Below, one piece after another: positions 1-64,000 of a DNA stretch of 64,000 bases. The notes under the pieces are model-generated. The model did no database searches. It had not been told where the DNA came from and saw nothing but the letters and a program-made list of their open reading frames with translations. The stretch is from Arthrobacter sp. FW306-2-2C-D06B. Its GTDB lineage: Bacteria > Actinomycetota > Actinomycetes > Actinomycetales > Micrococcaceae. The stretch lies in NCBI RefSeq assembly GCF_021789175.1, contig NZ_CP084560.1, positions 3,658,001 through 3,722,000 of the forward strand, written 5' to 3'. Position 1 is the stretch's first letter. The number at the start of each line of letters is the position of its first letter. Both the position numbers and the translations under genes were made by a program.

Positions 1-166
1 CTGAACGCTCGATGAGCTGCTCCACGCCGACCGCACGGATCCCGCGCCGGGAGAACAGTTCGTAGGCGGCGTCCAAGATGCGATCCACCGCGTCATCACG
101 GGTGGTCGTTTGTCCGGCTGGCAATGATGACGAACCGGGCGCTTCCGAGGCATCTGGCGTACTCAT
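1..166 (-). CDS. TetR-family transcriptional regulator, N-terminal part (cut by window edge)
   Basis: Only the first 55 residues lie in the window; the gene continues beyond base 1. Reading leftwards from the ATG at 166, a Ser/Pro-rich tail of about 24 residues is followed by DDAVDRILDAAYELFSRRG, the first helix and turn of a TetR DNA-binding domain, and then IRAVGVEQLIERS. It is divergent from the FAD/Rieske oxidoreductase, and a perfect 16-bp palindrome lies just upstream of its start. It is therefore probably a self-regulating repressor that also controls that oxidoreductase. The inducer cannot be inferred because the ligand domain is missing. Confidence 0.85.
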   Translation of the reverse strand, partial: MSTPDASEAPGSSSLPAGQTTTRDDAVDRILDAAYELFSRRGIRAVGVEQLIERS

Positions 167-197
167 GGTGAGAGCAATATTACTCGCGCCCCTACAA

Positions 198-213
198 GAC
201 AGACCGGTCTGTC
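198..213. promoter_or_regulatory. Probable TetR operator (16-bp perfect palindrome)
   Basis: GACAGACCGGTCTGTC is a perfect inverted repeat in the intergenic space between the divergent TetR gene (start at 166) and the oxidoreductase (start at 369). The size, symmetry and position fit a TetR-dimer operator controlling both genes. The assignment to this regulator is inferred from proximity. Confidence 0.65.
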
Positions 214-368
214 GGGGCCTTTTTGCGTGAACTCGGCACTAAGCAACCCGCGACGTCGGCGCTCCCCTATTGCTTCTCTGGTGCCCTTCTGCTTCTCTGG
301 CACTACCGGGCCGCCACCGCGCTACTTCCGGTGTGGACCGCGCCCGGCTGAAGGGACGTGGGACCGCT

Positions 369-1874
369 ATGACTTCTTTGTGGCTAGACGCGCGCGAGGC
401 TTCCGCAGCCGCGAGCCCCGATGAATTCACGCCCGGCAGCAGTTACGACGCCGTCGTGGTGGGCGCCGGCATCACGGGCCTGGCGACGGCGCTCATGCTG
501 GCACGGACCGGGAGCAGCGTGCTGGTCCTCGAAGCCCGACATATCGGGGCGGTCAACACTGGCAACACCACGGCTAAGTTGAGCCTTTTGCAGGGCACCA
601 CGTTGTCCAGGCTCCGGAACCAGTATTCGGTGAACGTGGTCCGTGGCTACGTCGACGCGAACCGGGCGGGCCAGAAGTGGCTGCTCGAATACCTCGAGGG
701 CCGGGGGGTGCCTTTCCAGTACCGGGATGCGTACACCTTCGCCACCACGCCCACCGGCGCCGAACACCTGGTCGCCGAGGCCAACGTTTCGAGGGCTGCC
801 GGGCTCAACGTCAAGTCCACCCGCGAGACGGGGCTGCCGTTCGACGTCGACGCCGCCTTGCGGCTTCCGAAGCAGGCCCAGTTCAACCCCATGGACGTCC
901 TGGATGCGCTGGCTTCGGATGTTCGGGCGGCCGGCGGCAGCATCGTGGAGGGTATCCGCGTCATGAACGTCCGCAACGGCGATCCCCAGACGGTGGTCAC
1001 CAGGAAGGGCGAGGTCCGCGCCGGTTACGTGGTGCTCGCCACCGGGACACCTATCCTGAACCGCGGGCTCTACTTCGCGAAGCTGCGGCCGAACCGCTCG
1101 TACGCCGCTGCGCTGCGGCTGCCGGACGGCGTGAGCCCCCCTCCGGGGATGTATCTTTCCGCGGAGCCGCCCACTCGCTCGCTCAGGGACTATCCGCTGC
1201 CCGACGGCGGAGCGTTGCTTTTAGTGGGCGGGTTCGGGCATGCAGGTGGCCGGGCGCCGTCGACGCAGGTGCATGTGAACGAGCTGCTCGGGTGGGCCCA
1301 ACAGCACTATCCGGGTGCCGAGGTCACGCACACGTGGGCTGCCCAGGACTACCAGGCCGGCAATCTCATGCCGTTCTTCGGCAGGTTCCCCCGGGGCAAC
1401 GGGAAAATCTTCTTCGGCACGGGCTACAACAAGTGGGGCATGACAAACGGTGTTGCGGCGGCGCTTGATATCACCGCCGATATCCGTGGCGAAAAGCTGG
1501 AGTGGGCCCACACCATCCACCACCGGGTGACGGGTCCCCGCGGGGCAGCGTCGACGATTTCGTTGAACGTAGAGACACAGCAGCAGAACTTCCGGGACAA
1601 GGCAGCCCTGAAGGAGAAGCCGGCCATCACGGAGGAAACCGACCCCGCCGAGGGCACGGGCGTCACGGGACTTTTCCACGGGAAGCCTGCGGCCATCTGC
1701 AAAGTGGATGGCGTCGTGTGCAGGGTGTCCGCGGAATGCGCGCACTTGGGCGGAATTCTGCACTGGAACGACGCCGAGAAGTCCTGGGACTGCCCGCTCC
1801 ACGGCTCGCGTTACTCGGCGGCAGGCAAGCTGCTGGAGGGTCCGGCGACACACAATTTGTTCAAGCTGCAGTAG
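369..1874 (+). CDS. FAD-dependent oxidoreductase with C-terminal Rieske [2Fe-2S] domain
   Basis: This 501-residue protein joins a glycine-oxidase-like (DAO) flavoprotein to a Rieske ferredoxin domain. The FAD-binding GAGITG motif is at residues 32-37, and a typical acidic end of strand 2 follows (VLVLEARH). The last 110 residues carry the Rieske cluster ligands C457-x-H459 and C475-x2-H478 (motifs CAHLGG and CPLHGS). Members of this fusion family are cytoplasmic redox enzymes of mostly unknown substrate. I chose the ATG at 369 because homologous sequence begins there; an in-frame ATG at 270 would add 33 residues of unlike composition that overlap the promoter. The divergent TetR gene and the palindrome at 198-213 suggest inducible expression. 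Confidence 0.88.
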   Translation: MTSLWLDAREASAAASPDEFTPGSSYDAVVVGAGITGLATALMLARTGSSVLVLEARHIGAVNTGNTTAKLSLLQGTTLSRLRNQYSVNVVRGYVDANRAGQKWLLEYLEGRGVPFQYRDAYTFATTPTGAEHLVAEANVSRAAGLNVKSTRETGLPFDVDAALRLPKQAQFNPMDVLDALASDVRAAGGSIVEGIRVMNVRNGDPQTVVTRKGEVRAGYVVLATGTPILNRGLYFAKLRPNRSYAAALRLPDGVSPPPGMYLSAEPPTRSLRDYPLPDGGALLLVGGFGHAGGRAPSTQVHVNELLGWAQQHYPGAEVTHTWAAQDYQAGNLMPFFGRFPRGNGKIFFGTGYNKWGMTNGVAAALDITADIRGEKLEWAHTIHHRVTGPRGAASTISLNVETQQQNFRDKAALKEKPAITEETDPAEGTGVTGLFHGKPAAICKVDGVVCRVSAECAHLGGILHWNDAEKSWDCPLHGSRYSAAGKLLEGPATHNLFKLQ

Positions 1875-1892
1875 GGGTTGCGTCGCTCAGCT

Positions 1893-2462
1893 TTACTTGA
1901 GCCCTAAGCGTGCCGCCAGCTCGCCGGGGCGGTGGAAGCGGTAGAAGAACGGACCGAGTTCTCCCCTATCCAGCGTGGAGGTCAGGGTGATGAGACTTTC
2001 CAGCAGCGGAGCCTTGGCCAAGTCGCCAAGATGTATCGGCTCGAATCCCGCGTCCCGGATGAGGTGCTCGGTCGCTTCGCGGGCATCGGCGTCGGACGCG
2101 AAGAGGGTTCCTGGTGGCATTGGCTCCGCATCGACGGCGTCGTAGATCGAAGCGAAGTTGGTGTTGAAGGCCTTTGCGGTGGGCCCGCCGACAATGGCTT
2201 TGACCTGTTGGGCGATCGAGTCGTATCCGACCGGGCGATCGCCGAAGGTATTGCTGGCGTCGATTGTCACCTGGCCGTCAAGGCCGGCAATCTTGGCCAA
2301 GCCGGCGGCGATCGAGTCTCCCGGAATGGCGACCACCACGACGTCGGCACCGGTAGCATCGCCGCCGTCCCGGCCTAGCGCAGTCACGTCGTGACCTGCA
2401 GCCTTCCAGCGCCGCGCCAGCGCGCCGCCGACGTGCCCCCGTCCAATCACGGTAATCCGCAT
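1893..2462 (-). CDS. NADPH-dependent F420 reductase-like dinucleotide-binding protein
   Basis: The 189-residue protein starts MRITVIGRGHVGGALARRW, a Rossmann GxGxxG-type site like that of the F420:NADP oxidoreductase / NAD-binding-2 family. It continues through VVVVAIPGDSI and an asparagine-rich 'KAFNTNFASIYD' stretch that is typical of this family. It probably reduces or oxidises a small substrate with NADP(H); an F420 partner is possible but not demonstrable here. The ATG at 2462 is preceded by GGTGGA, so it is preferred to a GTG three codons upstream. It is convergent with the Rieske oxidoreductase, with 18 bases between the stops. Confidence 0.8.
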   Translation of the reverse strand: MRITVIGRGHVGGALARRWKAAGHDVTALGRDGGDATGADVVVVAIPGDSIAAGLAKIAGLDGQVTIDASNTFGDRPVGYDSIAQQVKAIVGGPTAKAFNTNFASIYDAVDAEPMPPGTLFASDADAREATEHLIRDAGFEPIHLGDLAKAPLLESLITLTSTLDRGELGPFFYRFHRPGELAARLGLK

Positions 2463-2712
2463 GGATTCCACCTACCCATTTCGAAGCAAGTACCGACGAC
2501 GAACACGTCTCGGGGGCTGCACTGCCGATTATTCGCTGGGGCCTGTGGGCTCATGGCCACCCGATTCATCACTCGAATTTCGGTCAGCATCCTGGCAATC
2601 ATTGCAGCGACCGACGAATTGATGCGGGCAATCGGGCCAGCCATCGCCCTCCCCACGGAGCAACGTAACTTTCATTCCGGCATCCTAGTCCCCCGCGCGG
2701 GCCCCAGGGCGC

Positions 2713-2760
2713 GTTGACTCATAAAAAACCTCCGCGTAGCCGCATACGTTGCCTCATGGG
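2713..2760 (+). repeat. Left terminal inverted repeat of the IS (two boxes)
   Basis: The box GTTGACTCAT at 2713-2722 and the box GTTGCCTCATG at 2748-2758 flank ACCTCCG. The same arrangement, differing by one base of spacing, is found in reverse complement at the right end. Confidence 0.7.
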
Positions 2761-2799
2761 AAAGGGTCCGGGAAGGGTGGCCGCGGAGATCCTTGAGGG

Positions 2800-4053
2800 A
2801 TGGGATTGACGATGGGTGAACGCAAAGCCGTGACGAAGCACCTGGCCGAGTCCTACCGGGCCGGTGACCGGGCCAGGAAGGGGCGGATCCTGGATGAGCT
2901 TGTCGAGCTGACCGGCTGGCACCGGGACCATGCCCGGGCGGTTTTGCGGCATGCGCTCGATCCGCCGCGGCCACGGCCCGTCAGGCCGGGACGCGCCCCG
3001 GTGTATGGGGCCGACCTGCAGGACGGTCTCGTGCTGTGCTGGGCGGTGCTACGGGGCCCTGCGGGCAAGCTGCTGGCCCCCATGCTGCCGGATCTCGTGC
3101 CGATGCTGCGGGCAGAGAAGGTCCTGGACATTACCGACGGGCAGGCAGCGATGCTCGCCCGCATGAGTGCGGCGACCATTGACCGCCGGCTGGCCGGTCA
3201 GCGGGCGAAGCTCCTGCCGCATGGCCGGTCCCATACCAAGCCCGGATCTTTGCTGAAGTCCCAGATCCCGATCCGCACCTGGGCCCAGTGGGACAGCGCT
3301 GTGCCGGGTTTCGTCGAGATCGATCTGGTCGGCCACGAGGGCGGCGCCGCGTCCGGGCAGTACTGCTTCACCCTCACGGTCACCGATATCGCTACCGGGT
3401 GGACGGTGAACCGGTCCGTGCCGAACAAGGCACAGAAGCACGTCTTCGCGGCCCTGCGGCACGTCCTGGCGGTCTTCCCGTTTCCCGTCATCGGCATCGA
3501 TTCGGACAACGGCAGTGAGTTCATCAACAACGAACTCTTCGAGTTCTGCCTCGAGCACCGCATCACCTTCACCCGGTCGCGCCCGAGCAACAAGAACGAC
3601 GGCGCCCACGTCGAACAGAAGAACTGGTCCCGGGTCCGTGAGCTTGTCGGCTACCTGCGCTATGACACCGCCGCGGAACTGGAGCTGCTCAACGAGATCT
3701 GGGAGCTGGACCGGATCTTCACCAACTACCTGCTGCCCCAGCAAAAGCTCATCGCCAAGGTCCGCCACGGAGCCAAGGTCAGCAAAACCCACGACCGGGC
3801 GGCGACCCCGCACAGGCGCGCCGTAGCAGACCCCGCCGTGGCACGGATGCCCGTGATCCGCATGAACGCCCAATACAAGAAGATCAGGCCGGCCGCGCTC
3901 TCACGGCAGATACTGGCCCTCACCGGCCAGCTTGAAACCATCGCCACCGCCAAACAACCGGCACCGATCAAACCCGCTGTGAACGAACGATGGAACCACA
4001 CCAGCCGGAGGTTTTCACATGAGGCAACGAATCAACCTTCCCGGAGGTATTGA
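2800..4053 (+). CDS. IS transposase with integrase-type (rve) DDE catalytic core
   Basis: The 417-residue protein has an N-terminal helix-turn-helix region (about 1-130, including GWHRDHARAVLRHAL) and a retroviral-integrase fold. The likely catalytic triad is Asp in GFVEIDLVGHEGG, Asp in GIDSDNGSEF and Glu in KNDGAHVEQKN. The C-terminal tail is basic and runs through the inner box of the right terminal repeat, which is common in IS elements. It would cut and join the ends of its own element. An ATG four codons downstream (2812) is an equally possible start. It resembles the 'integrase catalytic domain' transposases widespread in Arthrobacter; the exact IS family is not certain. Confidence 0.9.
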   Translation: MGLTMGERKAVTKHLAESYRAGDRARKGRILDELVELTGWHRDHARAVLRHALDPPRPRPVRPGRAPVYGADLQDGLVLCWAVLRGPAGKLLAPMLPDLVPMLRAEKVLDITDGQAAMLARMSAATIDRRLAGQRAKLLPHGRSHTKPGSLLKSQIPIRTWAQWDSAVPGFVEIDLVGHEGGAASGQYCFTLTVTDIATGWTVNRSVPNKAQKHVFAALRHVLAVFPFPVIGIDSDNGSEFINNELFEFCLEHRITFTRSRPSNKNDGAHVEQKNWSRVRELVGYLRYDTAAELELLNEIWELDRIFTNYLLPQQKLIAKVRHGAKVSKTHDRAATPHRRAVADPAVARMPVIRMNAQYKKIRPAALSRQILALTGQLETIATAKQPAPIKPAVNERWNHTSRRFSHEATNQPSRRY

Positions 4054-4064
4054 CGTGAGGCAAC
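4004..4064 (-). repeat. Right terminal inverted repeat of the IS (two boxes)
   Basis: The inner box CATGAGGCAAC (4018-4028) and the outer box GTGAGGCAAC (4055-4064) enclose CGGAGGT, mirroring the left end. The transposase stop codon (4051-4053) lies between the two boxes. Confidence 0.7.
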
Positions 4065-4291
4065 AGGGGCTTCGCAGCCCGTGTCCTTCCGGGGAACGGC
4101 GAATGACCAGCCAGGCGTAGGGCGAGAAAACGCACCGCAGTCGACGACTCTAATCCTCCTTTTCAAATGCCAAATTCATAACTCAGCTAGGACGAGTTTG
4201 CTCGAAAATCCCTTCCAACAAAGACCAAAAGGTCGTAAGATTTCTTGCAAGCTGTGGGTCGCGGGGGCACCTATATGAATAGGAGTTTCCC

Positions 4292-4372
4292 TTGCGACGT
4301 CTACGTATCTTTGCCCCAGCTTCTGCATGCCTTTCTTTCGGGATTGCGGCTTCTGAGAGAAGGCAATCGTGA
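4292..4372 (+). CDS. 26-residue ORF, possible coupling/leader peptide
   Basis: A TTG at 4292 is preceded by AGGAG (4281-4285) at good spacing and opens a 26-residue frame (MRRLRIFAPASACLSFGIAA, then SERRQS). Its TGA overlaps the GTG of the next gene as GTGA at 4369-4372, a classical translational-coupling junction. The coupling and the ribosome site are the only evidence that it is translated; no function is recognised. It may set the translation level of the membrane protein that follows. Confidence 0.4.
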   Translation: MRRLRIFAPASACLSFGIAASERRQS

Positions 4373-4599
4373 AATGGTACCGCTGGGTGCACCAGCTGAT
4401 CTTTGCTGCATCCCTGGCGCCGCTTTGGATGGGTGTTTGGGACCTGTCGCTTCGAATCCTTCTTCCGTTGCTTGCCTTGATTCCCTATGGCTTCAATGAA
4501 GTAGTTCTTTATCGGAGGGAGAAGGCCGCACGTGCACTCGCAGCCGAGCTCGATCGCACCGACCCGATGGTGCACGCCTACCGCGAGCCGCCTTCCTGA
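4369..4599 (+). CDS. Small membrane protein, unknown function
   Basis: This 76-residue protein starts at a GTG preceded by GAGAGAAGG. Residues 8-30 (LIFAASLAPLWMGVWDLSL region) and 32-45 (LPLLALIPYGFNEVV) are hydrophobic and could form one or two membrane segments. They are followed by a charged cytoplasmic tail (YRREKAARALAAELDRTD). It is the second gene of a run of small membrane-protein genes in which each start has a similar TAGGAGTTTC-like leader. I do not recognise a family. Size, composition and ribosome site make it a probable real gene. Confidence 0.6.
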   Translation: MKWYRWVHQLIFAASLAPLWMGVWDLSLRILLPLLALIPYGFNEVVLYRREKAARALAAELDRTDPMVHAYREPPS

Positions 4600-4634
4600 A
4601 CTCTAGTGAGATCTATTAGGACAGGAGTTTCAAA

Positions 4635-4817
4635 ATGACCGCGAACCTAAGCGGTACCGAAAGCGGCATCCTGTTTTCCCGACTGTGCATAATTGTCGGG
4701 ATTATTGGGGGCGTCCTGGCAGTCCTGCACCCGCTTCTGGGGGCTGCGCTGTCCGTGCTTGCGTTGGTGTGGCTGTTGCCGGTCAGCGCAGCACCGGTCA
4801 GCACGCGTACCGCATAG
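4635..4817 (+). CDS. Small membrane protein, possibly truncated by a frameshift
   Basis: A 60-residue frame starts at ATG 4635 behind an AGGAG site (4624-4628). Two hydrophobic spans (about 14-32 and 34-50) form a hairpin. The frame stops at 4817, but the next reading frame continues with a strongly hydrophobic, membrane-like sequence (RIALLVSLAALVMNIVILLS) that has no start of its own. A single-base indel near 4790-4815 would give a continuous three-span protein of roughly 95 residues. The gene is therefore either frameshifted or naturally ends here. The family is unknown. Confidence 0.5.
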   Translation: MTANLSGTESGILFSRLCIIVGIIGGVLAVLHPLLGAALSVLALVWLLPVSAAPVSTRTA

Positions 4818-4927
4818 CACTCTTAGTCAGTCTGGCCGCTCTGGTGATGAACATTGTAATTCTGCTCTCGTCACTGTCTGTTGGAACGTCCGTTCCTGAT
4901 CCCCTCCCGGCCGTGAAAATTAGCTAA
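4802..4927 (+). pseudogene. Frame-shifted C-terminal continuation of the preceding membrane protein
   Basis: In the frame +2 relative to the upstream gene, HAYRIALLVSLAALVMNI and IVILLSSLSVGTSVPDPLP read as a third transmembrane segment with a short polar tail, ending at TAA 4925-4927. The only in-frame GTG/ATG codons fall inside the hydrophobic segment, so independent initiation is unlikely. No slippery heptamer is visible at the junction, which favours mutation or a sequencing indel over programmed frameshifting. Confidence 0.4.
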
Positions 4928-4964
4928 GGGGCGAATGGAGGAGACCGTTTAATAGGAGCTTCAA

Positions 4965-5261
4965 TTGCAAACACCACATATTTTTACCCAAGTAAGAAAC
5001 CGGCTACTCATTATTGGGGTGATTGTCTGCGCGGGCGGGGTTATCTTCGAAATGTTGGCCACCACCTTACTTTCGCTGCTTTTCTCCCTCCAAGGAGGGG
5101 CTGGCGGGGGCGTCGGCCTATGGCTCACAGGCTTCATCGTTTCAGTCGTACGCTTCGGGCTTGCCCCGCTCGGAGCATCACTCGTAGCGCTCGGCATCGC
5201 AGCACACATCCTTCGAAACCAGATCCCGGACCTTCTCAACAACCGTGGGAAGGACGGGTAG
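4965..5261 (+). CDS. Small three-span membrane protein, unknown function
   Basis: This 98-residue protein starts at TTG 4965 behind AGGAG (4955-4959). Hydrophobic segments lie at about 13-40 (LLIIGVIVCAGGVIFEMLAT), 50-64 and 65-85 (LAPLGASLVALGIAAHIL), joined by a glycine-rich loop (LQGGAGGGVG). The tail is short and charged. It belongs to the same small-protein run as its upstream neighbours and shares their leader motif. I see no catalytic motif and do not recognise the family. Confidence 0.55.
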   Translation: MQTPHIFTQVRNRLLIIGVIVCAGGVIFEMLATTLLSLLFSLQGGAGGGVGLWLTGFIVSVVRFGLAPLGASLVALGIAAHILRNQIPDLLNNRGKDG

Positions 5262-5334
5262 GCGGCATCGAACCCGGTCGCAATACCCGAACCCCCGGAC
5301 CCCAACGCAAATCCAGCGACGATATCCTCCCGGC

Positions 5335-5478
5335 ATGGGGAACCTCAGAACGGGATATCTGGCCAGGGATGAACGACGCGAGCGTCGAAGAAGGATTCAG
5401 CGGAAGCTCTCCTACGTTGGATTAGGAGTGTTGGCTGCCGCCACAATTTTCGTTGTCACGATTGCCCTCCGCCACTGA
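5335..5478 (+). CDS. Possible single-span membrane protein (47 residues)
   Basis: From ATG 5335 the frame gives a very basic N-terminus (ARDERRERRRRIQRKL) followed by one clear transmembrane helix (YVGLGVLAAATIFVVTIALR). A longer reading from GTG 5245 overlaps the previous gene and adds Arg/Pro-rich sequence. The ribosome site is weak at both starts. The positive-inside tail plus helix is the main support; function is unknown. Confidence 0.35.
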   Translation: MGNLRTGYLARDERRERRRRIQRKLSYVGLGVLAAATIFVVTIALRH

Positions 5479-5605
5479 GGCAAGCACCTCAGGCATGCGG
5501 CGTCGCGAAACGTACTGCGAGCGCGCCGCCGTCGTAATTCGTCCTGAGCCGTAACCAACCGGCACTGCTGGTGAATCAATGGGCGTGCTCGGCTAGCCTT
5601 CAACC

Positions 5606-6265
5606 ATGGGGGCTATGGGGTGGGTTCGGCGGGTGCTGGTTGTCGAAGATCAGCCCTTCATGCGGGGGCTGATCGCTGATGCGTTGAGGGGCGCGGACTT
5701 CGAAGTGCATGACTGCGCGTCGGCGTCCGACGCGCTCTCGATGTTCGCCACTGTCGATCCCGATGTTCTCGTGACTGACATCGATCTGGGAACCCGGCCC
5801 AACGGCGTCGAACTGGCGCACGTCGCGAAATCGCTCTCACCGGGGTGCGCCATCGTTTTCCTCACCAACTATCCGTCGGAAGCTCCTTTTTCCGAGTTGC
5901 CGGCGGGGTCAACCTTCGTCAACAAGTCGTCCCTTGACTCGGTGGACGGCCTCATCAGTGCGGTGAACTCGACCCTCGTGGAGCTTCCCGTCACCGTGAC
6001 TCCCCCTGAGGCGTCGGACGCATCGAAGATCGGCGCGCTGACCCGCGTACAGCTGGATATCCTGCGCATGATCGCGGAGGGCTGGTCGAACGCCGAAATC
6101 GCCAAACAACGGGGAAGCAGCATGCGCTCGGTGGAGAAGGCCGTCTCGCGCACGTTCGAGGCCCTTGGCCTGAACCGAAGTCCGGGCGTCAACCCACGGG
6201 TTGCCGCGGCAACGCTGTACGCGCGCACGTTTGGGTTGCCGGCCCCTGCCGATAGCGATAAATGA
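5606..6265 (+). CDS. Two-component response regulator, receiver + LuxR-type HTH
   Basis: This 219-residue protein has a receiver domain (about 8-125) with the acidic pair E14-D15 in LVVEDQPFM, phospho-acceptor D58 in VLVTDIDLG, and the conserved lysine in FVNKSS. The C-terminal domain (about 145-205) is a LuxR/NarL helix-turn-helix (LTRVQLDILRMIAEGWSNAE, then SMRSVEKAVSRTFEALGL). It would bind DNA when phosphorylated by the histidine kinase encoded immediately downstream, with which it overlaps by 4 bases (ATGA). Gene order and coupling make them a cognate pair. Targets are unknown; the adjacent YdcF-like or secreted genes are candidates. Confidence 0.88.
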   Translation: MGAMGWVRRVLVVEDQPFMRGLIADALRGADFEVHDCASASDALSMFATVDPDVLVTDIDLGTRPNGVELAHVAKSLSPGCAIVFLTNYPSEAPFSELPAGSTFVNKSSLDSVDGLISAVNSTLVELPVTVTPPEASDASKIGALTRVQLDILRMIAEGWSNAEIAKQRGSSMRSVEKAVSRTFEALGLNRSPGVNPRVAAATLYARTFGLPAPADSDK

Positions 6266-8049
6266 GCGGCCGCTCCCCTGCGCTCTGGGCCCGGGGTATC
6301 GGCGGTCGCAATGCCCTGAGCCTCTGGTCGTGGCTTCTGACCCTGCCTTTGGCGCTGACGGTCATGAACATGTTCGCAGGATCGATCACGCTGGCTGGGA
6401 CGGGATCGGTCACGCTGGCCGTGCAAGCTTCCGGCACGGCGGTCGTGTTTGTCGTGCACGTCCTGCTCGGTCTTGTGGGGATACTTCTTCGCCCCGTGAT
6501 CACGGCACGGCGGAGCCTCAAGGGCAGAATTACGACGGCGTTCGGCACCTTCGCGTTCCTGGGCGCCTGCCGCCCACTCCTGGTGGCTTGGTCCGCGCAG
6601 GCCCTGAATATCGCGGACCTCAGCGAAGATCTCTGGGCGCGCGTCCTCATCAACATCGGGGCGGCGCTGGTCTTCCTCTCGGCGATCGCGATGCTGACTG
6701 ACTCCATCCGCGGGCACGCCGTACTCGAACGCCGGCTCCGCGCTGCTCAGGCCGCGATCGAAGCGCAGCTCGGATTCGATGAGAACCGACTGCGCTCGAT
6801 CCGTTCCGACTACGTCACCGAACTGTCCGAGCGTCTTGACACAGTCCTCTCTGCCCGGGTGGTGACAGCCCTCGACAGAGCCGAGGCCTCACGCCTGCTG
6901 CGGACGATCTCCGATGACGTCGTCCGCCCGATGAGCCACCATCTCTTCCACGACCACACACCGTTGCCGCCTGAGACAGCCCCTCCGCGGTCGCCTTCCC
7001 GTGCAGAACGCACCGAGCGATTCACGGAATTGATCCAGGCTGCACCGCTCGCATTGCCTGTGCTGCTCTTCGAATCACTCATCTCAGTGCGTCTGCTCAC
7101 CGAATACGACGTTCTCTTCCTGCTGGTTCAATGGGTTGCAGGCGGGGCCATCCTGCTCATCGGGAATGCAGCGACGGCCCGGACGGTACGGAGGATCACC
7201 AGTCCCCTGCGGCGAATCTCCGCCATGGCCCTCTGCTACGCGGGCACGGCCGCAATTGGCGCGTCGGTGACCTGCCTACTGCAGGCCGCGTTCGGCTATG
7301 CCCCGTTCTTCTATTGGGCCGCCGTCTGGGCCTATCCGCTGACTGCGCTCACTGTGGCCGTTCTTCGAGCTGCCGAACGCCGACGACGGCGGCACGAGGT
7401 CAGGCTGGCACGCTCGCTCAACGAGCAACTCAAGTTAGCCGACCGCGCGCACCAGAAGCTGCTCCACACCCGCCGGAGGGTCGCCAGGATCCTGCACACC
7501 AAGCTCCAGGGAAACCTGGTTTCGAGCGCCCTCGCCTTGTCCGCCCCCGGAGGGAACTACTCAGAAGAGTGTCTTCACCCGAAACATGTCAGGGATATCC
7601 TGACGAGTGCCGTGGCTGCGGCGGAGAGTGAGATCTTGGAGGAGCCGCACGGGCAGACGGGGAGTGCAGCATCGAGTATCCAAGACCTGCTGAGTACCTG
7701 GGGCCGCGTGCTGAGGCTGGCATGCGACATCGACCTTGGAGTGTGGGCCTTGTGCGACGAGGACCCGGCAAGGGCCGAGGCAGTCATCGAAGTACTCTCA
7801 GAAGGCTTCACCAACGCCATCCGACACGGAGAGCGAAACCATATCCGCGTCACGATGTCGGCCCGAGAGCCGCACCCGGCACGAACGGCGGCTGGCACCG
7901 GAGCCATTCACATTTCCATCAGTTCCCCGGGCCGGCTCCGAGGCTCGGTCCACCCCAGTCTCGGGATGACGACGCTTCAGGCTCTGTCCAAGGACGTAAC
8001 ACTCGGAGAGGATGGCGAAAACGTGGTCCTTCGGGTGGTCCTTGCGTGA
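6262..8049 (+). CDS. Membrane sensor histidine kinase, divergent HisKA_3-like
   Basis: The 595-residue protein has hydrophobic spans at about 20-45, 55-80, 95-115, 125-147, then 258-300 and 322-370, which enclose a soluble segment (150-255). A DHp-like helix follows, with H412 in ARILHTKLQGNLVSSAL resembling the HisKA_3 phospho-histidine region. An ATPase domain then carries an N-box (VIEVLSEGFTNAIRHGE, E514/N518) and a G-box-like SLGMTTL. The canonical D-box is not obvious, so the kinase is divergent from textbook NarX/DesK types. It is translationally coupled to the LuxR-type regulator upstream. The signal is unknown; the many membrane spans suggest a membrane or envelope stimulus. Confidence 0.75.
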   Translation: MSGRSPALWARGIGGRNALSLWSWLLTLPLALTVMNMFAGSITLAGTGSVTLAVQASGTAVVFVVHVLLGLVGILLRPVITARRSLKGRITTAFGTFAFLGACRPLLVAWSAQALNIADLSEDLWARVLINIGAALVFLSAIAMLTDSIRGHAVLERRLRAAQAAIEAQLGFDENRLRSIRSDYVTELSERLDTVLSARVVTALDRAEASRLLRTISDDVVRPMSHHLFHDHTPLPPETAPPRSPSRAERTERFTELIQAAPLALPVLLFESLISVRLLTEYDVLFLLVQWVAGGAILLIGNAATARTVRRITSPLRRISAMALCYAGTAAIGASVTCLLQAAFGYAPFFYWAAVWAYPLTALTVAVLRAAERRRRRHEVRLARSLNEQLKLADRAHQKLLHTRRRVARILHTKLQGNLVSSALALSAPGGNYSEECLHPKHVRDILTSAVAAAESEILEEPHGQTGSAASSIQDLLSTWGRVLRLACDIDLGVWALCDEDPARAEAVIEVLSEGFTNAIRHGERNHIRVTMSAREPHPARTAAGTGAIHISISSPGRLRGSVHPSLGMTTLQALSKDVTLGEDGENVVLRVVLA

Positions 8050-8138
8050 GGGCGGTGGCGGGTCTCTGAGTGAGCAGATAGTAGTCTTAGATCCAGTGCA
8101 GCGCTGCCGCCCACATCCCGCATTGGTCAGAGGACGGT

Positions 8139-8723
8139 ATGACTCTTCTCCGCGATCACGAAACACAGGCCACACCGCCTACCCGAAAGAAGCGTCTCTT
8201 CTTCCGGTCGTTTGCGGTCATTGCGGCCTTGGCGATCTTCTGGGCCGTTGCCGGAATCTTTCTGTACGTGACCCCGCCTGCTGATGAACCGAAACACGCC
8301 GACGTGTTGTTCGTCCTGGGCCCGCCGGACCAACGCATGGTCTATGCCGAACAGCTGATGCGGCAGGGGTACGCACCCACGCTTGCGGTCTCAAGTCCAG
8401 TGGACAAAGACGGCAGATTCACCGCGGACGTTTGCCGGGATCACCGCTCTTATCGGGTTATTTGCTTCCACTCGGATCCGTTCACAACACAGGGCGAAGC
8501 CCGGGCGCTTAGAGACCTGTCAAACCAGTACGGATGGAAGAGCGCGAACGTCCTTACTGCTCAGTTCCATGTGACCCGGGCCCGGGTGATCGTCGGCCGC
8601 TGCTACTCAGGAGACATCCAGATGGTTGCCGACCGGATGGACTTGTCGCTGATTTCCTGGGCCTACCAGTACCTCTACCAAAGCGCGGCCTTCGTCAAGG
8701 TCGCGCTCCATCCGGACTGTTGA
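8139..8723 (+). CDS. YdcF/SanA-like DUF218 membrane protein
   Basis: The 194-residue protein has a basic N-terminus and one membrane anchor (SFAVIAALAIFWAVAGIFLY, about 25-44). A DUF218 domain follows: ADVLFVLGPPDQRMVYAEQL (54-73), GYAPTLAVSS, TQGEARALRD and VLTAQFHVTRARVIVGRCY. The phosphate-facing residues of DUF218 (the Gly-rich first loop and H143/R146-R148 in FHVTRAR) are present. Members act at the cell envelope in several bacteria, often beside polysaccharide genes; the reaction is not established. It follows the two-component operon by 90 bases and may belong to it or to the surface-polysaccharide region downstream. Confidence 0.75.
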   Translation: MTLLRDHETQATPPTRKKRLFFRSFAVIAALAIFWAVAGIFLYVTPPADEPKHADVLFVLGPPDQRMVYAEQLMRQGYAPTLAVSSPVDKDGRFTADVCRDHRSYRVICFHSDPFTTQGEARALRDLSNQYGWKSANVLTAQFHVTRARVIVGRCYSGDIQMVADRMDLSLISWAYQYLYQSAAFVKVALHPDC

Positions 8724-9375
8724 AGGTCAAGCAGGCACGCCACGCCGGGCGCAAAGATTTTCCAGAGCATTCTCTGGACGGAAAGAAAATTCCTCCAGAC
8801 TATTTATAAAAGAACTCGAATAATAGCGTCGAGATCCCGCACATAAGGGCGTTTCCACGACTACGGCGATTGCCAGTTGCCCGCCATAAGATTTGCTGAA
8901 TTTTAGTAAGCCATCTTAGTAACCTGAATCGTAAACTTTGGGTACTTGTTTCTTAAGGAAATTTCTATCTCACAAGCCGGATCACCGCATAGGGCGCCCC
9001 CGGCAGACACGGCTCCTTCGACGTAATGCCATGTCAGACCCCCTTTTGACTTCGAAGGCCAGCAACGCGGCTGTGCTATCGCACGCTAAGTTTCGGCAAA
9101 TAGTGAGTGGGTCCGCCGCTCCTGCCGCGAGTGTTCAGGGTAAATCGCATCGAATGAAATACGTAGATCAGCCCGCAGAAGCGAGTATGGACGGCTAAAG
9201 AGGCGTAATAGCTACTGTGGTTAGGGGAATCCCGCGCACTTAGCGTTTGGACATGTCGATCTACCTGTAGGAATGCGCACTACCTCGGGGTTTCTTCAAG
9301 CTTCCGTCCATCTGCGCAGCTCTTCTTGGTCGATCAACGGTCTCCTATTAACACCATCTGGGATTGTGATCAGTC
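8724..9375 (+). other. Non-coding stretch, 652 bases
   Basis: This space is richer in A and T than its neighbours (for example around 8765-8945). No open frame here has both a ribosome site and a recognisable sequence; a frame at 8938-9198 lacks both. The stretch before 9376 probably holds the promoter of the Tat-exported lectin gene. I see no RNA gene or repeat in it. Confidence 0.5.
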
Positions 9376-10485
9376 ATGTACAACGAATCTGGGGAAAGAG
9401 GTGCGCCGCTGGGCGGTGGCGCTAGTGTCAAACGCCGTGGGCTATTCAAACTTGGTGCTCTGGCGAGCGCAATCACGGGCGCCTTCGCAGTATCGGGCGT
9501 CGAGGCGGGCCCAGCCCAAGCTGCCGGGCATCCCGGCCTGGCGGCGACCGCACTGGGCGCTATTGACCTTTCCGCGACATATGACCCCATCGGTGCAGGT
9601 GCTTTGGCCCAGACCGCGGCGGCCACTGACGCAACATCCAAGGTCACTGCTCACGCCGGAAACGCAAGCGCCCACGCCCGCATCCAAATCACTGACGTCC
9701 TTATCAACCGGACCGTCAATGGGCCGCCCAACGATTCGATGTTCACCAACCCCACAGACGGCATGGAAGTAGTGGATACGGCAAACTTCCGCAAATGGGT
9801 CCGCATCGGCGGAAACTGGGTGTACACCGCACTCGGGAGCACCGCGGTCTTCACCCCCGCCGCTGTTTCCGGACTAGTCGCCTGGTACGACGCCAGCCAG
9901 ATCGTCGGTCTCGCAGACGGTGCTTCCGTCCCCCGATGGAACGACCTCTCAGGGAACGGGAACAACCTCACCCAAGGCATTGCAGCTAACCAGCCCGTCT
10001 ATAAGACAGCGATCCAGAACGGCAAGGCCGTAGTCCGGTTCAACGGCAGTAGTTCAGTGATGTCCAAGACCCTCGGCGTGGCGCTCAAAGCGCCTTACAC
10101 AGTGATCCTTGTGGGACGGGCCTCCAGCGGAACATCTGCGAACGAGTGCTTCTGGTCCGGGGGAAACTCGACGTTCCTGGAAGGCCGAACCAACGGGAAG
10201 TACCAGACCCAGTCTGGAAGCGCGGTTTTCGCGCAAATAGGGACCGGTGTGAAACTCAACGCCTTCGTGGCGCTCTCGGCAATCTTCAGCATCACACCTT
10301 CCCTGCGGGTCAACGGCGTCGAGCTTGATGGCTCGTGGTCCTCTTGCGCCAATGCCACCAGCATCTATGTTGGTGCAGTAAACGGCTTGGGCGACTGGCT
10401 CAACGGCGATATTGGTGAACTGTTGGTCTACAACCGGGCACTCACCAATACTGAACTGCTTCAAATTGAGGGCTACCTGTCATGA
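9376..10485 (+). CDS. Tat-exported LamG/concanavalin-like lectin-domain protein
   Basis: The 369-residue protein has a twin-arginine signal (VKRRGLFKLGALASAITGAF, residues 18-37) with a cleavage region near AQAAG. Residues about 105-155 (TDVLINRTVNGPPNDSMFTN, then WVRIGGNWVYTA) resemble linker repeats in phage tail and surface proteins. Residues 165-369 read as a LamG-like jelly roll (GLVAWYDASQIVG, WNDLSGNGNNLTQG, GELLVYNRALTNTEL). Such domains bind sugars or proteins outside the cell. Its stop overlaps the start of the glycoside hydrolase (ATGA), so the two are made together, possibly as a binding/hydrolysing pair acting on the surface polysaccharide. Confidence 0.75.
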   Translation: MYNESGERGAPLGGGASVKRRGLFKLGALASAITGAFAVSGVEAGPAQAAGHPGLAATALGAIDLSATYDPIGAGALAQTAAATDATSKVTAHAGNASAHARIQITDVLINRTVNGPPNDSMFTNPTDGMEVVDTANFRKWVRIGGNWVYTALGSTAVFTPAAVSGLVAWYDASQIVGLADGASVPRWNDLSGNGNNLTQGIAANQPVYKTAIQNGKAVVRFNGSSSVMSKTLGVALKAPYTVILVGRASSGTSANECFWSGGNSTFLEGRTNGKYQTQSGSAVFAQIGTGVKLNAFVALSAIFSITPSLRVNGVELDGSWSSCANATSIYVGAVNGLGDWLNGDIGELLVYNRALTNTELLQIEGYLS

Positions 10486-11642
10486 GCAAGTGGGGAGTAG
10501 GTGTAACGCCTGCTGCGCCGCCGCCAATCAGGGGATGGCGCATTTCCACTGTCCCCATGCAGCGAGGCTGGACGATCCAGCAGGGCGCTACTGCCAGCTA
10601 CCCTGATCCGCGTGCTGGGCAGTTCCGCGGCAGGGTTGGAATGTGTGCAGACCCAACGCTCGCGAACATGCAGGCACTTTCGGCGGCAGGTATCAACTGG
10701 CTCCGCTGCGATTTCTCGTGGGCGATCATCCAGCCCGTCGACGCGGCTCACTTCACCTGGGCCACCACGGACGTGGTCATGAAGGCGGCTGCTCAGACCG
10801 GGATGAACATTCTGGCGATCATCGACTACTGCACCCCGTGGGCGTCCTCCAAAGGCGTTCAAACCGGTGACGCAAAGTTCTTCCACCCGACAAACAACAG
10901 CGATTACGCCAATTACGCGTGGGCCATCGTCAATCGCTACGGTCCGGGCGGCGCTTTCTGGTCCGCGCACCCGGAGTTTGTCCCACGCCCGCTCACTGCC
11001 GTGGAGATCTGGAACGAACCATCGGCGTACTTCTACTGGCTACCAGAACCAGACCCGTCAGATTACGCGGCCATGGCACTTGCGGCGGCAAAGGCCATTA
11101 AGTCGGCCAGTTCGCAGGTCAAGGTCATCGTCCCCGCCGACATCTACGAGTCACGAAATGATGGCGAGGGGCCCACCCTTTGGGGCAGATCGGTGTTCGC
11201 CGCCCAGCCCACACTAGTGAACTACGTGGACGCAATCAGCGTCCACCCGTACCCATCGAGTGTGTGTCCGGACCCCTTGGACGACACACGCAATGTGGAC
11301 CAAGGTTTCTATGGGAAGGCTTTGGTCGCCCGCGATTTGGTAATGAATCAGACGGGCCGCGAGCTCCCGGTGTGGATCACTGAGGTTGGGTGGACGACCG
11401 CCACGAGCACAAGCATCGGCGTTACTGAGACAAATGCCGCAACTTACACCAATCATGCACTCGGCCGAGCCTTGCAAGACAACGGGACAGCTCAACCCTA
11501 CAGGCCAGCTATTGACATGATTTTCCTCTACAAATACGGGAGATCGAACGGGGTCATGACTGATGCACAGGGTAATTACATGCTGCTCCGAGCTGACGGT
11601 ATGGCCAAGCCAGCATGGTCAGAAGTACTCAAGTATGTCTGA
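10482..11642 (+). CDS. Glycoside hydrolase, clan GH-A (GH39/GH5-like)
   Basis: This 386-residue protein has the features of a TIM-barrel retaining glycosidase: acid/base E179 in AVEIWNEPS, nucleophile E301 in VWITEVGW, H255 in ISVHPYPS, and the early strand NWLRCDFSW. The family cleaves beta-linked sugars, but specificity cannot be read here. It has no recognisable signal peptide although such enzymes usually act outside the cell. It overlaps the upstream Tat-exported lectin by 4 bases, so co-export or non-classical localisation should be considered. Proximity to the exopolysaccharide island suggests trimming or release of that polymer (inference). Confidence 0.78.
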   Translation: MSKWGVGVTPAAPPPIRGWRISTVPMQRGWTIQQGATASYPDPRAGQFRGRVGMCADPTLANMQALSAAGINWLRCDFSWAIIQPVDAAHFTWATTDVVMKAAAQTGMNILAIIDYCTPWASSKGVQTGDAKFFHPTNNSDYANYAWAIVNRYGPGGAFWSAHPEFVPRPLTAVEIWNEPSAYFYWLPEPDPSDYAAMALAAAKAIKSASSQVKVIVPADIYESRNDGEGPTLWGRSVFAAQPTLVNYVDAISVHPYPSSVCPDPLDDTRNVDQGFYGKALVARDLVMNQTGRELPVWITEVGWTTATSTSIGVTETNAATYTNHALGRALQDNGTAQPYRPAIDMIFLYKYGRSNGVMTDAQGNYMLLRADGMAKPAWSEVLKYV

Positions 11643-11700
11643 CAAGGCTGTATTCGGAGCTCGCGACCAACAGATCGAACATGACCGAGTCTTCCGGGGG

Positions 11701-11976
11701 TCAAAGACTTTCGACTGGTTTCTTGCCACCTAGCACCTTGATTGGCATGGCTGGGGCTCCCAAGTAGAGAGTGTGTGGTTCACAGTCCCCGGTGACCACT
11801 GCGTTGGCTCCTATCACACTGCCGTCACCGATAGTCACCCCAGTAATACGGTCACGCCAGAGCCAAGGAATTGTTGCGACAACAAGGTATAAAACCAACA
11901 ACGATATCCATGGACTCGCTGACTCGGACGTGTCAACCACAAGGTGCAGACTCAGCGGCGTCCGTAGGCCAAGCAA
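11701..11976 (-). pseudogene. Remnant of a hexapeptide-repeat (LbH) acyltransferase
   Basis: Only the C-terminal end is preserved. GVTIGDGSVIGANAVVTGDC and HTLYLGAPAMPIKVLGGKK are the hexapeptide turns and 'GxPAxxI' end of WbbJ-type sugar O-acetyltransferases. The N-terminal residues of the frame do not match the family, and the enzyme should be about 180-220 residues instead of 91. It lies 12 bases from the stop of bkdC and has no promoter of its own. It is probably left from a rearrangement at the edge of the polysaccharide island. Confidence 0.6.
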
Positions 11977-11988
11977 ATTTCGATAGCC

Positions 11989-13413
11989 CTACAAATCCGC
12001 CAGCACCGTCCCCGGGTTCTCGATCGCATCGGCCACATACCTCAGGAACCCGGCAGCCGTTTCCCCGTCACAAACCCGGTGGTCGAAAGCCAACGTCAGC
12101 TCGGTGACCTTGCGGACGGCCAGCTGACCATCGACTACCCAGGGCTTGTCGATGATGCGGCCTACGCCAAGCATCGCTACCTCTGGGTAGTTAATGATCG
12201 CGGCGGAACCGTCTACACCGAACACGCCGTAGTTGTTCAGAGTGAAGGTACCGCTGGCCAACTCCGTCGGTGTCGCCTTGCCGTCCCGTGCAACGGCAGT
12301 GAGCCGGCGGATTTCAGTATCGAGTTCGCGGGCGCTCAACAAGTGGGCGTTGCGGACCGACGGAACCACGAGGCCGCGGTCGGTCTGTGCGGCGAAGCCA
12401 AGGTTGATGCCGTCGAATGCGATGATTTCCTGCATTTCACCGCCAGCCGTATCCTCGGCCGTGACAAACCGGGTGTTCAGCTCGGGGAATTTTTTTAGCC
12501 CAGCTGTAACAAAACGAGCGATGAACGCGAGCAGGCCGGGAGCGCCGTTCGGATCGCGCTTCTTGAGTTCTGCACGCATCTCAAGGAGCGCGCTGGCGTC
12601 CACATCCACCCAGACAGTCGCCTCAGGGATCTCGGAGCGGCTGCGGGTCATGTTCGCCGCAACTGCCTTCCGTATACCGCGGACCGGGGTGCGCGAAGCC
12701 ACGGTCAAGCCTGTACGGGCATCCTGGACCCCAGTGGAGGTCTGGACAACGGGGGCCTCAATGGGCGTGGTCTCGCGCGTGGCCCCTCCGATGGCAGCCT
12801 CAATGTCGCGGCGCAGGATGAGCCCGCTCTCCCCCGAACCAGGCACGGCGTCCAGCGAGACCCCATGATCCCGGGCCATCTTCCGCACCAAGGGAGAAAT
12901 CACGGCAGAGAGCTTCCCTGGAATCCGCGTGCGAGACAAGGAGAGTTCGGCAAAGTCGGGTTCCGAGGTCACAGCAACGGCAGAACCAGCAGACACCTTC
13001 CGCGGCCGGGTGCGGCGAGCTTCGCCACCTCCGGATGTGCCGTAACCAATGAGGACGTTCCCGGATCCGGCTTTCTCTTCGGTCCGGTAGGTTTCAGCAG
13101 CGGCGGCCGCGGGCGCTGCAGAGACCTTTTCTTCCGTAGGCTCGGGCTCAGCAGCAACCGGAGCACCAACAGGGGCCACTGAGATCAGCGGCTTCCCGAC
13201 GTCGAGCGTCTGGCCGGCCTCGCCGTGGAGCACTGCGACGATGCCCGCGTAGGGCGAGGGCACCTCCACCATGGACTTGGCTGTCTCGACCTCGGCGATT
13301 GGCTGGTCAACGCGGATCTCGTCGCCCACGGCCACAAGCCAGTTGACGAGTTCAGCCTCGGTGAGGCCCTCGCCCAGGTCCGGAAGCAGGAACACCTGCA
13401 TTTCTGCGCTCAT
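11989..13413 (-). CDS. bkdC: Branched-chain keto-acid dehydrogenase E2 (lipoamide acyltransferase)
   Basis: The 474-residue protein has an N-terminal lipoyl domain with the modified lysine in VETAKSMVEVPSP. An Ala/Pro/Glu-rich linker follows, then a peripheral-subunit-binding domain (ISPLVRKMARDHGVSLDAVP) and a CoA acyltransferase core ending with the catalytic histidine in LAFDHRVCDGETAAGF. It transfers acyl groups from E1 to CoA in the breakdown of Val, Leu and Ile keto acids. The ATG at 13413 follows GGGAGAA and lies 2 bases after the bkdB stop, so it is preferred to an upstream in-frame start at 13428. It is the third gene of the operon; E3 is not in the window. Confidence 0.92.
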   Translation of the reverse strand: MSAEMQVFLLPDLGEGLTEAELVNWLVAVGDEIRVDQPIAEVETAKSMVEVPSPYAGIVAVLHGEAGQTLDVGKPLISVAPVGAPVAAEPEPTEEKVSAAPAAAAAETYRTEEKAGSGNVLIGYGTSGGGEARRTRPRKVSAGSAVAVTSEPDFAELSLSRTRIPGKLSAVISPLVRKMARDHGVSLDAVPGSGESGLILRRDIEAAIGGATRETTPIEAPVVQTSTGVQDARTGLTVASRTPVRGIRKAVAANMTRSRSEIPEATVWVDVDASALLEMRAELKKRDPNGAPGLLAFIARFVTAGLKKFPELNTRFVTAEDTAGGEMQEIIAFDGINLGFAAQTDRGLVVPSVRNAHLLSARELDTEIRRLTAVARDGKATPTELASGTFTLNNYGVFGVDGSAAIINYPEVAMLGVGRIIDKPWVVDGQLAVRKVTELTLAFDHRVCDGETAAGFLRYVADAIENPGTVLADL

Positions 13414-13415
13414 GG

Positions 13416-14543
13416 TCAGTTCTCCCATTGAAGGTCGTCAACGGCGTCGAGGATGCGGTCGACGCTTGGCAAGTAGTAGTGCTCCAGCTTCGGAGCCGGG
13501 TAGGGGACGTCGAAGCCGGTCACACGGCGGATGGGCGCGGCCAAGTAGTGGAAGCAGCGTTCCTGCACGCGGGCCACGATTTCGGAGGATACGGAAGCGA
13601 AGCCGTGAGCCTCGGCGATGACTACCGCTCGCCCGGTCTTGCGCACCGACGCGCAGACGGTTTCGTCATCGAAGGGCACGATTGAGCGGACATCGATTAC
13701 CTCAAGGCTTCGGCCCTCTTCAGCGGCCGCAGCTGCGGCTGCCAGCGCGGTCGGGACCGAGGGTCCGTAGGCGATGAGCGTCGCGTCAGTGCCGGGACGC
13801 GCGACTGCGGCGCGTCCCTCACTGCTGGATCCTGTCGCAGCGTTCGCGGCATGTTCGGCGCGCAGGGCGCCCAGGTCCACCTGGTCTTTGGACCAGTAGA
13901 GCTTCTTAGGTTCCATGAACATGACGGGATCGTCGGAATCGATGGCCTCGCGGAGCATGCGGTAGCCGTCCGCCACGGTAGCCGGCGTGAAGACCTTTAG
14001 GCCCGCGGTGTGGGCGTAGTAGGACTCGGACGAGTCGCAGTGGTGCTCTACGCCGCCGATCCCGCCGGCATACGGGACGCGGATGACCATGGGCAGCTTG
14101 ACGGCACCCTTGGTCCGGTTGTGCATCTTGGCGACGTGGCTGACGATCTGTTCGAAGGCAGGGTAAGCGAAGGCATCGAACTGCATCTCAATCACGGGAC
14201 GCATTCCATTCATCGCCATGCCGACGGCCATGCCCACGATGCCGGACTCGGCCAACGGGGTGTCGAAGCACCGCTGCTCTCCGAATTTGGCCATGAGGCC
14301 GTCGGTGATCCGGAAGACGCCACCCAGGCGGCCAACGTCTTCACCGAATACCAGAACGGAAGAATCGGCCTCCATGGCGTCCGCCATCGCGGTGTTGAGC
14401 GCTTTGGCCATGGTGACGGTCTGCGGGCCGGAGGCTTCGGCGACCGCAGCTGCGCTGGCTGCCGCGCTGGCGGTGGCGGAGCTGACGTCACCGGTTGCGG
14501 CGTGCTCGGTGGCCTCAGAGGATGTGGTGACGGCGGGGCTCAT
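13416..14543 (-). CDS. bkdB: Branched-chain keto-acid dehydrogenase E1 beta subunit
   Basis: This 375-residue protein has an unusual Ala/Ser/Thr-rich leader of about 40 residues. A full transketolase-like beta subunit follows: VTMAKALNTAMADAME, VLVFGEDVGRLGGVF, FDTPLAESGIVGMAVGMA and the C-terminal domain with VIDVRSIVPFDDETV. It pairs with the alpha subunit to decarboxylate 2-oxo acids with thiamine diphosphate. Its ATG overlaps the bkdA stop (ATGA) behind GGAGG. An alpha2beta2 E1 in an actinobacterium points to branched-chain keto acids, since pyruvate dehydrogenase there is usually the single-chain AceE; that is inference. Confidence 0.92.
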   Translation of the reverse strand: MSPAVTTSSEATEHAATGDVSSATASAAASAAAVAEASGPQTVTMAKALNTAMADAMEADSSVLVFGEDVGRLGGVFRITDGLMAKFGEQRCFDTPLAESGIVGMAVGMAMNGMRPVIEMQFDAFAYPAFEQIVSHVAKMHNRTKGAVKLPMVIRVPYAGGIGGVEHHCDSSESYYAHTAGLKVFTPATVADGYRMLREAIDSDDPVMFMEPKKLYWSKDQVDLGALRAEHAANAATGSSSEGRAAVARPGTDATLIAYGPSVPTALAAAAAAAEEGRSLEVIDVRSIVPFDDETVCASVRKTGRAVVIAEAHGFASVSSEIVARVQERCFHYLAAPIRRVTGFDVPYPAPKLEHYYLPSVDRILDAVDDLQWEN

Positions 14544-15772
14544 TTGCCTGCCTCCTTCTGGCTGGATGCCTCACGGGCGAGTTCGTCGGCGAGCAGGGCG
14601 GACTGCTCCTTCAGCTGCGGAGTGGGTGTGGAGAAGACGTAGCGGAAGAGGTTTTGCGGGTCTACGGGTACGTCTTCACCCAGGCCTTCGCGTAGCTGCG
14701 AGGCAACGGCTTCGGCCTTCGCCGCAATTCGGGTCGAACCGTCGTCGTCGAGAAGTCCTCGATCGGTGAGATAAGACGTCATGCGGCTGATGGGGTCCTT
14801 GGCGGTCCATTCGGCCACTTCGCTGTCCTCGCGGTAGCGGGTGGCGTCGTCGGCGTTGGTGTGGGCCTGCATGCGGTAGGTGTGGGCCTCGATGAGTAGC
14901 GGGCCGGAGCCTTCGCGGGCCAATTTCACGGCGCGGTCCAGCACGGCGAGCAAAGCGACCAGATCGTTGCCGTCAACGCGTTCGCCGGCCATGCCGTAGC
15001 CGACGGCCTTGTGCGCCAGCGACGGCGCCACGGACTGTTGGCTCAGGGGTACCGAGATGGCGTATTTGTTGTTCTGTACGAAGAAGATGACTGGCAGGTG
15101 GAAGACAGCCGCGAAGTTGAGGGCTTCGTGGAAGTCCCCTTCGCTCGTGGCACCGTCGCCGCACATTGCTAGCACCACGGTGTCTTCGCCGCGGAGTTTG
15201 GCGGCATGGGCAACTCCGACGCCATGGAGAAGCTGGGTGGTCAGCGGCGTGCACTGGATACCGACCTTCTGCTTGGTGGGGTCGTAGCCGCCGTGCCAGT
15301 CGCCGCGGAAGATCGTCATGGTCTCTACCGGGTCGACACCCCGGGACATGACCGCTACAGCGTCGCGGTATGTGGGGAACAGCCAGTCGCCTTCGCGCAG
15401 GCACAGCGCGGCCGCTACCTGACAAGCTTCCTGGCCGTGGCTGGAGGGGTAAACGGCCATGCGGCCCTGCCGGACGAGGGCGGAGTTCTGGTCATTGACG
15501 CGTCGCCCGACGACGAGCTGTTCGTAAGCGGCCATGAGTTCGGCATCGCCGGGGATGGGATACTCGTGGCCGGGCTCCGTACCCTGCTCAGCTTCGGGCT
15601 TGAGCACGCCAGAAGGATCGACCATCTGGATCGGATGGCGTGCAGGCAGCATGTAGTCTTCCACGCTGATTCCGAACTTGTGCCGCACTTCGGAAGCTTG
15701 GTCGTTGGCTTCGGTATCGTCCGGCCGAGCGTCAGCCAGACCCTGGGCCTCATGGTCCGCGGAGATCGTCAT
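14540..15772 (-). CDS. bkdA: Branched-chain keto-acid dehydrogenase E1 alpha subunit
   Basis: The 410-residue protein contains the thiamine-diphosphate motif GDGATSEGDFHEALNFAAVF through NNKYAIS, the YRDAVAVMSRG segment and the EAHTYRMQAHTNADDATRYR phosphorylation-loop-like region typical of E1 alpha. It starts at ATG 15772 behind AAGGA. It is the first gene of a tight three-gene operon (4-base overlap with bkdB). The divergent Lrp-family gene 171 bases away is the likely regulator, as in other bkd operons. Cytoplasmic enzyme complex. Confidence 0.92.
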   Translation of the reverse strand: MTISADHEAQGLADARPDDTEANDQASEVRHKFGISVEDYMLPARHPIQMVDPSGVLKPEAEQGTEPGHEYPIPGDAELMAAYEQLVVGRRVNDQNSALVRQGRMAVYPSSHGQEACQVAAALCLREGDWLFPTYRDAVAVMSRGVDPVETMTIFRGDWHGGYDPTKQKVGIQCTPLTTQLLHGVGVAHAAKLRGEDTVVLAMCGDGATSEGDFHEALNFAAVFHLPVIFFVQNNKYAISVPLSQQSVAPSLAHKAVGYGMAGERVDGNDLVALLAVLDRAVKLAREGSGPLLIEAHTYRMQAHTNADDATRYREDSEVAEWTAKDPISRMTSYLTDRGLLDDDGSTRIAAKAEAVASQLREGLGEDVPVDPQNLFRYVFSTPTPQLKEQSALLADELAREASSQKEAGK

Positions 15773-15943
15773 TGGTCCGTCCTTCTGTATCCACTATTTG
15801 TCACCAGTATGTTCCCTGGAGAAGTTTCGTATCCAGCTCTAGGCAGAATCGTGGAAAAGCTTGCCTGAAACCTTTATTCTGGAAGACGGATTGCAAATGT
15901 GAGCTGGGTAACTGGCCCACGCTGTGGACGAATTGGAGATGCA

Positions 15944-16408
15944 ATGGCCGAGGTCGAAGCGGATCAGGCTGAGGTTCCTCTTGACCAAGTGGACAGGGAC
16001 ATCATTGCCGAGCTGACGCGGGACGGCCGGATGTCGGTCACCCAGGTGGCCGAAAACGTCCACATCAGCCGGGCGCACGCATACTCAAGAATCTCGCGGC
16101 TGACGGGCGAAGGTGTGCTCACTAAGTTCACCGCACTGGTGGACCCCATCAAAGCCGGCTTGAAATCATCGGCCTACGTCACGCTCAAGGTGCAGCAGCA
16201 CTCGTGGCGCGAGCTCCGTGAAGAGCTCCGGCTCATTCCGGAAGTACAGCACATAGCTTTGGTGGGTGGCGATTTCGACGTCATCCTACTGGTCCGCGCC
16301 ACCGACAACATTCACCTGCGCAGGGTCATATTCGACCAACTACAGTCGATGCCAGGCGTGCAGGATACGCAGACGTTCCTGGTTTTTGAGGACTTGGATA
16401 CGCGGTAG
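15944..16408 (+). CDS. Lrp/AsnC-family regulator, probably of the bkd operon
   Basis: The 154-residue protein has a winged helix-turn-helix (VDRDIIAELTRDGRMSVTQV through HISRAHAYSRISRLTGEGV) and a RAM ligand-binding domain with VQHIALVGGDFDVILLVRA. It starts at ATG 15944 behind TTGGAG; an upstream TTG/GTG-type start at 15899 is less likely. It is divergent from bkdA, and Lrp-type BkdR proteins commonly control such operons in response to branched-chain amino acids. Binding sites would lie in 15773-15943. No target site is obvious by eye. Confidence 0.88.
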   Translation: MAEVEADQAEVPLDQVDRDIIAELTRDGRMSVTQVAENVHISRAHAYSRISRLTGEGVLTKFTALVDPIKAGLKSSAYVTLKVQQHSWRELREELRLIPEVQHIALVGGDFDVILLVRATDNIHLRRVIFDQLQSMPGVQDTQTFLVFEDLDTR

Positions 16409-16469
16409 GACGACAGAGTTTGGGGCGGATTGCACGGACACCTACGAGCGAACTCCAAAGCCATTCAAC

Positions 16470-16637
16470 CTACGTCGTTGGACAGACACACGTCATTGCT
16501 GAAGCGCAACAAGCAGGACGACTCAGCTCTGTCTTTCCACGCATCCGACGGGCGAAGATCAGCATGCCTGCTCCTCCGACGATTCCAAGAGCGCCCAGCA
16601 TGGTTGCCAGGCCTTCGACGTAGCCTTCGAGGGACAT
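16470..16637 (-). CDS. Possible small single-span membrane protein (55 residues)
   Basis: From ATG 16637 the frame gives MSLEGYVEGLATMLGALGIV followed by GGAGMLIFARRMRGKTELS, a glycine-rich transmembrane helix with basic residues at its end. A less ordered cysteine-containing tail follows to TAG 16470-16472. It starts 8 bases after the stop of another tiny membrane-protein frame, suggesting one transcript. The ribosome site is weak. No family is recognised. Confidence 0.4.
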   Translation of the reverse strand: MSLEGYVEGLATMLGALGIVGGAGMLIFARRMRGKTELSRPACCASAMTCVCPTT

Positions 16638-16644
16638 CCCAGGG

Positions 16645-16779
16645 CTAACGAGTTAGGGCCAGGTAGACCACCGCTGCCGTGACCAGCAGCAAGACAATCA
16701 AACCGCCGAACTTGAACCGTTTCCGAGTCGTTTTTCGGTAGGGGTTGATGTCTACGTAGCCGGGCAAAGCGTCCTCCAT
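16645..16779 (-). CDS. Possible small single-span membrane protein (44 residues)
   Basis: From ATG 16779 the frame gives a short N-terminus with MEDALPGYVDINPYRKTTRK, then RFKFGG, a clean hydrophobic helix (LIVLLLVTAAVVYLAL) and a stop right after TR. This is the classic shape of a small membrane protein with the basic side inside. It is the first of two such frames between the Lrp gene and the glycosyltransferase. The ribosome site is poor, so translation is uncertain. Function is unknown. Confidence 0.45.
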   Translation of the reverse strand: MEDALPGYVDINPYRKTTRKRFKFGGLIVLLLVTAAVVYLALTR

Positions 16780-16861
16780 TTTTGATATCTCTGAACTTCC
16801 CCCGAATATGTATCGACCAAAAGTCCGCCCAAGTAAGTACGCCCGAGTGCAGAAATGAGGG

Positions 16862-17947
16862 CTAGGATCTTACCGACTCAAAAATGACCTCGTGCGCATT
16901 GACCCAGTCTTCGATGTCGTAGCTCAGACTCCAGTTCCGCGCAAGGGACGAGGAATCGCTATTGATTATCCGTTCGGCGGATGCGATCCAATCCTCAGCG
17001 GCTGAGTCAGTTGGGAGGACCGCCCCGCCGGCTGCCTGCACCATGGCCCCGAAGCCCGACTGGGCATTGGTTAGAACTGGTAGACCATGTGCCGCTGCTT
17101 CTATGAGCGTGGTCGGGAAACCCTCGCCTGCACCTGTCGATGTGAAGACCATGACGTCCGCCGCACGATATAGGATCGAGGGATCCCCGACGTGTCCCAT
17201 CAAACGCACGTTGGGGGCCAAAACGTCGGTGGAGCGTCGCAGCTCGTCGTACATCTCGCCATCCCCCGCGACGATGACGATGCCTCTCCAAGCACTTCCC
17301 AGTGAAATCGCAATCCCCGGAAGCTTATCCTTGTGAAGTCGACCAATCCACAACATCACGGGCATGCCTTCCGGTATAAGGAGACTCTCGCGCGCGCCGA
17401 GTTTTTCAGCTTCGGTTGGTGGTCGCAGGATGGATGTATCGACTGCGTTGCGAATGACTTCAACGCGCGGACCAGAGCCAACGACCTTTCGAACGCTCGC
17501 AGCGACTCGCTCCGAAACGCAGACTATCGCTGAGACTCGCCGGGCGGCCAACCTGTAGCCCAAGGCGAGGATCGCCCCCTTGACACCCTCTGGAAACGTG
17601 CCGTGTTCAGTCCAAACAACCGGTGCGCGTCGACTGAGCAGACCTGTAAATCCGATCTGCTCCCTTTTGAATTGCAAGTGAAAAATCTGCACTTCAAGAT
17701 CATCAATAAGCTGAGAAACCCGCGCTCGCTCTCGAGGCAACCTGAAAATACCCCCAACCAGAGTCCTTGCACCCCATTTTGGACCAAACCCAGCTTCGAC
17801 GCGATCTTGACCAGTCTCCTCCCAGCCTGGGATCGATCCGATCAAAACTGAGGCCATACCTCGTTTGCTCAAGGCTTTGTAGAGCCTTACCAAGTAGGCC
17901 TCGGCTCCCCCAGCGACTGCCGACTGACAAATGGTTACAGACTTCAA
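16862..17947 (-). CDS. Glycosyltransferase family 4 (polysaccharide island)
   Basis: The 361-residue GT-B enzyme starts at TTG 17947 behind GGGGGA. The N-terminal acceptor domain shows a glycine loop (QSAVAGGAEAYLVRLYKAL). The C-terminal nucleotide-sugar domain shows LWIGRLHKDKLPG, RLMGHVGDPSILYRAADVMV and the GT4 signature TGAGEGFPTTLIEAAAHGLP, with the E-x7-E-type acidic pair. It would transfer a sugar from a nucleotide donor to a lipid-linked intermediate at the inner face of the membrane. It is the leftmost gene of the exopolysaccharide island and is divergent from the BY-kinase gene. Donor and acceptor are unknown. Confidence 0.85.
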   Translation of the reverse strand: MKSVTICQSAVAGGAEAYLVRLYKALSKRGMASVLIGSIPGWEETGQDRVEAGFGPKWGARTLVGGIFRLPRERARVSQLIDDLEVQIFHLQFKREQIGFTGLLSRRAPVVWTEHGTFPEGVKGAILALGYRLAARRVSAIVCVSERVAASVRKVVGSGPRVEVIRNAVDTSILRPPTEAEKLGARESLLIPEGMPVMLWIGRLHKDKLPGIAISLGSAWRGIVIVAGDGEMYDELRRSTDVLAPNVRLMGHVGDPSILYRAADVMVFTSTGAGEGFPTTLIEAAAHGLPVLTNAQSGFGAMVQAAGGAVLPTDSAAEDWIASAERIINSDSSSLARNWSLSYDIEDWVNAHEVIFESVRS

Positions 17948-18198
17948 GCTATCCCCCGAAAATGATTGATGACGGTCACTGGATTTTACGCCAGGACCGC
18001 GATGGAATGGCAGGCTTCAAACGAGATTCGTTCTCATAGGCACGGGTGCGCCCATTAGATTTCCATGCCCCAGGCGTATTGAAACGTAAAGGTCAAAGCA
18101 GCCAGTTACACTTAGCAGGAACAACAGCTGGGTGCGAAACCGGGCAACGCCTGCCGTGACTGAAGCACTGGGCCCAGACACAGGGGGAAACCGGACAC

Positions 18199-19749
18199 GT
18201 GGAAATACGGGACTATCTGCTCATACTCCGTCGAAGTTGGACCCTCGTCCTAGCTCTGACTCTGGTTGGCCTGCTTGGAGCGGGGGCGGCATCTGTTCTG
18301 ATTCAGCCGACTTACAAATCGGACACCCAACTCTTCGTTGCAATTCAGAACTCTGGCTCTGTTCAAGAACTCGCGCAAGGAAACACCTTCAGTCAGGCGC
18401 GCGTCCAATCGTATGTGAAGACCGTGACGACCCCCACAGTTTTGCAGCCGGTGATAGATAGTCTGGGCTTGCAGGTAACTTCGAGTGAATTGGCGAGCAA
18501 GATCTCGGCCTCAACCGATCTCAATACGGTGCTAATCACGGTTTCGGTGTCGGACAGATCACCGGTGCAAGCTGCAGCAATAGCTCAAGCCGTGGCAGAC
18601 AGCCTCATCAAAGCCGTGGATAACTTAGAGCGACCGAAGGCCGGCGGCACATCACCAGTGCGTTTGTCAGTCATTACGCCCGCCGCGACCCCGACGGCTC
18701 CCGCCGCCCCGAATACGAAACTGAACCTTGTGATCGGTGTGCTTATTGGCCTGGCGGCCGGCATTGGTGGCGCGTTTCTCCGAGCAAGTCTAGATAGCCG
18801 GGTACGGGGAGAAACCGATGTGCGCCGAATAACAAGTGCGTCAATCCTTGGTGGCATCGCATTCGACCCCGAGGCGCCTAGGAGACCACTTGTAACACAG
18901 ATCGCCGCTCAGAGCCCACGCGCCGAATCCTTCCGTCAGATCCGAACAAACCTCCAGTTTGCACACGTAAGTCACGAGCGAAAGACCGTTCTGGTTACTT
19001 CCTCGGTCCCTGGCGAAGGCAAGAGCACGATGGCTACAAATCTGGCAATTTCCCTCGCCCAATCAGGACAATCTGTCGCCCTCATCGACGCTGACCTCAG
19101 AAGGCCGATGGTAGGTGAGTACCTTGGCCTAGAACGAAATGCTGGCCTGACAACTGCGCTGGTGGGCCACGCGGATCTTGACGATCTCCTTCAACTCTGG
19201 GGTGAAGACGGCCTTTATGTACTCACATCAGGCCAGATACCTCCGAATCCAAGTGAGTTGCTTGGTTCGGAAGCGATGAAGGTCCTGATATCCCGGCTGG
19301 AACAGACCTTTGACGCGGTAGTCATAGACGCGCCACCGTTACTTCCGGTGACCGATGCTGCCGTCTTGGCGCAACATGTGGGAGGCGTTGTTCTCGTCGT
19401 CGGTAGCCAAAAGCTAAGGCACAAAGATCTCGAACAGTCCCTCGCTGCACTCGCAATGGTCGAGGCCGACATTCTGGGAATCGTGATCAATAGAGTGCCA
19501 ACAAAGGGGCCCGACGCATACTCATACACCTACTACAGCTACACGCAAGAAGAGCCAAAAGGCTCCCCCGGCCGCTCCAAGCGAGGGTCGCGCAAGGCTT
19601 CCTCAAGAGCAGCCTCGCCTTCACGGGGAACTTCGTCAAGCACCATCTCGCCGGATCCCAAAAATCAGGTTGGGACCGTTGACGGCCTATTTGACCGGCG
19701 AGAAAGGGAAGCTTCAGTCTTTCCGGCGGGCCGAATTCCTCGTGACTGA
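18199..19749 (+). CDS. Polysaccharide chain-length determinant fused to BY-type tyrosine kinase
   Basis: The 516-residue protein combines a Wzz-like membrane part (spans at about 13-35 and 174-194 around an external loop) with a cytoplasmic bacterial tyrosine kinase. Walker A is VPGEGKST (270-277), Walker A' is ALIDADLRRP (294-303) and Walker B is VVIDAPP (374-380). A tyrosine cluster (YSYTYYSY, 441-448) precedes a long Ser/Arg-rich tail and is the likely autophosphorylation site. Such proteins set polymer length and export in Wzx/Wzy systems. It starts at GTG 18199 behind GGGGGAAA. The phosphatase at 35551 is the likely partner. Confidence 0.92.
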   Translation: MEIRDYLLILRRSWTLVLALTLVGLLGAGAASVLIQPTYKSDTQLFVAIQNSGSVQELAQGNTFSQARVQSYVKTVTTPTVLQPVIDSLGLQVTSSELASKISASTDLNTVLITVSVSDRSPVQAAAIAQAVADSLIKAVDNLERPKAGGTSPVRLSVITPAATPTAPAAPNTKLNLVIGVLIGLAAGIGGAFLRASLDSRVRGETDVRRITSASILGGIAFDPEAPRRPLVTQIAAQSPRAESFRQIRTNLQFAHVSHERKTVLVTSSVPGEGKSTMATNLAISLAQSGQSVALIDADLRRPMVGEYLGLERNAGLTTALVGHADLDDLLQLWGEDGLYVLTSGQIPPNPSELLGSEAMKVLISRLEQTFDAVVIDAPPLLPVTDAAVLAQHVGGVVLVVGSQKLRHKDLEQSLAALAMVEADILGIVINRVPTKGPDAYSYTYYSYTQEEPKGSPGRSKRGSRKASSRAASPSRGTSSSTISPDPKNQVGTVDGLFDRREREASVFPAGRIPRD

Positions 19750-19826
19750 GAAGAATCTAGACTCTTTGTCTAGAATCGAAGCCAACTTGGACAGTTCCGA
19801 TTCCGCGAAAAATGGAGAGCCAGACA

Positions 19827-21008
19827 ATGTCGCCTAATCTAGCTCTGCGCCGAAAATGCCTTGTCGTGAGCGTCGAATCACCCTGGCCAGCGGTCAACGG
19901 CGGGCGGGCACGGGTGTCGAACGTGGTTGAACAACTGGCGGCCAGCTATGACGTGACTGTAATTTACCCGGTCAAGGCAGGCGAGCCAGCATCATATGCA
20001 CCGCCGGGCGTGAAACAAATCGCCGTAGATACCGCAACAGAGCCACGCCTTAGGGACCGTCTGAGCATCCTGCCGCGACTGGGGATCATTACACTCAGAA
20101 CCATAGCGCCTGAACTCAAAATCGTCATGGATCAGCTGCGTCCAGACTTCGTTTACTGGACCCACTCCTATATTGCGGCCGTTGGAATGAAGTCAAATAG
20201 GGACGGCCTGAACCTCGTCGAGTTTGCAAACATCGAGGGGAAACGTTCCCTCTCCCTTGGCCGTTCGAGCAAGCGCATTAGGAACAGGGTTAGCGCCTTT
20301 TCCGAGTATCTCAAGAGCCTTTGGTGGGAGCCTCGCTGTGCTCGTCGGGCGAGCCTCACGATCTCCCTTCATCACCAAGAGGCAAAGATCCTCCAAGCAT
20401 CTGGCGCAAAGGTAGTTCTGGCACAAAACGGATTCAGCCAACATGAGTATTTCCCCTCATCACCGGACTCGCGTCGCATCCTAGCCGTAGGTTCGTGGAC
20501 TTATGGTCCGAACCGTTCGGCAATTGAGTCTTTTTTGGAAGGCGAGTGGGTCGAAATTCTCAGGCAGGCTCCAACCATGGAGCTTGTCATCGCAGGTTCA
20601 GGATCCGAAGGCCTCCTAGACGGACGGGTTTCGAAGGTTCAACAAGTCTCCGCGCTTGGCTTCGTGGACGACCTGTCTCAAATTTTCCGTGATTCCTTTT
20701 GCCTTCTCGCACCAGCGACCAGCGGCGGTGGGAGTCAGCTCAAGATTGCGGAAGCCCTCTCTCACCACCGGCCCGTCATCGGCCCGGCATTCCTTGCGAG
20801 GGAAGTATCGCCAGAGATGCCGGAGGGCGTGTTGATAGCTTCAGACGACATAGTCAGCTCGGTCATAGAGCTCGCGCAGTCCCCGTCTCACCGCCACTTG
20901 CTTGAGAGAAAACTTCTAGCTTTCGTTGCAGATCGCACTTGGCACCGCAACTTCCTCCCCGTCCGAACCTGGCTTACAGAGACTCTTCGTGAAAACAGGC
21001 CCTTGTAG
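19827..21008 (+). CDS. Glycosyltransferase, GT4/GT-B fold
   Basis: This 393-residue protein has the GT-B layout. The N-terminal domain begins CLVVSVESPWPAVNGGRARV with the donor-side glycine loop; the C-terminal half shows ILAVGSWTYGPNRSAIESFL, LVIAGSGSEGLLDG and LAPATSGGGSQLKIAEALSH. The latter is the 'GGGxxLKxxEAL' signature of GT4-like transferases. I chose ATG 19827 because GGAGAG lies 9-13 bases upstream; ATG 19812 is possible. It follows the BY-kinase gene and is followed by another GT4 gene 15 bases later, so the three are probably one operon. Sugar specificity is unknown. Confidence 0.82.
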   Translation: MSPNLALRRKCLVVSVESPWPAVNGGRARVSNVVEQLAASYDVTVIYPVKAGEPASYAPPGVKQIAVDTATEPRLRDRLSILPRLGIITLRTIAPELKIVMDQLRPDFVYWTHSYIAAVGMKSNRDGLNLVEFANIEGKRSLSLGRSSKRIRNRVSAFSEYLKSLWWEPRCARRASLTISLHHQEAKILQASGAKVVLAQNGFSQHEYFPSSPDSRRILAVGSWTYGPNRSAIESFLEGEWVEILRQAPTMELVIAGSGSEGLLDGRVSKVQQVSALGFVDDLSQIFRDSFCLLAPATSGGGSQLKIAEALSHHRPVIGPAFLAREVSPEMPEGVLIASDDIVSSVIELAQSPSHRHLLERKLLAFVADRTWHRNFLPVRTWLTETLRENRPL

Positions 21009-21023
21009 GAGAATCCGAGACTA

Positions 21024-22037
21024 ATGCAACCGCCCAACATAGCAATTATTTCCCCTAGTCTCAATCATACGGCCGGGGGTGTGGAGATGTTTTGCTCAAT
21101 GTTGGCCGAAGTCCTGACGGAGAATGGCGCCAACGTACGCATTTTCTCTCCTAGACGCCCTAAATCACGAATTCTCGCCAAGTTCGGCTTGTCCCACCTC
21201 CAGCAGACTCTGTCAATGCGACGGGAACTCAGGCATTGGGAACCTCAGATCGTCGTAAGCAACGGGACGCTTGGGTTTTTCGGGCGAAACACTTGGAAAC
21301 ATATTCACGTATTTCATGGGACTATGGTGGCCCACAGCCTCTCCGATCGTGTTGGCCGTTCCTTCAAAGACTGGCTCATAAAAGGCATATTTGGCGGCGG
21401 CCTTTCGGAAGCCATGTCAGGTATCGGTGCAACGCGTGTCGCCGTCTCGCAGTCCTGCGCGGCCGAGCTAAAGAAGTATTACGGATACCGCGCTCATCAA
21501 GTTATCCCAAATGGCGTACGCTTGAATTCTGACGTCGAGCAAATTCGTGAGGGGCTCATATTCGTAGGCCGCCGGGAGTCTCGAAAAGGCTACGAGATGG
21601 CCGTGGAATTAGCCATGGCCGTCAAGCAGTCACTTTCGGTTGCGGGACCTGGCGATGACCCAAGAACTAGGAATCTTGGAGTCTTGGATGAGACCGAGCT
21701 GCAAGAACTTTACTCGAGGAGCAAAGCCATGGTTTTCCCTTCTAACTATGAGGCTTGCAGCTTCGCGGTCTTAGAAGCCCTCACCAACGGATGTGCTGTG
21801 ATCACGACAAAAGTAGGGTGGATTCCAGAGCTATTGTCGGCCGTGCCCGAATATGAGCGTCTAATCGGCCAGAGAAACAACCAAGCATCATTCGAACTGC
21901 CCTTGCAACGCGTTCTTAGCGGCGATGCCGCAACTATGTCCGCACTAGAGGCGGCAGTGTCGTGGACTAGGGAGAACAACTCCTTCGAACGCTTTTCACG
22001 CGAATGGACCGACCTGATTAACGAACACAATGACTGA
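21024..22037 (+). CDS. Glycosyltransferase family 4
   Basis: The 337-residue protein begins NIAIISPSLNHTAGGVEMFC, the glycine-rich acceptor loop, and contains VAVSQSCAAELKKYYGYRAH, GLIFVGRRESRKGYEMAVEL and the nucleotide-sugar site VFPSNYEACSFAVLEALTNG. These mark a retaining GT4. It is the last gene of the rightward block that begins with the BY-kinase and ends facing a leftward block. An AGGAGA site precedes ATG 21024 at rather long spacing. It probably extends the lipid-linked repeat unit. Confidence 0.85.
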   Translation: MQPPNIAIISPSLNHTAGGVEMFCSMLAEVLTENGANVRIFSPRRPKSRILAKFGLSHLQQTLSMRRELRHWEPQIVVSNGTLGFFGRNTWKHIHVFHGTMVAHSLSDRVGRSFKDWLIKGIFGGGLSEAMSGIGATRVAVSQSCAAELKKYYGYRAHQVIPNGVRLNSDVEQIREGLIFVGRRESRKGYEMAVELAMAVKQSLSVAGPGDDPRTRNLGVLDETELQELYSRSKAMVFPSNYEACSFAVLEALTNGCAVITTKVGWIPELLSAVPEYERLIGQRNNQASFELPLQRVLSGDAATMSALEAAVSWTRENNSFERFSREWTDLINEHND

Positions 22038-22109
22038 CGCGCTCCAATTACACACCTCAGTCATGATGTGAATCACTCGGTCTGGACACTGGGCGTGAGA
22101 TCCCGGATG

Positions 22110-23129
22110 TCAAGGACGGCGATCGGAATCAATTCCTGAGGCCAGCACCGCTTTGAGTCGTACGGCCAATTGTTCGGATTGATCGGCGCCGAGCTCAAAC
22201 GTTAGCGGAGACTGTTCGCCCAGTCCCCCAGCAGACGAAACAATTACCGATCGCCCAAGTTGGTTTGCGAGGGCAACGATCCCACTCTGACTGGCAACCC
22301 GGTAGGGGCACACGACGACGTCACTAAGCTTAATCAGGGACACGAGCTCAGCAAGATCTAGGTACCGAGGCTCCACAAGGCGCCTGTGTCGACCATCGAG
22401 ATTGGCCGCGAGAATTTCACTTGCGGCGCCCTTGTCCTCTCCAGCAAAAACTAGGTTTATGGAGAAATCAAGCTTGTTTACTGCTTCCACGAGAAGCAGC
22501 GGATTTTTGTCGCTTCGCAATTGGCCGGCAAACAGAACCACCGGTTCACCACCCGAAAGCTTCTCATGCCAGCCGCCGCTTGTTTCTTCCTGTGCAGTTG
22601 GTACGTACTGCCAAAGGACTCTACGTTCAATCTTTGGCGCTTCAGGAAAGCGGGATGCCTCCGAGGTGACATAGACAATTGTTGCCGTAGCCATCCTCGT
22701 CGCCGATTGAAGCACACCGTCCTCCCAAGGTGCCCCGGACCTTTGAAAACTGTTGTGGGGCGAAAAGACCACCTTACGTCTCACGAACCAGGGCAGAAAA
22801 ATGAAGAGGAGATACAGTCCCCGGCCAAACTGTCCCTGAACTTCCCAATCATCCCGCTTCGACCAAGCCTCCCACGCAAGATGGGGGATCAGAATTGCGC
22901 AGGTCCACGAGATCGTCAGTAGCCGGCGGAACGTACGCGGGCCCCGACGTTGCCACCTCATGCACTTGTGATAAACAAGCCCCGGAATCTCTGGGCTGGT
23001 CTCGGCGTCCATCGAGGTATGAAGAACCACTCGGTCCCACTCCGAGTAGGTCCCGTGCTCCGCGGCCCCGAGAACGTGTTGGTAAACCCCGCCTTCGCCG
23101 CCTGGTTCAACTACGTGGAGCGTCTTCAC
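22110..23129 (-). CDS. Glycosyltransferase, GT-B type
   Basis: The 339-residue protein starts at GTG 23129 behind GGGAGGAA; a longer in-frame reading to 23165 lacks a ribosome site. KTLHVVEPGGEGGVYQHVL forms the N-terminal glycine loop and FSPHNSFQRSGAPW follows. The C-terminal half has PVVLFAGQLRSDKNPLLLVE, LVFAGEDKGA, LIKLSDVVVCPYRVASQSGI and ALANQLGRSVIVSSAGG, which match the donor domain of GT4-like enzymes. It closes the leftward block of the island. Substrate unknown. Confidence 0.78.
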   Translation of the reverse strand: MKTLHVVEPGGEGGVYQHVLGAAEHGTYSEWDRVVLHTSMDAETSPEIPGLVYHKCMRWQRRGPRTFRRLLTISWTCAILIPHLAWEAWSKRDDWEVQGQFGRGLYLLFIFLPWFVRRKVVFSPHNSFQRSGAPWEDGVLQSATRMATATIVYVTSEASRFPEAPKIERRVLWQYVPTAQEETSGGWHEKLSGGEPVVLFAGQLRSDKNPLLLVEAVNKLDFSINLVFAGEDKGAASEILAANLDGRHRRLVEPRYLDLAELVSLIKLSDVVVCPYRVASQSGIVALANQLGRSVIVSSAGGLGEQSPLTFELGADQSEQLAVRLKAVLASGIDSDRRP

Positions 23130-23177
23130 CGTACGTTCCTCCCACTTCCAACTCACAGGTAGCACAGAATGGATGTG

Positions 23178-24035
23178 TCATGAGTCCCCAGATTTCGTGA
23201 TTCGTCTCGCCAACTGCGTCAGCAATGGCTTCATTCGCCTTAGCATCGAAGACCAAAGGAACGGACCGATCCCCGCGATGTGTCCATTTTTCTTCAACCA
23301 CCAACCATGGCGAATGACAAATCGAAGTTCATTACGAGCCACCCAATACTCGTAGGCAAGGCGATTTGAGCGGGAGATGCCACCAGCAGGTTTCTCGTAC
23401 TGATAAGAATAGGCACGACTTGTAACCACCACTTTGAATCCAGCGCGGGTCGCGGAGACAAAAAAATCAGACTCCTCACGCCAGTAATTTCCGAGGTATC
23501 CTTCATCAAATTGCAGCTTAGCCAGTAGTGAGCGTCTGACCAAGACATTGTTCGGTAACCAGAGCGAGTCGCTCCAGTCTTCTTCAGGCACTATCGACGG
23601 GCTCAGCAATGTCGGACCACCAGGGCTCCGCCGAGCCAGATTGAAACCCGCACGAGGATCCGTTCCCGGATCAAAATGTAGCCAAGCCGTACCGACGATG
23701 TCTGCCCGGCTGTCTAAGGCAACTGTCTTGAGTGTCCGAAGGAAGCCCTCGGAGTGGTGATCATCATCATCGAGCAAAGCAACCCACTCGCAGCGAGTCC
23801 GCTGAATTCCGACATTTCTAGAGCGCGAAGGCCCAACAGCTGCAGCATTCACAAGGACTATGAGCCGCGGGTCGTCTATTTCTCTCAGAGTTTCGGCAGT
23901 ACCATCTGTCGAGCCGTCGACGACTACAACAATCTCTCGAACATAGTCGTCAGCTAGTAGCAGATCGACCTTATCTCGAATCTGAGATGCGCGGTTGTGC
24001 GTCGGGATAACGACACTAACACCTTTAACTGTCAC
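23178..24035 (-). CDS. Glycosyltransferase family 2
   Basis: This 285-residue GT-A enzyme shows VSVVIPTHNRASQIRDKVDL, the nucleotide-binding VVVVDGSTDGTAETL, PSRSRNVGIQRTRCEWVALL and the metal-binding DDDD run in LLDDDDHHSEGF. An acceptor-side motif (GNYWREESDFFVSATRAGFK) contains the probable catalytic acid. It starts at GTG 24035 behind GGAGGAAAA and overlaps the flippase gene by 11 bases, so the two are coupled. It would add a sugar to the undecaprenyl-linked unit before export. Confidence 0.9.
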   Translation of the reverse strand: MTVKGVSVVIPTHNRASQIRDKVDLLLADDYVREIVVVVDGSTDGTAETLREIDDPRLIVLVNAAAVGPSRSRNVGIQRTRCEWVALLDDDDHHSEGFLRTLKTVALDSRADIVGTAWLHFDPGTDPRAGFNLARRSPGGPTLLSPSIVPEEDWSDSLWLPNNVLVRRSLLAKLQFDEGYLGNYWREESDFFVSATRAGFKVVVTSRAYSYQYEKPAGGISRSNRLAYEYWVARNELRFVIRHGWWLKKNGHIAGIGPFLWSSMLRRMKPLLTQLARRITKSGDS

Positions 24036-25476
24036 TTTTCCTCCGCAGGATTAGATTACCCTCATGTTTGCCAACCAGCTTCAAAAAGAGCATTGCAATC
24101 ACGAAAACAATAGGGCAGACTATTACGCCAATGACAAACGAACCTTTTGTCAGAAAATAGGTGCACACGATGATAAGAACAAACAATGGATAGCGCCAGC
24201 CAAAGATGCTTCTGAAGCTCATTCCAAGAGGACCAGCACATAGCGTCAAAGACAAGACACTCATCGCTATCTCTGTTGCAGCGGCCACATATGCTGAGCC
24301 AAGACCGCCCCAATTACCGATGGCCCAAGGTTGCAACATCAGGCTCAATACACCCAGCACCGCTACGAACGGAATCTGTCTCTTTACACGGTCGATGGCA
24401 AAGCACAGAGTCGAGCCTACATAACCCAAGGTGATCCCGACGAACGCAAGGCCAAGCACTTCTAGCACCCTGGCGGAGTTTCCGAAGGCATCTCCGTATA
24501 TGAGCCGCACAATGACGTCGCTAAAGAGCGCAATCATTAGACCTGAACCAATAGCAACGATAACTGACAGCCTTATGACGGCCTTCGAAAGTCTCTGTAG
24601 CTGCATCGATCCCTGCGCCAATGCGTCAATAAGAACAGGGAGCATCGGAACCACGATCAGGCTCGGAATGATTTGGGCAACGTCAATGACTTTGTAAGCG
24701 GCGGTATACAACCCGGCTTCATGCGCACCAGCAAGACCGATCACCAGTACACCGCCAACCCTGTAGTACGAGGTTACAAGAAGGCCTAGGAGCCCCACGG
24801 GCCAGCTTTTCGACAGAAGCAGCCTTGCCACCGCCCAAGTCGGCCTCCCGATCATGGACTTTCTACCGTAGAAGGCCAAAGTTATTAGCGTCTGGAGAGC
24901 AGTGGTCATCGCAAACGCAAACGCAAAATCTATCGCCGTTGGGTGATCGCTAAATCCAACAATGAGGACTGCGAACATCCACAGAGCTGATTGACCAAGA
25001 GTTAGAGCACTCCCTATCTCTGGGCGCAATCTTGCGTTTGAGAGAGCGATGAGTGCACCTGAAGCGCCCAAGGGGGCGCACACTGCTATCACGATAAGAA
25101 CTACCGCATTAGTGTTAGGGATAGTGAACAGGCTTATCGGGATTGCGATCGCAATCCCGATAAACGCAGTTATTAACCGAATACATATTCCACTACCAGC
25201 CACATGGCCCGCGAGCTTCGGATTGCGACGAGCTTCCGCAGTCATTGCCTGAACTGCCCCGAAGTCAGAAAGTTGGGTGATTATGGTGAGAATCGTCAAA
25301 CCGACGCCAAACTGTCCGAACTCTGAAACCCCTAGCGAACGCGCGAGGACGGCATTGGTGACTATGCCTATGAGAAGCCCAAACAGTCGAAAGACAAGTG
25401 AAGTGGCGGTTCGCCTTACGGCGGGGCGAATAGTCTGGGTCCGCAGAACCAAAAACATGTTTCGCATCGGTGTCAT
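24025..25476 (-). CDS. Polysaccharide flippase (Wzx/MOP superfamily)
   Basis: About 483 residues, almost entirely hydrophobic, with 12-14 predicted spans. The N-terminus shows TATSLVFRLFGLLIGIVTNA then VLARSLGVSEFGQFG, the signature of RfbX/Wzx exporters, and DFGAVQAMTAEARRNPKL follows. It would flip the lipid-linked repeat unit across the membrane. Several starts are possible (TTG 25494, ATG 25482, ATG 25476); I prefer 25476, which sits 9 bases after GGGGG. It overlaps the GT2 gene. Its sequence is visibly more A/T-rich than the flanking metabolic genes, suggesting the island was acquired. Confidence 0.88.
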   Translation of the reverse strand: MTPMRNMFLVLRTQTIRPAVRRTATSLVFRLFGLLIGIVTNAVLARSLGVSEFGQFGVGLTILTIITQLSDFGAVQAMTAEARRNPKLAGHVAGSGICIRLITAFIGIAIAIPISLFTIPNTNAVVLIVIAVCAPLGASGALIALSNARLRPEIGSALTLGQSALWMFAVLIVGFSDHPTAIDFAFAFAMTTALQTLITLAFYGRKSMIGRPTWAVARLLLSKSWPVGLLGLLVTSYYRVGGVLVIGLAGAHEAGLYTAAYKVIDVAQIIPSLIVVPMLPVLIDALAQGSMQLQRLSKAVIRLSVIVAIGSGLMIALFSDVIVRLIYGDAFGNSARVLEVLGLAFVGITLGYVGSTLCFAIDRVKRQIPFVAVLGVLSLMLQPWAIGNWGGLGSAYVAAATEIAMSVLSLTLCAGPLGMSFRSIFGWRYPLFVLIIVCTYFLTKGSFVIGVIVCPIVFVIAMLFLKLVGKHEGNLILRRKSDS

Positions 25477-25633
25477 CGGCATTCGCCCCCGCAATCACCG
25501 TGTATTGCGAAAGAAGAAGGTTGCTCGATTCGATGACGACATGATAATCGCTCACTTACCACCAATGCCACCATATAATCCCAAGTGATGACTTGTTCGC
25601 TCTCCAAAAATACCTCAACTCTGCTGTGCGTCA

Positions 25634-26815
25634 TTAGGTTCCACCCGCTGAGTTCATTTCTCCTAGAACATTTCGAGCTTGAACCCCGCGGAGCGTCCAG
25701 CTGTTCCTGTCCGCCAGTTCATGACGTTCCGCGATTTCTCCAGCTGATGGAAGCGAGGTCCGCGCCAATACGTTTCGGACGAAGCTCTGCCTATTCGACG
25801 CGACGCTGACGTGTCCCTCCACCTTGTTTACCGCGGGTATCGCGGTTGAAACTACATGAAGACCGGCCGCGAGGTATTCGAATGTCTTCAATGGATTGAC
25901 CCCTCTCGTGTAGGAGTTAATCTCGTACGGAATCAGCCCTACTGAAGCTGTCCAATAGAGTTTCGCCAAATCAACCAAGCTAAGGTGACCATGATACTCA
26001 GCCCCTTGTTGTACAAGCTCTTTCACGAGGGCGTCTGCCTTTCCTCCACCTTCAGCAATGGGACCAGCTAAATGCAGTTCCACGCCCTCATGGAGCAGTT
26101 GGCGGAGTAGCTCGAAATCAACCTTTTTCTCGCTAAAGTTGCCTGCGAAGACTGCACGTCCAGGACGACGCCCCTCGCCGCTCTTGAATTCACTCCGTAT
26201 CAATGACACGTCAGCCACGTTCGGCCAGTGAACAACCTTTGAAAAACCACGGTTGTTGAGGTGCTCATAGACCGCACCGCTGCTGCCGATAGCGAGATCC
26301 GCGGTACGGGCGAGGGCGTTTTCACCATCGTTGACCAATTGCGTGGAGATCTGCGGAAACTCCGCCAATAAGTCGACACAGTGGTAGATAGTTGCGTCGG
26401 CGATTTCGTCGAATCCGTAGGTTACAGGGGAATACGTCCAAAGAATCCTGGGGCCAGGGTAAGAAATCCAAGAACTGTAAAATCGGCGCAATAGTGCACG
26501 ATTCAGAAGCTTGGTAACGCCCGAGTGAACGGGCACAACGACGGGACGCACCACCTCCATTCCAGCAGGGACAGGTCGCTCGGCAAATTCGCTTCTAGAC
26601 CGCGGATCGAGCCGTCGGATCATTCGATCTATGTCTCGGCGAGTTAGCTCGGGACGACGGAGGCCGAGAGACTCGCTAAACAGGATAGGAAATTCTGCAG
26701 CGATTTCGCGAGCCATGTAGTGCTGGTTCGTCGCGATGGCTTGGTTCCAGTCAGCGGTTCCAAGGATTAGCACCATCGGCTGCATTTCACGCCCGCCTTC
26801 TCTTCTACTCGACAT
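25634..26815 (-). CDS. Glycosyltransferase, GT4-like
   Basis: The 393-residue protein shows MVLILGTADWNQAIATNQHY at the N-terminus and a C-terminal donor domain with GRAVFAGNFSEKKVDFELLR, LHLAGPIAEGG and LIPYEINSYTRGVNPLKTFE, then YLAAGLHVVST. The last stretch matches TuaH-like and GT1/GT4 enzymes of polysaccharide clusters. A longer frame to 27031 exists but runs into the upstream gene; ATG 26815, 4 bases after that gene's TAA and behind GGGAAG, is the natural start. Substrate unknown. Confidence 0.8.
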   Translation of the reverse strand: MSSRREGGREMQPMVLILGTADWNQAIATNQHYMAREIAAEFPILFSESLGLRRPELTRRDIDRMIRRLDPRSRSEFAERPVPAGMEVVRPVVVPVHSGVTKLLNRALLRRFYSSWISYPGPRILWTYSPVTYGFDEIADATIYHCVDLLAEFPQISTQLVNDGENALARTADLAIGSSGAVYEHLNNRGFSKVVHWPNVADVSLIRSEFKSGEGRRPGRAVFAGNFSEKKVDFELLRQLLHEGVELHLAGPIAEGGGKADALVKELVQQGAEYHGHLSLVDLAKLYWTASVGLIPYEINSYTRGVNPLKTFEYLAAGLHVVSTAIPAVNKVEGHVSVASNRQSFVRNVLARTSLPSAGEIAERHELADRNSWTLRGVQARNVLGEMNSAGGT

Positions 26816-26819
26816 TTGA

Positions 26820-27950
26820 TTACTTCCCAACGGAAGATGTTCCAAACACTTCGGGTGCCCAGCTTCCAAGTTCACGGCGGAAGCGCGCTTCGCTGAAATC
26901 CTCGGCCCTTTGGAGAGAGTCACTGGTGCGACATTTCGCGGCCAACCTGAGTGCCTCGTCAATCTCTGAATTTGATGAAAAACTCGTGAGGGCTCCAGTA
27001 ACACCGTGAACAACGCTTTCTGAGGCGCCACCTCTCCGATTCGCGATCACGGGCGCACCCGCCGCCATGGCTTCCACCGGGATAATCCCAAAATCTTCTA
27101 CGGGCGGAAAAACGTAGACAGAACAACTTTGAAAAAGACTATAAAGTAGCCGGTCCGAAACGCTTCCGACGAAGTAGCATTCAATCTTCTCCTCGTTCGC
27201 TATAGTCTTTAGTCTGGGGAGATCGGGCCCGTCACCGACTATCACAACCGGCAATTGGGCTCGTTTCCCGACTCGAATGACATGATCAAGCATTTTGTAC
27301 ATCACCAGCCTGGATGCGCCAAGAACGAACTCGTCAGGAAGGCCGTCGAAGACTTTCTCCTCGGCCACATTCAAATGATCCCGCCATCGCTCCACTGACT
27401 TGATTCGTTCAACGGAAACAGGCGGATAGATAACCGTCGATTCGCGCTCCCAGGTCGTTTCAATGCGACGACTCACGAACTGGCTGTTTGCCGCCACTTT
27501 TGTGAGTTCCTTCGCACGTGAGGCGTCAAGTCGCCTCAGCGGGACGGAGAGCATCCGCACGGGAAGGGAACGGCCTCTGCTATCTAACTCAGGTGCCCAG
27601 ATGTATCTTGCGGGAGTGTGCACGTAAGCAAATTTCATCGAGGTCTTCGAACCACCTGAAAGTCTGACGTGGTGCGCGAAGAGGTGAGTGCTTATCATCG
27701 CCCAGTCATAGGGTTCGGTGTCAACCTTGCGCCACACAAACGGCATGATCGGAAGTGCCGCAGCTTTATGGTTGCGAAACGGAGTTCGCGCGAGAATCGA
27801 TTCCGTAACGTGTCGTTCTCGAAAACGTTTGGGATCATCATTCCAAAGGCATAATATATCCGCCAACGGGAGGTAGTCAGCGAGTTTCGTTAGAACCTGC
27901 TCGGCACCCCCATGCTGTTCTATCCACTCGTGCACGATTAGTCCTGGCAT
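26820..27950 (-). CDS. Glycosyltransferase family 4 (WbaZ/mannosyltransferase-like)
   Basis: The 376-residue protein begins LIVHEWIEQHGGAEQVLTKL. FAYVHTPARYIWAPELDSRG, VAANSQFVSRRIETTW and VIYPPVSVERI follow, and the donor site is SVYVFPPVEDFGIIPVEAMA with AAGAPVIANRRGGASE. This pattern matches GT4 mannosyl/rhamnosyl transferases of O-antigen and EPS clusters. The start is uncertain: ATG 27950 follows GGTGGGGG closely, with ATG 27965 and 27974 as alternatives. It lies 4 bases upstream of the next transferase gene, so both share an mRNA. Confidence 0.87.
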   Translation of the reverse strand: MPGLIVHEWIEQHGGAEQVLTKLADYLPLADILCLWNDDPKRFRERHVTESILARTPFRNHKAAALPIMPFVWRKVDTEPYDWAMISTHLFAHHVRLSGGSKTSMKFAYVHTPARYIWAPELDSRGRSLPVRMLSVPLRRLDASRAKELTKVAANSQFVSRRIETTWERESTVIYPPVSVERIKSVERWRDHLNVAEEKVFDGLPDEFVLGASRLVMYKMLDHVIRVGKRAQLPVVIVGDGPDLPRLKTIANEEKIECYFVGSVSDRLLYSLFQSCSVYVFPPVEDFGIIPVEAMAAGAPVIANRRGGASESVVHGVTGALTSFSSNSEIDEALRLAAKCRTSDSLQRAEDFSEARFRRELGSWAPEVFGTSSVGK

Positions 27951-28026
27951 CTTCCCCCACCTCATCGGTACCATCTAGCAAACTACGCACGAACATTAGC
28001 CATCAAATAGACCTGACTAGCAGTCA

Positions 28027-29388
28027 TCATTCTGTCGCACCCGGCGACGTATGGATCTCTGCGGACTTGTAGTCCGCCATAATGCCGGCGGCTAGACCCA
28101 GAATTGCCGGCCAACGACTCGTTGTTGTTAGAAAGGGAGCTGACAGCGAGGATATGACAAAGATAGGCACGAAAAATGACCCCGCGGAAACAGCAGTTGG
28201 AACTAACGATTGGTCCATGCGGAACAGTCCGATAGAATCACGAGTCATTGAATAAAATAGAACGATCACAGCAAGAAGTCCAATAAGTCCGAATCGTAGC
28301 CAGTCAAGCAAGAGCTCATTGTGAACATATAGCGATCCGGATTGAACAAAAAATCCAGTTAATTGTTGACTCTGCGGTCCATATCCGTTTGGCTGCTCTA
28401 GCGCATATTGCAGTCCGATCGCAATATCATCTAAATGGCCCGTGGTTGAAACGTCCTCACCGACACCATTCAACGTCGAGTAGCTGACAAGCAAACGGTC
28501 CGCAAAAGTCGACAGGAGGCTCGGAAATGCGATAAGCCCGAGAAGGATAAAACATCCACCCCACACCACCACCCGTTTCACCATGACGTGGTATTGCTTA
28601 TTTACGAAGATCATTAGAACCAAAATGACAATTAAGCTAATTATCACCGATCGGCGAAATGAAACGAGAAGGACAACAGCCGCGCAGGCGGCAATAGCTA
28701 CGCGTCCTTTGGTTAGGCGTTCAGATCGCAAAATAGCCAGCAGGACGGCGGCGGCGGCGGCGGCGGTGGCCGTGTCATAGTAAACAAGCCGTCCCCCCGC
28801 GGCCGCCGCTAGCGCGGAAGGTAGTCCAGTCGCCGCAAGGATAACTACGGCCACCCCGCCCGCGATCGCAGTCGATCGCAAGGCTTTCACGTCGGAACTG
28901 TAGGAAGCCCCTACAATCCACGCGAGCATAAAAATAATAAATGGACGGGAAACTTGCCCTAGGGCGGACGTGATATCCATGCCCGTCGCTAGCCCTGACA
29001 CCGCTACGCCGAATGCCAAAAGGAGGGCGAGAAAGAACGTCAATTGAAATTTCTTTATTCTAATCAACGCTTTTCCGCGTTTTAAGATGGCAACGAATGC
29101 CGCCGCGGCAACCAAAATTCCGATAATAGGAATCTTAGCAAGGAGCGAAAAATAGAACTCAGAACCAAAAACGGTCATCCCGGAAAATCCGGTGGCCGGC
29201 TTGATTTCTTGGGTAATCAAAAGAATGAGAACAAGAACGATCGTTGGCTGCCAAATAAGTAAGGCCGTTCCTGCTAGCGCGAGCAACACAACTCTGCCTG
29301 TGTCCGTAGCACCCAAGGCGCCACAAAGGCCCACCCCAACCACCATGGCAACGGCGAACGAAGCGGTCCTAACGTTCGCTGTCTTCAA
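28027..29388 (-). CDS. O-antigen ligase/polymerase-like membrane protein (Wzy candidate)
   Basis: About 453 residues with 11-13 hydrophobic spans and a large external loop near the C-terminus. That loop (HLDDIAIGLQYALEQPNGYG followed by SLYVHNELLLDWLRFG) carries the H-N-x-L-L motif region of Wzy_C/O-antigen ligase proteins. It would join repeat units outside the membrane. TTG 29388 is preceded by GGAAGAA and begins just before the first span; the frame is open further upstream to 29490. Several A/T-rich stretches (28900-29100) set it apart from neighbouring genes. Confidence 0.8.
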   Translation of the reverse strand: MKTANVRTASFAVAMVVGVGLCGALGATDTGRVVLLALAGTALLIWQPTIVLVLILLITQEIKPATGFSGMTVFGSEFYFSLLAKIPIIGILVAAAAFVAILKRGKALIRIKKFQLTFFLALLLAFGVAVSGLATGMDITSALGQVSRPFIIFMLAWIVGASYSSDVKALRSTAIAGGVAVVILAATGLPSALAAAAGGRLVYYDTATAAAAAAVLLAILRSERLTKGRVAIAACAAVVLLVSFRRSVIISLIVILVLMIFVNKQYHVMVKRVVVWGGCFILLGLIAFPSLLSTFADRLLVSYSTLNGVGEDVSTTGHLDDIAIGLQYALEQPNGYGPQSQQLTGFFVQSGSLYVHNELLLDWLRFGLIGLLAVIVLFYSMTRDSIGLFRMDQSLVPTAVSAGSFFVPIFVISSLSAPFLTTTSRWPAILGLAAGIMADYKSAEIHTSPGATE

Positions 29389-29751
29389 GATTCTTCCGCT
29401 CTTCCGTCGTATACATTTCCGCCCCCAAACAACAACGAACGTGTAGTGCAATGTTGCGTTTCGGCTCGATTGACCCAGGGCTCGGCCCAACGCTACTGCT
29501 TATGGTAGCGGTTGGCTGCCTTTGGGCGCCCTTGGCCCTCGACAGAGCAGTCCAGATGGATCACCAGCTCGGAAGTGTTTCTTAGGTGAGCTATGGTCAC
29601 GCCCACAGCCAACAGGTATCAATCCCGGAAGCCTTGAGTCCTTTCATTACGCTGTGGCGCACTCGAAACATAATGGATGACCCGCTTGCGCCCTGTATTG
29701 TGGCGTCGGGGGCCTCCCAACGAAGAATATCTAGGCCATGGGGGATGACTA

Positions 29752-31188
29752 TTGGGGACTGATTCGGGTTGGAGGGTACGCACTTCGCGGACCCTGCGAA
29801 TAGTGGACGCCCTTGTTATTTTGTGGGCGGTAAGTGGCGCATACATCATCCGGTTCGGGTTCGACTCGGGCTTCACGGTTTCCGGACAGGATTCCAGCTA
29901 TGTTTGGCTGTCGATCTTCCTTGCGGTTACTTGGTGGCTCATGCTTGAAGCCTGGAGCACCCGTCTTAGCCGGATCCTGGGCTCAGGGCCTGACGAGTAC
30001 AAGCGAGTTGCGGCAGCGTCCCTTTGGCTGTTCGGATTTGTAGCTATCTTCTCCTACGTCTTTCGCATGGATACAGCACGAGGCTACGTAGGAATCGCCC
30101 TCCCGGCAGGCCTTATCGGGCTGCTCTTGGCTCGCTGGCTCCTACGCCAGCACCTGAGCGTCCACAGACAGCGAGGGCGGCGGATGTCCCGGCTCATTTT
30201 GCTTGGTGGTCCCAGCGCGATCGCTCATCTGGCGGCGACCTTGGTCCGGGAAAAACACGCCGGCTACATGCCCGTTGCCGCCTACACCCCGGGGGATTCA
30301 TCCTACTCGAACGAACTCACCAGCGTTGGACTTCCCGTGCTTGGCCATGAACCGGAAACGCAGGCTATTCTTGAGGCGATCGAGCGATGCCAGGCCGATG
30401 CAGTGGCGATCTCAGCCGGAGTCCAACTGCACCCGCGGACCCTCCGCCAGCTCGGGTGGGAATTGGCCGAAAGGAACGTAGGGCTCATTTTGGCCCCAGC
30501 GCTCACGGATGTCGCGGGACCACGTATCCACACCCAACAGGTCGCAGGACTCCCCCTCATTCACGTCACGACTCCAACTCTCGAAGCCGGTCAGCGCGTC
30601 GCCAAACGACTGTTCGACGTTGCAGTATCGGCTTGCCTAATTGTCTTGTTTTCCCCGCTTTTGGCTGTGCTCGCCCTCATGGTGAAGCTCGACAGTCCTG
30701 GTCCCATCCTCTTCCGTCAAGAACGCGTGGGGTTTGAGGGTGCCCCCTTCAGGATGCTCAAGTTCCGCTCTATGGTGTTAGACGCAGAGGCGAGGCTCGC
30801 TGAGCTGGCCCACCAGAACGAAGGGAACGGTCTGCTCTTCAAGCTCCGGGACGATCCACGTCTAACTCGCACGGGAGGCTTCCTTCGCAGGTACAGCCTG
30901 GATGAGCTTCCGCAGCTGTTCAATGTTCTGTCTGGCTCCATGAGTCTGGTGGGTCCACGCCCGCCATTGCCGAAGGAAGTAGCGGCGTATGAACAAGATG
31001 TGCGACGACGACTTCTGGTCAAACCAGGAGTTACGGGGCTCTGGCAAGTCAGCGGAAGATCGAATCTTTCCTGGCAAGACTCCATCCGTCTGGACCTCTA
31101 CTACGTGGAAAACTGGTCTCTGGCCGGTGACCTGATTATTTTGCTCCGCACCGCCAGAGCTGTCATCACTGGACATGGAGCCTACTAA
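29752..31188 (+). CDS. Initiating sugar transferase (polyprenyl glycosylphosphotransferase)
   Basis: This 478-residue protein has four or five N-terminal spans, a CoA-binding-like middle domain and a WbaP/PssY-type catalytic C-terminus. Visible motifs are KRLFDVAVSACLIVLFSPLL, ILFRQERVGFEGAPFRMLKF, LFKLRDDPRLTRTGGFLRRY, SLDELPQLFNVL (catalytic Asp-Glu), SGSMSLVGPRPPLP and KPGVTGLWQVSGRSNLSWQD. It transfers a sugar-1-phosphate to undecaprenyl phosphate, the first step of the repeat unit. It starts at TTG 29752 behind GGGGGAT, divergent from the polymerase gene. The 260 bases between them should hold both promoters. Confidence 0.92.
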   Translation: MGTDSGWRVRTSRTLRIVDALVILWAVSGAYIIRFGFDSGFTVSGQDSSYVWLSIFLAVTWWLMLEAWSTRLSRILGSGPDEYKRVAAASLWLFGFVAIFSYVFRMDTARGYVGIALPAGLIGLLLARWLLRQHLSVHRQRGRRMSRLILLGGPSAIAHLAATLVREKHAGYMPVAAYTPGDSSYSNELTSVGLPVLGHEPETQAILEAIERCQADAVAISAGVQLHPRTLRQLGWELAERNVGLILAPALTDVAGPRIHTQQVAGLPLIHVTTPTLEAGQRVAKRLFDVAVSACLIVLFSPLLAVLALMVKLDSPGPILFRQERVGFEGAPFRMLKFRSMVLDAEARLAELAHQNEGNGLLFKLRDDPRLTRTGGFLRRYSLDELPQLFNVLSGSMSLVGPRPPLPKEVAAYEQDVRRRLLVKPGVTGLWQVSGRSNLSWQDSIRLDLYYVENWSLAGDLIILLRTARAVITGHGAY

Positions 31189-31230
31189 CACCGCTGACGC
31201 ACGAACGACCCTCTGGGGGAAGGCAACACA

Positions 31231-32544
31231 ATGCGAATTTCAGTCATCGGCTGCGGCTATCTCGGCGCTGTCCACGCTGCCTGCATGGCCCAGCTCGGCC
31301 ACGAGGTCGTTGGCATCGACGTGGACGAGCTGAAGATCAGCACGCTCTCCGCTGCCCGTGCCCCATTCTTCGAACCAGACTTGGACGAGCTCCTGAGGGA
31401 CGTCCAGGAGACCGGTCGACTGGCATTTACAACTGACATGTCAGCAGCGGCTGGTAGCAACGTCCATTTCATTTGCGTCGGAACGCCCCAAAAGAAGGGT
31501 GAAAACGGTGCAGACCTCCGCTACGTTGATGCCGCTGTGGACGCGTTGCTGCCGCACGTCCGGCCAGGCGATATTGTGGTTGGAAAGTCCACAGTCCCGG
31601 TAGGGACCGCTTCCCGACTGGCTGACGTCCTGCTCGAAAAAGAACCCACCGCCCATCTCGTGTGGAATCCCGAGTTCCTTCGCGAAGGTCATGCCGTCAA
31701 AGACACTCTTTCCCCGGACCGCTTGGTGTACGGCGTGGCGGATGGTTCAGAAGATCACGCCGCCGTCTCCGTGTTGGACGAGGTCTATGCATCTCCCCTT
31801 TCCGGGGGAACCCCTCGATTGGTCACCGACCACCCGACCGCGGAACTTGTCAAAGCCGCCGCCAACTCCTTCCTCGCCACCAAAATCTCCTTCATCAATG
31901 CCATGGCTGAGGTCTGCGAAGCAGCTGGGGCTGACGTCACCCGACTGGCCGACGCAATCGGACTTGATGACAGGATCGGGCGAAAGTTTCTCAACGCCGG
32001 CATTGGTTTTGGTGGAGGCTGCCTGCCTAAGGACATCAGAGCCTTTATGGCCAGGGCTGGCGAGCTCGGAGCCGACCAAGCTTTGACCTTCCTGCGGGAA
32101 GTGGATTCCATCAACATGCGCCGACGTACGCGGGTTGTAGAGCTAACCCGCGAACTTTGCGGTGGAAGCCTCTTGGGCCAGCGCATCACGGTGCTCGGTG
32201 CTGCCTTCAAACCGGAAAGCGACGATGTCCGGGACTCACCGGCGCTCAGCATCGCTGCGCAGCTCCAACTCCAAGGAGCCGTAGTGACAGTCACAGATCC
32301 GAAAGCACTTGAGAACGCGGCGAAACGCTTTCCTGAACTGCAGTACGAGCCCGATCTGGAAACAGCGATGGCAGGTGCCGATACACTTCTCCTGCTCACC
32401 GAATGGCAGCAATACAAGGAGCTCGACCCATTTGAAGTGAGCAGCGGCGTTGCCGGTCTCCGGATCCTGGACGGACGAAACGTACTGGACGCTGCAAAAT
32501 GGCGTGCTGCCGGCTGGCAGTACCGAGGACTCGGAAGGCCCTAG
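31231..32544 (+). CDS. ugd: UDP-glucose 6-dehydrogenase
   Basis: The 437-residue enzyme has an N-terminal NAD site (ISVIGCGYLGAVHAACMA), the substrate loop FICVGTPQKKGENGADLRYV, the GKSTVPVGT motif and the catalytic cysteine C264 in IGFGGGCLPKD. A C-terminal UDP-binding domain with LGAAFKPESDDVRDSPAL completes it. It oxidises UDP-glucose to UDP-glucuronate using 2 NAD+. With GalU nearby it would supply glucuronate for the exopolysaccharide. It starts at ATG 31231 behind GGGGGAAGG and is followed 2 bases after its stop by the DUF4012 gene. Confidence 0.95.
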   Translation: MRISVIGCGYLGAVHAACMAQLGHEVVGIDVDELKISTLSAARAPFFEPDLDELLRDVQETGRLAFTTDMSAAAGSNVHFICVGTPQKKGENGADLRYVDAAVDALLPHVRPGDIVVGKSTVPVGTASRLADVLLEKEPTAHLVWNPEFLREGHAVKDTLSPDRLVYGVADGSEDHAAVSVLDEVYASPLSGGTPRLVTDHPTAELVKAAANSFLATKISFINAMAEVCEAAGADVTRLADAIGLDDRIGRKFLNAGIGFGGGCLPKDIRAFMARAGELGADQALTFLREVDSINMRRRTRVVELTRELCGGSLLGQRITVLGAAFKPESDDVRDSPALSIAAQLQLQGAVVTVTDPKALENAAKRFPELQYEPDLETAMAGADTLLLLTEWQQYKELDPFEVSSGVAGLRILDGRNVLDAAKWRAAGWQYRGLGRP

Positions 32545-32546
32545 GC

Positions 32547-34433
32547 GTGACCGAAAACGAACCATCCGAAACCATCCCGGACGAACCTGAGCTACGTCGG
32601 GGCACGGGGAAACCGCCGCTAGGCCATCGCCGTCGTCGCCTTTTGACAGTAGGAATTTGCTTTGCAGCCTGCCTGGTGGTTGCCGGGGCCGTCACTTTGT
32701 GGCTCAGCACGAAGGCCTCCATCATCAAGGCAGAGCTTGAGGCGTCCGCCCAACTCGTGCCCAGACTCAAGGCGAACATGCTTCAAAACCGGCCCTCCGA
32801 AGCATCGTCGGCAGTTGATCAGTTGCGGCGGCATACTGCAGCCGCACGCGACGCCGCCTCTGATCCGCTCTGGACGTTGGCCTCGGCGATCCCGTGGCTC
32901 GGCGCGAACTTCTCTGCCACTGCCGAAATAGCCCGCTCAGCTGACGACGTCGCAAATTTGGGGGTCGCCCCCTTGGTTAGCGTCTACGACTCTGTGAACT
33001 GGGACAAACTTATGCCAAGCAGCAGCGGCACAGACCTTGACCCGATCCGCAAAGCAGCGCCAGCGATAGCATCAGCTGCGCACGCTGTCCGCATTTCGGG
33101 CGAGCGGCTGAACGGGATCGACGCCAACAGCTTGCTCCCCCAAATCGCCGGACCCCTGACACAGGCCAAGCAGCAATTGAGCTCCGTAGTAGATGAGCTG
33201 GCCACGGCGTCCGATGCTGCAAGCTTGGCCCCAGCCATGTTGGGCTCCGACAAGCCGCGACACTACCTGCTGCTTGTCCAGAACAATGCGGAGGCGCGGG
33301 CCACCGGCGGCATCCCCGGAGCTCTGGTGGTACTCACAACGGACAAAGGCAAAATCAGCCTTTCCGCGGAGAGCAGCGCGAGCGAGCTGGGAGTGTTCGA
33401 TCCCCCGGTATCCGTGGATCCCGAGCAGGAGCGCATCTATTCCGACCGAATTGGGATATTTATGCAGGACGTCAACTTCACTCCCGACTTCCCCACGTCT
33501 GCGGCCATAGCGCTAAAAATGTGGGAGCAAAAAAAGGGAGAGCAGCTTGACGGTGCGATTTCGATCGACCCGGTAGCGCTCGGCTACATACTTGACGCCA
33601 CAGGACCCGTCAGCCTCCAGGATCCGCAAATGCTTGTGCTTACTAAGGGCAAGCTGCCAACCCAGCTCTCGGGCAATAACGTGGTGAAAACGCTGCTGTC
33701 CGACGTCTACGCTCAGATCAAGGATCCGAAAGCCCAGGACGCTTACTTTGCAATGGTGGCCAAGGAAATCTTCGGTGCCCTATCTTCGGGCAAAGGCGAG
33801 GCGAAGAGCCTGCTTGCCGGAGTTGGGAAAGGGGTAGACGAGCACAGGGTCCTGCTCTGGTCAGCAGACACGACAGAACAAGCCGTTCTCGGGAAGTACA
33901 CCCTCAGCGGCTCCATTTCCGGCCCTAGCGTGCCGGCGTCCCAATTCGGCGCTTACTTCAATGACGGCACAGGCGCCAAAATGGATTACTACGTGAAACG
34001 TACCGTCCAGCTCATCCAGCAATGCACGGGTACCGATGGTTATGGGACGGTCAAAGTGCGGATCACCAGCACCAATACTGCGCCCGCTGATGCGGCGACG
34101 TCATTGCCTGCGTACGTAACCGGAGGTGGGATTTTTGGTATTCCGCCCGGTACGGCCCAAAGCAACGTGATTGCCTACGGCCCTGCCCAAGCCCACGTTG
34201 AAACCGCGACGCAAGATGGGAATCAAGTCCCGTTCGGTGCGCAACTCCACGACGACCGGCCTGTGGGCACTCTCTCCGTCCGGCTTGCCCCAGGACAGAG
34301 CAGCACTGTGGAATTCACTTTCGGGAAAATCGTCCAGCATAGCCAGCCTGAAGTGGTGGTAACACCAACTGTCCAATCCCTGGACCAGGTGGTACTCCCG
34401 ACTCAATCGGCAAGCTGTGAAGCCACAGGATAG
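32547..34433 (+). CDS. DUF4012 membrane protein
   Basis: This 628-residue protein has a basic cytoplasmic N-terminus and one membrane span (LLTVGICFAACLVVAGAVTL, about 32-51), placing most of it outside. The DUF4012 core contains HYLLLVQNNAEARATGGIPG and VNFTPDFPTSAAIALKMWEQ with DGAISIDPVALGYILDATGP, the hallmark of this family. The role is not established; the family occurs beside actinobacterial polysaccharide and LCP genes and has been compared with LCP-like proteins. GTG 32547, 2 bases after the ugd stop and behind GGAAGG, is preferred to a frame start inside ugd. Confidence 0.88.
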   Translation: MTENEPSETIPDEPELRRGTGKPPLGHRRRRLLTVGICFAACLVVAGAVTLWLSTKASIIKAELEASAQLVPRLKANMLQNRPSEASSAVDQLRRHTAAARDAASDPLWTLASAIPWLGANFSATAEIARSADDVANLGVAPLVSVYDSVNWDKLMPSSSGTDLDPIRKAAPAIASAAHAVRISGERLNGIDANSLLPQIAGPLTQAKQQLSSVVDELATASDAASLAPAMLGSDKPRHYLLLVQNNAEARATGGIPGALVVLTTDKGKISLSAESSASELGVFDPPVSVDPEQERIYSDRIGIFMQDVNFTPDFPTSAAIALKMWEQKKGEQLDGAISIDPVALGYILDATGPVSLQDPQMLVLTKGKLPTQLSGNNVVKTLLSDVYAQIKDPKAQDAYFAMVAKEIFGALSSGKGEAKSLLAGVGKGVDEHRVLLWSADTTEQAVLGKYTLSGSISGPSVPASQFGAYFNDGTGAKMDYYVKRTVQLIQQCTGTDGYGTVKVRITSTNTAPADAATSLPAYVTGGGIFGIPPGTAQSNVIAYGPAQAHVETATQDGNQVPFGAQLHDDRPVGTLSVRLAPGQSSTVEFTFGKIVQHSQPEVVVTPTVQSLDQVVLPTQSASCEATG

Positions 34434-34619
34434 ACGGCGTGTTAACCCTTTGTAACGAGTTTGGATTTACTTTGCAGTAAGTACCCTTAGGGTGGTAGCT
34501 TCTCTCTTGGGTAGGTCTCAGATTTCAGTTCACGTGTTCGTGGTGGATGAAATCACATCACAACAATGAATTACGCATCAGGTCTCAAGCACGTACCAAA
34601 GGTCTCAGGGGGACAAAAA

Positions 34620-35231
34620 TTGAAGAAGTCATTTGCAGCGCTCGCGCTTGCGGGCACCATCGCACTCGCCGCTTCGGCTCCGGCAATGGCCGTTGATTAC
34701 CCGGCACCGGTACCGGGCACCGTTTCCAGCGCAACCGTAACTGTAGGCGGAACCGTCGTATTCTCCGGCGGAGGCTTTACGCCCGGCGAAACCATCGTCA
34801 TCACAATTACCTTCACTGCTGCACCTCAGGGCGCTGCAGCACCCGGCACGAGCAATGGCATCGCCATGGCCGTACCGGGAGGCCTTCACTTGGCACCCAC
34901 CACGCTGACCGCTACTGCCAACGCCTCCGGCGCTTTCTCCACCGACGTCGCGCTGACCGCGGCAGGTACCTACCAGCTGACCGCAGAGGGCGCAACGTCC
35001 CACCACACCGTCACGTCAACTGTTGTGGCCGCTGGAGTCAGCGGCGCGGGGCTTGCAAACACCGGTGGGACCGGACTGGCCAACACCGGTGGTACTGGCT
35101 TGGCTAACACCGGCGTGGACTCCAGCCTGATCCTTTGGGGCTTGGTGGGCGCTGGCGCGCTCGCAGCCGGCACCGTCTCTGTGGTGGTGGCCCGCCGCCG
35201 CGCAAAGAACGAAACCGCAGCAACAGCCTAA
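34620..35231 (+). CDS. Secreted surface protein with three tandem LAXTG sortase motifs
   Basis: From TTG 34620, behind AGGGGG, the 203-residue protein has a signal peptide (MKKSFAALALAGTIALAASA, cleaved near AMA). An IPT/Ig-like beta region (about 25-135, with GGTVVFSGGGFTPGETIVIT) follows. The C-terminus then repeats LANTG three times at 8-residue steps before a membrane span (LILWGLVGAGALAAGTVSVV) and RRRAK. LAXTG is the motif preferred by class E sortases of actinobacteria. The protein would be covalently attached to the wall. A strong terminator follows. It may help display or hold the polysaccharide. Confidence 0.85.
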   Translation: MKKSFAALALAGTIALAASAPAMAVDYPAPVPGTVSSATVTVGGTVVFSGGGFTPGETIVITITFTAAPQGAAAPGTSNGIAMAVPGGLHLAPTTLTATANASGAFSTDVALTAAGTYQLTAEGATSHHTVTSTVVAAGVSGAGLANTGGTGLANTGGTGLANTGVDSSLILWGLVGAGALAAGTVSVVVARRRAKNETAATA

Positions 35232-35242
35232 ACGCTAAACAA

Positions 35243-35284
35243 AAGGAGGGGTTGTTTCCGGTGATCCGGAAACAACCCCTCCTT
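35243..35284 (+). terminator. Rho-independent terminator with a 19-bp perfect stem
   Basis: AAGGAGGGGTTGTTTCCGG (35243-35261) and its exact complement (35266-35284) enclose the loop TGAT, followed by GTTT. It ends the transcript of the surface-protein gene and probably of the operon from 29752. Confidence 0.9.
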
Positions 35285-35304
35285 GTTTGCGCATACGGTA
35301 ATTT

Positions 35305-35478
35305 ATGAACATGGGGAGACATTGGCGACGCCGCAAGAGGCTGAGCTTCAGGGTGGAGTTGCCAGGCATTCCACGAATTCCAGCGATTCCGAGTCATGCC
35401 TGGCCCGTCATTTTTCTGATCCTGCTGGCCGTGGTTTCCTTCGGCGTGGCTGCGTTCGCCCTCCTACGGCACTCGTGA
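35305..35478 (+). CDS. Small single-span membrane protein (57 residues)
   Basis: From ATG 35305 the frame has a very basic N-terminus (MNMGRHWRRRKRLSFRV), a proline-isoleucine repeat (PGIPRIPAIP), one hydrophobic helix (VIFLILLAVVSFGVAAFALL) and stops at TGA 35476-35478. The ribosome site is weak. It lies between the strong terminator and the phosphatase gene, in otherwise empty sequence. The clean positive-inside helix supports a real gene, but no family is recognised. Confidence 0.45.
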   Translation: MNMGRHWRRRKRLSFRVELPGIPRIPAIPSHAWPVIFLILLAVVSFGVAAFALLRHS

Positions 35479-35550
35479 TTATGACTCCCGTGTTAACTTG
35501 TAAAACACAGGTGTCACGCGCACCCGCCAGCTAGTGAAAGAGCTATACCT

Positions 35551-36153
35551 TTGGAATCGCCCCACCCCGTTCGGATACTGACCGTTTGCACCGGCAACAT
35601 CTGCCGCTCCCCCGTAGCCGAACGTTTGCTCCAGGCAGGCCTGGACCAGGTTCTCCCCGGCGGCTTCGAAGTCCGCAGTGCCGGCACCCGCGCCATGGTG
35701 GGCAGCCCCATTCAACCGCTATCTGCTGACATCATCCGCACGTACGGCGGAACACCCGAAAACTTTGCCGCGCGCCAGCTCACCTCAAAGATCCTGAGGG
35801 AAGCGGACCTGGTGCTCACCATGGCGTCCCACCATCGCGGGGAAGTTCTCCAGCTGGATGCCTCCCTGCTCAAACGGACGTTCACCATCCGCGAGTTCGC
35901 GCGGATGGTGACGGCCCTTGAGGAACGAGGCGACGCGCCGCCGTCGGGCTCTGACTACACCCAACTATGGCGAGAACTGCCGGCGCGGGCATCGTCTGTG
36001 CGCCACCTCGTCCTGGCGGCAAATTCTTCGGACAACGACGTCGCGGACCCCTACAAACAGGGCGCCGAGGCGTACCTGCGGATGGAAGACGAGCTGGCTC
36101 CGGCCATCCTCAGGATCCTTCGCTACGCGCGGCTAAGCATGCAGCCGTCCTAA
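35551..36153 (+). CDS. Low-molecular-weight protein-tyrosine phosphatase
   Basis: The 200-residue protein has the P-loop VCTGNICRS with nucleophile C13 and R19, and the general-acid loop ADPYKQG with D166. It dephosphorylates phosphotyrosine in the cytoplasm. In EPS systems this enzyme reverses BY-kinase autophosphorylation; the kinase at 18199 is the likely partner. It is slightly longer than the usual 150-160 residues because of an insert around 115-150. It starts at TTG 35551 and is convergent with galU, the stops overlapping by 4 bases. Confidence 0.92.
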   Translation: MESPHPVRILTVCTGNICRSPVAERLLQAGLDQVLPGGFEVRSAGTRAMVGSPIQPLSADIIRTYGGTPENFAARQLTSKILREADLVLTMASHHRGEVLQLDASLLKRTFTIREFARMVTALEERGDAPPSGSDYTQLWRELPARASSVRHLVLAANSSDNDVADPYKQGAEAYLRMEDELAPAILRILRYARLSMQPS

Positions 36154-37040
36154 CCCAGGAATTCCTTCATCCAGGTTTTGAGATCTTCACCGAATTCGGC
36201 CCGCTCGGAGGCCAGCGTGATGACGGCCTTCAAGTAGCTGAGTTTGTCCCCGGTATCGTAGCGACGCCCGCGGAAGACGACCCCGTAAACGCCCGCGCCT
36301 TCGCCTCCGCCCTTGGCGAGGGTCTGGAGAGCGTCGGTCAGTTGGATCTCGCCGCCGCGCCCGGGCCCGGTCTCTTCGAGGACATCGAACACAGCCGGGT
36401 GCAGGACATAGCGTCCGATGACGGCCAAGTTTGATGGCGCTTCTTCAACGGAAGGCTTCTCCACAAGGCTGTTGACGCGGACGTAATCCTCCCCCACGAT
36501 GGGCGTGATATCGGCGCAGCCGTACGCGCTGATCTGCGACGGCTCCACTTCGATGAGGGCAATCACCGAGCCGCCGGTCTTCGCTTGAACGTCGATCATG
36601 GTTGACAGAAGCTGATCCCGCTCGTCAATCAGGTCGTCCCCCAAAAGCACGGCAAACGGTTCATCACCTACGTGCTGCTTGGCGCACAGCACGGCATGAC
36701 CCAAGCCCTTCGGTTCGCCCTGCCGCACATAGTGAATAGGCCCAAGCCCGGAGGCATGCTGCACGGCGTCCAAGCGGGCTTCGTCGCCTTTCAGCTCCAA
36801 AGTACGTTCGAGATCAGGTGCACGGTCGAAATGGTCTTCCAGCGAGCGCTTGTTGCGGCCCGTGATCATCAGCAAGTCGCTAAGCCCTGCCCTCACAGCC
36901 TCCTCAACCACGTACTGAATGGCCGGCTCATCTACCACCGGCAACATTTCCTTCGGCATCGCCTTGGTGGCAGGCAAGAAGCGCGTGCCCAATCCGGCGG
37001 CCGGAATAACTGCTTTACGAACTGATCTCCCCATAGACAT
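36150..37040 (-). CDS. galU: UTP-glucose-1-phosphate uridylyltransferase
   Basis: The 296-residue enzyme shows KAVIPAAGLGTRFLPATKAM, the nucleotide-binding motif, then KEMLPVVDEPAIQYVVEEAV, FAVLLGDDLIDERDQLLSTM and LVEKPSVEEAPSNLAVIGRY. It makes UDP-glucose from UTP and glucose-1-phosphate, the precursor for the UDP-glucose dehydrogenase encoded at 31231. ATG 37040 and 37034 are both possible starts. It ends at the right edge of the polysaccharide island on the strand opposite to ugd. Confidence 0.95.
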   Translation of the reverse strand: MSMGRSVRKAVIPAAGLGTRFLPATKAMPKEMLPVVDEPAIQYVVEEAVRAGLSDLLMITGRNKRSLEDHFDRAPDLERTLELKGDEARLDAVQHASGLGPIHYVRQGEPKGLGHAVLCAKQHVGDEPFAVLLGDDLIDERDQLLSTMIDVQAKTGGSVIALIEVEPSQISAYGCADITPIVGEDYVRVNSLVEKPSVEEAPSNLAVIGRYVLHPAVFDVLEETGPGRGGEIQLTDALQTLAKGGGEGAGVYGVVFRGRRYDTGDKLSYLKAVITLASERAEFGEDLKTWMKEFLG

Positions 37041-37586
37041 AGGGCAAATCCTACGAATGGATTATCAAAAACGCTAATCCCTGATGCAAGATTTCTGACT
37101 TTCCGGCCAAGAAGTCCTTAGCTCCGGGCCCTCAAAGCGTGGCCGTCAACAGGTAGGTGCGGAGATTGGTTTGCTGTCCGGTGTCCCTTGCGCCCGGTGA
37201 CCTGGGCTAGTCGACCGAAGTTTGACGCGGGCTGTCCAGCCTGGACCACTGTCGGCTCGCTCGAGCCCTTGGCCCGAAGGAACATGGAGGACGAACGCCG
37301 TCCGGTGGCAAGAACCTGACAGATCGCCGACGTCAGGATCGCGGCCGTGGCGCCTCTGCTGGCGGCGGCTTGGATGGGTGTGGATCCGTGGAAGATGTTC
37401 GGGCGCTGACTGCAGTCGGAAAGTCGCGGAAATTGCCGGAATTAGGCCCTGGATGCCATGCCAGACGAGCAGAGGAGATTGTAAGCATCATTATATTTGC
37501 CTGACCACACTATCATTGAACAAATTTCTGTTTTCTGCTACCTTCGGGGAACTCACAAAGACGTTTGGAATTTCGGGGGGAAATTC
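37041..37586 (+). other. Non-coding stretch, 546 bases
   Basis: No frame here combines a ribosome site with recognisable sequence; a 126-residue frame at 37222-37602 is Arg/Trp-rich and runs into the next gene, so it was set aside. The left part is GC-rich and the right part (about 37470-37580) is A/T-rich and probably carries the promoter of the secreted-protein cluster. Confidence 0.5.
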
Positions 37587-38105
37587 ATGCGCACATCAAT
37601 AAAAACAACCATTCTCGTCGGTGCAGTCTGCGTTACCGGCATCACACTTACCGCCGCGACGCTCAACGCTCCTCCGTCGATATCTGCAGCCTCAGACGTC
37701 GTTCCGGCTTTCTTATCGCGACAGGCGGAGTCTGATAAATTACCGGACACATTCATTGCCACTTTTGCGCCAACCGGCGCCGATCTCACAAACGCCCGGT
37801 TTCTTGGGGCCGGCCCGAACGCTCGATACTTCGCCGTCACTCGCGGTTCGGACAAAATTTGCATCGCAACCGTCGGGAAAGCTGCCGAGCCGCTCGGTTT
37901 GGCCTGTACCAACGTCAAGGGCTTCGAGGGCTATGGGCTGCGAGTCGGCAACGATGACCGTAGCGAACAGGCTTGGTTGATATCTCCACACGGCTCGGTC
38001 GGAAATACGCTGAAGAGCGCGGACGCCGTTGCGGCCACGAGCAAGGGCGGTCAATGGAAGCAGATTGCCCCCAGTCTCCTAGTACTGGGCCCGAGTAACC
38101 AATAG
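37587..38105 (+). CDS. Exported protein of unknown function
   Basis: From ATG 37587, behind GGGGGGAAA, the 172-residue protein has a signal peptide or anchor (TTILVGAVCVTGITLTAATL). A mature domain follows with RYFAVTRGSDKICIATVGK and LGLACTNVKGFEGYGLRVG. The two cysteines (in KICIAT and LACTN) are spaced as in a common actinobacterial family of exported hypothetical proteins and probably form a disulfide. It is the first of several small exported proteins in this cluster. No enzyme motif is seen. Confidence 0.7.
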   Translation: MRTSIKTTILVGAVCVTGITLTAATLNAPPSISAASDVVPAFLSRQAESDKLPDTFIATFAPTGADLTNARFLGAGPNARYFAVTRGSDKICIATVGKAAEPLGLACTNVKGFEGYGLRVGNDDRSEQAWLISPHGSVGNTLKSADAVAATSKGGQWKQIAPSLLVLGPSNQ

Positions 38106-38157
38106 ACGAGCGGTCAACGTTCAGCGCAAAATTGCGATCATAAATTTTGGGGGAAGC

Positions 38158-38526
38158 ATGAAAAACATTAAGCGAATTACCCTCGTTGTTCTTACAATCG
38201 TGTGCTCCTGGTTCCTATCAGCTCCACCGGCAAGTGCCTATGGAGCCGACACATGGGCGGCCCAGCCATACATGTGCAACCCGGGCACGTTCTGGGGCGG
38301 CAGCAGCTGGCTCTATTACGGCGTGGCCAAGGCTGAAACGAAAGAGGACGGCAACTTTTGTTGGAACGGAAACAACACCGTTTCCGCCGCCGTCCACGAT
38401 AACTATCGCAACGGATACAACTGGGCCGTTGGTCACAACGCAGTGGAAACGTACTACTCCACGCCGTATTACTCCACCTGGGGCGGCTTCCACTCGTGGG
38501 GCAACTCGGGCGCCCAGGTCACCTAA
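38158..38526 (+). CDS. Small secreted aromatic-rich protein, weakly lactococcin 972-like
   Basis: The 122-residue product starts at ATG 38158 behind GGGGGAAGC and has a typical Sec signal (RITLVVLTIVCSWFLSAPPA, cleaved after ASA at 27). The mature 95 residues are very rich in Trp, Tyr, Asn and Gly (GGSSWLYYGV, YYSTPYYSTWGGFHSWGN), with cysteines at 40 and 68. This composition, and a G-x-x-W-x-Y-G element near the start of the mature part, recall lactococcin 972-type bacteriocins, but the match is weak and no immunity ABC pair is next to it. It may be a toxin, a structural or a signalling protein. Confidence 0.65.
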   Translation: MKNIKRITLVVLTIVCSWFLSAPPASAYGADTWAAQPYMCNPGTFWGGSSWLYYGVAKAETKEDGNFCWNGNNTVSAAVHDNYRNGYNWAVGHNAVETYYSTPYYSTWGGFHSWGNSGAQVT

Positions 38527-38735
38527 TTCTGCGAGTGACTAACCGGTATTGCCGACAAACCATGCGTCGCCACCCTCTTGGGTTCACTGGCAGGGCCGGG
38601 ACCCCAAAGGCCCTAACTCTAGCGACCGCTGCTTACCCGGCTCTAAGCCCGGTTCGCGTTCACGTGCCGCGATCAGCGGGTAGTTGACGCTTCGGAAGGC
38701 GTTAGCAACAACATCGAAAAGAATGGACGAGCATC

Positions 38736-39026
38736 GTGGATCGTGATGAAAGCAAGGTTCCTCGCCGGCCCAGCACGAGAAGATCCTTCATGAAGGGGAT
38801 GGCAGGAACTCTCGGCGTGGGTGCGATTTCAGCAGCTGGATTGGCGTCAGCAGCCGGGACCGCATTCGCAGACCCAGCTCACCAGCATTGCGTCAGCACA
38901 GCACAAAAATTCATCGGAATGAGCTGCATAAACGGCGTATGGTGGGAGTATTACAAAGTGTATTGCACGGTTTGCCTCGGAAGTTGCGGGCCGAATCGTG
39001 AGATAAATACCTGTGTGCTCTGCTAG
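38736..39026 (+). CDS. Tat-exported cysteine-rich peptide precursor, unknown family
   Basis: The 96-residue precursor has a twin-arginine signal STRRSFMKGMAGTLGVGAIS (residues 13-32) with cleavage near AFA-DPA at 45-46. The mature peptide of about 51 residues contains seven cysteines (52, 64, 77, 80, 84, 93, 96) and a GVWWEYYKVYC core. Export of a folded, cysteine-dense peptide by Tat recalls the small subunit of methylamine dehydrogenase, and a MauE-like gene lies two genes downstream. However, the peptide is far shorter and no MauG/MauB/MauD gene is in the window. It starts at GTG 38736 with a modest ribosome site. Possibly a metal-binding, redox or antimicrobial peptide. Confidence 0.7.
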   Translation: MDRDESKVPRRPSTRRSFMKGMAGTLGVGAISAAGLASAAGTAFADPAHQHCVSTAQKFIGMSCINGVWWEYYKVYCTVCLGSCGPNREINTCVLC

Positions 39027-39076
39027 CTTTATACACGGCAACACGCTGAAATTAATCCACATTTGGTGAGGTTGAC

Positions 39077-39385
39077 ATGAAAAACAAAGTACTTCTTGAA
39101 TATGTAGGGGATTATCCTTCAGGGGAGTCTCCTGACCCGAGTAACAAGGGAATAATCAGCCTGGAGTTCGCACTCGAACATCATGGGGGGTATAGCTTTG
39201 ACATGGAACTACCAGATGGCAGTTTCATCCCTGTCTCCCTCGAGGAATTTCGCGGCAAGGATCCCAAAACTACGTTCATTGTCCTCGGAGTTGAATCAAT
39301 CCCCGATAGCCCCGAGGACTACGCGCGTTGGGAAGCCAGGGTCGTTGCCAAGCGCGGGCCGATTCGAAGAACACCGCTTAGGTAG
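39077..39385 (+). CDS. Small cytosolic protein linked to the Cys-rich peptide, unknown
   Basis: The 102-residue protein starts at ATG 39077 behind GGTGAGG. It has no signal peptide, no membrane span and no cysteine, and it is acidic in its first two thirds (LEYVGDYPSGESPDPSNKGI, MELPDGSFIPVSLEEFRGKD). It ends in a basic tail (VVAKRGPIRRTPLR). Only 3 bases separate its stop from the MauE-like gene, so the two are coupled, and it lies 50 bases after the peptide gene. It may be a chaperone or adaptor for the precursor. No family is recognised. Confidence 0.65.
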   Translation: MKNKVLLEYVGDYPSGESPDPSNKGIISLEFALEHHGGYSFDMELPDGSFIPVSLEEFRGKDPKTTFIVLGVESIPDSPEDYARWEARVVAKRGPIRRTPLR

Positions 39386-39388
39386 TCA

Positions 39389-39799
39389 ATGACCGTCCTG
39401 CGGATCGCGCTAACGGGATATTTGGCAGCGACGCTGCTGTTCCCCGCCATCCAAAAGTTCCGCGCCCGTGGGAGGCTCTCGTCCTACTATGCGGAGCTAT
39501 TCAACATGAATGAGCCTCGGGCTCGCATCGGGATCGTTGCTCTTTGTGCTGCCGAGGCCGTCCTCGCCGTCCTACTGGTGCTTCACGTACAGCCCATGAT
39601 CACAGGTGGTGCAGTGATCGCTCTCTTCCTTGGATTCATCGTCTTCCGGCTCCGACTGCTACGACGATTCAACGGCACCATAGCCTGTGGATGCAACGCT
39701 GAAACCGGAGCGACCACGCGGTCGGAAAGCCGCGGAGGTGTAGCAGGAGTAAGCCTGTTGGCGGTTTTAGCCTTCGCCTGGACCCTTGTAGCCATTTAG
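39389..39799 (+). CDS. MauE/DoxX-like redox-associated membrane protein
   Basis: The 136-residue protein has four hydrophobic spans (about 7-22, 46-66, 69-88 and 115-135). A cytosol- or outside-facing loop (LRLLRRFNGTIACGCNAETG) holds a C-x-C pair at the place where MauE proteins carry CxCF. Family members assist disulfide formation or maturation of exported cysteine-rich proteins, as in methylamine dehydrogenase biogenesis. Its position directly after the Tat-exported seven-cysteine peptide and a coupled small protein makes it the likely maturation factor of that peptide (inference). Confidence 0.72.
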   Translation: MTVLRIALTGYLAATLLFPAIQKFRARGRLSSYYAELFNMNEPRARIGIVALCAAEAVLAVLLVLHVQPMITGGAVIALFLGFIVFRLRLLRRFNGTIACGCNAETGATTRSESRGGVAGVSLLAVLAFAWTLVAI

Positions 39800-40021
39800 C
39801 CTACTGGCTGCCCCTTCGTGGGCGCTTCCTCATCGCGCCAGTTGTCTATTTACGCTCCCGGGCGGACCACGCCGACTGACAGTGAGGAGTCTGCGCACCA
39901 CTCAATTTGCTCAGATTTAGCACTCAATCCATACCCAAAGGTGGAAACAACTGCTTAGGATCAGCACGGTACCGGCGCCGATCCTAATTCAAAGAGGAAC
40001 GCACATCCGAAAGGCGGCCAC

Positions 40022-40216
40022 TTGGGCAATAAGATTCCGAACCCTTGGATAAGCGCCTCGTCCTTCGCCTGGGCGGTCCTGTTCGCCTCATGGCAGCCCT
40101 TTGTCTGGTGGCGAGGAGTTGCATCAGTCATCGCATTGGGCCTCGGATTCTGGGGTCTTTACCTGTGGTGGCACATTAGGCGGAAGAATTCGAGCACCGA
40201 GCCTCCACCAGGCTGA
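40022..40216 (+). CDS. Small two-span membrane protein, unknown
   Basis: From TTG 40022, behind GAAAGG, the 64-residue product has two Trp-rich hydrophobic segments (SSFAWAVLFASWQPFVWWRG and VASVIALGLGFWGLYLWWHI) and a short basic tail. It could be an immunity-type or accessory membrane protein of the small exported-protein cluster, but no family is recognised. It lies about 220 bases after the MauE-like gene and is convergent with the AhpD-like gene. Confidence 0.5.
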   Translation: MGNKIPNPWISASSFAWAVLFASWQPFVWWRGVASVIALGLGFWGLYLWWHIRRKNSSTEPPPG

Positions 40217-40241
40217 GAGGAATCCTGCGACTTCGCACGCT

Positions 40242-40724
40242 TCACGACGACGGACGGGCCTTGCGCACCGGGTGCTCGCTCAGGATGGACAGGCGGTTGA
40301 AGGCGTTGATGCCGATGCATGCCATGCACAGCACGCTGATCTGCTCGTCGCTGTAGACCTTCCGTGCACGGGAAAACAGCTCGGCGGTGGGACGGGCGCT
40401 GCTCATGCGCGTGATCTGTTCGGCCAGCTCAAGCGCCACCTGTTCGGCCTCGTCGAAGAGCCCCACCTCGCCATGCACCGACACCAGGGAAAGCCGCTGC
40501 TCGGTCTCTCCGTAGCCAATGGCGCGGCGGTGATGCAGATCCAGGCAGAACGCGCAGCCATTGATCTGCGAAGCCCGGTAGTTCAACAACTCGAGTGTGC
40601 GGCGCGGGATCCCGGTCCTGTCCGCCTCGGCAGTGACCTGACCCGCGTAGTCGGACAGTGCCTGATACAGCCCAGGCTGTTGCTTGTCCAGATAGCCGGC
40701 GAGCTTCGGGGTATTTTCACTCAT
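40242..40724 (-). CDS. AhpD-like alkylhydroperoxidase / carboxymuconolactone decarboxylase family protein
   Basis: The 160-residue protein has the AhpD core motif E-x11-C-x2-C-x3-H: E45, C57, C60 and H64 (NGCAFCLDLHHRRAIG). This is the thiol peroxidase site that reduces hydroperoxides in the cytoplasm. The surrounding helices (RTLELLNYRASQI, AEQVALELAEQITR) fit the CMD fold. It is a single-gene unit between the small exported-protein cluster and the LCP gene. Its physiological substrate and electron donor are unknown. Confidence 0.88.
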   Translation of the reverse strand: MSENTPKLAGYLDKQQPGLYQALSDYAGQVTAEADRTGIPRRTLELLNYRASQINGCAFCLDLHHRRAIGYGETEQRLSLVSVHGEVGLFDEAEQVALELAEQITRMSSARPTAELFSRARKVYSDEQISVLCMACIGINAFNRLSILSEHPVRKARPSS

Positions 40725-40762
40725 CCGCAGAGCCTATCGGAGTGAACTACCTAGACGCTGCG

Positions 40763-42103
40763 CTATTTCACGCAGGCAATAGCACCGCCTTGGAGCGCCC
40801 CGGTGGAATCCGCGTAGACATTGCTCGCAGGTGCTGACGGGGTGGCTGGCGCTGGGGCTGCAGCCCCTGAGGCGGGTGGAGCTTCAGGTGCCGCGGCCGC
40901 AGGCGAGGCGGCCGCCGTCGTCGGGGTCGCCGTCGTCGTCGGTGCGGGAGCCGGCGGGACCGGGGTGAGGAGTTCCTTCACGGTTGCCTGCACCTGGTTG
41001 ACGTCCACGGTGTTGATGGACGCGCCATCCGGGGACCAGCCGAAGCCTGTGATCGGCAGTGTGGAGAAGGAGATGTTGCCCCCGGTCAGCGACGTCGCCT
41101 GCTGGGCAAGCTGGATCAGGTTCAGCTCCGAATCAACCACGATATTCTTGCTCACGGCATCCAGGACGCCCTGCATTTTCCCGATATCGGTGAAGGTCCC
41201 GGCGTCTTTGAGCTGGTGGGAGACCGAGGCGATGAACGCCTGCTGCCGGCGTTCGCGGTCCAGGTCCGAGAAAAGGTACGTCGGATCGGTGGTATCCCGC
41301 CGCTGCCGCACGAACGCCATGGCCTGCCTGGCGTCGATCTGCTGCATGCCCGCTTTGAAGTCGGCCCCGGAGAAGGTGTCCTGCGTGGCCCGGTTGACGC
41401 ACACGGTGATGGGCGCGATCGCTTGGGCCGTCTGATAGAACGCGGCCATGGTGACTTCGAGGAAGTGGTCGATATGTACGCTGCCCAGGAACTTGGTCAC
41501 GGTTGCTATTTCGGCTTTGCGCCCGGCGTCGCGCGCCGCCTGGTAGGTGGTGTCGTCGTCGGGCTTTCCCGCGTTGATCAACGAGGTCTTCTCGGCTGCG
41601 AAACCGTAGCCGTAGGCCTCCTTGATTTTCGCTTTGAACGGGCCGCTCCCGGGTATGCCGTCCACCTGGACGTAGTCATCCCGGGGAATCGAGATCCCCG
41701 CGGCTTTGGAACCGTCCGCCGGGATATGGATGAGCATCAGGACGTTGGAGTTGTAGCCGCCGATATTCTCATCGCCCGCGTGCAAGGCGTCATACATCTC
41801 GGGCGGAAGGGGCTTGCCCTTCTCGTCGACCCTTGTATCGAGGCCCATGATCAGGATGTTCGTGTCCTGGCTCAGCTTCGGCACCGCTTGGGGCAGTGTT
41901 TTCAGGTCCTTGAGGACATCCGAGCGGTGGACGTTGTTGTTCACCGCAACCGCCGTCGCGCCCACATAGGTGACCGCGACGGCGACCGCCAGGGCCACGG
42001 TGGCGGCGACCGCCGTCGCCGAGATCAGGATGACGGACTTGCGCCGCGACTTGCGCCGCAAGTGGCGGGGACCTTGAGAGCTTGTGTGCTGGCCATCATT
42101 CAT
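40763..42103 (-). CDS. LCP-family (LytR-CpsA-Psr) wall polymer ligase
   Basis: This 446-residue protein has a basic N-terminus, one membrane anchor (ILISATAVAATVALAVAVAV, about 25-44) and an external LCP domain. Its motifs include NILIMGLDTR, SNVLMLIHIPADGSKAAGIS, IPRDDYVQVDG and, further on, FVRQRRDTTDPTYLFSDLDR with the conserved Asp/Arg residues that bind pyrophosphate. An Ala/Pro/Thr-rich tail of about 70 residues follows. LCP enzymes transfer polymers from undecaprenyl carriers to peptidoglycan or arabinogalactan. Near an EPS island, it may attach that polymer or another glycopolymer to the wall. Confidence 0.92.
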   Translation of the reverse strand: MNDGQHTSSQGPRHLRRKSRRKSVILISATAVAATVALAVAVAVTYVGATAVAVNNNVHRSDVLKDLKTLPQAVPKLSQDTNILIMGLDTRVDEKGKPLPPEMYDALHAGDENIGGYNSNVLMLIHIPADGSKAAGISIPRDDYVQVDGIPGSGPFKAKIKEAYGYGFAAEKTSLINAGKPDDDTTYQAARDAGRKAEIATVTKFLGSVHIDHFLEVTMAAFYQTAQAIAPITVCVNRATQDTFSGADFKAGMQQIDARQAMAFVRQRRDTTDPTYLFSDLDRERRQQAFIASVSHQLKDAGTFTDIGKMQGVLDAVSKNIVVDSELNLIQLAQQATSLTGGNISFSTLPITGFGWSPDGASINTVDVNQVQATVKELLTPVPPAPAPTTTATPTTAAASPAAAAPEAPPASGAAAPAPATPSAPASNVYADSTGALQGGAIACVK

Positions 42104-42217
42104 GGAATTCTCCTGTCCCCGCCGCGGTTGGCGTGGTGGCTGGGTCCGCGGCGCGACCAGCGGGTAAGCAGATTGTAATCGGCCATCCGCGTAATGGCCT
42201 CGATGACGCGGAAACCA

Positions 42218-43855
42218 TCAGGCGCCAAGTGCTAGCTGGACCACCCGGACGATGACCAGGATCATCGCGATCAGTAGGTAAGTTCGCAGAACCGTCAGGC
42301 CGATCCGGTGCCCAGTGGACAGTTTGGGGGCGGTGAGCAGTGCTATCGGGGGCATGCGCCAGGTTGCCCGCTGTGAGCGGTCGACTGCATCGGGGCTCGG
42401 CGCTGCAGGGTGGATTCCGCGGTAGACCAGGAACACAACTCCCGCGACGGCGGAGACGGCGGCGCCTCCGATGAGGATGCCCAGGATGGCCTCCGAGCCC
42501 ATGTCCGGGAACAACACCCCGGCGGTCAGCACCAAGGAAAGGATCACCAGGACCGCGATCACAGCCGAGGTGAAGAAGTTCATGAACCGACCGTTCACCC
42601 AAGGTCCCAGCACTTGCTTGTCATTGCAGAGCAGCAGCAGGAACACCGTGGCCGAGGGAAGCAGGACCCCGGCCAGCACCTGGACCCCGACGGTGAGCAA
42701 ACCCAGAGGGCTGCCCGGGATCAAGACCACAATTGCCGAGAGGAGCAGGACTCCGGCGAACACTGCGTAGAAGCCTTTGGCGTCGGACACTTTCCGGTGC
42801 AGGGAGTGCTTGAGCCCCAAAACGTCACCGAGCGCATAGGAGGTGGAAAGCCCGACGGCGGCGGCCCCGATAATCGAGGCATCGATCAGGGCCAGGGCGA
42901 ACAAGACTCCGGCAACCTTTCCGACGTGCTGTTCGAGCCCGACGGCGACACCCCCGGCGTCGGTGAAGTTGCCGAACTCCGGGGTACCGGCAAACGTCGC
43001 CGCCGTGAAGGAAATGATCGCTGCGGCGCCCACGATGACGATGGTGATTCCCAGCCAGAGATCGGCCTTCTCGTACTTCAGGAAGCGGGGAGTGATGCGC
43101 TTGTCGATGATGTACGACTGCTGGAAGAAGAGCTGCCATGGCGCCACGGTGGTTCCGACGATCCCGATGATCAGCAACGTCACCGTGGACAGGTCCGCGC
43201 CTTTGGGCATGCCGGGTACGACGAAATCGTGCGCGACTTGTCCGACGTCGGGATGGACCATGAAGATGATCGGCACCAGCAGCAGGGACCCGGCCACCAA
43301 GGTCAGGCAGACACGCTCGAAGCGCTTGAAGGAACCCGTGCTCGCGGCGCCCACGATCACGGCGGTGGCAAGGAGAATTCCCGGGATCTTGGGGATGCCC
43401 AGGTAGTCAAGACCGAGGCTGATGCCGATGAATTCGGTAACGATGGTCAGGGCGTTGAGGATGAACAGGTCGATGACGCTGAACGCGCCCCAGAACTTGC
43501 CGAATCGCTCGAGGATCAGGCGGGCATGTCCCACCCCGGAGACGACCCCCAGGCGCAGCACCATTTCCTGGTTCACGTACAGCACGGGAACCAGCAGCAG
43601 CAGGGTCCAGAGGAGCGACGTGCCATAGTTCTGTCCGGCCTCGGTGTAGGTGCCGAAAGCGCCGGCGTCGTTGTCGCCGACCATGACAATCAGCCCGGGT
43701 CCGATGATCGCCAGCAGGGTCTTCAGGCGTGCTTTGATGCCCGAGCGGGGCTTTTCGTCGTTGACGCGGATGGTGCCGAACGCACCTTTGATATCACCGA
43801 TGTGAGCTGTGTCCAGGGCTGCGGAGGGCGCTAGCAGGGTCTTGGTTTCGGTCAT
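42218..43855 (-). CDS. Nramp-family transporter, probably Mg2+-type (NRMT-like)
   Basis: The 545-residue protein has 11-12 membrane spans of the Nramp fold. The metal-site motifs differ from Mn/Fe transporters. In span 1 the usual DPGN is DAGA (63-66, in GPGLIVMVGDNDAGAFG), and in span 6 the usual MPH is APW (238-240, in GTTVAPWQLFFQQS), so the Asn and Met ligands are missing. The same Met loss is known in the Mg2+-transporting NRMT clade. An M-box riboswitch lies at the start of its mRNA, which points to Mg2+ uptake. ATG 43855 behind GAAGG is preferred to a longer frame at 43897. Confidence 0.85.
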   Translation of the reverse strand: MTETKTLLAPSAALDTAHIGDIKGAFGTIRVNDEKPRSGIKARLKTLLAIIGPGLIVMVGDNDAGAFGTYTEAGQNYGTSLLWTLLLLVPVLYVNQEMVLRLGVVSGVGHARLILERFGKFWGAFSVIDLFILNALTIVTEFIGISLGLDYLGIPKIPGILLATAVIVGAASTGSFKRFERVCLTLVAGSLLLVPIIFMVHPDVGQVAHDFVVPGMPKGADLSTVTLLIIGIVGTTVAPWQLFFQQSYIIDKRITPRFLKYEKADLWLGITIVIVGAAAIISFTAATFAGTPEFGNFTDAGGVAVGLEQHVGKVAGVLFALALIDASIIGAAAVGLSTSYALGDVLGLKHSLHRKVSDAKGFYAVFAGVLLLSAIVVLIPGSPLGLLTVGVQVLAGVLLPSATVFLLLLCNDKQVLGPWVNGRFMNFFTSAVIAVLVILSLVLTAGVLFPDMGSEAILGILIGGAAVSAVAGVVFLVYRGIHPAAPSPDAVDRSQRATWRMPPIALLTAPKLSTGHRIGLTVLRTYLLIAMILVIVRVVQLALGA

Positions 43856-43870
43856 GATGTACCGGCCTTC

Positions 43871-43886
43871 TGCCCGGAAACGGGCA
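43871..43886 (-). promoter_or_regulatory. Hairpin directly upstream of the Nramp ribosome site
   Basis: On the minus strand TGCCCG-TTTC-CGGGCA forms a 6-bp stem that ends just before the GAAGG ribosome site of the transporter. It could affect ribosome access or terminate leader transcripts. A 14-bp palindrome (GGCACGTACGTGCC, 43951-43964) lies further upstream in the same leader. Confidence 0.35.
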
Positions 43887-44009
43887 CAAAAAGTCATGGA
43901 TAAGCCTCACCGGGGCACGTGGCATGGGCGGGCATTTTTGCGTAAGTGTGGGCACGTACGTGCCGCTTGGATCAGGCTCCGGCGTGCCGGACCGAATCAG
44001 CGCAGAGTG

Positions 44010-44072
44010 TCAGAAGGCTGAAGCGGAGTCCGAAAAACGGGACGGGAGACTGGGTTTATGACCATCGTTCAT
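44010..44072 (-). CDS. Possible 20-residue leader peptide between riboswitch and transporter
   Basis: A near-perfect ribosome site (AGGAGGTG, 44084-44091) is followed 11 bases later by an ATG opening MNDGHKPSLPSRFSDSASAF and a TGA at 44010-44012. It lies within the roughly 450-base leader, after the M-box and before the transporter. Short translated leaders with prolines regulate other Mg2+ transporter mRNAs (mgtL in enterobacteria). No homology to those is claimed; two prolines are present here. Confidence 0.4.
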   Translation of the reverse strand: MNDGHKPSLPSRFSDSASAF

Positions 44073-44148
44073 GATGGAACCGTCACCTCCTGCTGCTGTT
44101 GGGCGTGCCGCGGGGAGGGCGGGCATAGAGGCCCGCACATGCCCCTCC

Positions 44149-44312
44149 TCGTAAGACCTTTGGCACTTCGCGGCGTGAACCCGGACTGTGTCCAGGAGCC
44201 AATCGGGACCACCCCTTAATGCCGGGGCGGCCTGTCCTGACCCGGGGCGTCTCTCGACGTTGGGGGTCGCTGGCATGTTTCCGCGAAGGAGCCTCAGCTA
44301 ACGAACGGCACC
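44149..44312 (-). ncRNA. M-box (ykoK-type) Mg2+-sensing riboswitch
   Basis: Read on the minus strand, the conserved M-box elements occur in order: CGTTAGCTGAGGCTCCT (near 44304-44288), AACGTCGAGAGACGCC (44261-44246), GGGTCAGGACAGG, TGGCTCCTGGACACAGTCC, and AGTGCCAAAGGTCTTACGA (ending near 44149). These match the core of the Bacillus M-box, including the closing stem of CGTTAG with the terminal TTACG. When Mg2+ is high, M-box RNAs fold and stop expression of the downstream gene. The next gene is the Nramp-family transporter. A GC-rich hairpin at about 44111-44150 may be part of the switch, but it lacks a U-run. Confidence 0.92.
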
Positions 44313-44324
44313 TTGCTCAATATA

Positions 44325-44356
44325 TATACCTCATTTTATCCGTATGAAACAATATA
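44325..44356. promoter_or_regulatory. Candidate operator/promoter between the riboswitch and the arsR gene
   Basis: This A/T-rich stretch separates two divergent transcripts. An inverted repeat TCAT-9-ATGA (44331-44347) with flanking TATA on each side resembles ArsR/SmtB-type operators, but it is imperfect. Both promoters must lie here or very close. Confidence 0.35.
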
Positions 44357-44359
44357 AGC

Positions 44360-44719
44360 ATGGATGCAGATAACGCTGTGTGCGGCCGGGAGCCGGACAG
44401 CCAGTACGTCGAGCTAGCCGTCGAGGTGTTTGCGATGCTCGCCGACGCCACCCGGGTTCGCATCATTCTTGCACTGCGCGACGGCGAGTTGCCCGTCAAC
44501 CAGCTGGCCGAACTGGTCCACAAATCCCAGGCAGCGGTGTCCCAGCATCTGGCCAAATTACGCCTCGGGCGTGTGGTCACCACGAGGCAAGCCGGAACCC
44601 GCGTGTACTACCGCCTCGCGAACGAGCACGTCCGCCAACTCGTCACCGATGCCATTTTCCAGGCCGAACACTCCCTTGACGGAACACCCCGCCACCACCA
44701 CGCCGACATCACTGACTAG
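44360..44719 (+). CDS. ArsR/SmtB-family metal-responsive repressor
   Basis: The 119-residue protein has a winged HTH (VFAMLADATRVRIILALRDG, LPVNQLAELVHKSQAAVSQH, LAKLRLGRVVTTRQAG and RVYYRL). The last helix carries D97 and H104 (TDAIFQAEH), and a HHH run at 112-114 follows. These are placed like the alpha-5 metal site of zinc/nickel sensors (D-x-H ... H-x2-H/E); the fit is approximate. It likely dissociates from DNA on metal binding. Usually such a gene precedes a metal exporter, but here the next rightward neighbour is on the opposite strand, so it may control itself and the divergent Nramp leader. Confidence 0.88.
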   Translation: MDADNAVCGREPDSQYVELAVEVFAMLADATRVRIILALRDGELPVNQLAELVHKSQAAVSQHLAKLRLGRVVTTRQAGTRVYYRLANEHVRQLVTDAIFQAEHSLDGTPRHHHADITD

Positions 44720-44805
44720 ATGTCGGCCGGGCGTGAGCCGGGCGCCCGCATGGGCGAGCCGCACCGCCGTCGTGGTTTCCCTCTAGCGGCGCTTCCGCCT
44801 TTCTG

Positions 44806-45615
44806 TCACGCTTTGACGTCCTGGCGTGGGAAGACGACGGCGGTCACCACGACGAAGCCGGCAATCCACAGGAGCGCTGCTCCCAGGGCCGCCGGATAAC
44901 CTTGGAGAGGCGTCGGGCCTACGAGGGGCACGGTGGTCCCCACGATGGTGTTGAACACCCGGCCCGGGAACCACTGGCTGACCTGCGGCAAAACCACCGC
45001 GATGATGCCTTCGACCACCAGGATGTAGGCCAGGGCGATCCCGACGGCGGCCGCGACCGAACGGGTGAGCACGGCGATGACCATGCCCAAGGCGCTCACC
45101 CCGATGAGGCAAAGCACCTCATTGCCCAAGAACGCCAAGAAGACCTGCAGCCCCTCCGGAGAGGTCCAGGCATCCGTCTGAATCCCCTGTCCCTGAGCGA
45201 CCACAAGGATGAATGTGCCGCTGATGAGCAGGGTGAGCAGCACCGCGAGCAGCACAAAAAGCACCAGCGCAAGCATTTTGCCCGCCAACCACCGCAGGCG
45301 GCGCGGCTCACAGACCAATAGGTTGCGCAGCGTCCCTTGCGACCATTCCGCGGCGAGATTGGCCGTCACCATCACCAGTGCGATGGCAATGATCACGGAG
45401 CGGGCTTGGCCAATGATCGAGACCAATCCCTGAGGTGTGGGGAACGCGGCAATCAGGCCGGTCATCTCACGGCCGGTGGCTCCGGATGCGATCTGGTGGA
45501 ACGTCAAATAAGCGATAAAGGTGCTCACCACCAACATCGCCCCCGCGACCGCCAAAACATTCCAGCGCCGAAACTTGAGCAGTTCGCTGCGAAACGCACG
45601 GATCACGGAAATCAT
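44806..45615 (-). CDS. ABC transporter permease (ABC-2 type)
   Basis: The 269-residue protein has six hydrophobic spans and the ABC-2 pattern of a short N-terminal cytoplasmic segment (AFRSELLKFRRWNVLAVAGA), a large early loop and four closely packed spans ending near PLQGYPAALGAALLWIAGFV. It forms the membrane channel of an exporter with the ATPase encoded directly upstream, overlapping it by 4 bases. The substrate is unknown; similar pairs export antibiotics or lipids, or support resistance. Confidence 0.85.
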   Translation of the reverse strand: MISVIRAFRSELLKFRRWNVLAVAGAMLVVSTFIAYLTFHQIASGATGREMTGLIAAFPTPQGLVSIIGQARSVIIAIALVMVTANLAAEWSQGTLRNLLVCEPRRLRWLAGKMLALVLFVLLAVLLTLLISGTFILVVAQGQGIQTDAWTSPEGLQVFLAFLGNEVLCLIGVSALGMVIAVLTRSVAAAVGIALAYILVVEGIIAVVLPQVSQWFPGRVFNTIVGTTVPLVGPTPLQGYPAALGAALLWIAGFVVVTAVVFPRQDVKA

Positions 45616-46529
45616 GAGCGGTCTCCTTTCAGCAGTGCCAGGAACAGCTGCTCGAGGCTGGCCTCCCTTACTCGGATGGTCAGGTCCGGCGCGCCGGCTT
45701 CCGCGGCCTGCCGGTTCAACGTCTCGGCAAAACCGGCAGAACAGGCGATGCGCAAGAGCTGATCCTCCCTCGTGACCGCATAGCCGGCCTCGCCCGCGAG
45801 TCTGGCCGCCAGATCCAACTGGACAGCGTCCTGGGCTTCGACCACTACTTCGACGCGTTGGGCCAACAGCTCCCGGGCCGGTCCGCAGAACAGCGCCTTC
45901 CCCTGATTGAGCATGATCAGCCAGTCGGTGAGCTGTTCCAACTCACCGAGCAAGTGACTGCTGAGCAAGATGGTTTTCCCCTGGCCGGCCAAACGGCGCA
46001 GCATCCCGCGCATCTCGATGATGCCTAGGGGATCAAGGCCATTGGCTGGCTCGTCGAGAATGAGCAGCTCCGGATCGGGCAGCAGGGCCATCGCCACCCC
46101 AAGTCGCTGCTTCATGCCCAGCGAATAGGTTCCCGCCCGGTCACGCCCCCGATCGGAGAGTCCCACCACTTCCAGAAGTTCGCTCACGCGGGAACGGGGA
46201 TAGCCACCAAGGCGGGCGAGCACCTCCAGATTGGTCTGCCCGGAGAGGCCCGGATAGAACGCGGGCGCTTCGACGAGCGGCAGGTAGCGCCCGACTTCAG
46301 GGAGCGAGTGGCCCAGAACCGTGGCGCTGCCCGCATCCGGCCGCACCAGCCCCAGGAGAAGGCGAAGGGTGGTCGTCTTGCCTGCCCCATTGGGACCGAT
46401 AAAACCTGCGATGGCACCCTTGGGCACGCGCATTGTCAGGCCGTCGACGGCGGTATGCCTGCCAAAGTGCTTGCTCAGGCCATGTGTTTCAATGGCGAAG
46501 ACTCCTGCGGGATCAGAGGAGAGGGACAT
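45612..46529 (-). CDS. ABC transporter ATP-binding protein
   Basis: The 305-residue ATPase shows Walker A GPNGAGKTT (45-53), the signature TYSLGMKQRLGVAMALLPDP, Walker B ELLILDEPANGLDP, and the D-loop and H-loop (ILLSSHLLGELEQL). It powers the ABC-2 permease downstream. A frame to 46610 would overlap the divergent gene; ATG 46529 starts where family homology begins, although its ribosome site is poor. About 80 C-terminal residues form the extra domain seen in antibiotic-exporter-type ATPases. Confidence 0.92.
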   Translation of the reverse strand: MSLSSDPAGVFAIETHGLSKHFGRHTAVDGLTMRVPKGAIAGFIGPNGAGKTTTLRLLLGLVRPDAGSATVLGHSLPEVGRYLPLVEAPAFYPGLSGQTNLEVLARLGGYPRSRVSELLEVVGLSDRGRDRAGTYSLGMKQRLGVAMALLPDPELLILDEPANGLDPLGIIEMRGMLRRLAGQGKTILLSSHLLGELEQLTDWLIMLNQGKALFCGPARELLAQRVEVVVEAQDAVQLDLAARLAGEAGYAVTREDQLLRIACSAGFAETLNRQAAEAGAPDLTIRVREASLEQLFLALLKGDRS

Positions 46530-46567
46530 AAGAAAGAATGTATCTTGAGGTAGCGGAGGGAAGTGTG

Positions 46568-47083
46568 ATGGAAACGAAACCGGCTGAAACAACCCTGCTC
46601 GACCGGACATTTCGCGTGAGCCTCATCCTGAAGGGCCTGGACGGTGTCCTGGAACTGATCGGCGGCATCCTCCTCTTAGTGGTCACGCCGAAACAAATCG
46701 GAGATCTGGTCCGGTTCCTCACCCAGCACGAACTCGCCCAGGATCCGCACGACTTCCTGGCGAACAGCTTGGTGCACCTGAGCTCCAACCTCTCAGGTTC
46801 GGCCACGCTGTTCGGCGCGATCTACCTACTGCTCCACGGCCTCGTCAAAATCGTCCTGGTCTGGGCTGTCCTGAAGGACAAGCTCTGGGCCTACCCGTGG
46901 ATGATCGCGTTCTTGCTGGTCTTCATCATTTACCAGGGCTATCGGATCGCCGTGGCCTTCTCCTGGGGCTTGGTCCTCCTGACGGCCTTCGACATCTTCA
47001 TCGTGTGGATCACGGCCCGCGAATACCGACTCCACCGGGCGCGAAATCAACAGCACTCCCCTTCTTCGCGGCCGGCCGACTAA
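46568..47083 (+). CDS. DUF2127 membrane protein
   Basis: The 171-residue protein starts at ATG 46568 behind GGAGGG (a longer reading to 46538 is less likely). The first segment LDRTFRVSLILKGLDGVLEL and IGGILLLVV, the central LFGAIYLLLHGLVKIVLVWA, and LWAYPWMIAFLLVFIIYQGY match DUF2127, a family of four-span membrane proteins of unknown function. It is divergent from the ABC exporter genes, sharing a very short promoter region of about 38 bases, so co-regulation is likely. Confidence 0.8.
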   Translation: METKPAETTLLDRTFRVSLILKGLDGVLELIGGILLLVVTPKQIGDLVRFLTQHELAQDPHDFLANSLVHLSSNLSGSATLFGAIYLLLHGLVKIVLVWAVLKDKLWAYPWMIAFLLVFIIYQGYRIAVAFSWGLVLLTAFDIFIVWITAREYRLHRARNQQHSPSSRPAD

Positions 47084-47213
47084 GGGACCGGCTCGCCGTC
47101 GAACTTTTTTGTCACCGTGGGTTCGTGGGTGCGGGCCCAGCGCTAGGTTCCGGAACGCAGCAGTGGGACCTCACCCACGATTTCAGCAGACGAGGGCCCT
47201 GGCAGGGAGCCTG

Positions 47214-47993
47214 CTACCCCTTGAAGACCGGTGCCCGCTTCTCCTGGAATGCCCGGAAACCCTCGGCGTAGTCTTCGGTCTTGCAGAGCCGCGCCTGCTC
47301 GTCGTTCTCTTCGGACATGGCGGCCCACAAACCAAGGCGCTGATCGCGGATATGGGCCACGAGTTCCTTGCTGGCCGTAAACGCACCGGTGGCACCAGCC
47401 GCGACCCGCTCAACGATGATCCGCGTGGCCTCCAGCAAGGCATCATCGGGCATGACCCTGCTGAACATTCCCTGCGCCACAGCCTCGGCGCCGCTGATCA
47501 GGTCCGCGGTGTAGATGAGGTCCAAGGTCCGGTGCATGCCCAGGCGTTCGGTGAAGTACCAGTGCCCGCCCGAGTCCAATGTGGCGCCCAGCTTCGCGAA
47601 CGGCGAACCGAACTTCGCGTTCTCCGCCACGTACACCACGTCCGTGGCGAGCAGCAGGCCGAGCCCGACGCCGAGGCACGCGCCATGCGCGGCCGCGAAG
47701 GTCGGGGTGGGGAAGGCTGCCATCTTCTTGAGCAGCGGCTCCACGAGCCCGTTCAAGTACGCCTTCGCATCGTCGCTCTCCGGCGTCACACCGGCAATGT
47801 CGCGTCCCGCGCAAAAGGCGCGGCCCTCTCCGCGGATGAGCAGCGCCCGCACCATTCCGCGGGAGGCGGCGGCAGCGGCGTCGTCGTACGCTCTATCCAG
47901 TTCCGCGAGGGCTGACTCGTCAAGCGAGTTCAGCTTTTCCGGGGCATTGAGGACAATTTCGGCGATGCCGTTGGCGATGGAGAGCTCGATCAT
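47214..47993 (-). CDS. Crotonase-family enzyme of phenylacetate degradation, PaaG-like isomerase
   Basis: The 259-residue protein shows the oxyanion-hole motif RAFCAGRDIAG, the second loop HGACLGVGLGLLLATD and the active-site stretch FGSPFAKLGATLDSGGHWYF. In place of the hydratase glutamate (PEI) there is SPFAK, while an Asp in LDSGG aligns with the catalytic Asp of PaaG-type ring-opening isomerases. It would therefore convert 1,2-epoxyphenylacetyl-CoA to the oxepin form. It is the last gene of the paa operon, 12 bases after paaE, behind AAGGA. A hydratase role (PaaF) cannot be excluded. Confidence 0.82.
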   Translation of the reverse strand: MIELSIANGIAEIVLNAPEKLNSLDESALAELDRAYDDAAAAASRGMVRALLIRGEGRAFCAGRDIAGVTPESDDAKAYLNGLVEPLLKKMAAFPTPTFAAAHGACLGVGLGLLLATDVVYVAENAKFGSPFAKLGATLDSGGHWYFTERLGMHRTLDLIYTADLISGAEAVAQGMFSRVMPDDALLEATRIIVERVAAGATGAFTASKELVAHIRDQRLGLWAAMSEENDEQARLCKTEDYAEGFRAFQEKRAPVFKG

Positions 47994-48004
47994 TCGTTTA
48001 TTCC

Positions 48005-49240
48005 TTAGACGTCGAAATCGACCGTGACGGATTCACTGGTGGGGTGGGACTGGCACGTCAGCACGTAGCCCTTGTCCAACTCATCCTGCTCCAAGGCGTA
48101 GTTCTCGTCCATGCTGACCGTCCCAGAGACCAGTTTGGCGCGGCACGTGCCGCAGACGCCACCGGCGCACGCGAACGGAACGTCCGGGCGGACCCGCAAG
48201 GCCGCATTGAGGATGGACTCCCGGGCGTGGGTCGGGCTGGCGACATCGCCGGTCAACCCATCCAGCTTGAAGGTGATCTTGAACGTGTCCTTCGACTCGT
48301 CCTCCACAACGGGCCGGCCGGCGTTGCCCTCGGGGCGGTCCGGGCGGCCGGTGGTGAAGAGCTCAAAGCGGACGTGCTCGGGTGCCACGCCACGGGCGGC
48401 GAGGGTATCCCGGCACAACTGGACCAGCTCGAACGGCCCGCACAGGAACCATTCGTCCACGTCCTGCGCGTGGATCGCGGTGCCCAGCAGCTGCTGCAGC
48501 TTCTCGGCGTCGATACGTCCCGTCATGAGCGGCGCAATGCGCTGCTCGCGCGACAACACGTGGTGCAGCGCCAGGCGCGACGGGTACTTGTCCTTCAGGT
48601 CCGCCAGTTCCTCGAGGAACATGACGTCCATGGCGGCCTTGTTGGCGTAGATCAGGTCGAAGCGCGTCTCCGGGTTCGCGGCCAGCAGGGTACGGGCGAT
48701 CGCGATCACCGGGGTGATGCCCGAACCGGCGGCGATGGCCACGAAGGATCCGGCGTCGCCGAACTCGCCCGCCATGTTCTGCGGATTGTTCATGGAGTTC
48801 ATGACGTTCTGCTGGACAGTCTTGCCGTCCTTGCCATGCTTGGAAATGAACGCACCCATGGGGCTCATGACGTCGAGGGTGTCGCCGGCCTTGAGTTCCG
48901 CGTTCGCCCACGTGGAGAAGATGCCGCCCAGGTCCTTCTTGATGGCCACGCGGATCTCGCTGCTGCCGTCCGCGAAGCTGCGCGGCTCTGCGCAGATGGA
49001 GTAGCTGCGGCGGACCTCATGGGGCTCCCCGCTCTCGTCAGGAAGGGTCGTCCGCAGGGCCACGTACTGGCCGGGAAGGTAGTCGTACTGGCCGGCAAGT
49101 TCCGCCGGAACATCGAACGTGACCTCGATGGCGTCTTCAGTCAGGCGGCGGACTTCCGAAACGCTGAGGGAATGAAAAGACGCACGACGGCGGCCGGTGG
49201 CCTGCGCTTGTTCGGCTGCGGTCTGGCGGACAACGGGCAT
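48005..49240 (-). CDS. paaE: Phenylacetyl-CoA epoxidase reductase subunit
   Basis: The 411-residue protein has an FAD-binding domain (HEVRRSYSICAEPR), an NAD-binding domain (AIAAGSGITPVIAIARTLLA, DEWFLCGPFELVQLCRD) and a C-terminal plant-type [2Fe-2S] ferredoxin domain. The cluster ligands are in FACAGGVCGTCRAKLVSG and, further on, VLTCQSHP. It passes electrons from NADPH to the PaaA di-iron centre. ATG 49240 behind AAGGAATC is preferred to a frame start at 49327 inside paaD. It is 40-50 residues longer than the E. coli protein, mostly at the N-terminus and in a loop around 120. Confidence 0.93.
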   Translation of the reverse strand: MPVVRQTAAEQAQATGRRRASFHSLSVSEVRRLTEDAIEVTFDVPAELAGQYDYLPGQYVALRTTLPDESGEPHEVRRSYSICAEPRSFADGSSEIRVAIKKDLGGIFSTWANAELKAGDTLDVMSPMGAFISKHGKDGKTVQQNVMNSMNNPQNMAGEFGDAGSFVAIAAGSGITPVIAIARTLLAANPETRFDLIYANKAAMDVMFLEELADLKDKYPSRLALHHVLSREQRIAPLMTGRIDAEKLQQLLGTAIHAQDVDEWFLCGPFELVQLCRDTLAARGVAPEHVRFELFTTGRPDRPEGNAGRPVVEDESKDTFKITFKLDGLTGDVASPTHARESILNAALRVRPDVPFACAGGVCGTCRAKLVSGTVSMDENYALEQDELDKGYVLTCQSHPTSESVTVDFDV

Positions 49241-49250
49241 GTCGGATTCC

Positions 49251-49805
49251 TTACAGGACTTTGAAGTAGTCGAACGGTTCCTTGCAGTCCTGGCAGACGA
49301 AGAGCGCCTTGCAGGACGTGGAACCAAAGCGGGTGAGTTCCTTGGTGTTCAGTGATGAACACTGGGGGCATTTCACGGCGAGGCTGAGCCGCACTTTGCC
49401 GGCGTGGCCGCCGGCTGCTGCCCTGCCACTTGGAGGTGCGATGCCGTATTCCTGCAGCTTGGCCTTGCCGTGCTCGGTCATCCAGTCGGTGGTCCAGGCC
49501 GGAGCCAGGACGAGCTCGACGTAGACGCTCGGGTAGCCCTCTTTGTGGAACGCGGTCTTGAGGTCATCGCGGATGGCGTCCATCGCGGGACAGCCCGAGT
49601 AGGTCGGCGTAATGGTGACCTGGACCGCGGGGACCAGCCCGCCGTCGTCGAACAATTGGACGTTCCGGAGGATCCCCAGATCCTCGATGCTGAGGACGGG
49701 AATCTCCGGATCGCAAACCGTGGCAGCAATCCCCCAGGCCTTCTGCTCGGCGGTTTGCTTGGTCTGTGTTGGTGTTTCTTGAAGGAACATGTCCACCACC
49801 GTCAC
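49251..49805 (-). CDS. paaD: Phenylacetyl-CoA epoxidase maturation subunit
   Basis: The 184-residue protein has an N-terminal MIP18/DUF59 domain (CDPEIPVLSIEDLGILRNVQ, TPTYSGCPAMDAIRDDL) and a C-terminal zinc ribbon (KCPQC ... CKALFVCQDC). PaaD is thought to help assemble the metal centres of the epoxidase. It starts at GTG 49805, overlapping the paaC stop by 4 bases. Family length is about 165, so this one is slightly long at its N-terminus. Confidence 0.92.
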   Translation of the reverse strand: MTVVDMFLQETPTQTKQTAEQKAWGIAATVCDPEIPVLSIEDLGILRNVQLFDDGGLVPAVQVTITPTYSGCPAMDAIRDDLKTAFHKEGYPSVYVELVLAPAWTTDWMTEHGKAKLQEYGIAPPSGRAAAGGHAGKVRLSLAVKCPQCSSLNTKELTRFGSTSCKALFVCQDCKEPFDYFKVL

Positions 49806-50770
49806 CAGCTTGCGCCGGGGTGTTCGCGGGCCAGCACCTGCATCTCGGCGAGCAGGTAGCCCAAATGCTCGGAATGCTTGCCCTGGCGTCCGCCACCCAA
49901 GGATTGCGGGATACGTTCGAGATTGAGTTCCTCGTCAAGGCCGGCTTCGCTCAGGATTTCGCCCGTGAGCTGGTCGAAGTCCGCGCGGAGGCTGGAGGGC
50001 TGCACGCCTGCTCCGCTTTCAGCGAGGCGGGCCGTGAGCTCGTCGTCTTCGAAGAGTTCTTCGACGTAGGGCCAGACGAGCTTGAACGCCCGGACGATAC
50101 GACGGCGGGACTCTTCCGTGCCGCCGGCAAGCCGGAGGACCCACTGCGCGCTGTGGTCGCGGTGGTAGTCGACCTCTTTGAGGGCCTTCGCCGCGATGGC
50201 TGCGATGGTGGCATCCGTGGATCCGGTCAGCCGCTTGTAGAGCTCGAACTGGTAGTAGCTCACGATGAATTGCCGGGCGATGGTGACGGCGAAGTCACCG
50301 TTGGGCTGCTCGAACAGGTGGGCGGAGCGGAATTCGTGCTCCCGGCGGAAGTACGCCAGATCGTCCTCGGACTTGTCCCATGCCGCGCCGGCGTAGGTGA
50401 GGAAGGAACGGGCGTGGCCGAGCTGGTCGAGCGCGATGTTGCCGAGGGCGACGTCTTCTTCGAGCTCCGGGGCACGGGAGATCCAGTGACCCAGGCGCTG
50501 CGCGAGGATCAGGCCGTCGTCGCCGATGCGCAGTGCGTATTCCGCGACGTCTTCGCTTGGCTTGACTTGTCCCTTGCGGATCTCGAGCGCGATGTCCTCG
50601 GGGCGCAGGGCGTTCCCGGGGGTGATGCGGGTGGCGCTTGCGGAACCGTCTCCGGAGGCACCTGCTCCCTTGACTCCGACGGAAATGTCGCCGTGGCCCT
50701 CGATGGCGAAGTCTTTGTTTTCGTTTGCGTTTGCGTTTGCGTTTGCGTTTGCGTTTGCGGGGGCGGTCAC
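49802..50770 (-). CDS. paaC: Phenylacetyl-CoA epoxidase structural subunit C
   Basis: The 322-residue protein is a ferritin-like PaaC (YALRIGDDGLILAQRLGHWI, VALGNIALDQLGHARSFLTY, KEVDYHRDHSAQWVLRLAGG). It stabilises the catalytic PaaA subunit. An unusual N-terminal extension of about 50 residues begins with six Ala-Asn dipeptides encoded by an exact hexanucleotide repeat, and then a Gly/Ser-rich stretch. Canonical homology starts near residue 55 (LRPEDIALEIRKG). A start downstream of the repeat is possible but has no clear ribosome site. The stop overlaps paaD and the start overlaps paaB. Confidence 0.93.
   Translation of the reverse strand: MTAPANANANANANANENKDFAIEGHGDISVGVKGAGASGDGSASATRITPGNALRPEDIALEIRKGQVKPSEDVAEYALRIGDDGLILAQRLGHWISRAPELEEDVALGNIALDQLGHARSFLTYAGAAWDKSEDDLAYFRREHEFRSAHLFEQPNGDFAVTIARQFIVSYYQFELYKRLTGSTDATIAAIAAKALKEVDYHRDHSAQWVLRLAGGTEESRRRIVRAFKLVWPYVEELFEDDELTARLAESGAGVQPSSLRADFDQLTGEILSEAGLDEELNLERIPQSLGGGRQGKHSEHLGYLLAEMQVLAREHPGASW
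50722..50757. repeat. Six exact copies of a hexanucleotide inside paaC
   Basis: CGTTTG is repeated six times without change (plus-strand sense), coding for Ala-Asn dipeptides near the N-terminus of PaaC on the minus strand. Because the unit is 6 bases, copy-number change alters length but keeps the frame. Confidence 0.9.
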
Positions 50771-51096
50771 AGGTGCTTCACGCCTTCGCTCTTGGTGTAA
50801 TACGTCGCGTGGCGGTAGTCCTTGCCCTGCGGGGACTCGAAGAAGGAACCCTTGGAATCCGGGTCGCTCGAGGAAATCGCATCGGCCGGGACCACCCAGA
50901 TGGACACGCCCTCGTTGCGACGCGTGTAGAGGTCACGGGCGTTGCGCAGCGCCATCGCCGCGTCGGGAGCGTGCAAGGATCCGGCATGGACGTGGGACAA
51001 GCCGCGGCTTGAGCGGACGAAGACTTCCCAGAGGCTCCAGGGAGTTTCGTGGGGTGCGTTGGCTTCGTTGGCCGGTGGCGTGACTGGGGTGCTCAT
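50767..51096 (-). CDS. paaB: Phenylacetyl-CoA epoxidase subunit B
   Basis: The 109-residue protein contains [20 protein letters not shown] and [20 protein letters not shown] with [12 protein letters not shown], the PaaB signature. PaaB bridges PaaA-PaaC heterodimers in the epoxidase complex. An N-terminal Pro/Ala-rich extension of about 18 residues is present. It is coupled on both sides by 4-base ATGA/GTGA overlaps, typical of this operon. Confidence 0.94.
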
Positions 51097-52088
51097 GCTG
51101 CGTATTCCTTCTCTGCTTGCTTGCGGGCGTACTCGGCGGCCGCTTCGCGGACCCAGGCGCCGTCGTCGTGCGCTTCACGGCGGCGCTCAAGCCGCTGCGC
51201 GTTGCAGGGACCCTTTCCGGCGAGAACGTCTTTGAACTCGTTCCAGTCCAGGGGGCCGTGCTCCCATTTCTTGGTTTCATCGTTGAAACGGATGTCCTTG
51301 TCCGGGAGCGTGAGGCCCAGGACCTTGACCTGCTCCACCATCATGCCCACGAAGCGGCTGCGGAGCTCATCGTTGCTGAACCGCTTGATGTTCCAGGCCA
51401 TGGACTGCTTGGAGTTGGGTGAATCGTCGTCGGGCGGGCCGAACATCATCAGCGCCGGCGCATACCAGCGGTTGACTGCGTCTTGGGCCATCTGCTTCTG
51501 CGCAGGCGTGCCGTTCGACAGTTCAAGGAGGATCTCGAAACCCTGGCGCTGGTGGAACGACTCTTCCTTGCAGATGCGCACCATTGCGCGTCCGTAGGGG
51601 CCGTAGGAAGCACGGCACAGGGGAACCTGGTTGCAGATCGCGGCACCGTCGACGAGCCAGCCGATCGCGCCCATGTCCGCCCAGGAAATCGCGGGGTAGT
51701 TGAAGATGGACGAGTACCGGGCCTTGCCGGCGATCAAGTCGCTGGTCATCTTGTCCCTGCTTTGGCCGAGGGTTTCCGCGGCCGAGTAGAGGTACAGGCC
51801 GTGGCCCGCCTCGTCCTGCACCTTCGCCATGAGGATGGCCTTGCGCTTCAGGCTCGGAGCCCTGCTGATCCAGTTGGCTTCCGGCTGCATGCCGATGATC
51901 TCCGAATGCGCATGCTGCGAGATCTGGCGGAGCAGGGTCTTGCGGTAAGCCTCCGGCATCCAGTCGCGGGGTTCGATGCGCGAGTCCTCGGAGATGATGC
52001 GGTCAAAGTACGCCTGACCGGCCTGTTCCCGCTCAAGCTCTTCGGGGGACAGCTCAGCGGGCACAGACTGCAGATTCTGCGATGCCAT
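51093..52088 (-). CDS. paaA: Phenylacetyl-CoA epoxidase catalytic subunit A
   Basis: The 331-residue protein is the di-iron oxygenase subunit. [40 protein letters not shown] and [20 protein letters not shown] carry the Glu/His iron ligands (E-x2-H patterns). It inserts oxygen into phenylacetyl-CoA to give the 1,2-epoxide. ATG 52088 behind AGGAG (TTTAGGAGCAACC) is the start; the longer frame to 52184 crosses the promoter. First gene of paaABCDE-crotonase, all co-directional with overlaps. Confidence 0.96.
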
Positions 52089-52109
52089 GGTTGCTCCTAA
52101 ATATTTACC

Positions 52110-52121
52110 GACCGTTCGTTC
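52110..52121. promoter_or_regulatory. Candidate PaaR-type operator upstream of paaA
   Basis: GACCGTTCGTTC lies 22 bases upstream of the paaA start and is an imperfect dyad (GAxCG-2-CGxTC). TetR-type PaaR repressors bind related sequences in actinobacteria. No paaR gene is within the window, so the link is inference. Confidence 0.45.
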
Positions 52122-52183
52122 AGAATATGCGGAAGGCGCGAGATGCGTCAAGCGTTCGGGCCGGTTGGTGCGGCGCCTCCACA

Positions 52184-52560
52184 ACGCGCGCTCACATATA
52201 TGCCCCTCTCCCCCGACGCGCGCTCACATATATGCCCCTCTCCCCCGACGCGCGCTCACATACAGGGCCAATTGCCGATACGCGCGCTCAGATCATCTGA
52301 GCGAGCGTCGGGGGAGAACACTGCAAAGGTGAGCGGGGGTCGGTCCGGGAGGGCTTGTTTGTGAGCGAGCGTCTGAGGGGGAACGACACAAAGGCGAGAC
52401 GACGGCGAAACGGGACTGCCGCCGTCGGGCGCTAACGAACCGCTGCGGGCACATCGACCGGAACGCTCGCTCAGATATATGGCCAAACGCCGGAACGCTC
52501 GCTCAGATCATCTGAGCGAGCGTCGGGCCGGAAGGGCTTGTTTGTGAGCGAGCGTCGGGA
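52184..52560. repeat. Array of GCTCGCTCA-type palindromic repeats
   Basis: A non-coding stretch of about 380 bases is built from related units. Two identical 32-bp tandem copies (52184-52215 and 52216-52247) and the first part of a third start with ACGCGCGCTCACATATATG. Then ACGCGCGCTCAGATCATCTG followed by AGCGAGCGT (52280-52308), a second perfect palindrome of the same kind at about 52494-52523 (CGCTCGCTCAGAT, ATCTGAGCGAGCG), one more direct unit at 52462, and two half-units GTGAGCGAGCGT (52361 and 52543). The units could fold into hairpins. No gene is seen in the stretch. Confidence 0.85.
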
Positions 52561-52573
52561 GGAGGCGTGGCAC

Positions 52574-52966
52574 TCAGGCCGCGGCCGATACCGGGACCAA
52601 GGCGGGTCGCGGTGTCAGTTGCTTCCGCGCCCAGCGGGCAAGCTTCTTGCCTTTGCCCTTCCACCAGTTGTCCTCGTCCTTATCTTGGTGCCAGCGGAAG
52701 ATGATCATCACAATCACGAAAACGCCCATGGCCACGTCCGCCCAATTCCATTGGATTGCCTTGGCGAGCACACTGACGCCCATGACAAGAATCGACGGCA
52801 CCGCCAAGGTCTTGAAGATGGTGTTGGCGACATAACGCCGATGCGACCGCGGCACGGACACGGCGCGGACCATGTCGAAACACACGCATACCACCACCAT
52901 TGCCTGGCCCAAGTCCATCAGAATGAGCCCGGGCAGCGAGCCGGCGAACATGGAAGCGGATTCCAT
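52574..52966 (-). CDS. Membrane protein of unknown function
   Basis: From ATG 52966 the 130-residue product has three hydrophobic spans (about 12-30 LILMDLGQAMVVVCVCFDMV; 51-66 LAVPSILVMGVSVLA; 72-88 ADVAMGVFVIVMIIF). A charged, Trp-rich C-terminal tail follows (RWHQDKDEDNWWKGKGKKLA). The frame is open further upstream to 53119 and the start is uncertain. No family is recognised. It is flanked by the repeat array and a two-component kinase gene. Confidence 0.55.
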   Translation of the reverse strand: MESASMFAGSLPGLILMDLGQAMVVVCVCFDMVRAVSVPRSHRRYVANTIFKTLAVPSILVMGVSVLAKAIQWNWADVAMGVFVIVMIIFRWHQDKDEDNWWKGKGKKLARWARKQLTPRPALVPVSAAA

Positions 52967-53190
52967 CCCCGCGCTCAACGGACTGCCCCCGTAGCTATCG
53001 GACGCGGAAAGGACACAACAGGATTGCAGGAAACACACATACGAATGACCCCCAGAGATCAGGAACTGCATTGAGACCAACTGCGTTCCATTCAATCTGG
53101 CGGCTCCGGGGCCGGTCACGAGTAATGGGTACTCTACTTTGCGCGGCTGACTACTTGCACGGCGGGCAGTTACCCGGTCCGGCGGCCGGC

Positions 53191-54891
53191 TTAATACACT
53201 GCCGGGGCTTCTGTCTGCGACGGTTCCGGGGGCGAACCAGCCGGCAGCGCCACAGTGAAGGTGCTTCCAGCGCCGGGCTTGCTGCTGCAGGAGATGCGGC
53301 CGCCATGGCGTTCCACGATGGACTTGGTAATGGACAATCCAAGTCCGACGCCCGGAATCGCGGCCTGACGGGCGGCGGTTGTCCGAAAGAACCGGGTGAA
53401 AATCCTGGCCGACTCGTCCTTCGTCATGCCCATCCCCGTGTCCTTCACTTCAAGCCGGACCCATCCGTCGTTCCGCTCTGCCCTGATCGTCACGAGTCCG
53501 CCACCAGGCGAATACTTGATGGCGTTGGATACCAGATTGTCCAAGGCCTGTCCCAGCCTCAAGGGATCGGCGTTCGCCCACAGGGGTGCGGGAACGTCGG
53601 CGACGAGGCCCACGTGGGCGGCGTCGGCCTGCGCTCGTGCAGAAACCAAACTGTTTTCGACCAGCCCGGCCAGATCCGTGCGCCGCAGATGCACGCTCTC
53701 TACCGCCGCAGCTGACGAGAGCAGATCCTCCACTAAGGCCCGGAGCCGCTCGGCATTCCGCTCCGCAACTTCCAAGCCAAGCCTTGTTGCTGGTTGGAGT
53801 TCTTGGGCGCCGCGCAGCACAAGATCGATGTTGCCCAGGATCGATGTCAACGGTGATCCGAATTCGTGCGAAACGTTGGCAACCAATTCGTCCTTGGCCG
53901 CGAGTGCATCGACTACATCCGTCACGTCCTTGAAAACGATCACCGCACCCGCAAATCCGTCGTCGAGCTCGCTTTTCATACTCCGTGCGGCGGTTGAGAC
54001 GGCCCGTTGGTCGGTGCCGGCGCCGAACCAAAGCAGATAGTCCGAAAATGTTTCCCCTTGAACGGCCCTCCGAACAGGGCCCTTTTCAAGCTGAATCGGC
54101 GTCCGCCTGTCTTGGCCGAAAACCAGCCAGTCTTGTTCCGCGGGCCCTCGCGAGCCTTCCGCGGGCATTGCCATCTTGAGGAATGCCTTTTGTTGGTTGT
54201 TGATCAGGAGGGTTTCGCCCTGCGAATCGACGGCGACAATTCCGACGTCGATCGTGTCCAGGATTGTCTTGAGCAGTGTTTCCCGCTCCCTGCTTGCAGC
54301 CAACAATTGCCGCAGGGCCTGATCCCGCTGGCTTACCCTCCGTTGCTGGAGACGTGCATTTGAGCCAGCCAAACGAATGGAGACTGCCATTGCGAACATC
54401 ATGAGGGGCAAAAGCAGCACCGAAGAAATGTCCGACGCAGTGGGACGGGGCAAGTGCGAAACCACTGGTGGAAACGCAATGACGAAAGGACCAACAAAGC
54501 TGAGGATCAGGCTTGTCTTGGAAAGCATGCCCGAGGCAGACAACCAGATCACCGGAAAGATAGCCAATGTGATGAGGCCGGGTATCGCGCTGAAAGCGCC
54601 GTTTCGCGTGAACCAGAGGGCAACAAAATCTAATATAGGGATCGTCAGGCTTGCGCTCGGTGCCATTCTCTCCCAAGGGACCAGCAAGCAGCCCAGGAAC
54701 AGGACGCCGTGGAGAACGACTCCGGTAACGAACAACCAATTTTGGGTTAACCCCGGCCAAACAGTAGGTGCCGCGATTGCCAAGCCCGCGATGATGAGCG
54801 TTAGCGGCAATTCACAGACAGCCAGCCGGGCGCGAGGCGTGAGTTTCCTGAAGAAACGGGAGGCCGCGCGGAAAAATGGCTGCTCACTCAA
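53191..54891 (-). CDS. Membrane sensor histidine kinase with PAS-like domain
   Basis: About 566 residues. Six hydrophobic spans in the first 200 residues are followed by a coiled segment, a PAS-like region (ILDTIDVGIVAVDSQGETLL), a HisKA domain and a complete HATPase. The phospho-histidine is in ANVSHEFGSPLTSILGNIDL, the N-box near LGQALDNLVSNAIKYSPGGG, and the G-boxes in LEVKDTGMGMTK and IPGVGLGLSITKSIVERHGG. I prefer TTG 54891, behind AAGGAAGGG; ATG 54924 has no ribosome site. The divergent OmpR-type regulator at 55143 is the likely partner. Confidence 0.9.
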   Translation of the reverse strand: MSEQPFFRAASRFFRKLTPRARLAVCELPLTLIIAGLAIAAPTVWPGLTQNWLFVTGVVLHGVLFLGCLLVPWERMAPSASLTIPILDFVALWFTRNGAFSAIPGLITLAIFPVIWLSASGMLSKTSLILSFVGPFVIAFPPVVSHLPRPTASDISSVLLLPLMMFAMAVSIRLAGSNARLQQRRVSQRDQALRQLLAASRERETLLKTILDTIDVGIVAVDSQGETLLINNQQKAFLKMAMPAEGSRGPAEQDWLVFGQDRRTPIQLEKGPVRRAVQGETFSDYLLWFGAGTDQRAVSTAARSMKSELDDGFAGAVIVFKDVTDVVDALAAKDELVANVSHEFGSPLTSILGNIDLVLRGAQELQPATRLGLEVAERNAERLRALVEDLLSSAAAVESVHLRRTDLAGLVENSLVSARAQADAAHVGLVADVPAPLWANADPLRLGQALDNLVSNAIKYSPGGGLVTIRAERNDGWVRLEVKDTGMGMTKDESARIFTRFFRTTAARQAAIPGVGLGLSITKSIVERHGGRISCSSKPGAGSTFTVALPAGSPPEPSQTEAPAVY

Positions 54892-55142
54892 AGTCGAGAC
54901 CCTTCCTTGGAGATTCGCGAGCATTTACTGATCCACGCGATTCCCGAAGGAACCGCCCGGAGTCCACTATTCCCCCAAGGAACCACAATACGACGACCCG
55001 GACGATCAAACTGGAAGTTCGGAGCCACGCTAATCCACATATTAGATGCCAGATGGCTTTAATGCTTGTATCGTGAGTATTTGGGTGGCATTTACCGCAT
55101 TGCGCTGGGCTGTGCGGCGATGTGCGCCCTCAAGGATGTCCA

Positions 55143-55985
55143 ATGAGCGAGCCTGGGGTAGCTGTAGTCATTGAGGATGACGAAGACGTACGAAATCTGG
55201 TTGACGCCATCCTCAAAGAAGCTGGATTTGTGGTGCACTCTGCCGCCACCGGACGCGAAGGCGTGGAAGTGGTGCGGGATCACCATGCCTCCGTGGTGAC
55301 GCTCGACGTCGGGCTTCCGGATATGGACGGCCACGAGGTGCTCCGTCGGATTCGGCAATTCAGCGACGCATATGTCGTGATGCTGACGGCCAGGCGCGAC
55401 GAGCCGGACACGCTGACGGCTTTCCTCACCGGCGCGGACGACTACGTCAAGAAGCCGTTCTTGCCTCGCGAATTGAGGGCCCGGGTCACTGCCATGATGC
55501 GGCGGCCACGCGCGGAAGGCAGGCTTGCGTTGCCGGAGGAGGGTTACGGGGGTTCGGCCCGTTCGGCCGGGCCCGACGGCGGTTCGGCCCGTTTTGACGG
55601 GGGTGCTTACAGGGCCGGTTCAGCCGGGGCCGGTTCGCCCGGGGCCGAGCAAGCGGTGATCAAGCACAATGGCTTGGCCCTGAACTACAAAACACGCACG
55701 GTGACGCTTCAAGGTTCGGCCGTGACATTGACGAGAAGCGAGTTCGATCTGCTCTTCGACCTGCTTCGGGCCAAAGGCGAGGTGCGGACGCGCGCCGACC
55801 TCGTGAGGGCAGCGCGGGGCGACTACTACGACGACGATGCGTACATCAGCGACGCCGACGAACGCGCCGTAGAGACCCACATCGGGAACCTACGCCGAAA
55901 GCTTCGCGAAGATCCACAATCGCCGCGCTTTCTACAGACTGTCCGGGGAGTCGGCTATCGGCTGACCCCGAAAAGATCGGATTAG
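55143..55985 (+). CDS. OmpR/PhoB-family response regulator
   Basis: The 280-residue protein has a receiver domain with E11-D12-D13 and phospho-acceptor D55 (VVTLDVGLPDMDGHEVL), lysine in DDYVKKPF, and a winged HTH (LNYKTRTVTLQGSAVTLTRS, RAVETHIGNLRRKLREDPQS). Between them is an unusually long Gly/Ser/Ala-rich linker of about 45 residues with repeated GGSAR elements. It starts at ATG 55143 behind AAGGATG. It is divergent from the histidine kinase and adjacent to an HPt-like gene and the tad cluster, which are candidate targets. Confidence 0.92.
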   Translation: MSEPGVAVVIEDDEDVRNLVDAILKEAGFVVHSAATGREGVEVVRDHHASVVTLDVGLPDMDGHEVLRRIRQFSDAYVVMLTARRDEPDTLTAFLTGADDYVKKPFLPRELRARVTAMMRRPRAEGRLALPEEGYGGSARSAGPDGGSARFDGGAYRAGSAGAGSPGAEQAVIKHNGLALNYKTRTVTLQGSAVTLTRSEFDLLFDLLRAKGEVRTRADLVRAARGDYYDDDAYISDADERAVETHIGNLRRKLREDPQSPRFLQTVRGVGYRLTPKRSD

Positions 55986-56017
55986 GCGAGCCGACGTCGG
56001 ATTAGGCGAGCCGACGT
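55978..56017 (+). repeat. 20-bp perfect tandem duplication at two gene ends
   Basis: CGGATTAGGCGAGCCGACGT occurs twice in direct succession. The first copy contains the TAG stop of the response regulator and the second touches the stop of the opposing HPt-like gene (56017-56019). It is probably a recent slippage duplication. Confidence 0.9.
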
Positions 56018-56472
56018 CAATCGTTCCGGAGGACGTAACTGTCCTTTAGTTCCTGGACAGTCAAGTGCCCGCATTCAGCAAGTTCCTTGAGCAGGGGCCG
56101 GGCCTCACGCAATTCACGTTTTCGAATGCGTTCCTCCATTTGCGCTGCAAGTACTGCGAGGCGAACACCGCCAACCATGACGGAAGAAGTCCGGAGGCTC
56201 AGCACCGCGTTTAGGGCCGCGGCCACGTCGCCGCGCTCGACGGCGGTCGCCAGGATTTCGTATCGCTTGGCCCAGAGTTTTGCGAAGTCGCCGGCAAACG
56301 TGCGTGCGACCAGCGGATTGTCCACTTGATCTTCCAGGAGTTGGAACTCCGCGAGGTCCAGTATGGGATGTTCGGTAAGCGGGACGACGGGCAGCCCATT
56401 GGAGTCGTCGACCGAGCCCGGATGGCTCGGATCTGAATCCTCGTTGACCTCGCTGGAACCTGAACTGAACAT
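56017..56472 (-). CDS. HPt-like protein lacking the phospho-histidine
   Basis: The 151-residue protein has an acidic Ser/Pro-rich N-terminus and a helical domain resembling histidine phosphotransfer domains (LLEDQVDNPLVARTFAGDFA, RYEILATAVERGDVAAALNA, SLRTSSVMVGGVRLAVLAAQ). In HPt proteins the motif is H-x-L-K-G-S-S; here the aligned residues are L91-S-L-R-T-S-S, so the phosphorylated histidine is replaced by leucine. It may act as a non-phosphorylated partner of a kinase or regulator. It is convergent with the OmpR-type regulator. The family match is by pattern only. Confidence 0.6.
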   Translation of the reverse strand: MFSSGSSEVNEDSDPSHPGSVDDSNGLPVVPLTEHPILDLAEFQLLEDQVDNPLVARTFAGDFAKLWAKRYEILATAVERGDVAAALNAVLSLRTSSVMVGGVRLAVLAAQMEERIRKRELREARPLLKELAECGHLTVQELKDSYVLRND

Positions 56473-56597
56473 AGCCCAATGCTACTTTCTGAATTCCGGA
56501 AAAACCGAACTTATGGCTATCTTAAGGAAATCTTAGGCCTTTCTTGACTTACCCGGTTTCATCGTCCGCACCCAATTCAGAGAATGCGCTATTGCGC

Positions 56598-57482
56598 TTA
56601 GCCTCCACTGAAGGTGGCTATGGCGTTGATGACAGCCGGCCCCAGGATGGCGATGAACAGCACGGGGAAGATAAAGAGGAGAAGCGGGAAGAGAACCATC
56701 ACCGGAAGCTTCATCGCCTTCTCTTCGGCGCGTTGTCGGCGCTTGACCCGCATCACCTTCGCCTGGACCCGCAGGACCCGACTGATGGCAATGCCGTATG
56801 TGTCTGCCTGAATGACGGCCTGCACGAAGCTTCGAAGCTCCGGAACGTTGGTGCGTTCAGCCAAGGCCAGATAGGACTCGCGACGGCTCCGTCCAACCTG
56901 CATGTCCTGCAAAGTCCGCACCAGCTCCTCGGCCAGGGGCCCCTTCCCATTTTCGCCTGCCCGGGCCATGGCTCCTTCAAAACCTAGGCCCGCCTCGACC
57001 GATATCAGCATTTGGTCCATGGTATTTGCGAGTTCCAATTGCAAGGCCTTTTGACGCTCTTGTCCTTTGCTGTACAGCATTAGGTCCGGGATAAAGTATC
57101 CAAGCAGTACAACAAATATCCCCACGAGCTTAAGTAATCCGCTCGAGCTGTTAGCACTGATCAAAAACCCAAAAAGTGCGCCGAACAATCCGAGCAGGGG
57201 TTTGGCTGCGAGGACGCGCCCCAAAGGGAGCGACGGCGGACGGCCTGCCAACGAGAGCAACCGATCGAGCTTCTGGACGTAACTGACGGGGGTCAGGCGG
57301 TACCCCATGAGCTCGAGTGCACCACCACGATTTTGTGGACCGGTCTCGGCAATGTCTTGACCCCGAGTCAAGAGCACCCGGACGGCACGTTGGGCTTTGC
57401 GGTCAACCGACAGGAATGACCAGGCAAGGTAGGCGATCGGCAAAGGAACCAGGAGGAGGGAGACAAGGAGGGAGGGATTCAC
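56598..57482 (-). CDS. tadC: Flp pilus assembly protein TadC (inner-membrane platform)
   Basis: The 294-residue protein has the T2SSF/GspF fold: N-terminal span, two spans near 100-135, and two at the C-terminus (LPVMVLFPLLLFIFPVLFIA). The cytoplasmic core contains ELANTMDQMLISVEAGLGFE, ESYLALAERTNVPELRSFVQ and AVIQADTYGIAISRVLRVQA. TadC and TadB form the platform for pilus polymerisation. GTG 57482 lies behind GAGGTGA, 8 bases after tadB, and is the last gene of the tad operon. Confidence 0.9.
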   Translation of the reverse strand: MNPSLLVSLLLVPLPIAYLAWSFLSVDRKAQRAVRVLLTRGQDIAETGPQNRGGALELMGYRLTPVSYVQKLDRLLSLAGRPPSLPLGRVLAAKPLLGLFGALFGFLISANSSSGLLKLVGIFVVLLGYFIPDLMLYSKGQERQKALQLELANTMDQMLISVEAGLGFEGAMARAGENGKGPLAEELVRTLQDMQVGRSRRESYLALAERTNVPELRSFVQAVIQADTYGIAISRVLRVQAKVMRVKRRQRAEEKAMKLPVMVLFPLLLFIFPVLFIAILGPAVINAIATFSGG

Positions 57483-57490
57483 GGGTCACC

Positions 57491-58423
57491 TCAAAACTTC
57501 AAGTCGATGATCTTGCGCATCCAGAGACCGCCGATCGTCATGAGAATGACTGACAAGCCGATCATTCCCCAACCAAGCGGATGGGTGAACATCACGTTCA
57601 TGTAGCCGGGGTTGACAAGCAAGAGCATTGTGACGATGCCGAACGGAAGCGCCATCAGGATGTATCCCGAGAACTTTCCTTCCGCGGCCAAGGATTTGAT
57701 ATGGCCCTTGATCTCGCTGCGTTCGCGTATGGTCTCGTTGACTTGGTCCAAGACCTCCGCAAGGTTTCCGCCCACCTCGCGGTTGATTTGGATGGCTTGC
57801 GCTATCCACACAAAGTCCTCGCTCCGCATTCGCTCCGCTGTGTCGGTGAGCGATGCCTCAAGATCGCGGCCAAGGCTTGTCTCCGTAATAATCCGGCGCA
57901 TTTCCTCGGAGGTCGGACTGGCAGATTCCGTGGCGGCAGCGTCGATGGCACGGAGGATGCTGTGCCCTGCCCGTAAGCCCCCAGCCAGTAGTTGGAGGGT
58001 GTCCCCCAGCTGTGCATCGAACTTCGCACGCCTTTTGCCGGCCAGGGAGCTCACGATGAGCCGTGCCACGAAGGGCGCCGGGATAAAGAACAGGAAGGCC
58101 ACCAACGGACCGCCGATGACCAGCCCGATCAAGGCACCCACGAATGCACCGGCAATGACAAGGATGAAGAAATCCGCCTGGCTCATGCGCAGCCCGGCAT
58201 TCTCCAGTTGTTCCCGGTTGAAGAGCCGGACGTTGCGCCTGGTCAACACCCCATGGACTGCATCGGCGGCAGAACCTGCAAAACGCGTCAGCTGCGAGCC
58301 CGCGCCTACGTGGTAGGGACGCCGTCGATCGAACGGAACTTCCGGGGTTTTCGGCAAGATCACGGCCACACCGAGGAGCAGGATGGCCGAAAACATCAAG
58401 GCCATTCCGGTCAAGAGGATCAT
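57491..58423 (-). CDS. tadB: Flp pilus assembly protein TadB
   Basis: The 310-residue protein has the same T2SSF domain as TadC (KFDAQLGDTLQLLAGGLRAG, ESASPTSEEMRRIITETSLG, VNETIRERSEIKGHIKSLAA) with spans near the N-terminus, at 110-150 and at 245-300. A long open frame reaches 58621, but ATG 58423 behind AAGGACG and 7 bases after the tadA stop is the natural start. It anchors the TadA ATPase at the membrane. Confidence 0.9.
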   Translation of the reverse strand: MILLTGMALMFSAILLLGVAVILPKTPEVPFDRRRPYHVGAGSQLTRFAGSAADAVHGVLTRRNVRLFNREQLENAGLRMSQADFFILVIAGAFVGALIGLVIGGPLVAFLFFIPAPFVARLIVSSLAGKRRAKFDAQLGDTLQLLAGGLRAGHSILRAIDAAATESASPTSEEMRRIITETSLGRDLEASLTDTAERMRSEDFVWIAQAIQINREVGGNLAEVLDQVNETIRERSEIKGHIKSLAAEGKFSGYILMALPFGIVTMLLLVNPGYMNVMFTHPLGWGMIGLSVILMTIGGLWMRKIIDLKF

Positions 58424-58430
58424 GTTCCGT

Positions 58431-59956
<1,526 letters not shown>

Positions 59957-59957
<1 letters not shown>

Positions 59958-61150
59958 TAGACGACGACCCTTCTGTGCAGTTTGCGCTGCGCTGTGGCAC
60001 GCCACGCGGGATTGAAGCGCTCGACAAGTTGCTTGAGTCCCTTGACGGCCGGATCCTTCACCGAGTCCTGGAGCACGGGAATGCCGCGGTTGGTGGAGAA
60101 CGCTACGGCCTTCGATCGGGGGATGCTTACGTCAACCGGGGCGCCTACGGTGGACTCGACGTCCTGCACCGACAGGCCCGACTTGGAATCAGCCATGTTG
60201 AGCACCACATGCCGGGTTTCCGGCAGGAGGTTCAGCCTGCGGAGAATGTCCAGGCCGGAACGGAGGCCCCGGACACTTGGAACGTCCATGCCGGTCACCC
60301 AGACGGCGTCCGAGCATTGCTCGAGGGCAGCCAGCCCGATTTCGGGCAGTCCGGGTGCCGTGTCAACAACCACGTATTGGAACTCTTGTGCGAGCTGTTC
60401 GAGGAGCCTACCGACTTGTTCCGGAGAGATCTCGTCTGCTTCGACGGGGTCCTTTGGCGCGCACAAAGCATAAATGCTTGCCGGGTGGACAGTGAGAAAT
60501 GCCTTGAGCACCAGGGAATCCTGGCTGGCCGAGGGAGTAACGGCATCGGTGACAGTATGCTCCGGATTGAGGTAGAGCCCGGAGGCGACGTCACCGAATT
60601 GAAGGTCCAGATCCACGATCACCACGCTCATCGGCGCGATCTTGCCCAACCCCACTGCGATGTTCGTGGCGATGGTCGTCTTGCCCACGCCGCCTTTGGG
60701 GGAAAAGACGCCGATCACCAAACCCTTCGGGGAGCCGGATTGCTTGGGTTCCCCGGTGCGCTGCCGGCTCGCGAAAGACTGGCACGCGCGCTCAAGCATC
60801 ACCCGTATCTGGGCCAGGTCCGCATCCGGACTCATGATGTCGCGGATACCGGACCGCATGGCTTGGAGGACAAACGCGGGATCCAGTTCACTGACAAGGA
60901 TGACGCTCAGTTCCGGCAACTGCACATCGAAGACGGTGGCCAGGCGCAGGGCATCTTCCACGGGCACGTCGGGTCCCAGAATCAACACTTCGAGTTGTTC
61001 CTGGTTGAGCGCGCCGAACAGTTCTGCTGGATCAGCCGGCAAAATGCTCGTGAAGAAGGTTTGCACGCTTCCGGGCAGGCCACCCGCAACAGCTTGTCGC
61101 AACCGCTGGTCAAAATCGGTATTGGGCGTAATCAGGACAAAGCGGCTCAC
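59957..61150 (-). CDS. cpaE: CpaE-like pilus localisation ATPase (receiver-like + ParA/MinD domain)
   Basis: The 397-residue protein has an N-terminal receiver-like domain without obvious phosphorylation sites (FVLITPNTDFDQRLRQAVAG, LEVLILGPDVPVEDALRL). A deviant Walker ATPase of the ParA/MinD type follows: FSPKGGVGKTTIATNIAVGL, VVIVDLDLQFGDVASGLYLN and YVVVDTAPGLPEIGLAALEQ. CpaE-type proteins place or organise tad pili. It starts at GTG 61150, overlapping the cpaB stop (GTGA). Confidence 0.92.
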
Positions 61151-61896
61151 TTGTATACCCCGCTCTGCTGCATGAGGGTGGGGCCACTGTCTTTGGCATC
61201 CAACGGCTCTTTGCTCAGCCAGATCTTGGCGTACTCGGCGGCGAAGACAATCTTGGAGGCATCCACATCGCTCACGGCGACGGTCAGCAAGAGGGAACCG
61301 GTGGGAAGTGCGCTGTCCTTGGAGCCGGGCGCACCGGAGGTGGGATTGGGCGTCGCTTGCGCACTCGCGGCTGTTTGGGGAGCGCGTTGGACCATCGTCA
61401 CAAGAACCTTGTGTATCACCAATTCGGTAGTTGGCTTGTCGCTCGACATGGAGATGAATATTCCTATGTGGTCACCAGGAACCAGCAGTCCCCCGACTAC
61501 CCGCTGGGGTTCCAATTGAAATGAGACCTCCTGAAGCCCTGCCGGCACCTTGACGTCTCCAGGAGTCTTGAGCGCGTCCGGGGCCACCAGTCTTTCCGAC
61601 ACCAGCGTCTCGCCAGGGACGAGGTCGACGGCGGCCACCTTGCCTTGTGCGTCCCCCAACGTGTGTAACGCTGTCTTGGGGACGGCCGATCCCGGCAGTT
61701 GCTGGGTATCGAGGGAATCCTTCATAGCGTCAACAGAGGTGCCGGCCGGGATGGCCGTCTTGACCACCAGGACGTCAACGGGTGCCAGGTTCTGGACTGC
61801 CCGTTGATCCGCGCCTTGAGCGTAGGAGAAGACAAGAATCACCCCAACGAGCGCCAGCACTGCCGCTGCCGACCCGGCCAACAAGCGTGACTTCAC
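61147..61896 (-). CDS. cpaB: Pilus assembly protein CpaB/RcpC-like (SAF domain)
   Basis: The 249-residue protein has a signal/anchor (LLAGSAAAVLALVGVILVFS) and a SAF domain (DVLVVKTAIPAGTSVDAMKD, LVPGETLVSERLV). A RcpC-type stretch (GLQEVSFQLEPQRVVGGLLV followed by PGDHIGIFIS) comes next. In diderms it guides the pilus channel; in this monoderm it may bind the wall. GTG 61896 follows AGGAGTTGTAA. It overlaps the cpaE gene. Confidence 0.88.
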   Translation of the reverse strand: MKSRLLAGSAAAVLALVGVILVFSYAQGADQRAVQNLAPVDVLVVKTAIPAGTSVDAMKDSLDTQQLPGSAVPKTALHTLGDAQGKVAAVDLVPGETLVSERLVAPDALKTPGDVKVPAGLQEVSFQLEPQRVVGGLLVPGDHIGIFISMSSDKPTTELVIHKVLVTMVQRAPQTAASAQATPNPTSGAPGSKDSALPTGSLLLTVAVSDVDASKIVFAAEYAKIWLSKEPLDAKDSGPTLMQQSGVYK

Positions 61897-61930
61897 TTAC
61901 AACTCCTGTGCTCAAAGAATGGATGAAAAG

Positions 61931-62962
61931 CTAGGGGGTGAGGCGCACAATGGTGGCCCCGTAGGCATCTACCGGGCCCAGCGAGTAGCCATCTGCCAGC
62001 GAGACGTACTTGATGAAGCTCCCGATGATTCCGCGGCAGCCTCCGGTGCAGGCAAGAGCATTGGAGACGTCGGAATTCGTGTTACGGAAACTGTCCGGAA
62101 GACTGTTGTTGCCACCGCTGAATTTCCACCCAGTCACTTTGAATGCTGCGAATGACACGAGATGGTAAACAGCCCCGGCTCCTGTACCTGTTGCGACGTC
62201 GAAAACCGGGAGCAGCACGATGACATTCCCACCAGCGGTGAGCGTGTCACCCCATTTTTGAAGCGTCGCTAGACAGTTTCCCGGCATACTGTTCCCCGAG
62301 GAGTTGCCGGCTTCGCTGGTGGCGAGGTTGATCGTGCTGCCACACAATCCGGCATCCTGGGCGAGCCAGCCGAACCCCCCAGGCACCACAGCCCCGGATG
62401 GGCCGTAATTGCAGCTGGGATTGGCACCGGAGCTGTGTTCCTGAAGAAGCTGAAGCGCTCCGCCGATGTATCCCTGCACTTGGCAGATGGAATACGCGAG
62501 TGGAAAGGCGGTTCTGCCGGCGACCGCGCTCCCCCACTGAACGCTGGACGTGGTCAAGACATTCGTGCTGTTCATGCCCAGGACGCGCGCAAAAAGGAGC
62601 GAGACGGCGTTCGGCGCCCCGCCTGCCTGCTGGGCCCCGGCGGTCACAGTGACTTTCCGGTTTGTCAGGTCCAGATTGATCGACTTGATGTTGTTCAGGC
62701 CATCGTTTGCGTTCTTGTTTGCGATGTCGCTGGCGATGGGGGACGTGGTGGAGCAATTCGGATCGCTCGTACTCGCGGCGCACTTCTGCGCCACCGCGAG
62801 GGCGGCGGCGTCGGATCCGTTCTGCACTTGCGCCCTTTCCGAGTACAGCATTCCTGCATCCACGGCGAGGGCGGCAAACCCGAGCAGGACCACCAACAAG
62901 AGCGCGACAAGAACCGCAATCGCACCGCGCTCGCCGTCGTCGTGGGTCATCAGCCGCCGCAT
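61931..62962 (-). CDS. TadE/TadG-like pilus assembly protein
   Basis: The 343-residue protein begins with a Flp/TadG-type N-terminus (DDGERGAIAVLVALLLVVLL, GFAALAVDAGMLYSERAQVQ) that forms the exported helix. A Gly/Asn/Ser-rich extracellular domain with six or more cysteines follows (KCAASTSDPNCS, CQVQGYIGG, LACTGGCRG). Such proteins are minor pilin-like or tip components. It overlaps the tadE gene by 13 bases. There is no clear von Willebrand metal site, unlike some TadG proteins. Confidence 0.85.
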   Translation of the reverse strand: MRRLMTHDDGERGAIAVLVALLLVVLLGFAALAVDAGMLYSERAQVQNGSDAAALAVAQKCAASTSDPNCSTTSPIASDIANKNANDGLNNIKSINLDLTNRKVTVTAGAQQAGGAPNAVSLLFARVLGMNSTNVLTTSSVQWGSAVAGRTAFPLAYSICQVQGYIGGALQLLQEHSSGANPSCNYGPSGAVVPGGFGWLAQDAGLCGSTINLATSEAGNSSGNSMPGNCLATLQKWGDTLTAGGNVIVLLPVFDVATGTGAGAVYHLVSFAAFKVTGWKFSGGNNSLPDSFRNTNSDVSNALACTGGCRGIIGSFIKYVSLADGYSLGPVDAYGATIVRLTP

Positions 62963-63324
62963 ATCATGACTCCTACTCCTTGCATGGGGAAAGGCCCAGC
63001 GATTCCCGTGAGCGTACTGAGGGTGTACTTGATGGTCACGGACATCTGGGCGCCGGAGGTACAGCTGGCGGGACTGAAAGTGAAGTTCGTGTCTGCCAGC
63101 TGTGGATTCAACGACACGGCAGCGTTCTTCGCCGCAGTCTTGGCGGCCGTCTGATCATTCGAAATAGCCATGACGCGAACTCCTTCGCGTGCTGCGTTCG
63201 AGAGCGACACCTGCACGTTGTAAGCCCTGCCGAATTCCATAATGCCTAGGAGCAGCATGATCAGGAGCGGTGCCAGGATGGCGAACTCGACTGCCACGGC
63301 ACCGCGCTCTGAAGACCTCGGCAT
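62950..63324 (-). CDS. tadE: TadE-like minor pseudopilin
   Basis: The 124-residue protein has the TadE prepilin signature RGAVAVEFAILAPLLIMLLL followed by GIMEFGRAYNVQVSLSNAAR and EGVRVMAISNDQ. The helix is processed and inserted by a TadV-like peptidase (not in the window). It starts at ATG 63324 behind GGGAGGG. It lies downstream of the pilin genes after a stable hairpin, so it is probably made at a lower level than the major pilins. Confidence 0.9.
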   Translation of the reverse strand: MPRSSERGAVAVEFAILAPLLIMLLLGIMEFGRAYNVQVSLSNAAREGVRVMAISNDQTAAKTAAKNAAVSLNPQLADTNFTFSPASCTSGAQMSVTIKYTLSTLTGIAGPFPMQGVGVMICGG

Positions 63325-63364
63325 GATGTTGCCCTCCCAGAAAACGGATAGTTCGAATCAAGCA

Positions 63365-63396
63365 GAGTGGCGGCCGCCTGAACGCTGCCGCCACTC
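63365..63396 (-). terminator. Hairpin between pilin genes and tadE (attenuator or processing site)
   Basis: GAGTGGCGGC (63365-63374) and GCCGCCACTC (63387-63396) form a perfect 10-bp stem with a 12-base loop in the 125-base gap between the second pilin gene and tadE. There is no strong U-run on the minus-strand side, so partial termination or RNA stabilisation is more likely than full termination. Confidence 0.6.
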
Positions 63397-63449
63397 GGGG
63401 TTTGCTTGGTGCGCTGGTATTGCCTCCAAGGCATAAAGCCGGGAGACCG

Positions 63450-63677
63450 CTAAGGGCAGGTGGCTTGACCGGGGCCCGATCCTGCACTGAAGGTGGTTTT
63501 ACCAGCTATGGAACACTGGGCTTGGGTGAAGGTGTCGTGAACTGTCCCACCCAGCAGGGTCACAGCGGCGATGATTACCACTGCGATGAGGGCGACCATG
63601 ATGCCGTATTCGACGGCGGTGGCACCCGTTTCGTCGCGCCGCACGTGAGATGCGGACTTGAGGAAAGCGGAAAGCAT
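63450..63677 (-). CDS. flp: Flp/Fap-type major pilin (copy 2)
   Basis: The 75-residue prepilin has a short basic leader, the Flp signature DETGATAVEYGIMVALIAVV and a hydrophobic helix (IIAAVTLLGGTVHDTF). A C-terminal part with two cysteines (AQCSIAGK ... ATCP) follows. Cleavage after the Gly of ETG leaves a mature pilin of about 55 residues. It starts at ATG 63677 behind AAGGAGC. It is very similar to the next pilin in the helix but differs in the tail. Confidence 0.93.
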   Translation of the reverse strand: MLSAFLKSASHVRRDETGATAVEYGIMVALIAVVIIAAVTLLGGTVHDTFTQAQCSIAGKTTFSAGSGPGQATCP

Positions 63678-63723
63678 TGATGCTCCTTGTCTGGTACGAA
63701 CAGTCGGGGAGGAGGCGAACCTA

Positions 63724-63936
63724 CTAGCCACAAACGTTGGTGGTGGTGTTCCACGTTTTGCCGGAAACTGAGCATTGGACCTGGGAGAAGGTGTTCTTGA
63801 CAGTCCCACCCAGCGCCGTGACGGCGACGATGATGACAACAGCAATGAGGGCGACCATGATGCCGTATTCGACGGCGGTGGCGCCCTTTTCGCTACGACG
63901 GATGCGCGAAGCGGCGTTGGAGAAGAAAGCAAACAT
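63724..63936 (-). CDS. flp: Flp/Fap-type major pilin (copy 1)
   Basis: The 70-residue prepilin (MFAFFSNAASRIRRSEKGAT start) has the signature SEKGATAVEYGIMVALIAVV, the helix IIVAVTALGGTVKNTFS and a tail with two cysteines (QVQCSVSGK ... NVCG). ATG 63936 follows CAGGAG. It is the first gene of the leftward tad operon within the window; its promoter may lie in or beyond 63937-64000. The two pilins share near-identical core helices, which suggests a tandem duplication. Confidence 0.93.
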   Translation of the reverse strand: MFAFFSNAASRIRRSEKGATAVEYGIMVALIAVVIIVAVTALGGTVKNTFSQVQCSVSGKTWNTTTNVCG

Positions 63937-64000
63937 GTGAAACTCCTGAGCGAGTTGGGGAGATACGGGCTGGTCCAGCACCAGCTCTCTAGCAACTTAG

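Follow-up and report, generated by a model that had tools for sequence, protein, structure and literature searches.

MauE is described as having a disulfide role in the maturation of methylamine dehydrogenase (PMC7794033). The same source, in the part used here, reports three candidate families found in Streptomyces with decRiPPter and proposes a RiPP role for them. These families encode a homologue of mauE but lack further mau orthologues, and their precursors contain eight cysteines or more. The DoxX-family proteins SviE, MslE and AboE are encoded in class I lasso peptide clusters, where knockout of mslE was reported to lower the yield of a disulfide lasso peptide without abolishing its production (PMC9266682, PMC6409603).

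We analysed a stretch of 64,000 nucleotides (the window) from Arthrobacter sp. FW306-2-2C-D06B, which contains an island of five genes named here orf172, orf122, cysP, cyt102 and mauE (Table 1). Like the decRiPPter candidates, the island combines a mauE homologue with a cysteine-rich predicted precursor, cysP, but those precursors are set apart from cysP by their description, namely by their minimum of eight cysteines and their origin in Streptomyces (PMC7794033). The decRiPPter account, in the part consulted, names neither a Tat signal nor a cyt102-like partner, unlike what is found in the island. SviE, MslE and AboE resemble the island MauE in being small DoxX-type membrane proteins encoded beside a disulfide peptide (PMC9266682, PMC6409603). 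However, as described there, they are accompanied by lasso enzymes and by a partner that is of the DsbA type or has a thioredoxin domain, and the five island genes include nothing of this kind. An earlier sequence-only reading of this DNA had suggested a possible new peptide-maturation system; the general idea of MauE with cysteine-rich precursors is not new, as it was already proposed for the Streptomyces RiPP candidates (PMC7794033, in the part consulted). In the literature searched, as far as the sources were available, no report was found of the Tat signal, of a three-cysteine MauE without a thioredoxin neighbour, or of the cyt102 partner or its orphan forms.

We give an even chance to the reading of the locus as a mobile island for antagonism. 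It would produce a disulfide-bonded bacteriocin peptide, served by its own MauE variant, with cyt102 as the immunity protein. The antibacterial activity, the immunity function, the dependence on Tat and the substrate of MauE are what we infer from the comparisons below.

A mobile five-gene island

Blastn of the window against three relatives (L100, L101 and L102) gave matches up to 37095-37133, which resumed at 39875 (L101) or 40255 (L100 and L102). No island gene was present between the two flank genes in these relatives, where 82-83 bases (L100, L102) or about 480 bases (L101) separate the two. The GC content was 55.6% over 37500-39800 vs 59.8% in the whole window. Profile scans covered the five island genes and the two flank genes, and the genome was searched for PF07291 and PF00902.

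Table 1. Location of the island, its genes and the features discussed, in window positions
Feature	Position	Strand	Remarks
Island, approximate extent	37131-39874	.	blastn vs relatives L100, L101, L102
galU-like nucleotidyltransferase gene, flank	36150-37040	-	family confirmed by profile
orf172, N-terminal hydrophobic stretch and presumed exported domain, candidate orf122 partner/immunity protein	37587-38105	+	
orf122, apparent Sec-type signal (by eye), mature part with 2 Cys, candidate second toxin	38158-38526	+	
cysP, Tat-type precursor of seven-cysteine peptide (predicted)	38736-39026	+	GTG start, 96 aa
cysP signal part	38736-38870	+	predicted
cysP predicted mature part	38871-39023	+	51 aa
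cyt102, candidate immunity protein, cysteine-free, cytosolic	39077-39385	+	102 aa
mauE variant, four predicted spans	39389-39799	+	136 aa, PF07291
C53 codon, replaces proline of usual PxxE	39545-39547	+	4/4 island MauE proteins
C100-G-C102 codons, MauE C-x-C motif without usual trailing F	39686-39694	+	alignment of island MauE proteins
Carboxymuconolactone-decarboxylase-like gene, flank	40242-40724	-	family confirmed by profile

All five genes were also found together in Arthrobacter sp. B2a2-09 (G044), Pseudarthrobacter chlorophenolicus Mor30.16 (G037) and Psychromicrobium silvestre DSM 102047 (G320), in each case at a genomic site other than that of the window. In G037 the island has IS110-type and ISL3-type transposase genes on either side. 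The island is mobile, being absent at the window's site in three relatives and inserted elsewhere in others. It is also rare. Clear cysP matches (E 1.5e-12 or better) were obtained in 3 of 198 genomes of the genus (G000, G044 and G037), and the MauE variant (E<=1e-5) was found in exactly these three. Three cysP loci (G044, G037 and G320) were found when 84,980 species genomes, perhaps not including the window's own, were scanned first by pattern and then by tblastn. Family-wide, where the genome draw partly differs from the 198-genome set, cysP was present in 3 of 395 genomes, with G044 not among these matches. The cysP profile recovered five clusters with 7 member sequences among 5.8 billion proteins.

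The sequence-only reading had described three co-directional open reading frames, the last two 3 bases apart (cysP, cyt102 and mauE), and these were found as described. Their conservation as a unit was borne out, since the three are adjacent, with cyt102 after cysP, in all four readable peptide-bearing genomes; the two upstream genes of the same island, orf172 and orf122, had been missed. These three frames behave as genes because homologues exist and dN/dS between the window and G044 is low (0.32 for cysP, 0.13 for cyt102 and 0.13 for mauE). The order of the five genes is identical in the window and G044. We divide the island into two modules, A (orf172 and orf122) and B (cysP, cyt102 and mauE), because module A is inverted in G037, disrupted in G320 and found without clear cysP elsewhere. 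In G320 an internal stop interrupts orf172 and both orf122 copies are disrupted, with cysP, cyt102 and mauE intact. Together, orf172 and orf122 were found in G079, G103 (orf122 split over two frames), G108 and G177, none of which gave a clear cysP match.

Within the genus, homologues of orf172 were present in 15 of 198 genomes and those of orf122 in 8 of 198. In one relative, G064, orf172 is retained where orf122 has been lost, and its dN/dS was 0.18 for window-G064 and 0.16 for G044-G064. The orf122 proteins of the window and G037 had no Pfam match at E<=10, a search limited by the HMMER filters, which remove the bulk of matches beyond about 0.1, and the same two proteins did not qualify for the lactococcin 972 family (PF09683). 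The disrupted orf122 copies of P. silvestre lie in tandem (L036, 6400-7260) and suggest a fast turnover of module A. Long orf172 homologues with an N-terminal extension adjoin a sigma factor gene in G090, G103, G129, G131, G171, G183 and G060, and three of the sigma genes (L056, L059 and L064) were confirmed by Pfam. In G103 and G108 the long form of orf172, the short form and orf122 follow each other in a row. The orf172 domain may represent a family that serves in sensing of, or immunity to, proteins like orf122.

With such sigma factor neighbours in several relatives module A could serve a sensing circuit, and toxicity is without a direct sign. Both points fit a signalling or adhesion peptide that is carried by a mobile island and is not antibacterial. 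We hold this for quite improbable: no receptor-like gene occurs among the five, and G064 loses the exported peptide but keeps its partner.

The peptide and its export signal

As in the sequence-only reading, the 96-residue precursor has a predicted mature part of 51 residues with seven cysteines (spacing 11-12-2-3-8-2) and a WW pair in the window sequence, and the signal part has no cysteine. Seven or more cysteines in 51 residues would be expected by chance with a probability of about 4e-7 (assumed cysteine frequency 0.9%). The twin-arginine pair, an H-x-H-C motif and six cysteines are invariant in 8/8 homologues, and the H-x-H-C motif is kept even though identity drops to 34-35%. The total is seven cysteines in 7 of the 8 and nine in the remaining one, so that the number is odd in every homologue. 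Conservation of the cysteine pattern, a check set by the sequence-only reading, was thus confirmed for the six cysteines and for the odd number. Nor did any known family cover the peptide above its cut-off: cysP gave no Pfam match at E<=1, and nothing in NCBIfam exceeded a cut-off. The homologue from P. silvestre (P0002) is labelled 'anaerobic selenocysteine-containing dehydrogenase' in public databases; this label is probably wrong and is perhaps owed to the Tat signal.

MauA, the light chain of methylamine dehydrogenase, is like cysP exported and cysteine-rich, and it is matured with MauE. It has a conserved Trp pair for its quinone cofactor. The identification of cysP as a MauA was rejected, given the family searches above and a WW pair present in just 4 of the 8 homologues, which also leaves the proposal of the WW pair as a cofactor site unsupported.

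The invariant motif bears on another explanation, in which cysP is an exported binder of a metal or cofactor: the H-x-H-C at the mature N-terminus and an unpaired cysteine would be loaded in the cytosol before export by Tat, and MauE would set the redox state of the cysteines. The persistence of H-x-H-C at low identity and the odd cysteine number in all homologues are in its favour, and in its classical system MauE acts on one subunit of an exported enzyme that carries a cofactor (PMC7794033, in part). However, the odd cysteine is found at alignment column 100 in 5/8 and at column 69 in 3/8, the five genes include no enzyme or transporter partner, and the orphan cyt102 described below is left unexplained. 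We consider the metal or cofactor role improbable.

The bacteriocin reading brings cysP closer to the laterosporulins and actifensins, defensin-like class IId bacteriocins that are likewise exported, cysteine-rich and of similar size, and the six conserved cysteines of cysP could form three disulfides (PMC6989792, as far as consulted). The modelled mature peptide has three strands, with block pLDDT of 77-92 across residues 51-96, and shows a weak similarity to laterosporulin 3 and 10; no laterosporulin sequence match to cysP was found among solved structures at E<=10. cysP differs in its Tat-type signal and odd cysteine number, and the C6 spacing motif given for actifensin (PMC6989792, in the part used) does not fit its cysteine spacing.

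That cysP carries a Tat-type signal is indicated by the twin-arginine pair and by an A-x-A site, also in 8/8 homologues, together with the TatC found in the genome (PF00902 profile search, E 3.1e-59). The TIGR01409 Tat-signal profile placed best on residues 14-39, within the signal, with a sub-threshold score of 12.3 bits vs 16.7.

The MauE variant and its third cysteine

Among the products of cysP, cyt102 and mauE only MauE matched a family above cut-off (PF07291, E 2.4e-11, 44.5 bits against a cut-off of 27). It has four hydrophobic segments with a C-G-C between the third and fourth, which agrees with the earlier description of a four-span MauE/DoxX-like protein with a C-x-C. In the comparison set, the best 20 of 31 other matches from 59 genomes of the order, all 20 fetched loci had PxxE in the second span and, in the third loop, CxCF, hence a C-x-C. 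In the four island proteins the first motif instead reads CxxE, and the residue after CGC is N, N, D or S and not F. The island MauE gains a third cysteine (C53, second span) because Cys replaces the Pro of PxxE. By this alignment the C-x-C is an ordinary MauE signature with no novelty in itself, and the third cysteine is the unusual feature.

A CPxC frame of at least 120 codons was detected within 1.5 kb in 11 of the 20 comparison loci (MauE strand scanned), vs none of the four island loci with both strands scanned for such thioredoxin-type frames. Nine of the 11 frames were profile-scanned and all nine matched Thioredoxin_4 and DSBA. The ordinary MauE of Micrococcales relatives is therefore often found beside a DsbA-like thioredoxin-domain protein, and the two look like a common actinobacterial redox pair. 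The island MauE shares with these proteins the PF07291 match, the four spans and the C-x-C, but differs in the C for P of PxxE, the lack of F after C-x-C and the lack of a CPxC neighbour frame.

The first and third loops of the island MauE proteins contain 4-6 K+R and the other loops 0-1, and an R is located at position 5, within the first hydrophobic segment, in 3/4. Ordinary MauE proteins (plus-strand rows) showed the same charge asymmetry in a weaker form. A simple prediction from hydropathy and charge places the C-G-C loop in the cytosol, which counts against oxidation of the exported peptide outside the cell. One possible mechanism is that the three-cysteine MauE (C53 and C100-x-C102) takes the place of the pair of MauE and DsbA-like protein and oxidises the peptide at the membrane from the cytosolic side, that the folded toxin is then passed to Tat, and that cyt102 neutralises it until export. 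To this particular mechanism we assign only a low probability.

cyt102 as a candidate immunity protein

The window cyt102 has no cysteine and no apparent signal, and it matched no family in Pfam at E<=1 or above cut-off in NCBIfam. These properties, its place 3 bases ahead of mauE in the window and after cysP in the four peptide-bearing genomes read, and the fact that dedicated cytosolic chaperones are common for Tat substrates, would suit a peptide-maturation system. There, cyt102 would attend the Tat precursor as its chaperone or guard in the cytosol, the disulfides would be formed by MauE, and the product would not necessarily be a toxin. We regard this alternative as rather unlikely, since G064 keeps cyt102 in the absence of cysP and mauE, and G072 has it on its own.

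At the G064 site, which is the same as in the window, one gap takes orf122 and most of cysP, and a second gap takes mauE past its first bases. Between the two gaps cyt102 is open, and so is orf172. For cyt102, dN/dS was 0.23 for window-G064 and 0.08 for G044-G064. A metagenome protein (P0004) apparently has the same scrap of cysP as G064, fused ahead of cyt102. In G072 a cyt102 homologue was found with the other four island genes absent from the 10.4 kb read. In total cyt102 was present in 5 of 198 genus genomes, and a single-sequence search of the protein database used for the cysP profile gave 31 member sequences as near relatives vs 7 for that profile. In the family genomes cyt102 was found in 3 of 390, the same three as for cysP, which added no orphan.

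An adjacent small protein that also occurs without the toxin is what would be expected of bacteriocin immunity, and this was seen in two genomes (G064 and G072). From its sequence distribution, the occurrence of cyt102 without cysP and mauE fits immunity better than a precursor chaperone, because a cysP chaperone would be useless in G064. The simplest explanation for G064 is that the toxin was lost and the immunity gene kept; the opposing view is that this genome is in decay and that cyt102 has so far escaped loss. Of the role as precursor guard or folder given to cyt102 in the earlier reading, the constant place beside cysP was upheld, but the orphan occurrences speak against it.

If the locus is a bacteriocin island, cysP would be translated with its twin-arginine signal, its conserved cysteines would be oxidised with the assistance of the MauE variant, and the peptide would be exported by Tat. 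Cleavage by signal peptidase after A-x-A would release the mature peptide, compact, three-stranded and about 51 residues long, which would act in its folded form on neighbouring actinobacteria, and cyt102 would protect the producer from within the cell. Module A would contribute a second, independent exported protein (orf122) with its partner (orf172).

If true, the island would add to the peptide toxins a family that is rare, comes from Arthrobacter-type actinobacteria and leaves the cell by an unusual route. It would also offer a minimal testable substrate for MauE/DoxX proteins, consisting of one 51-residue peptide and one membrane protein, and G064 would be a natural relative whose retained genes predict the proteins that give immunity. 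Should the three-cysteine reading of MauE be true as well, the variant would be a dedicated disulfide catalyst acting before Tat, and the peptide would belong to a new class of Tat-secreted disulfide bacteriocin.
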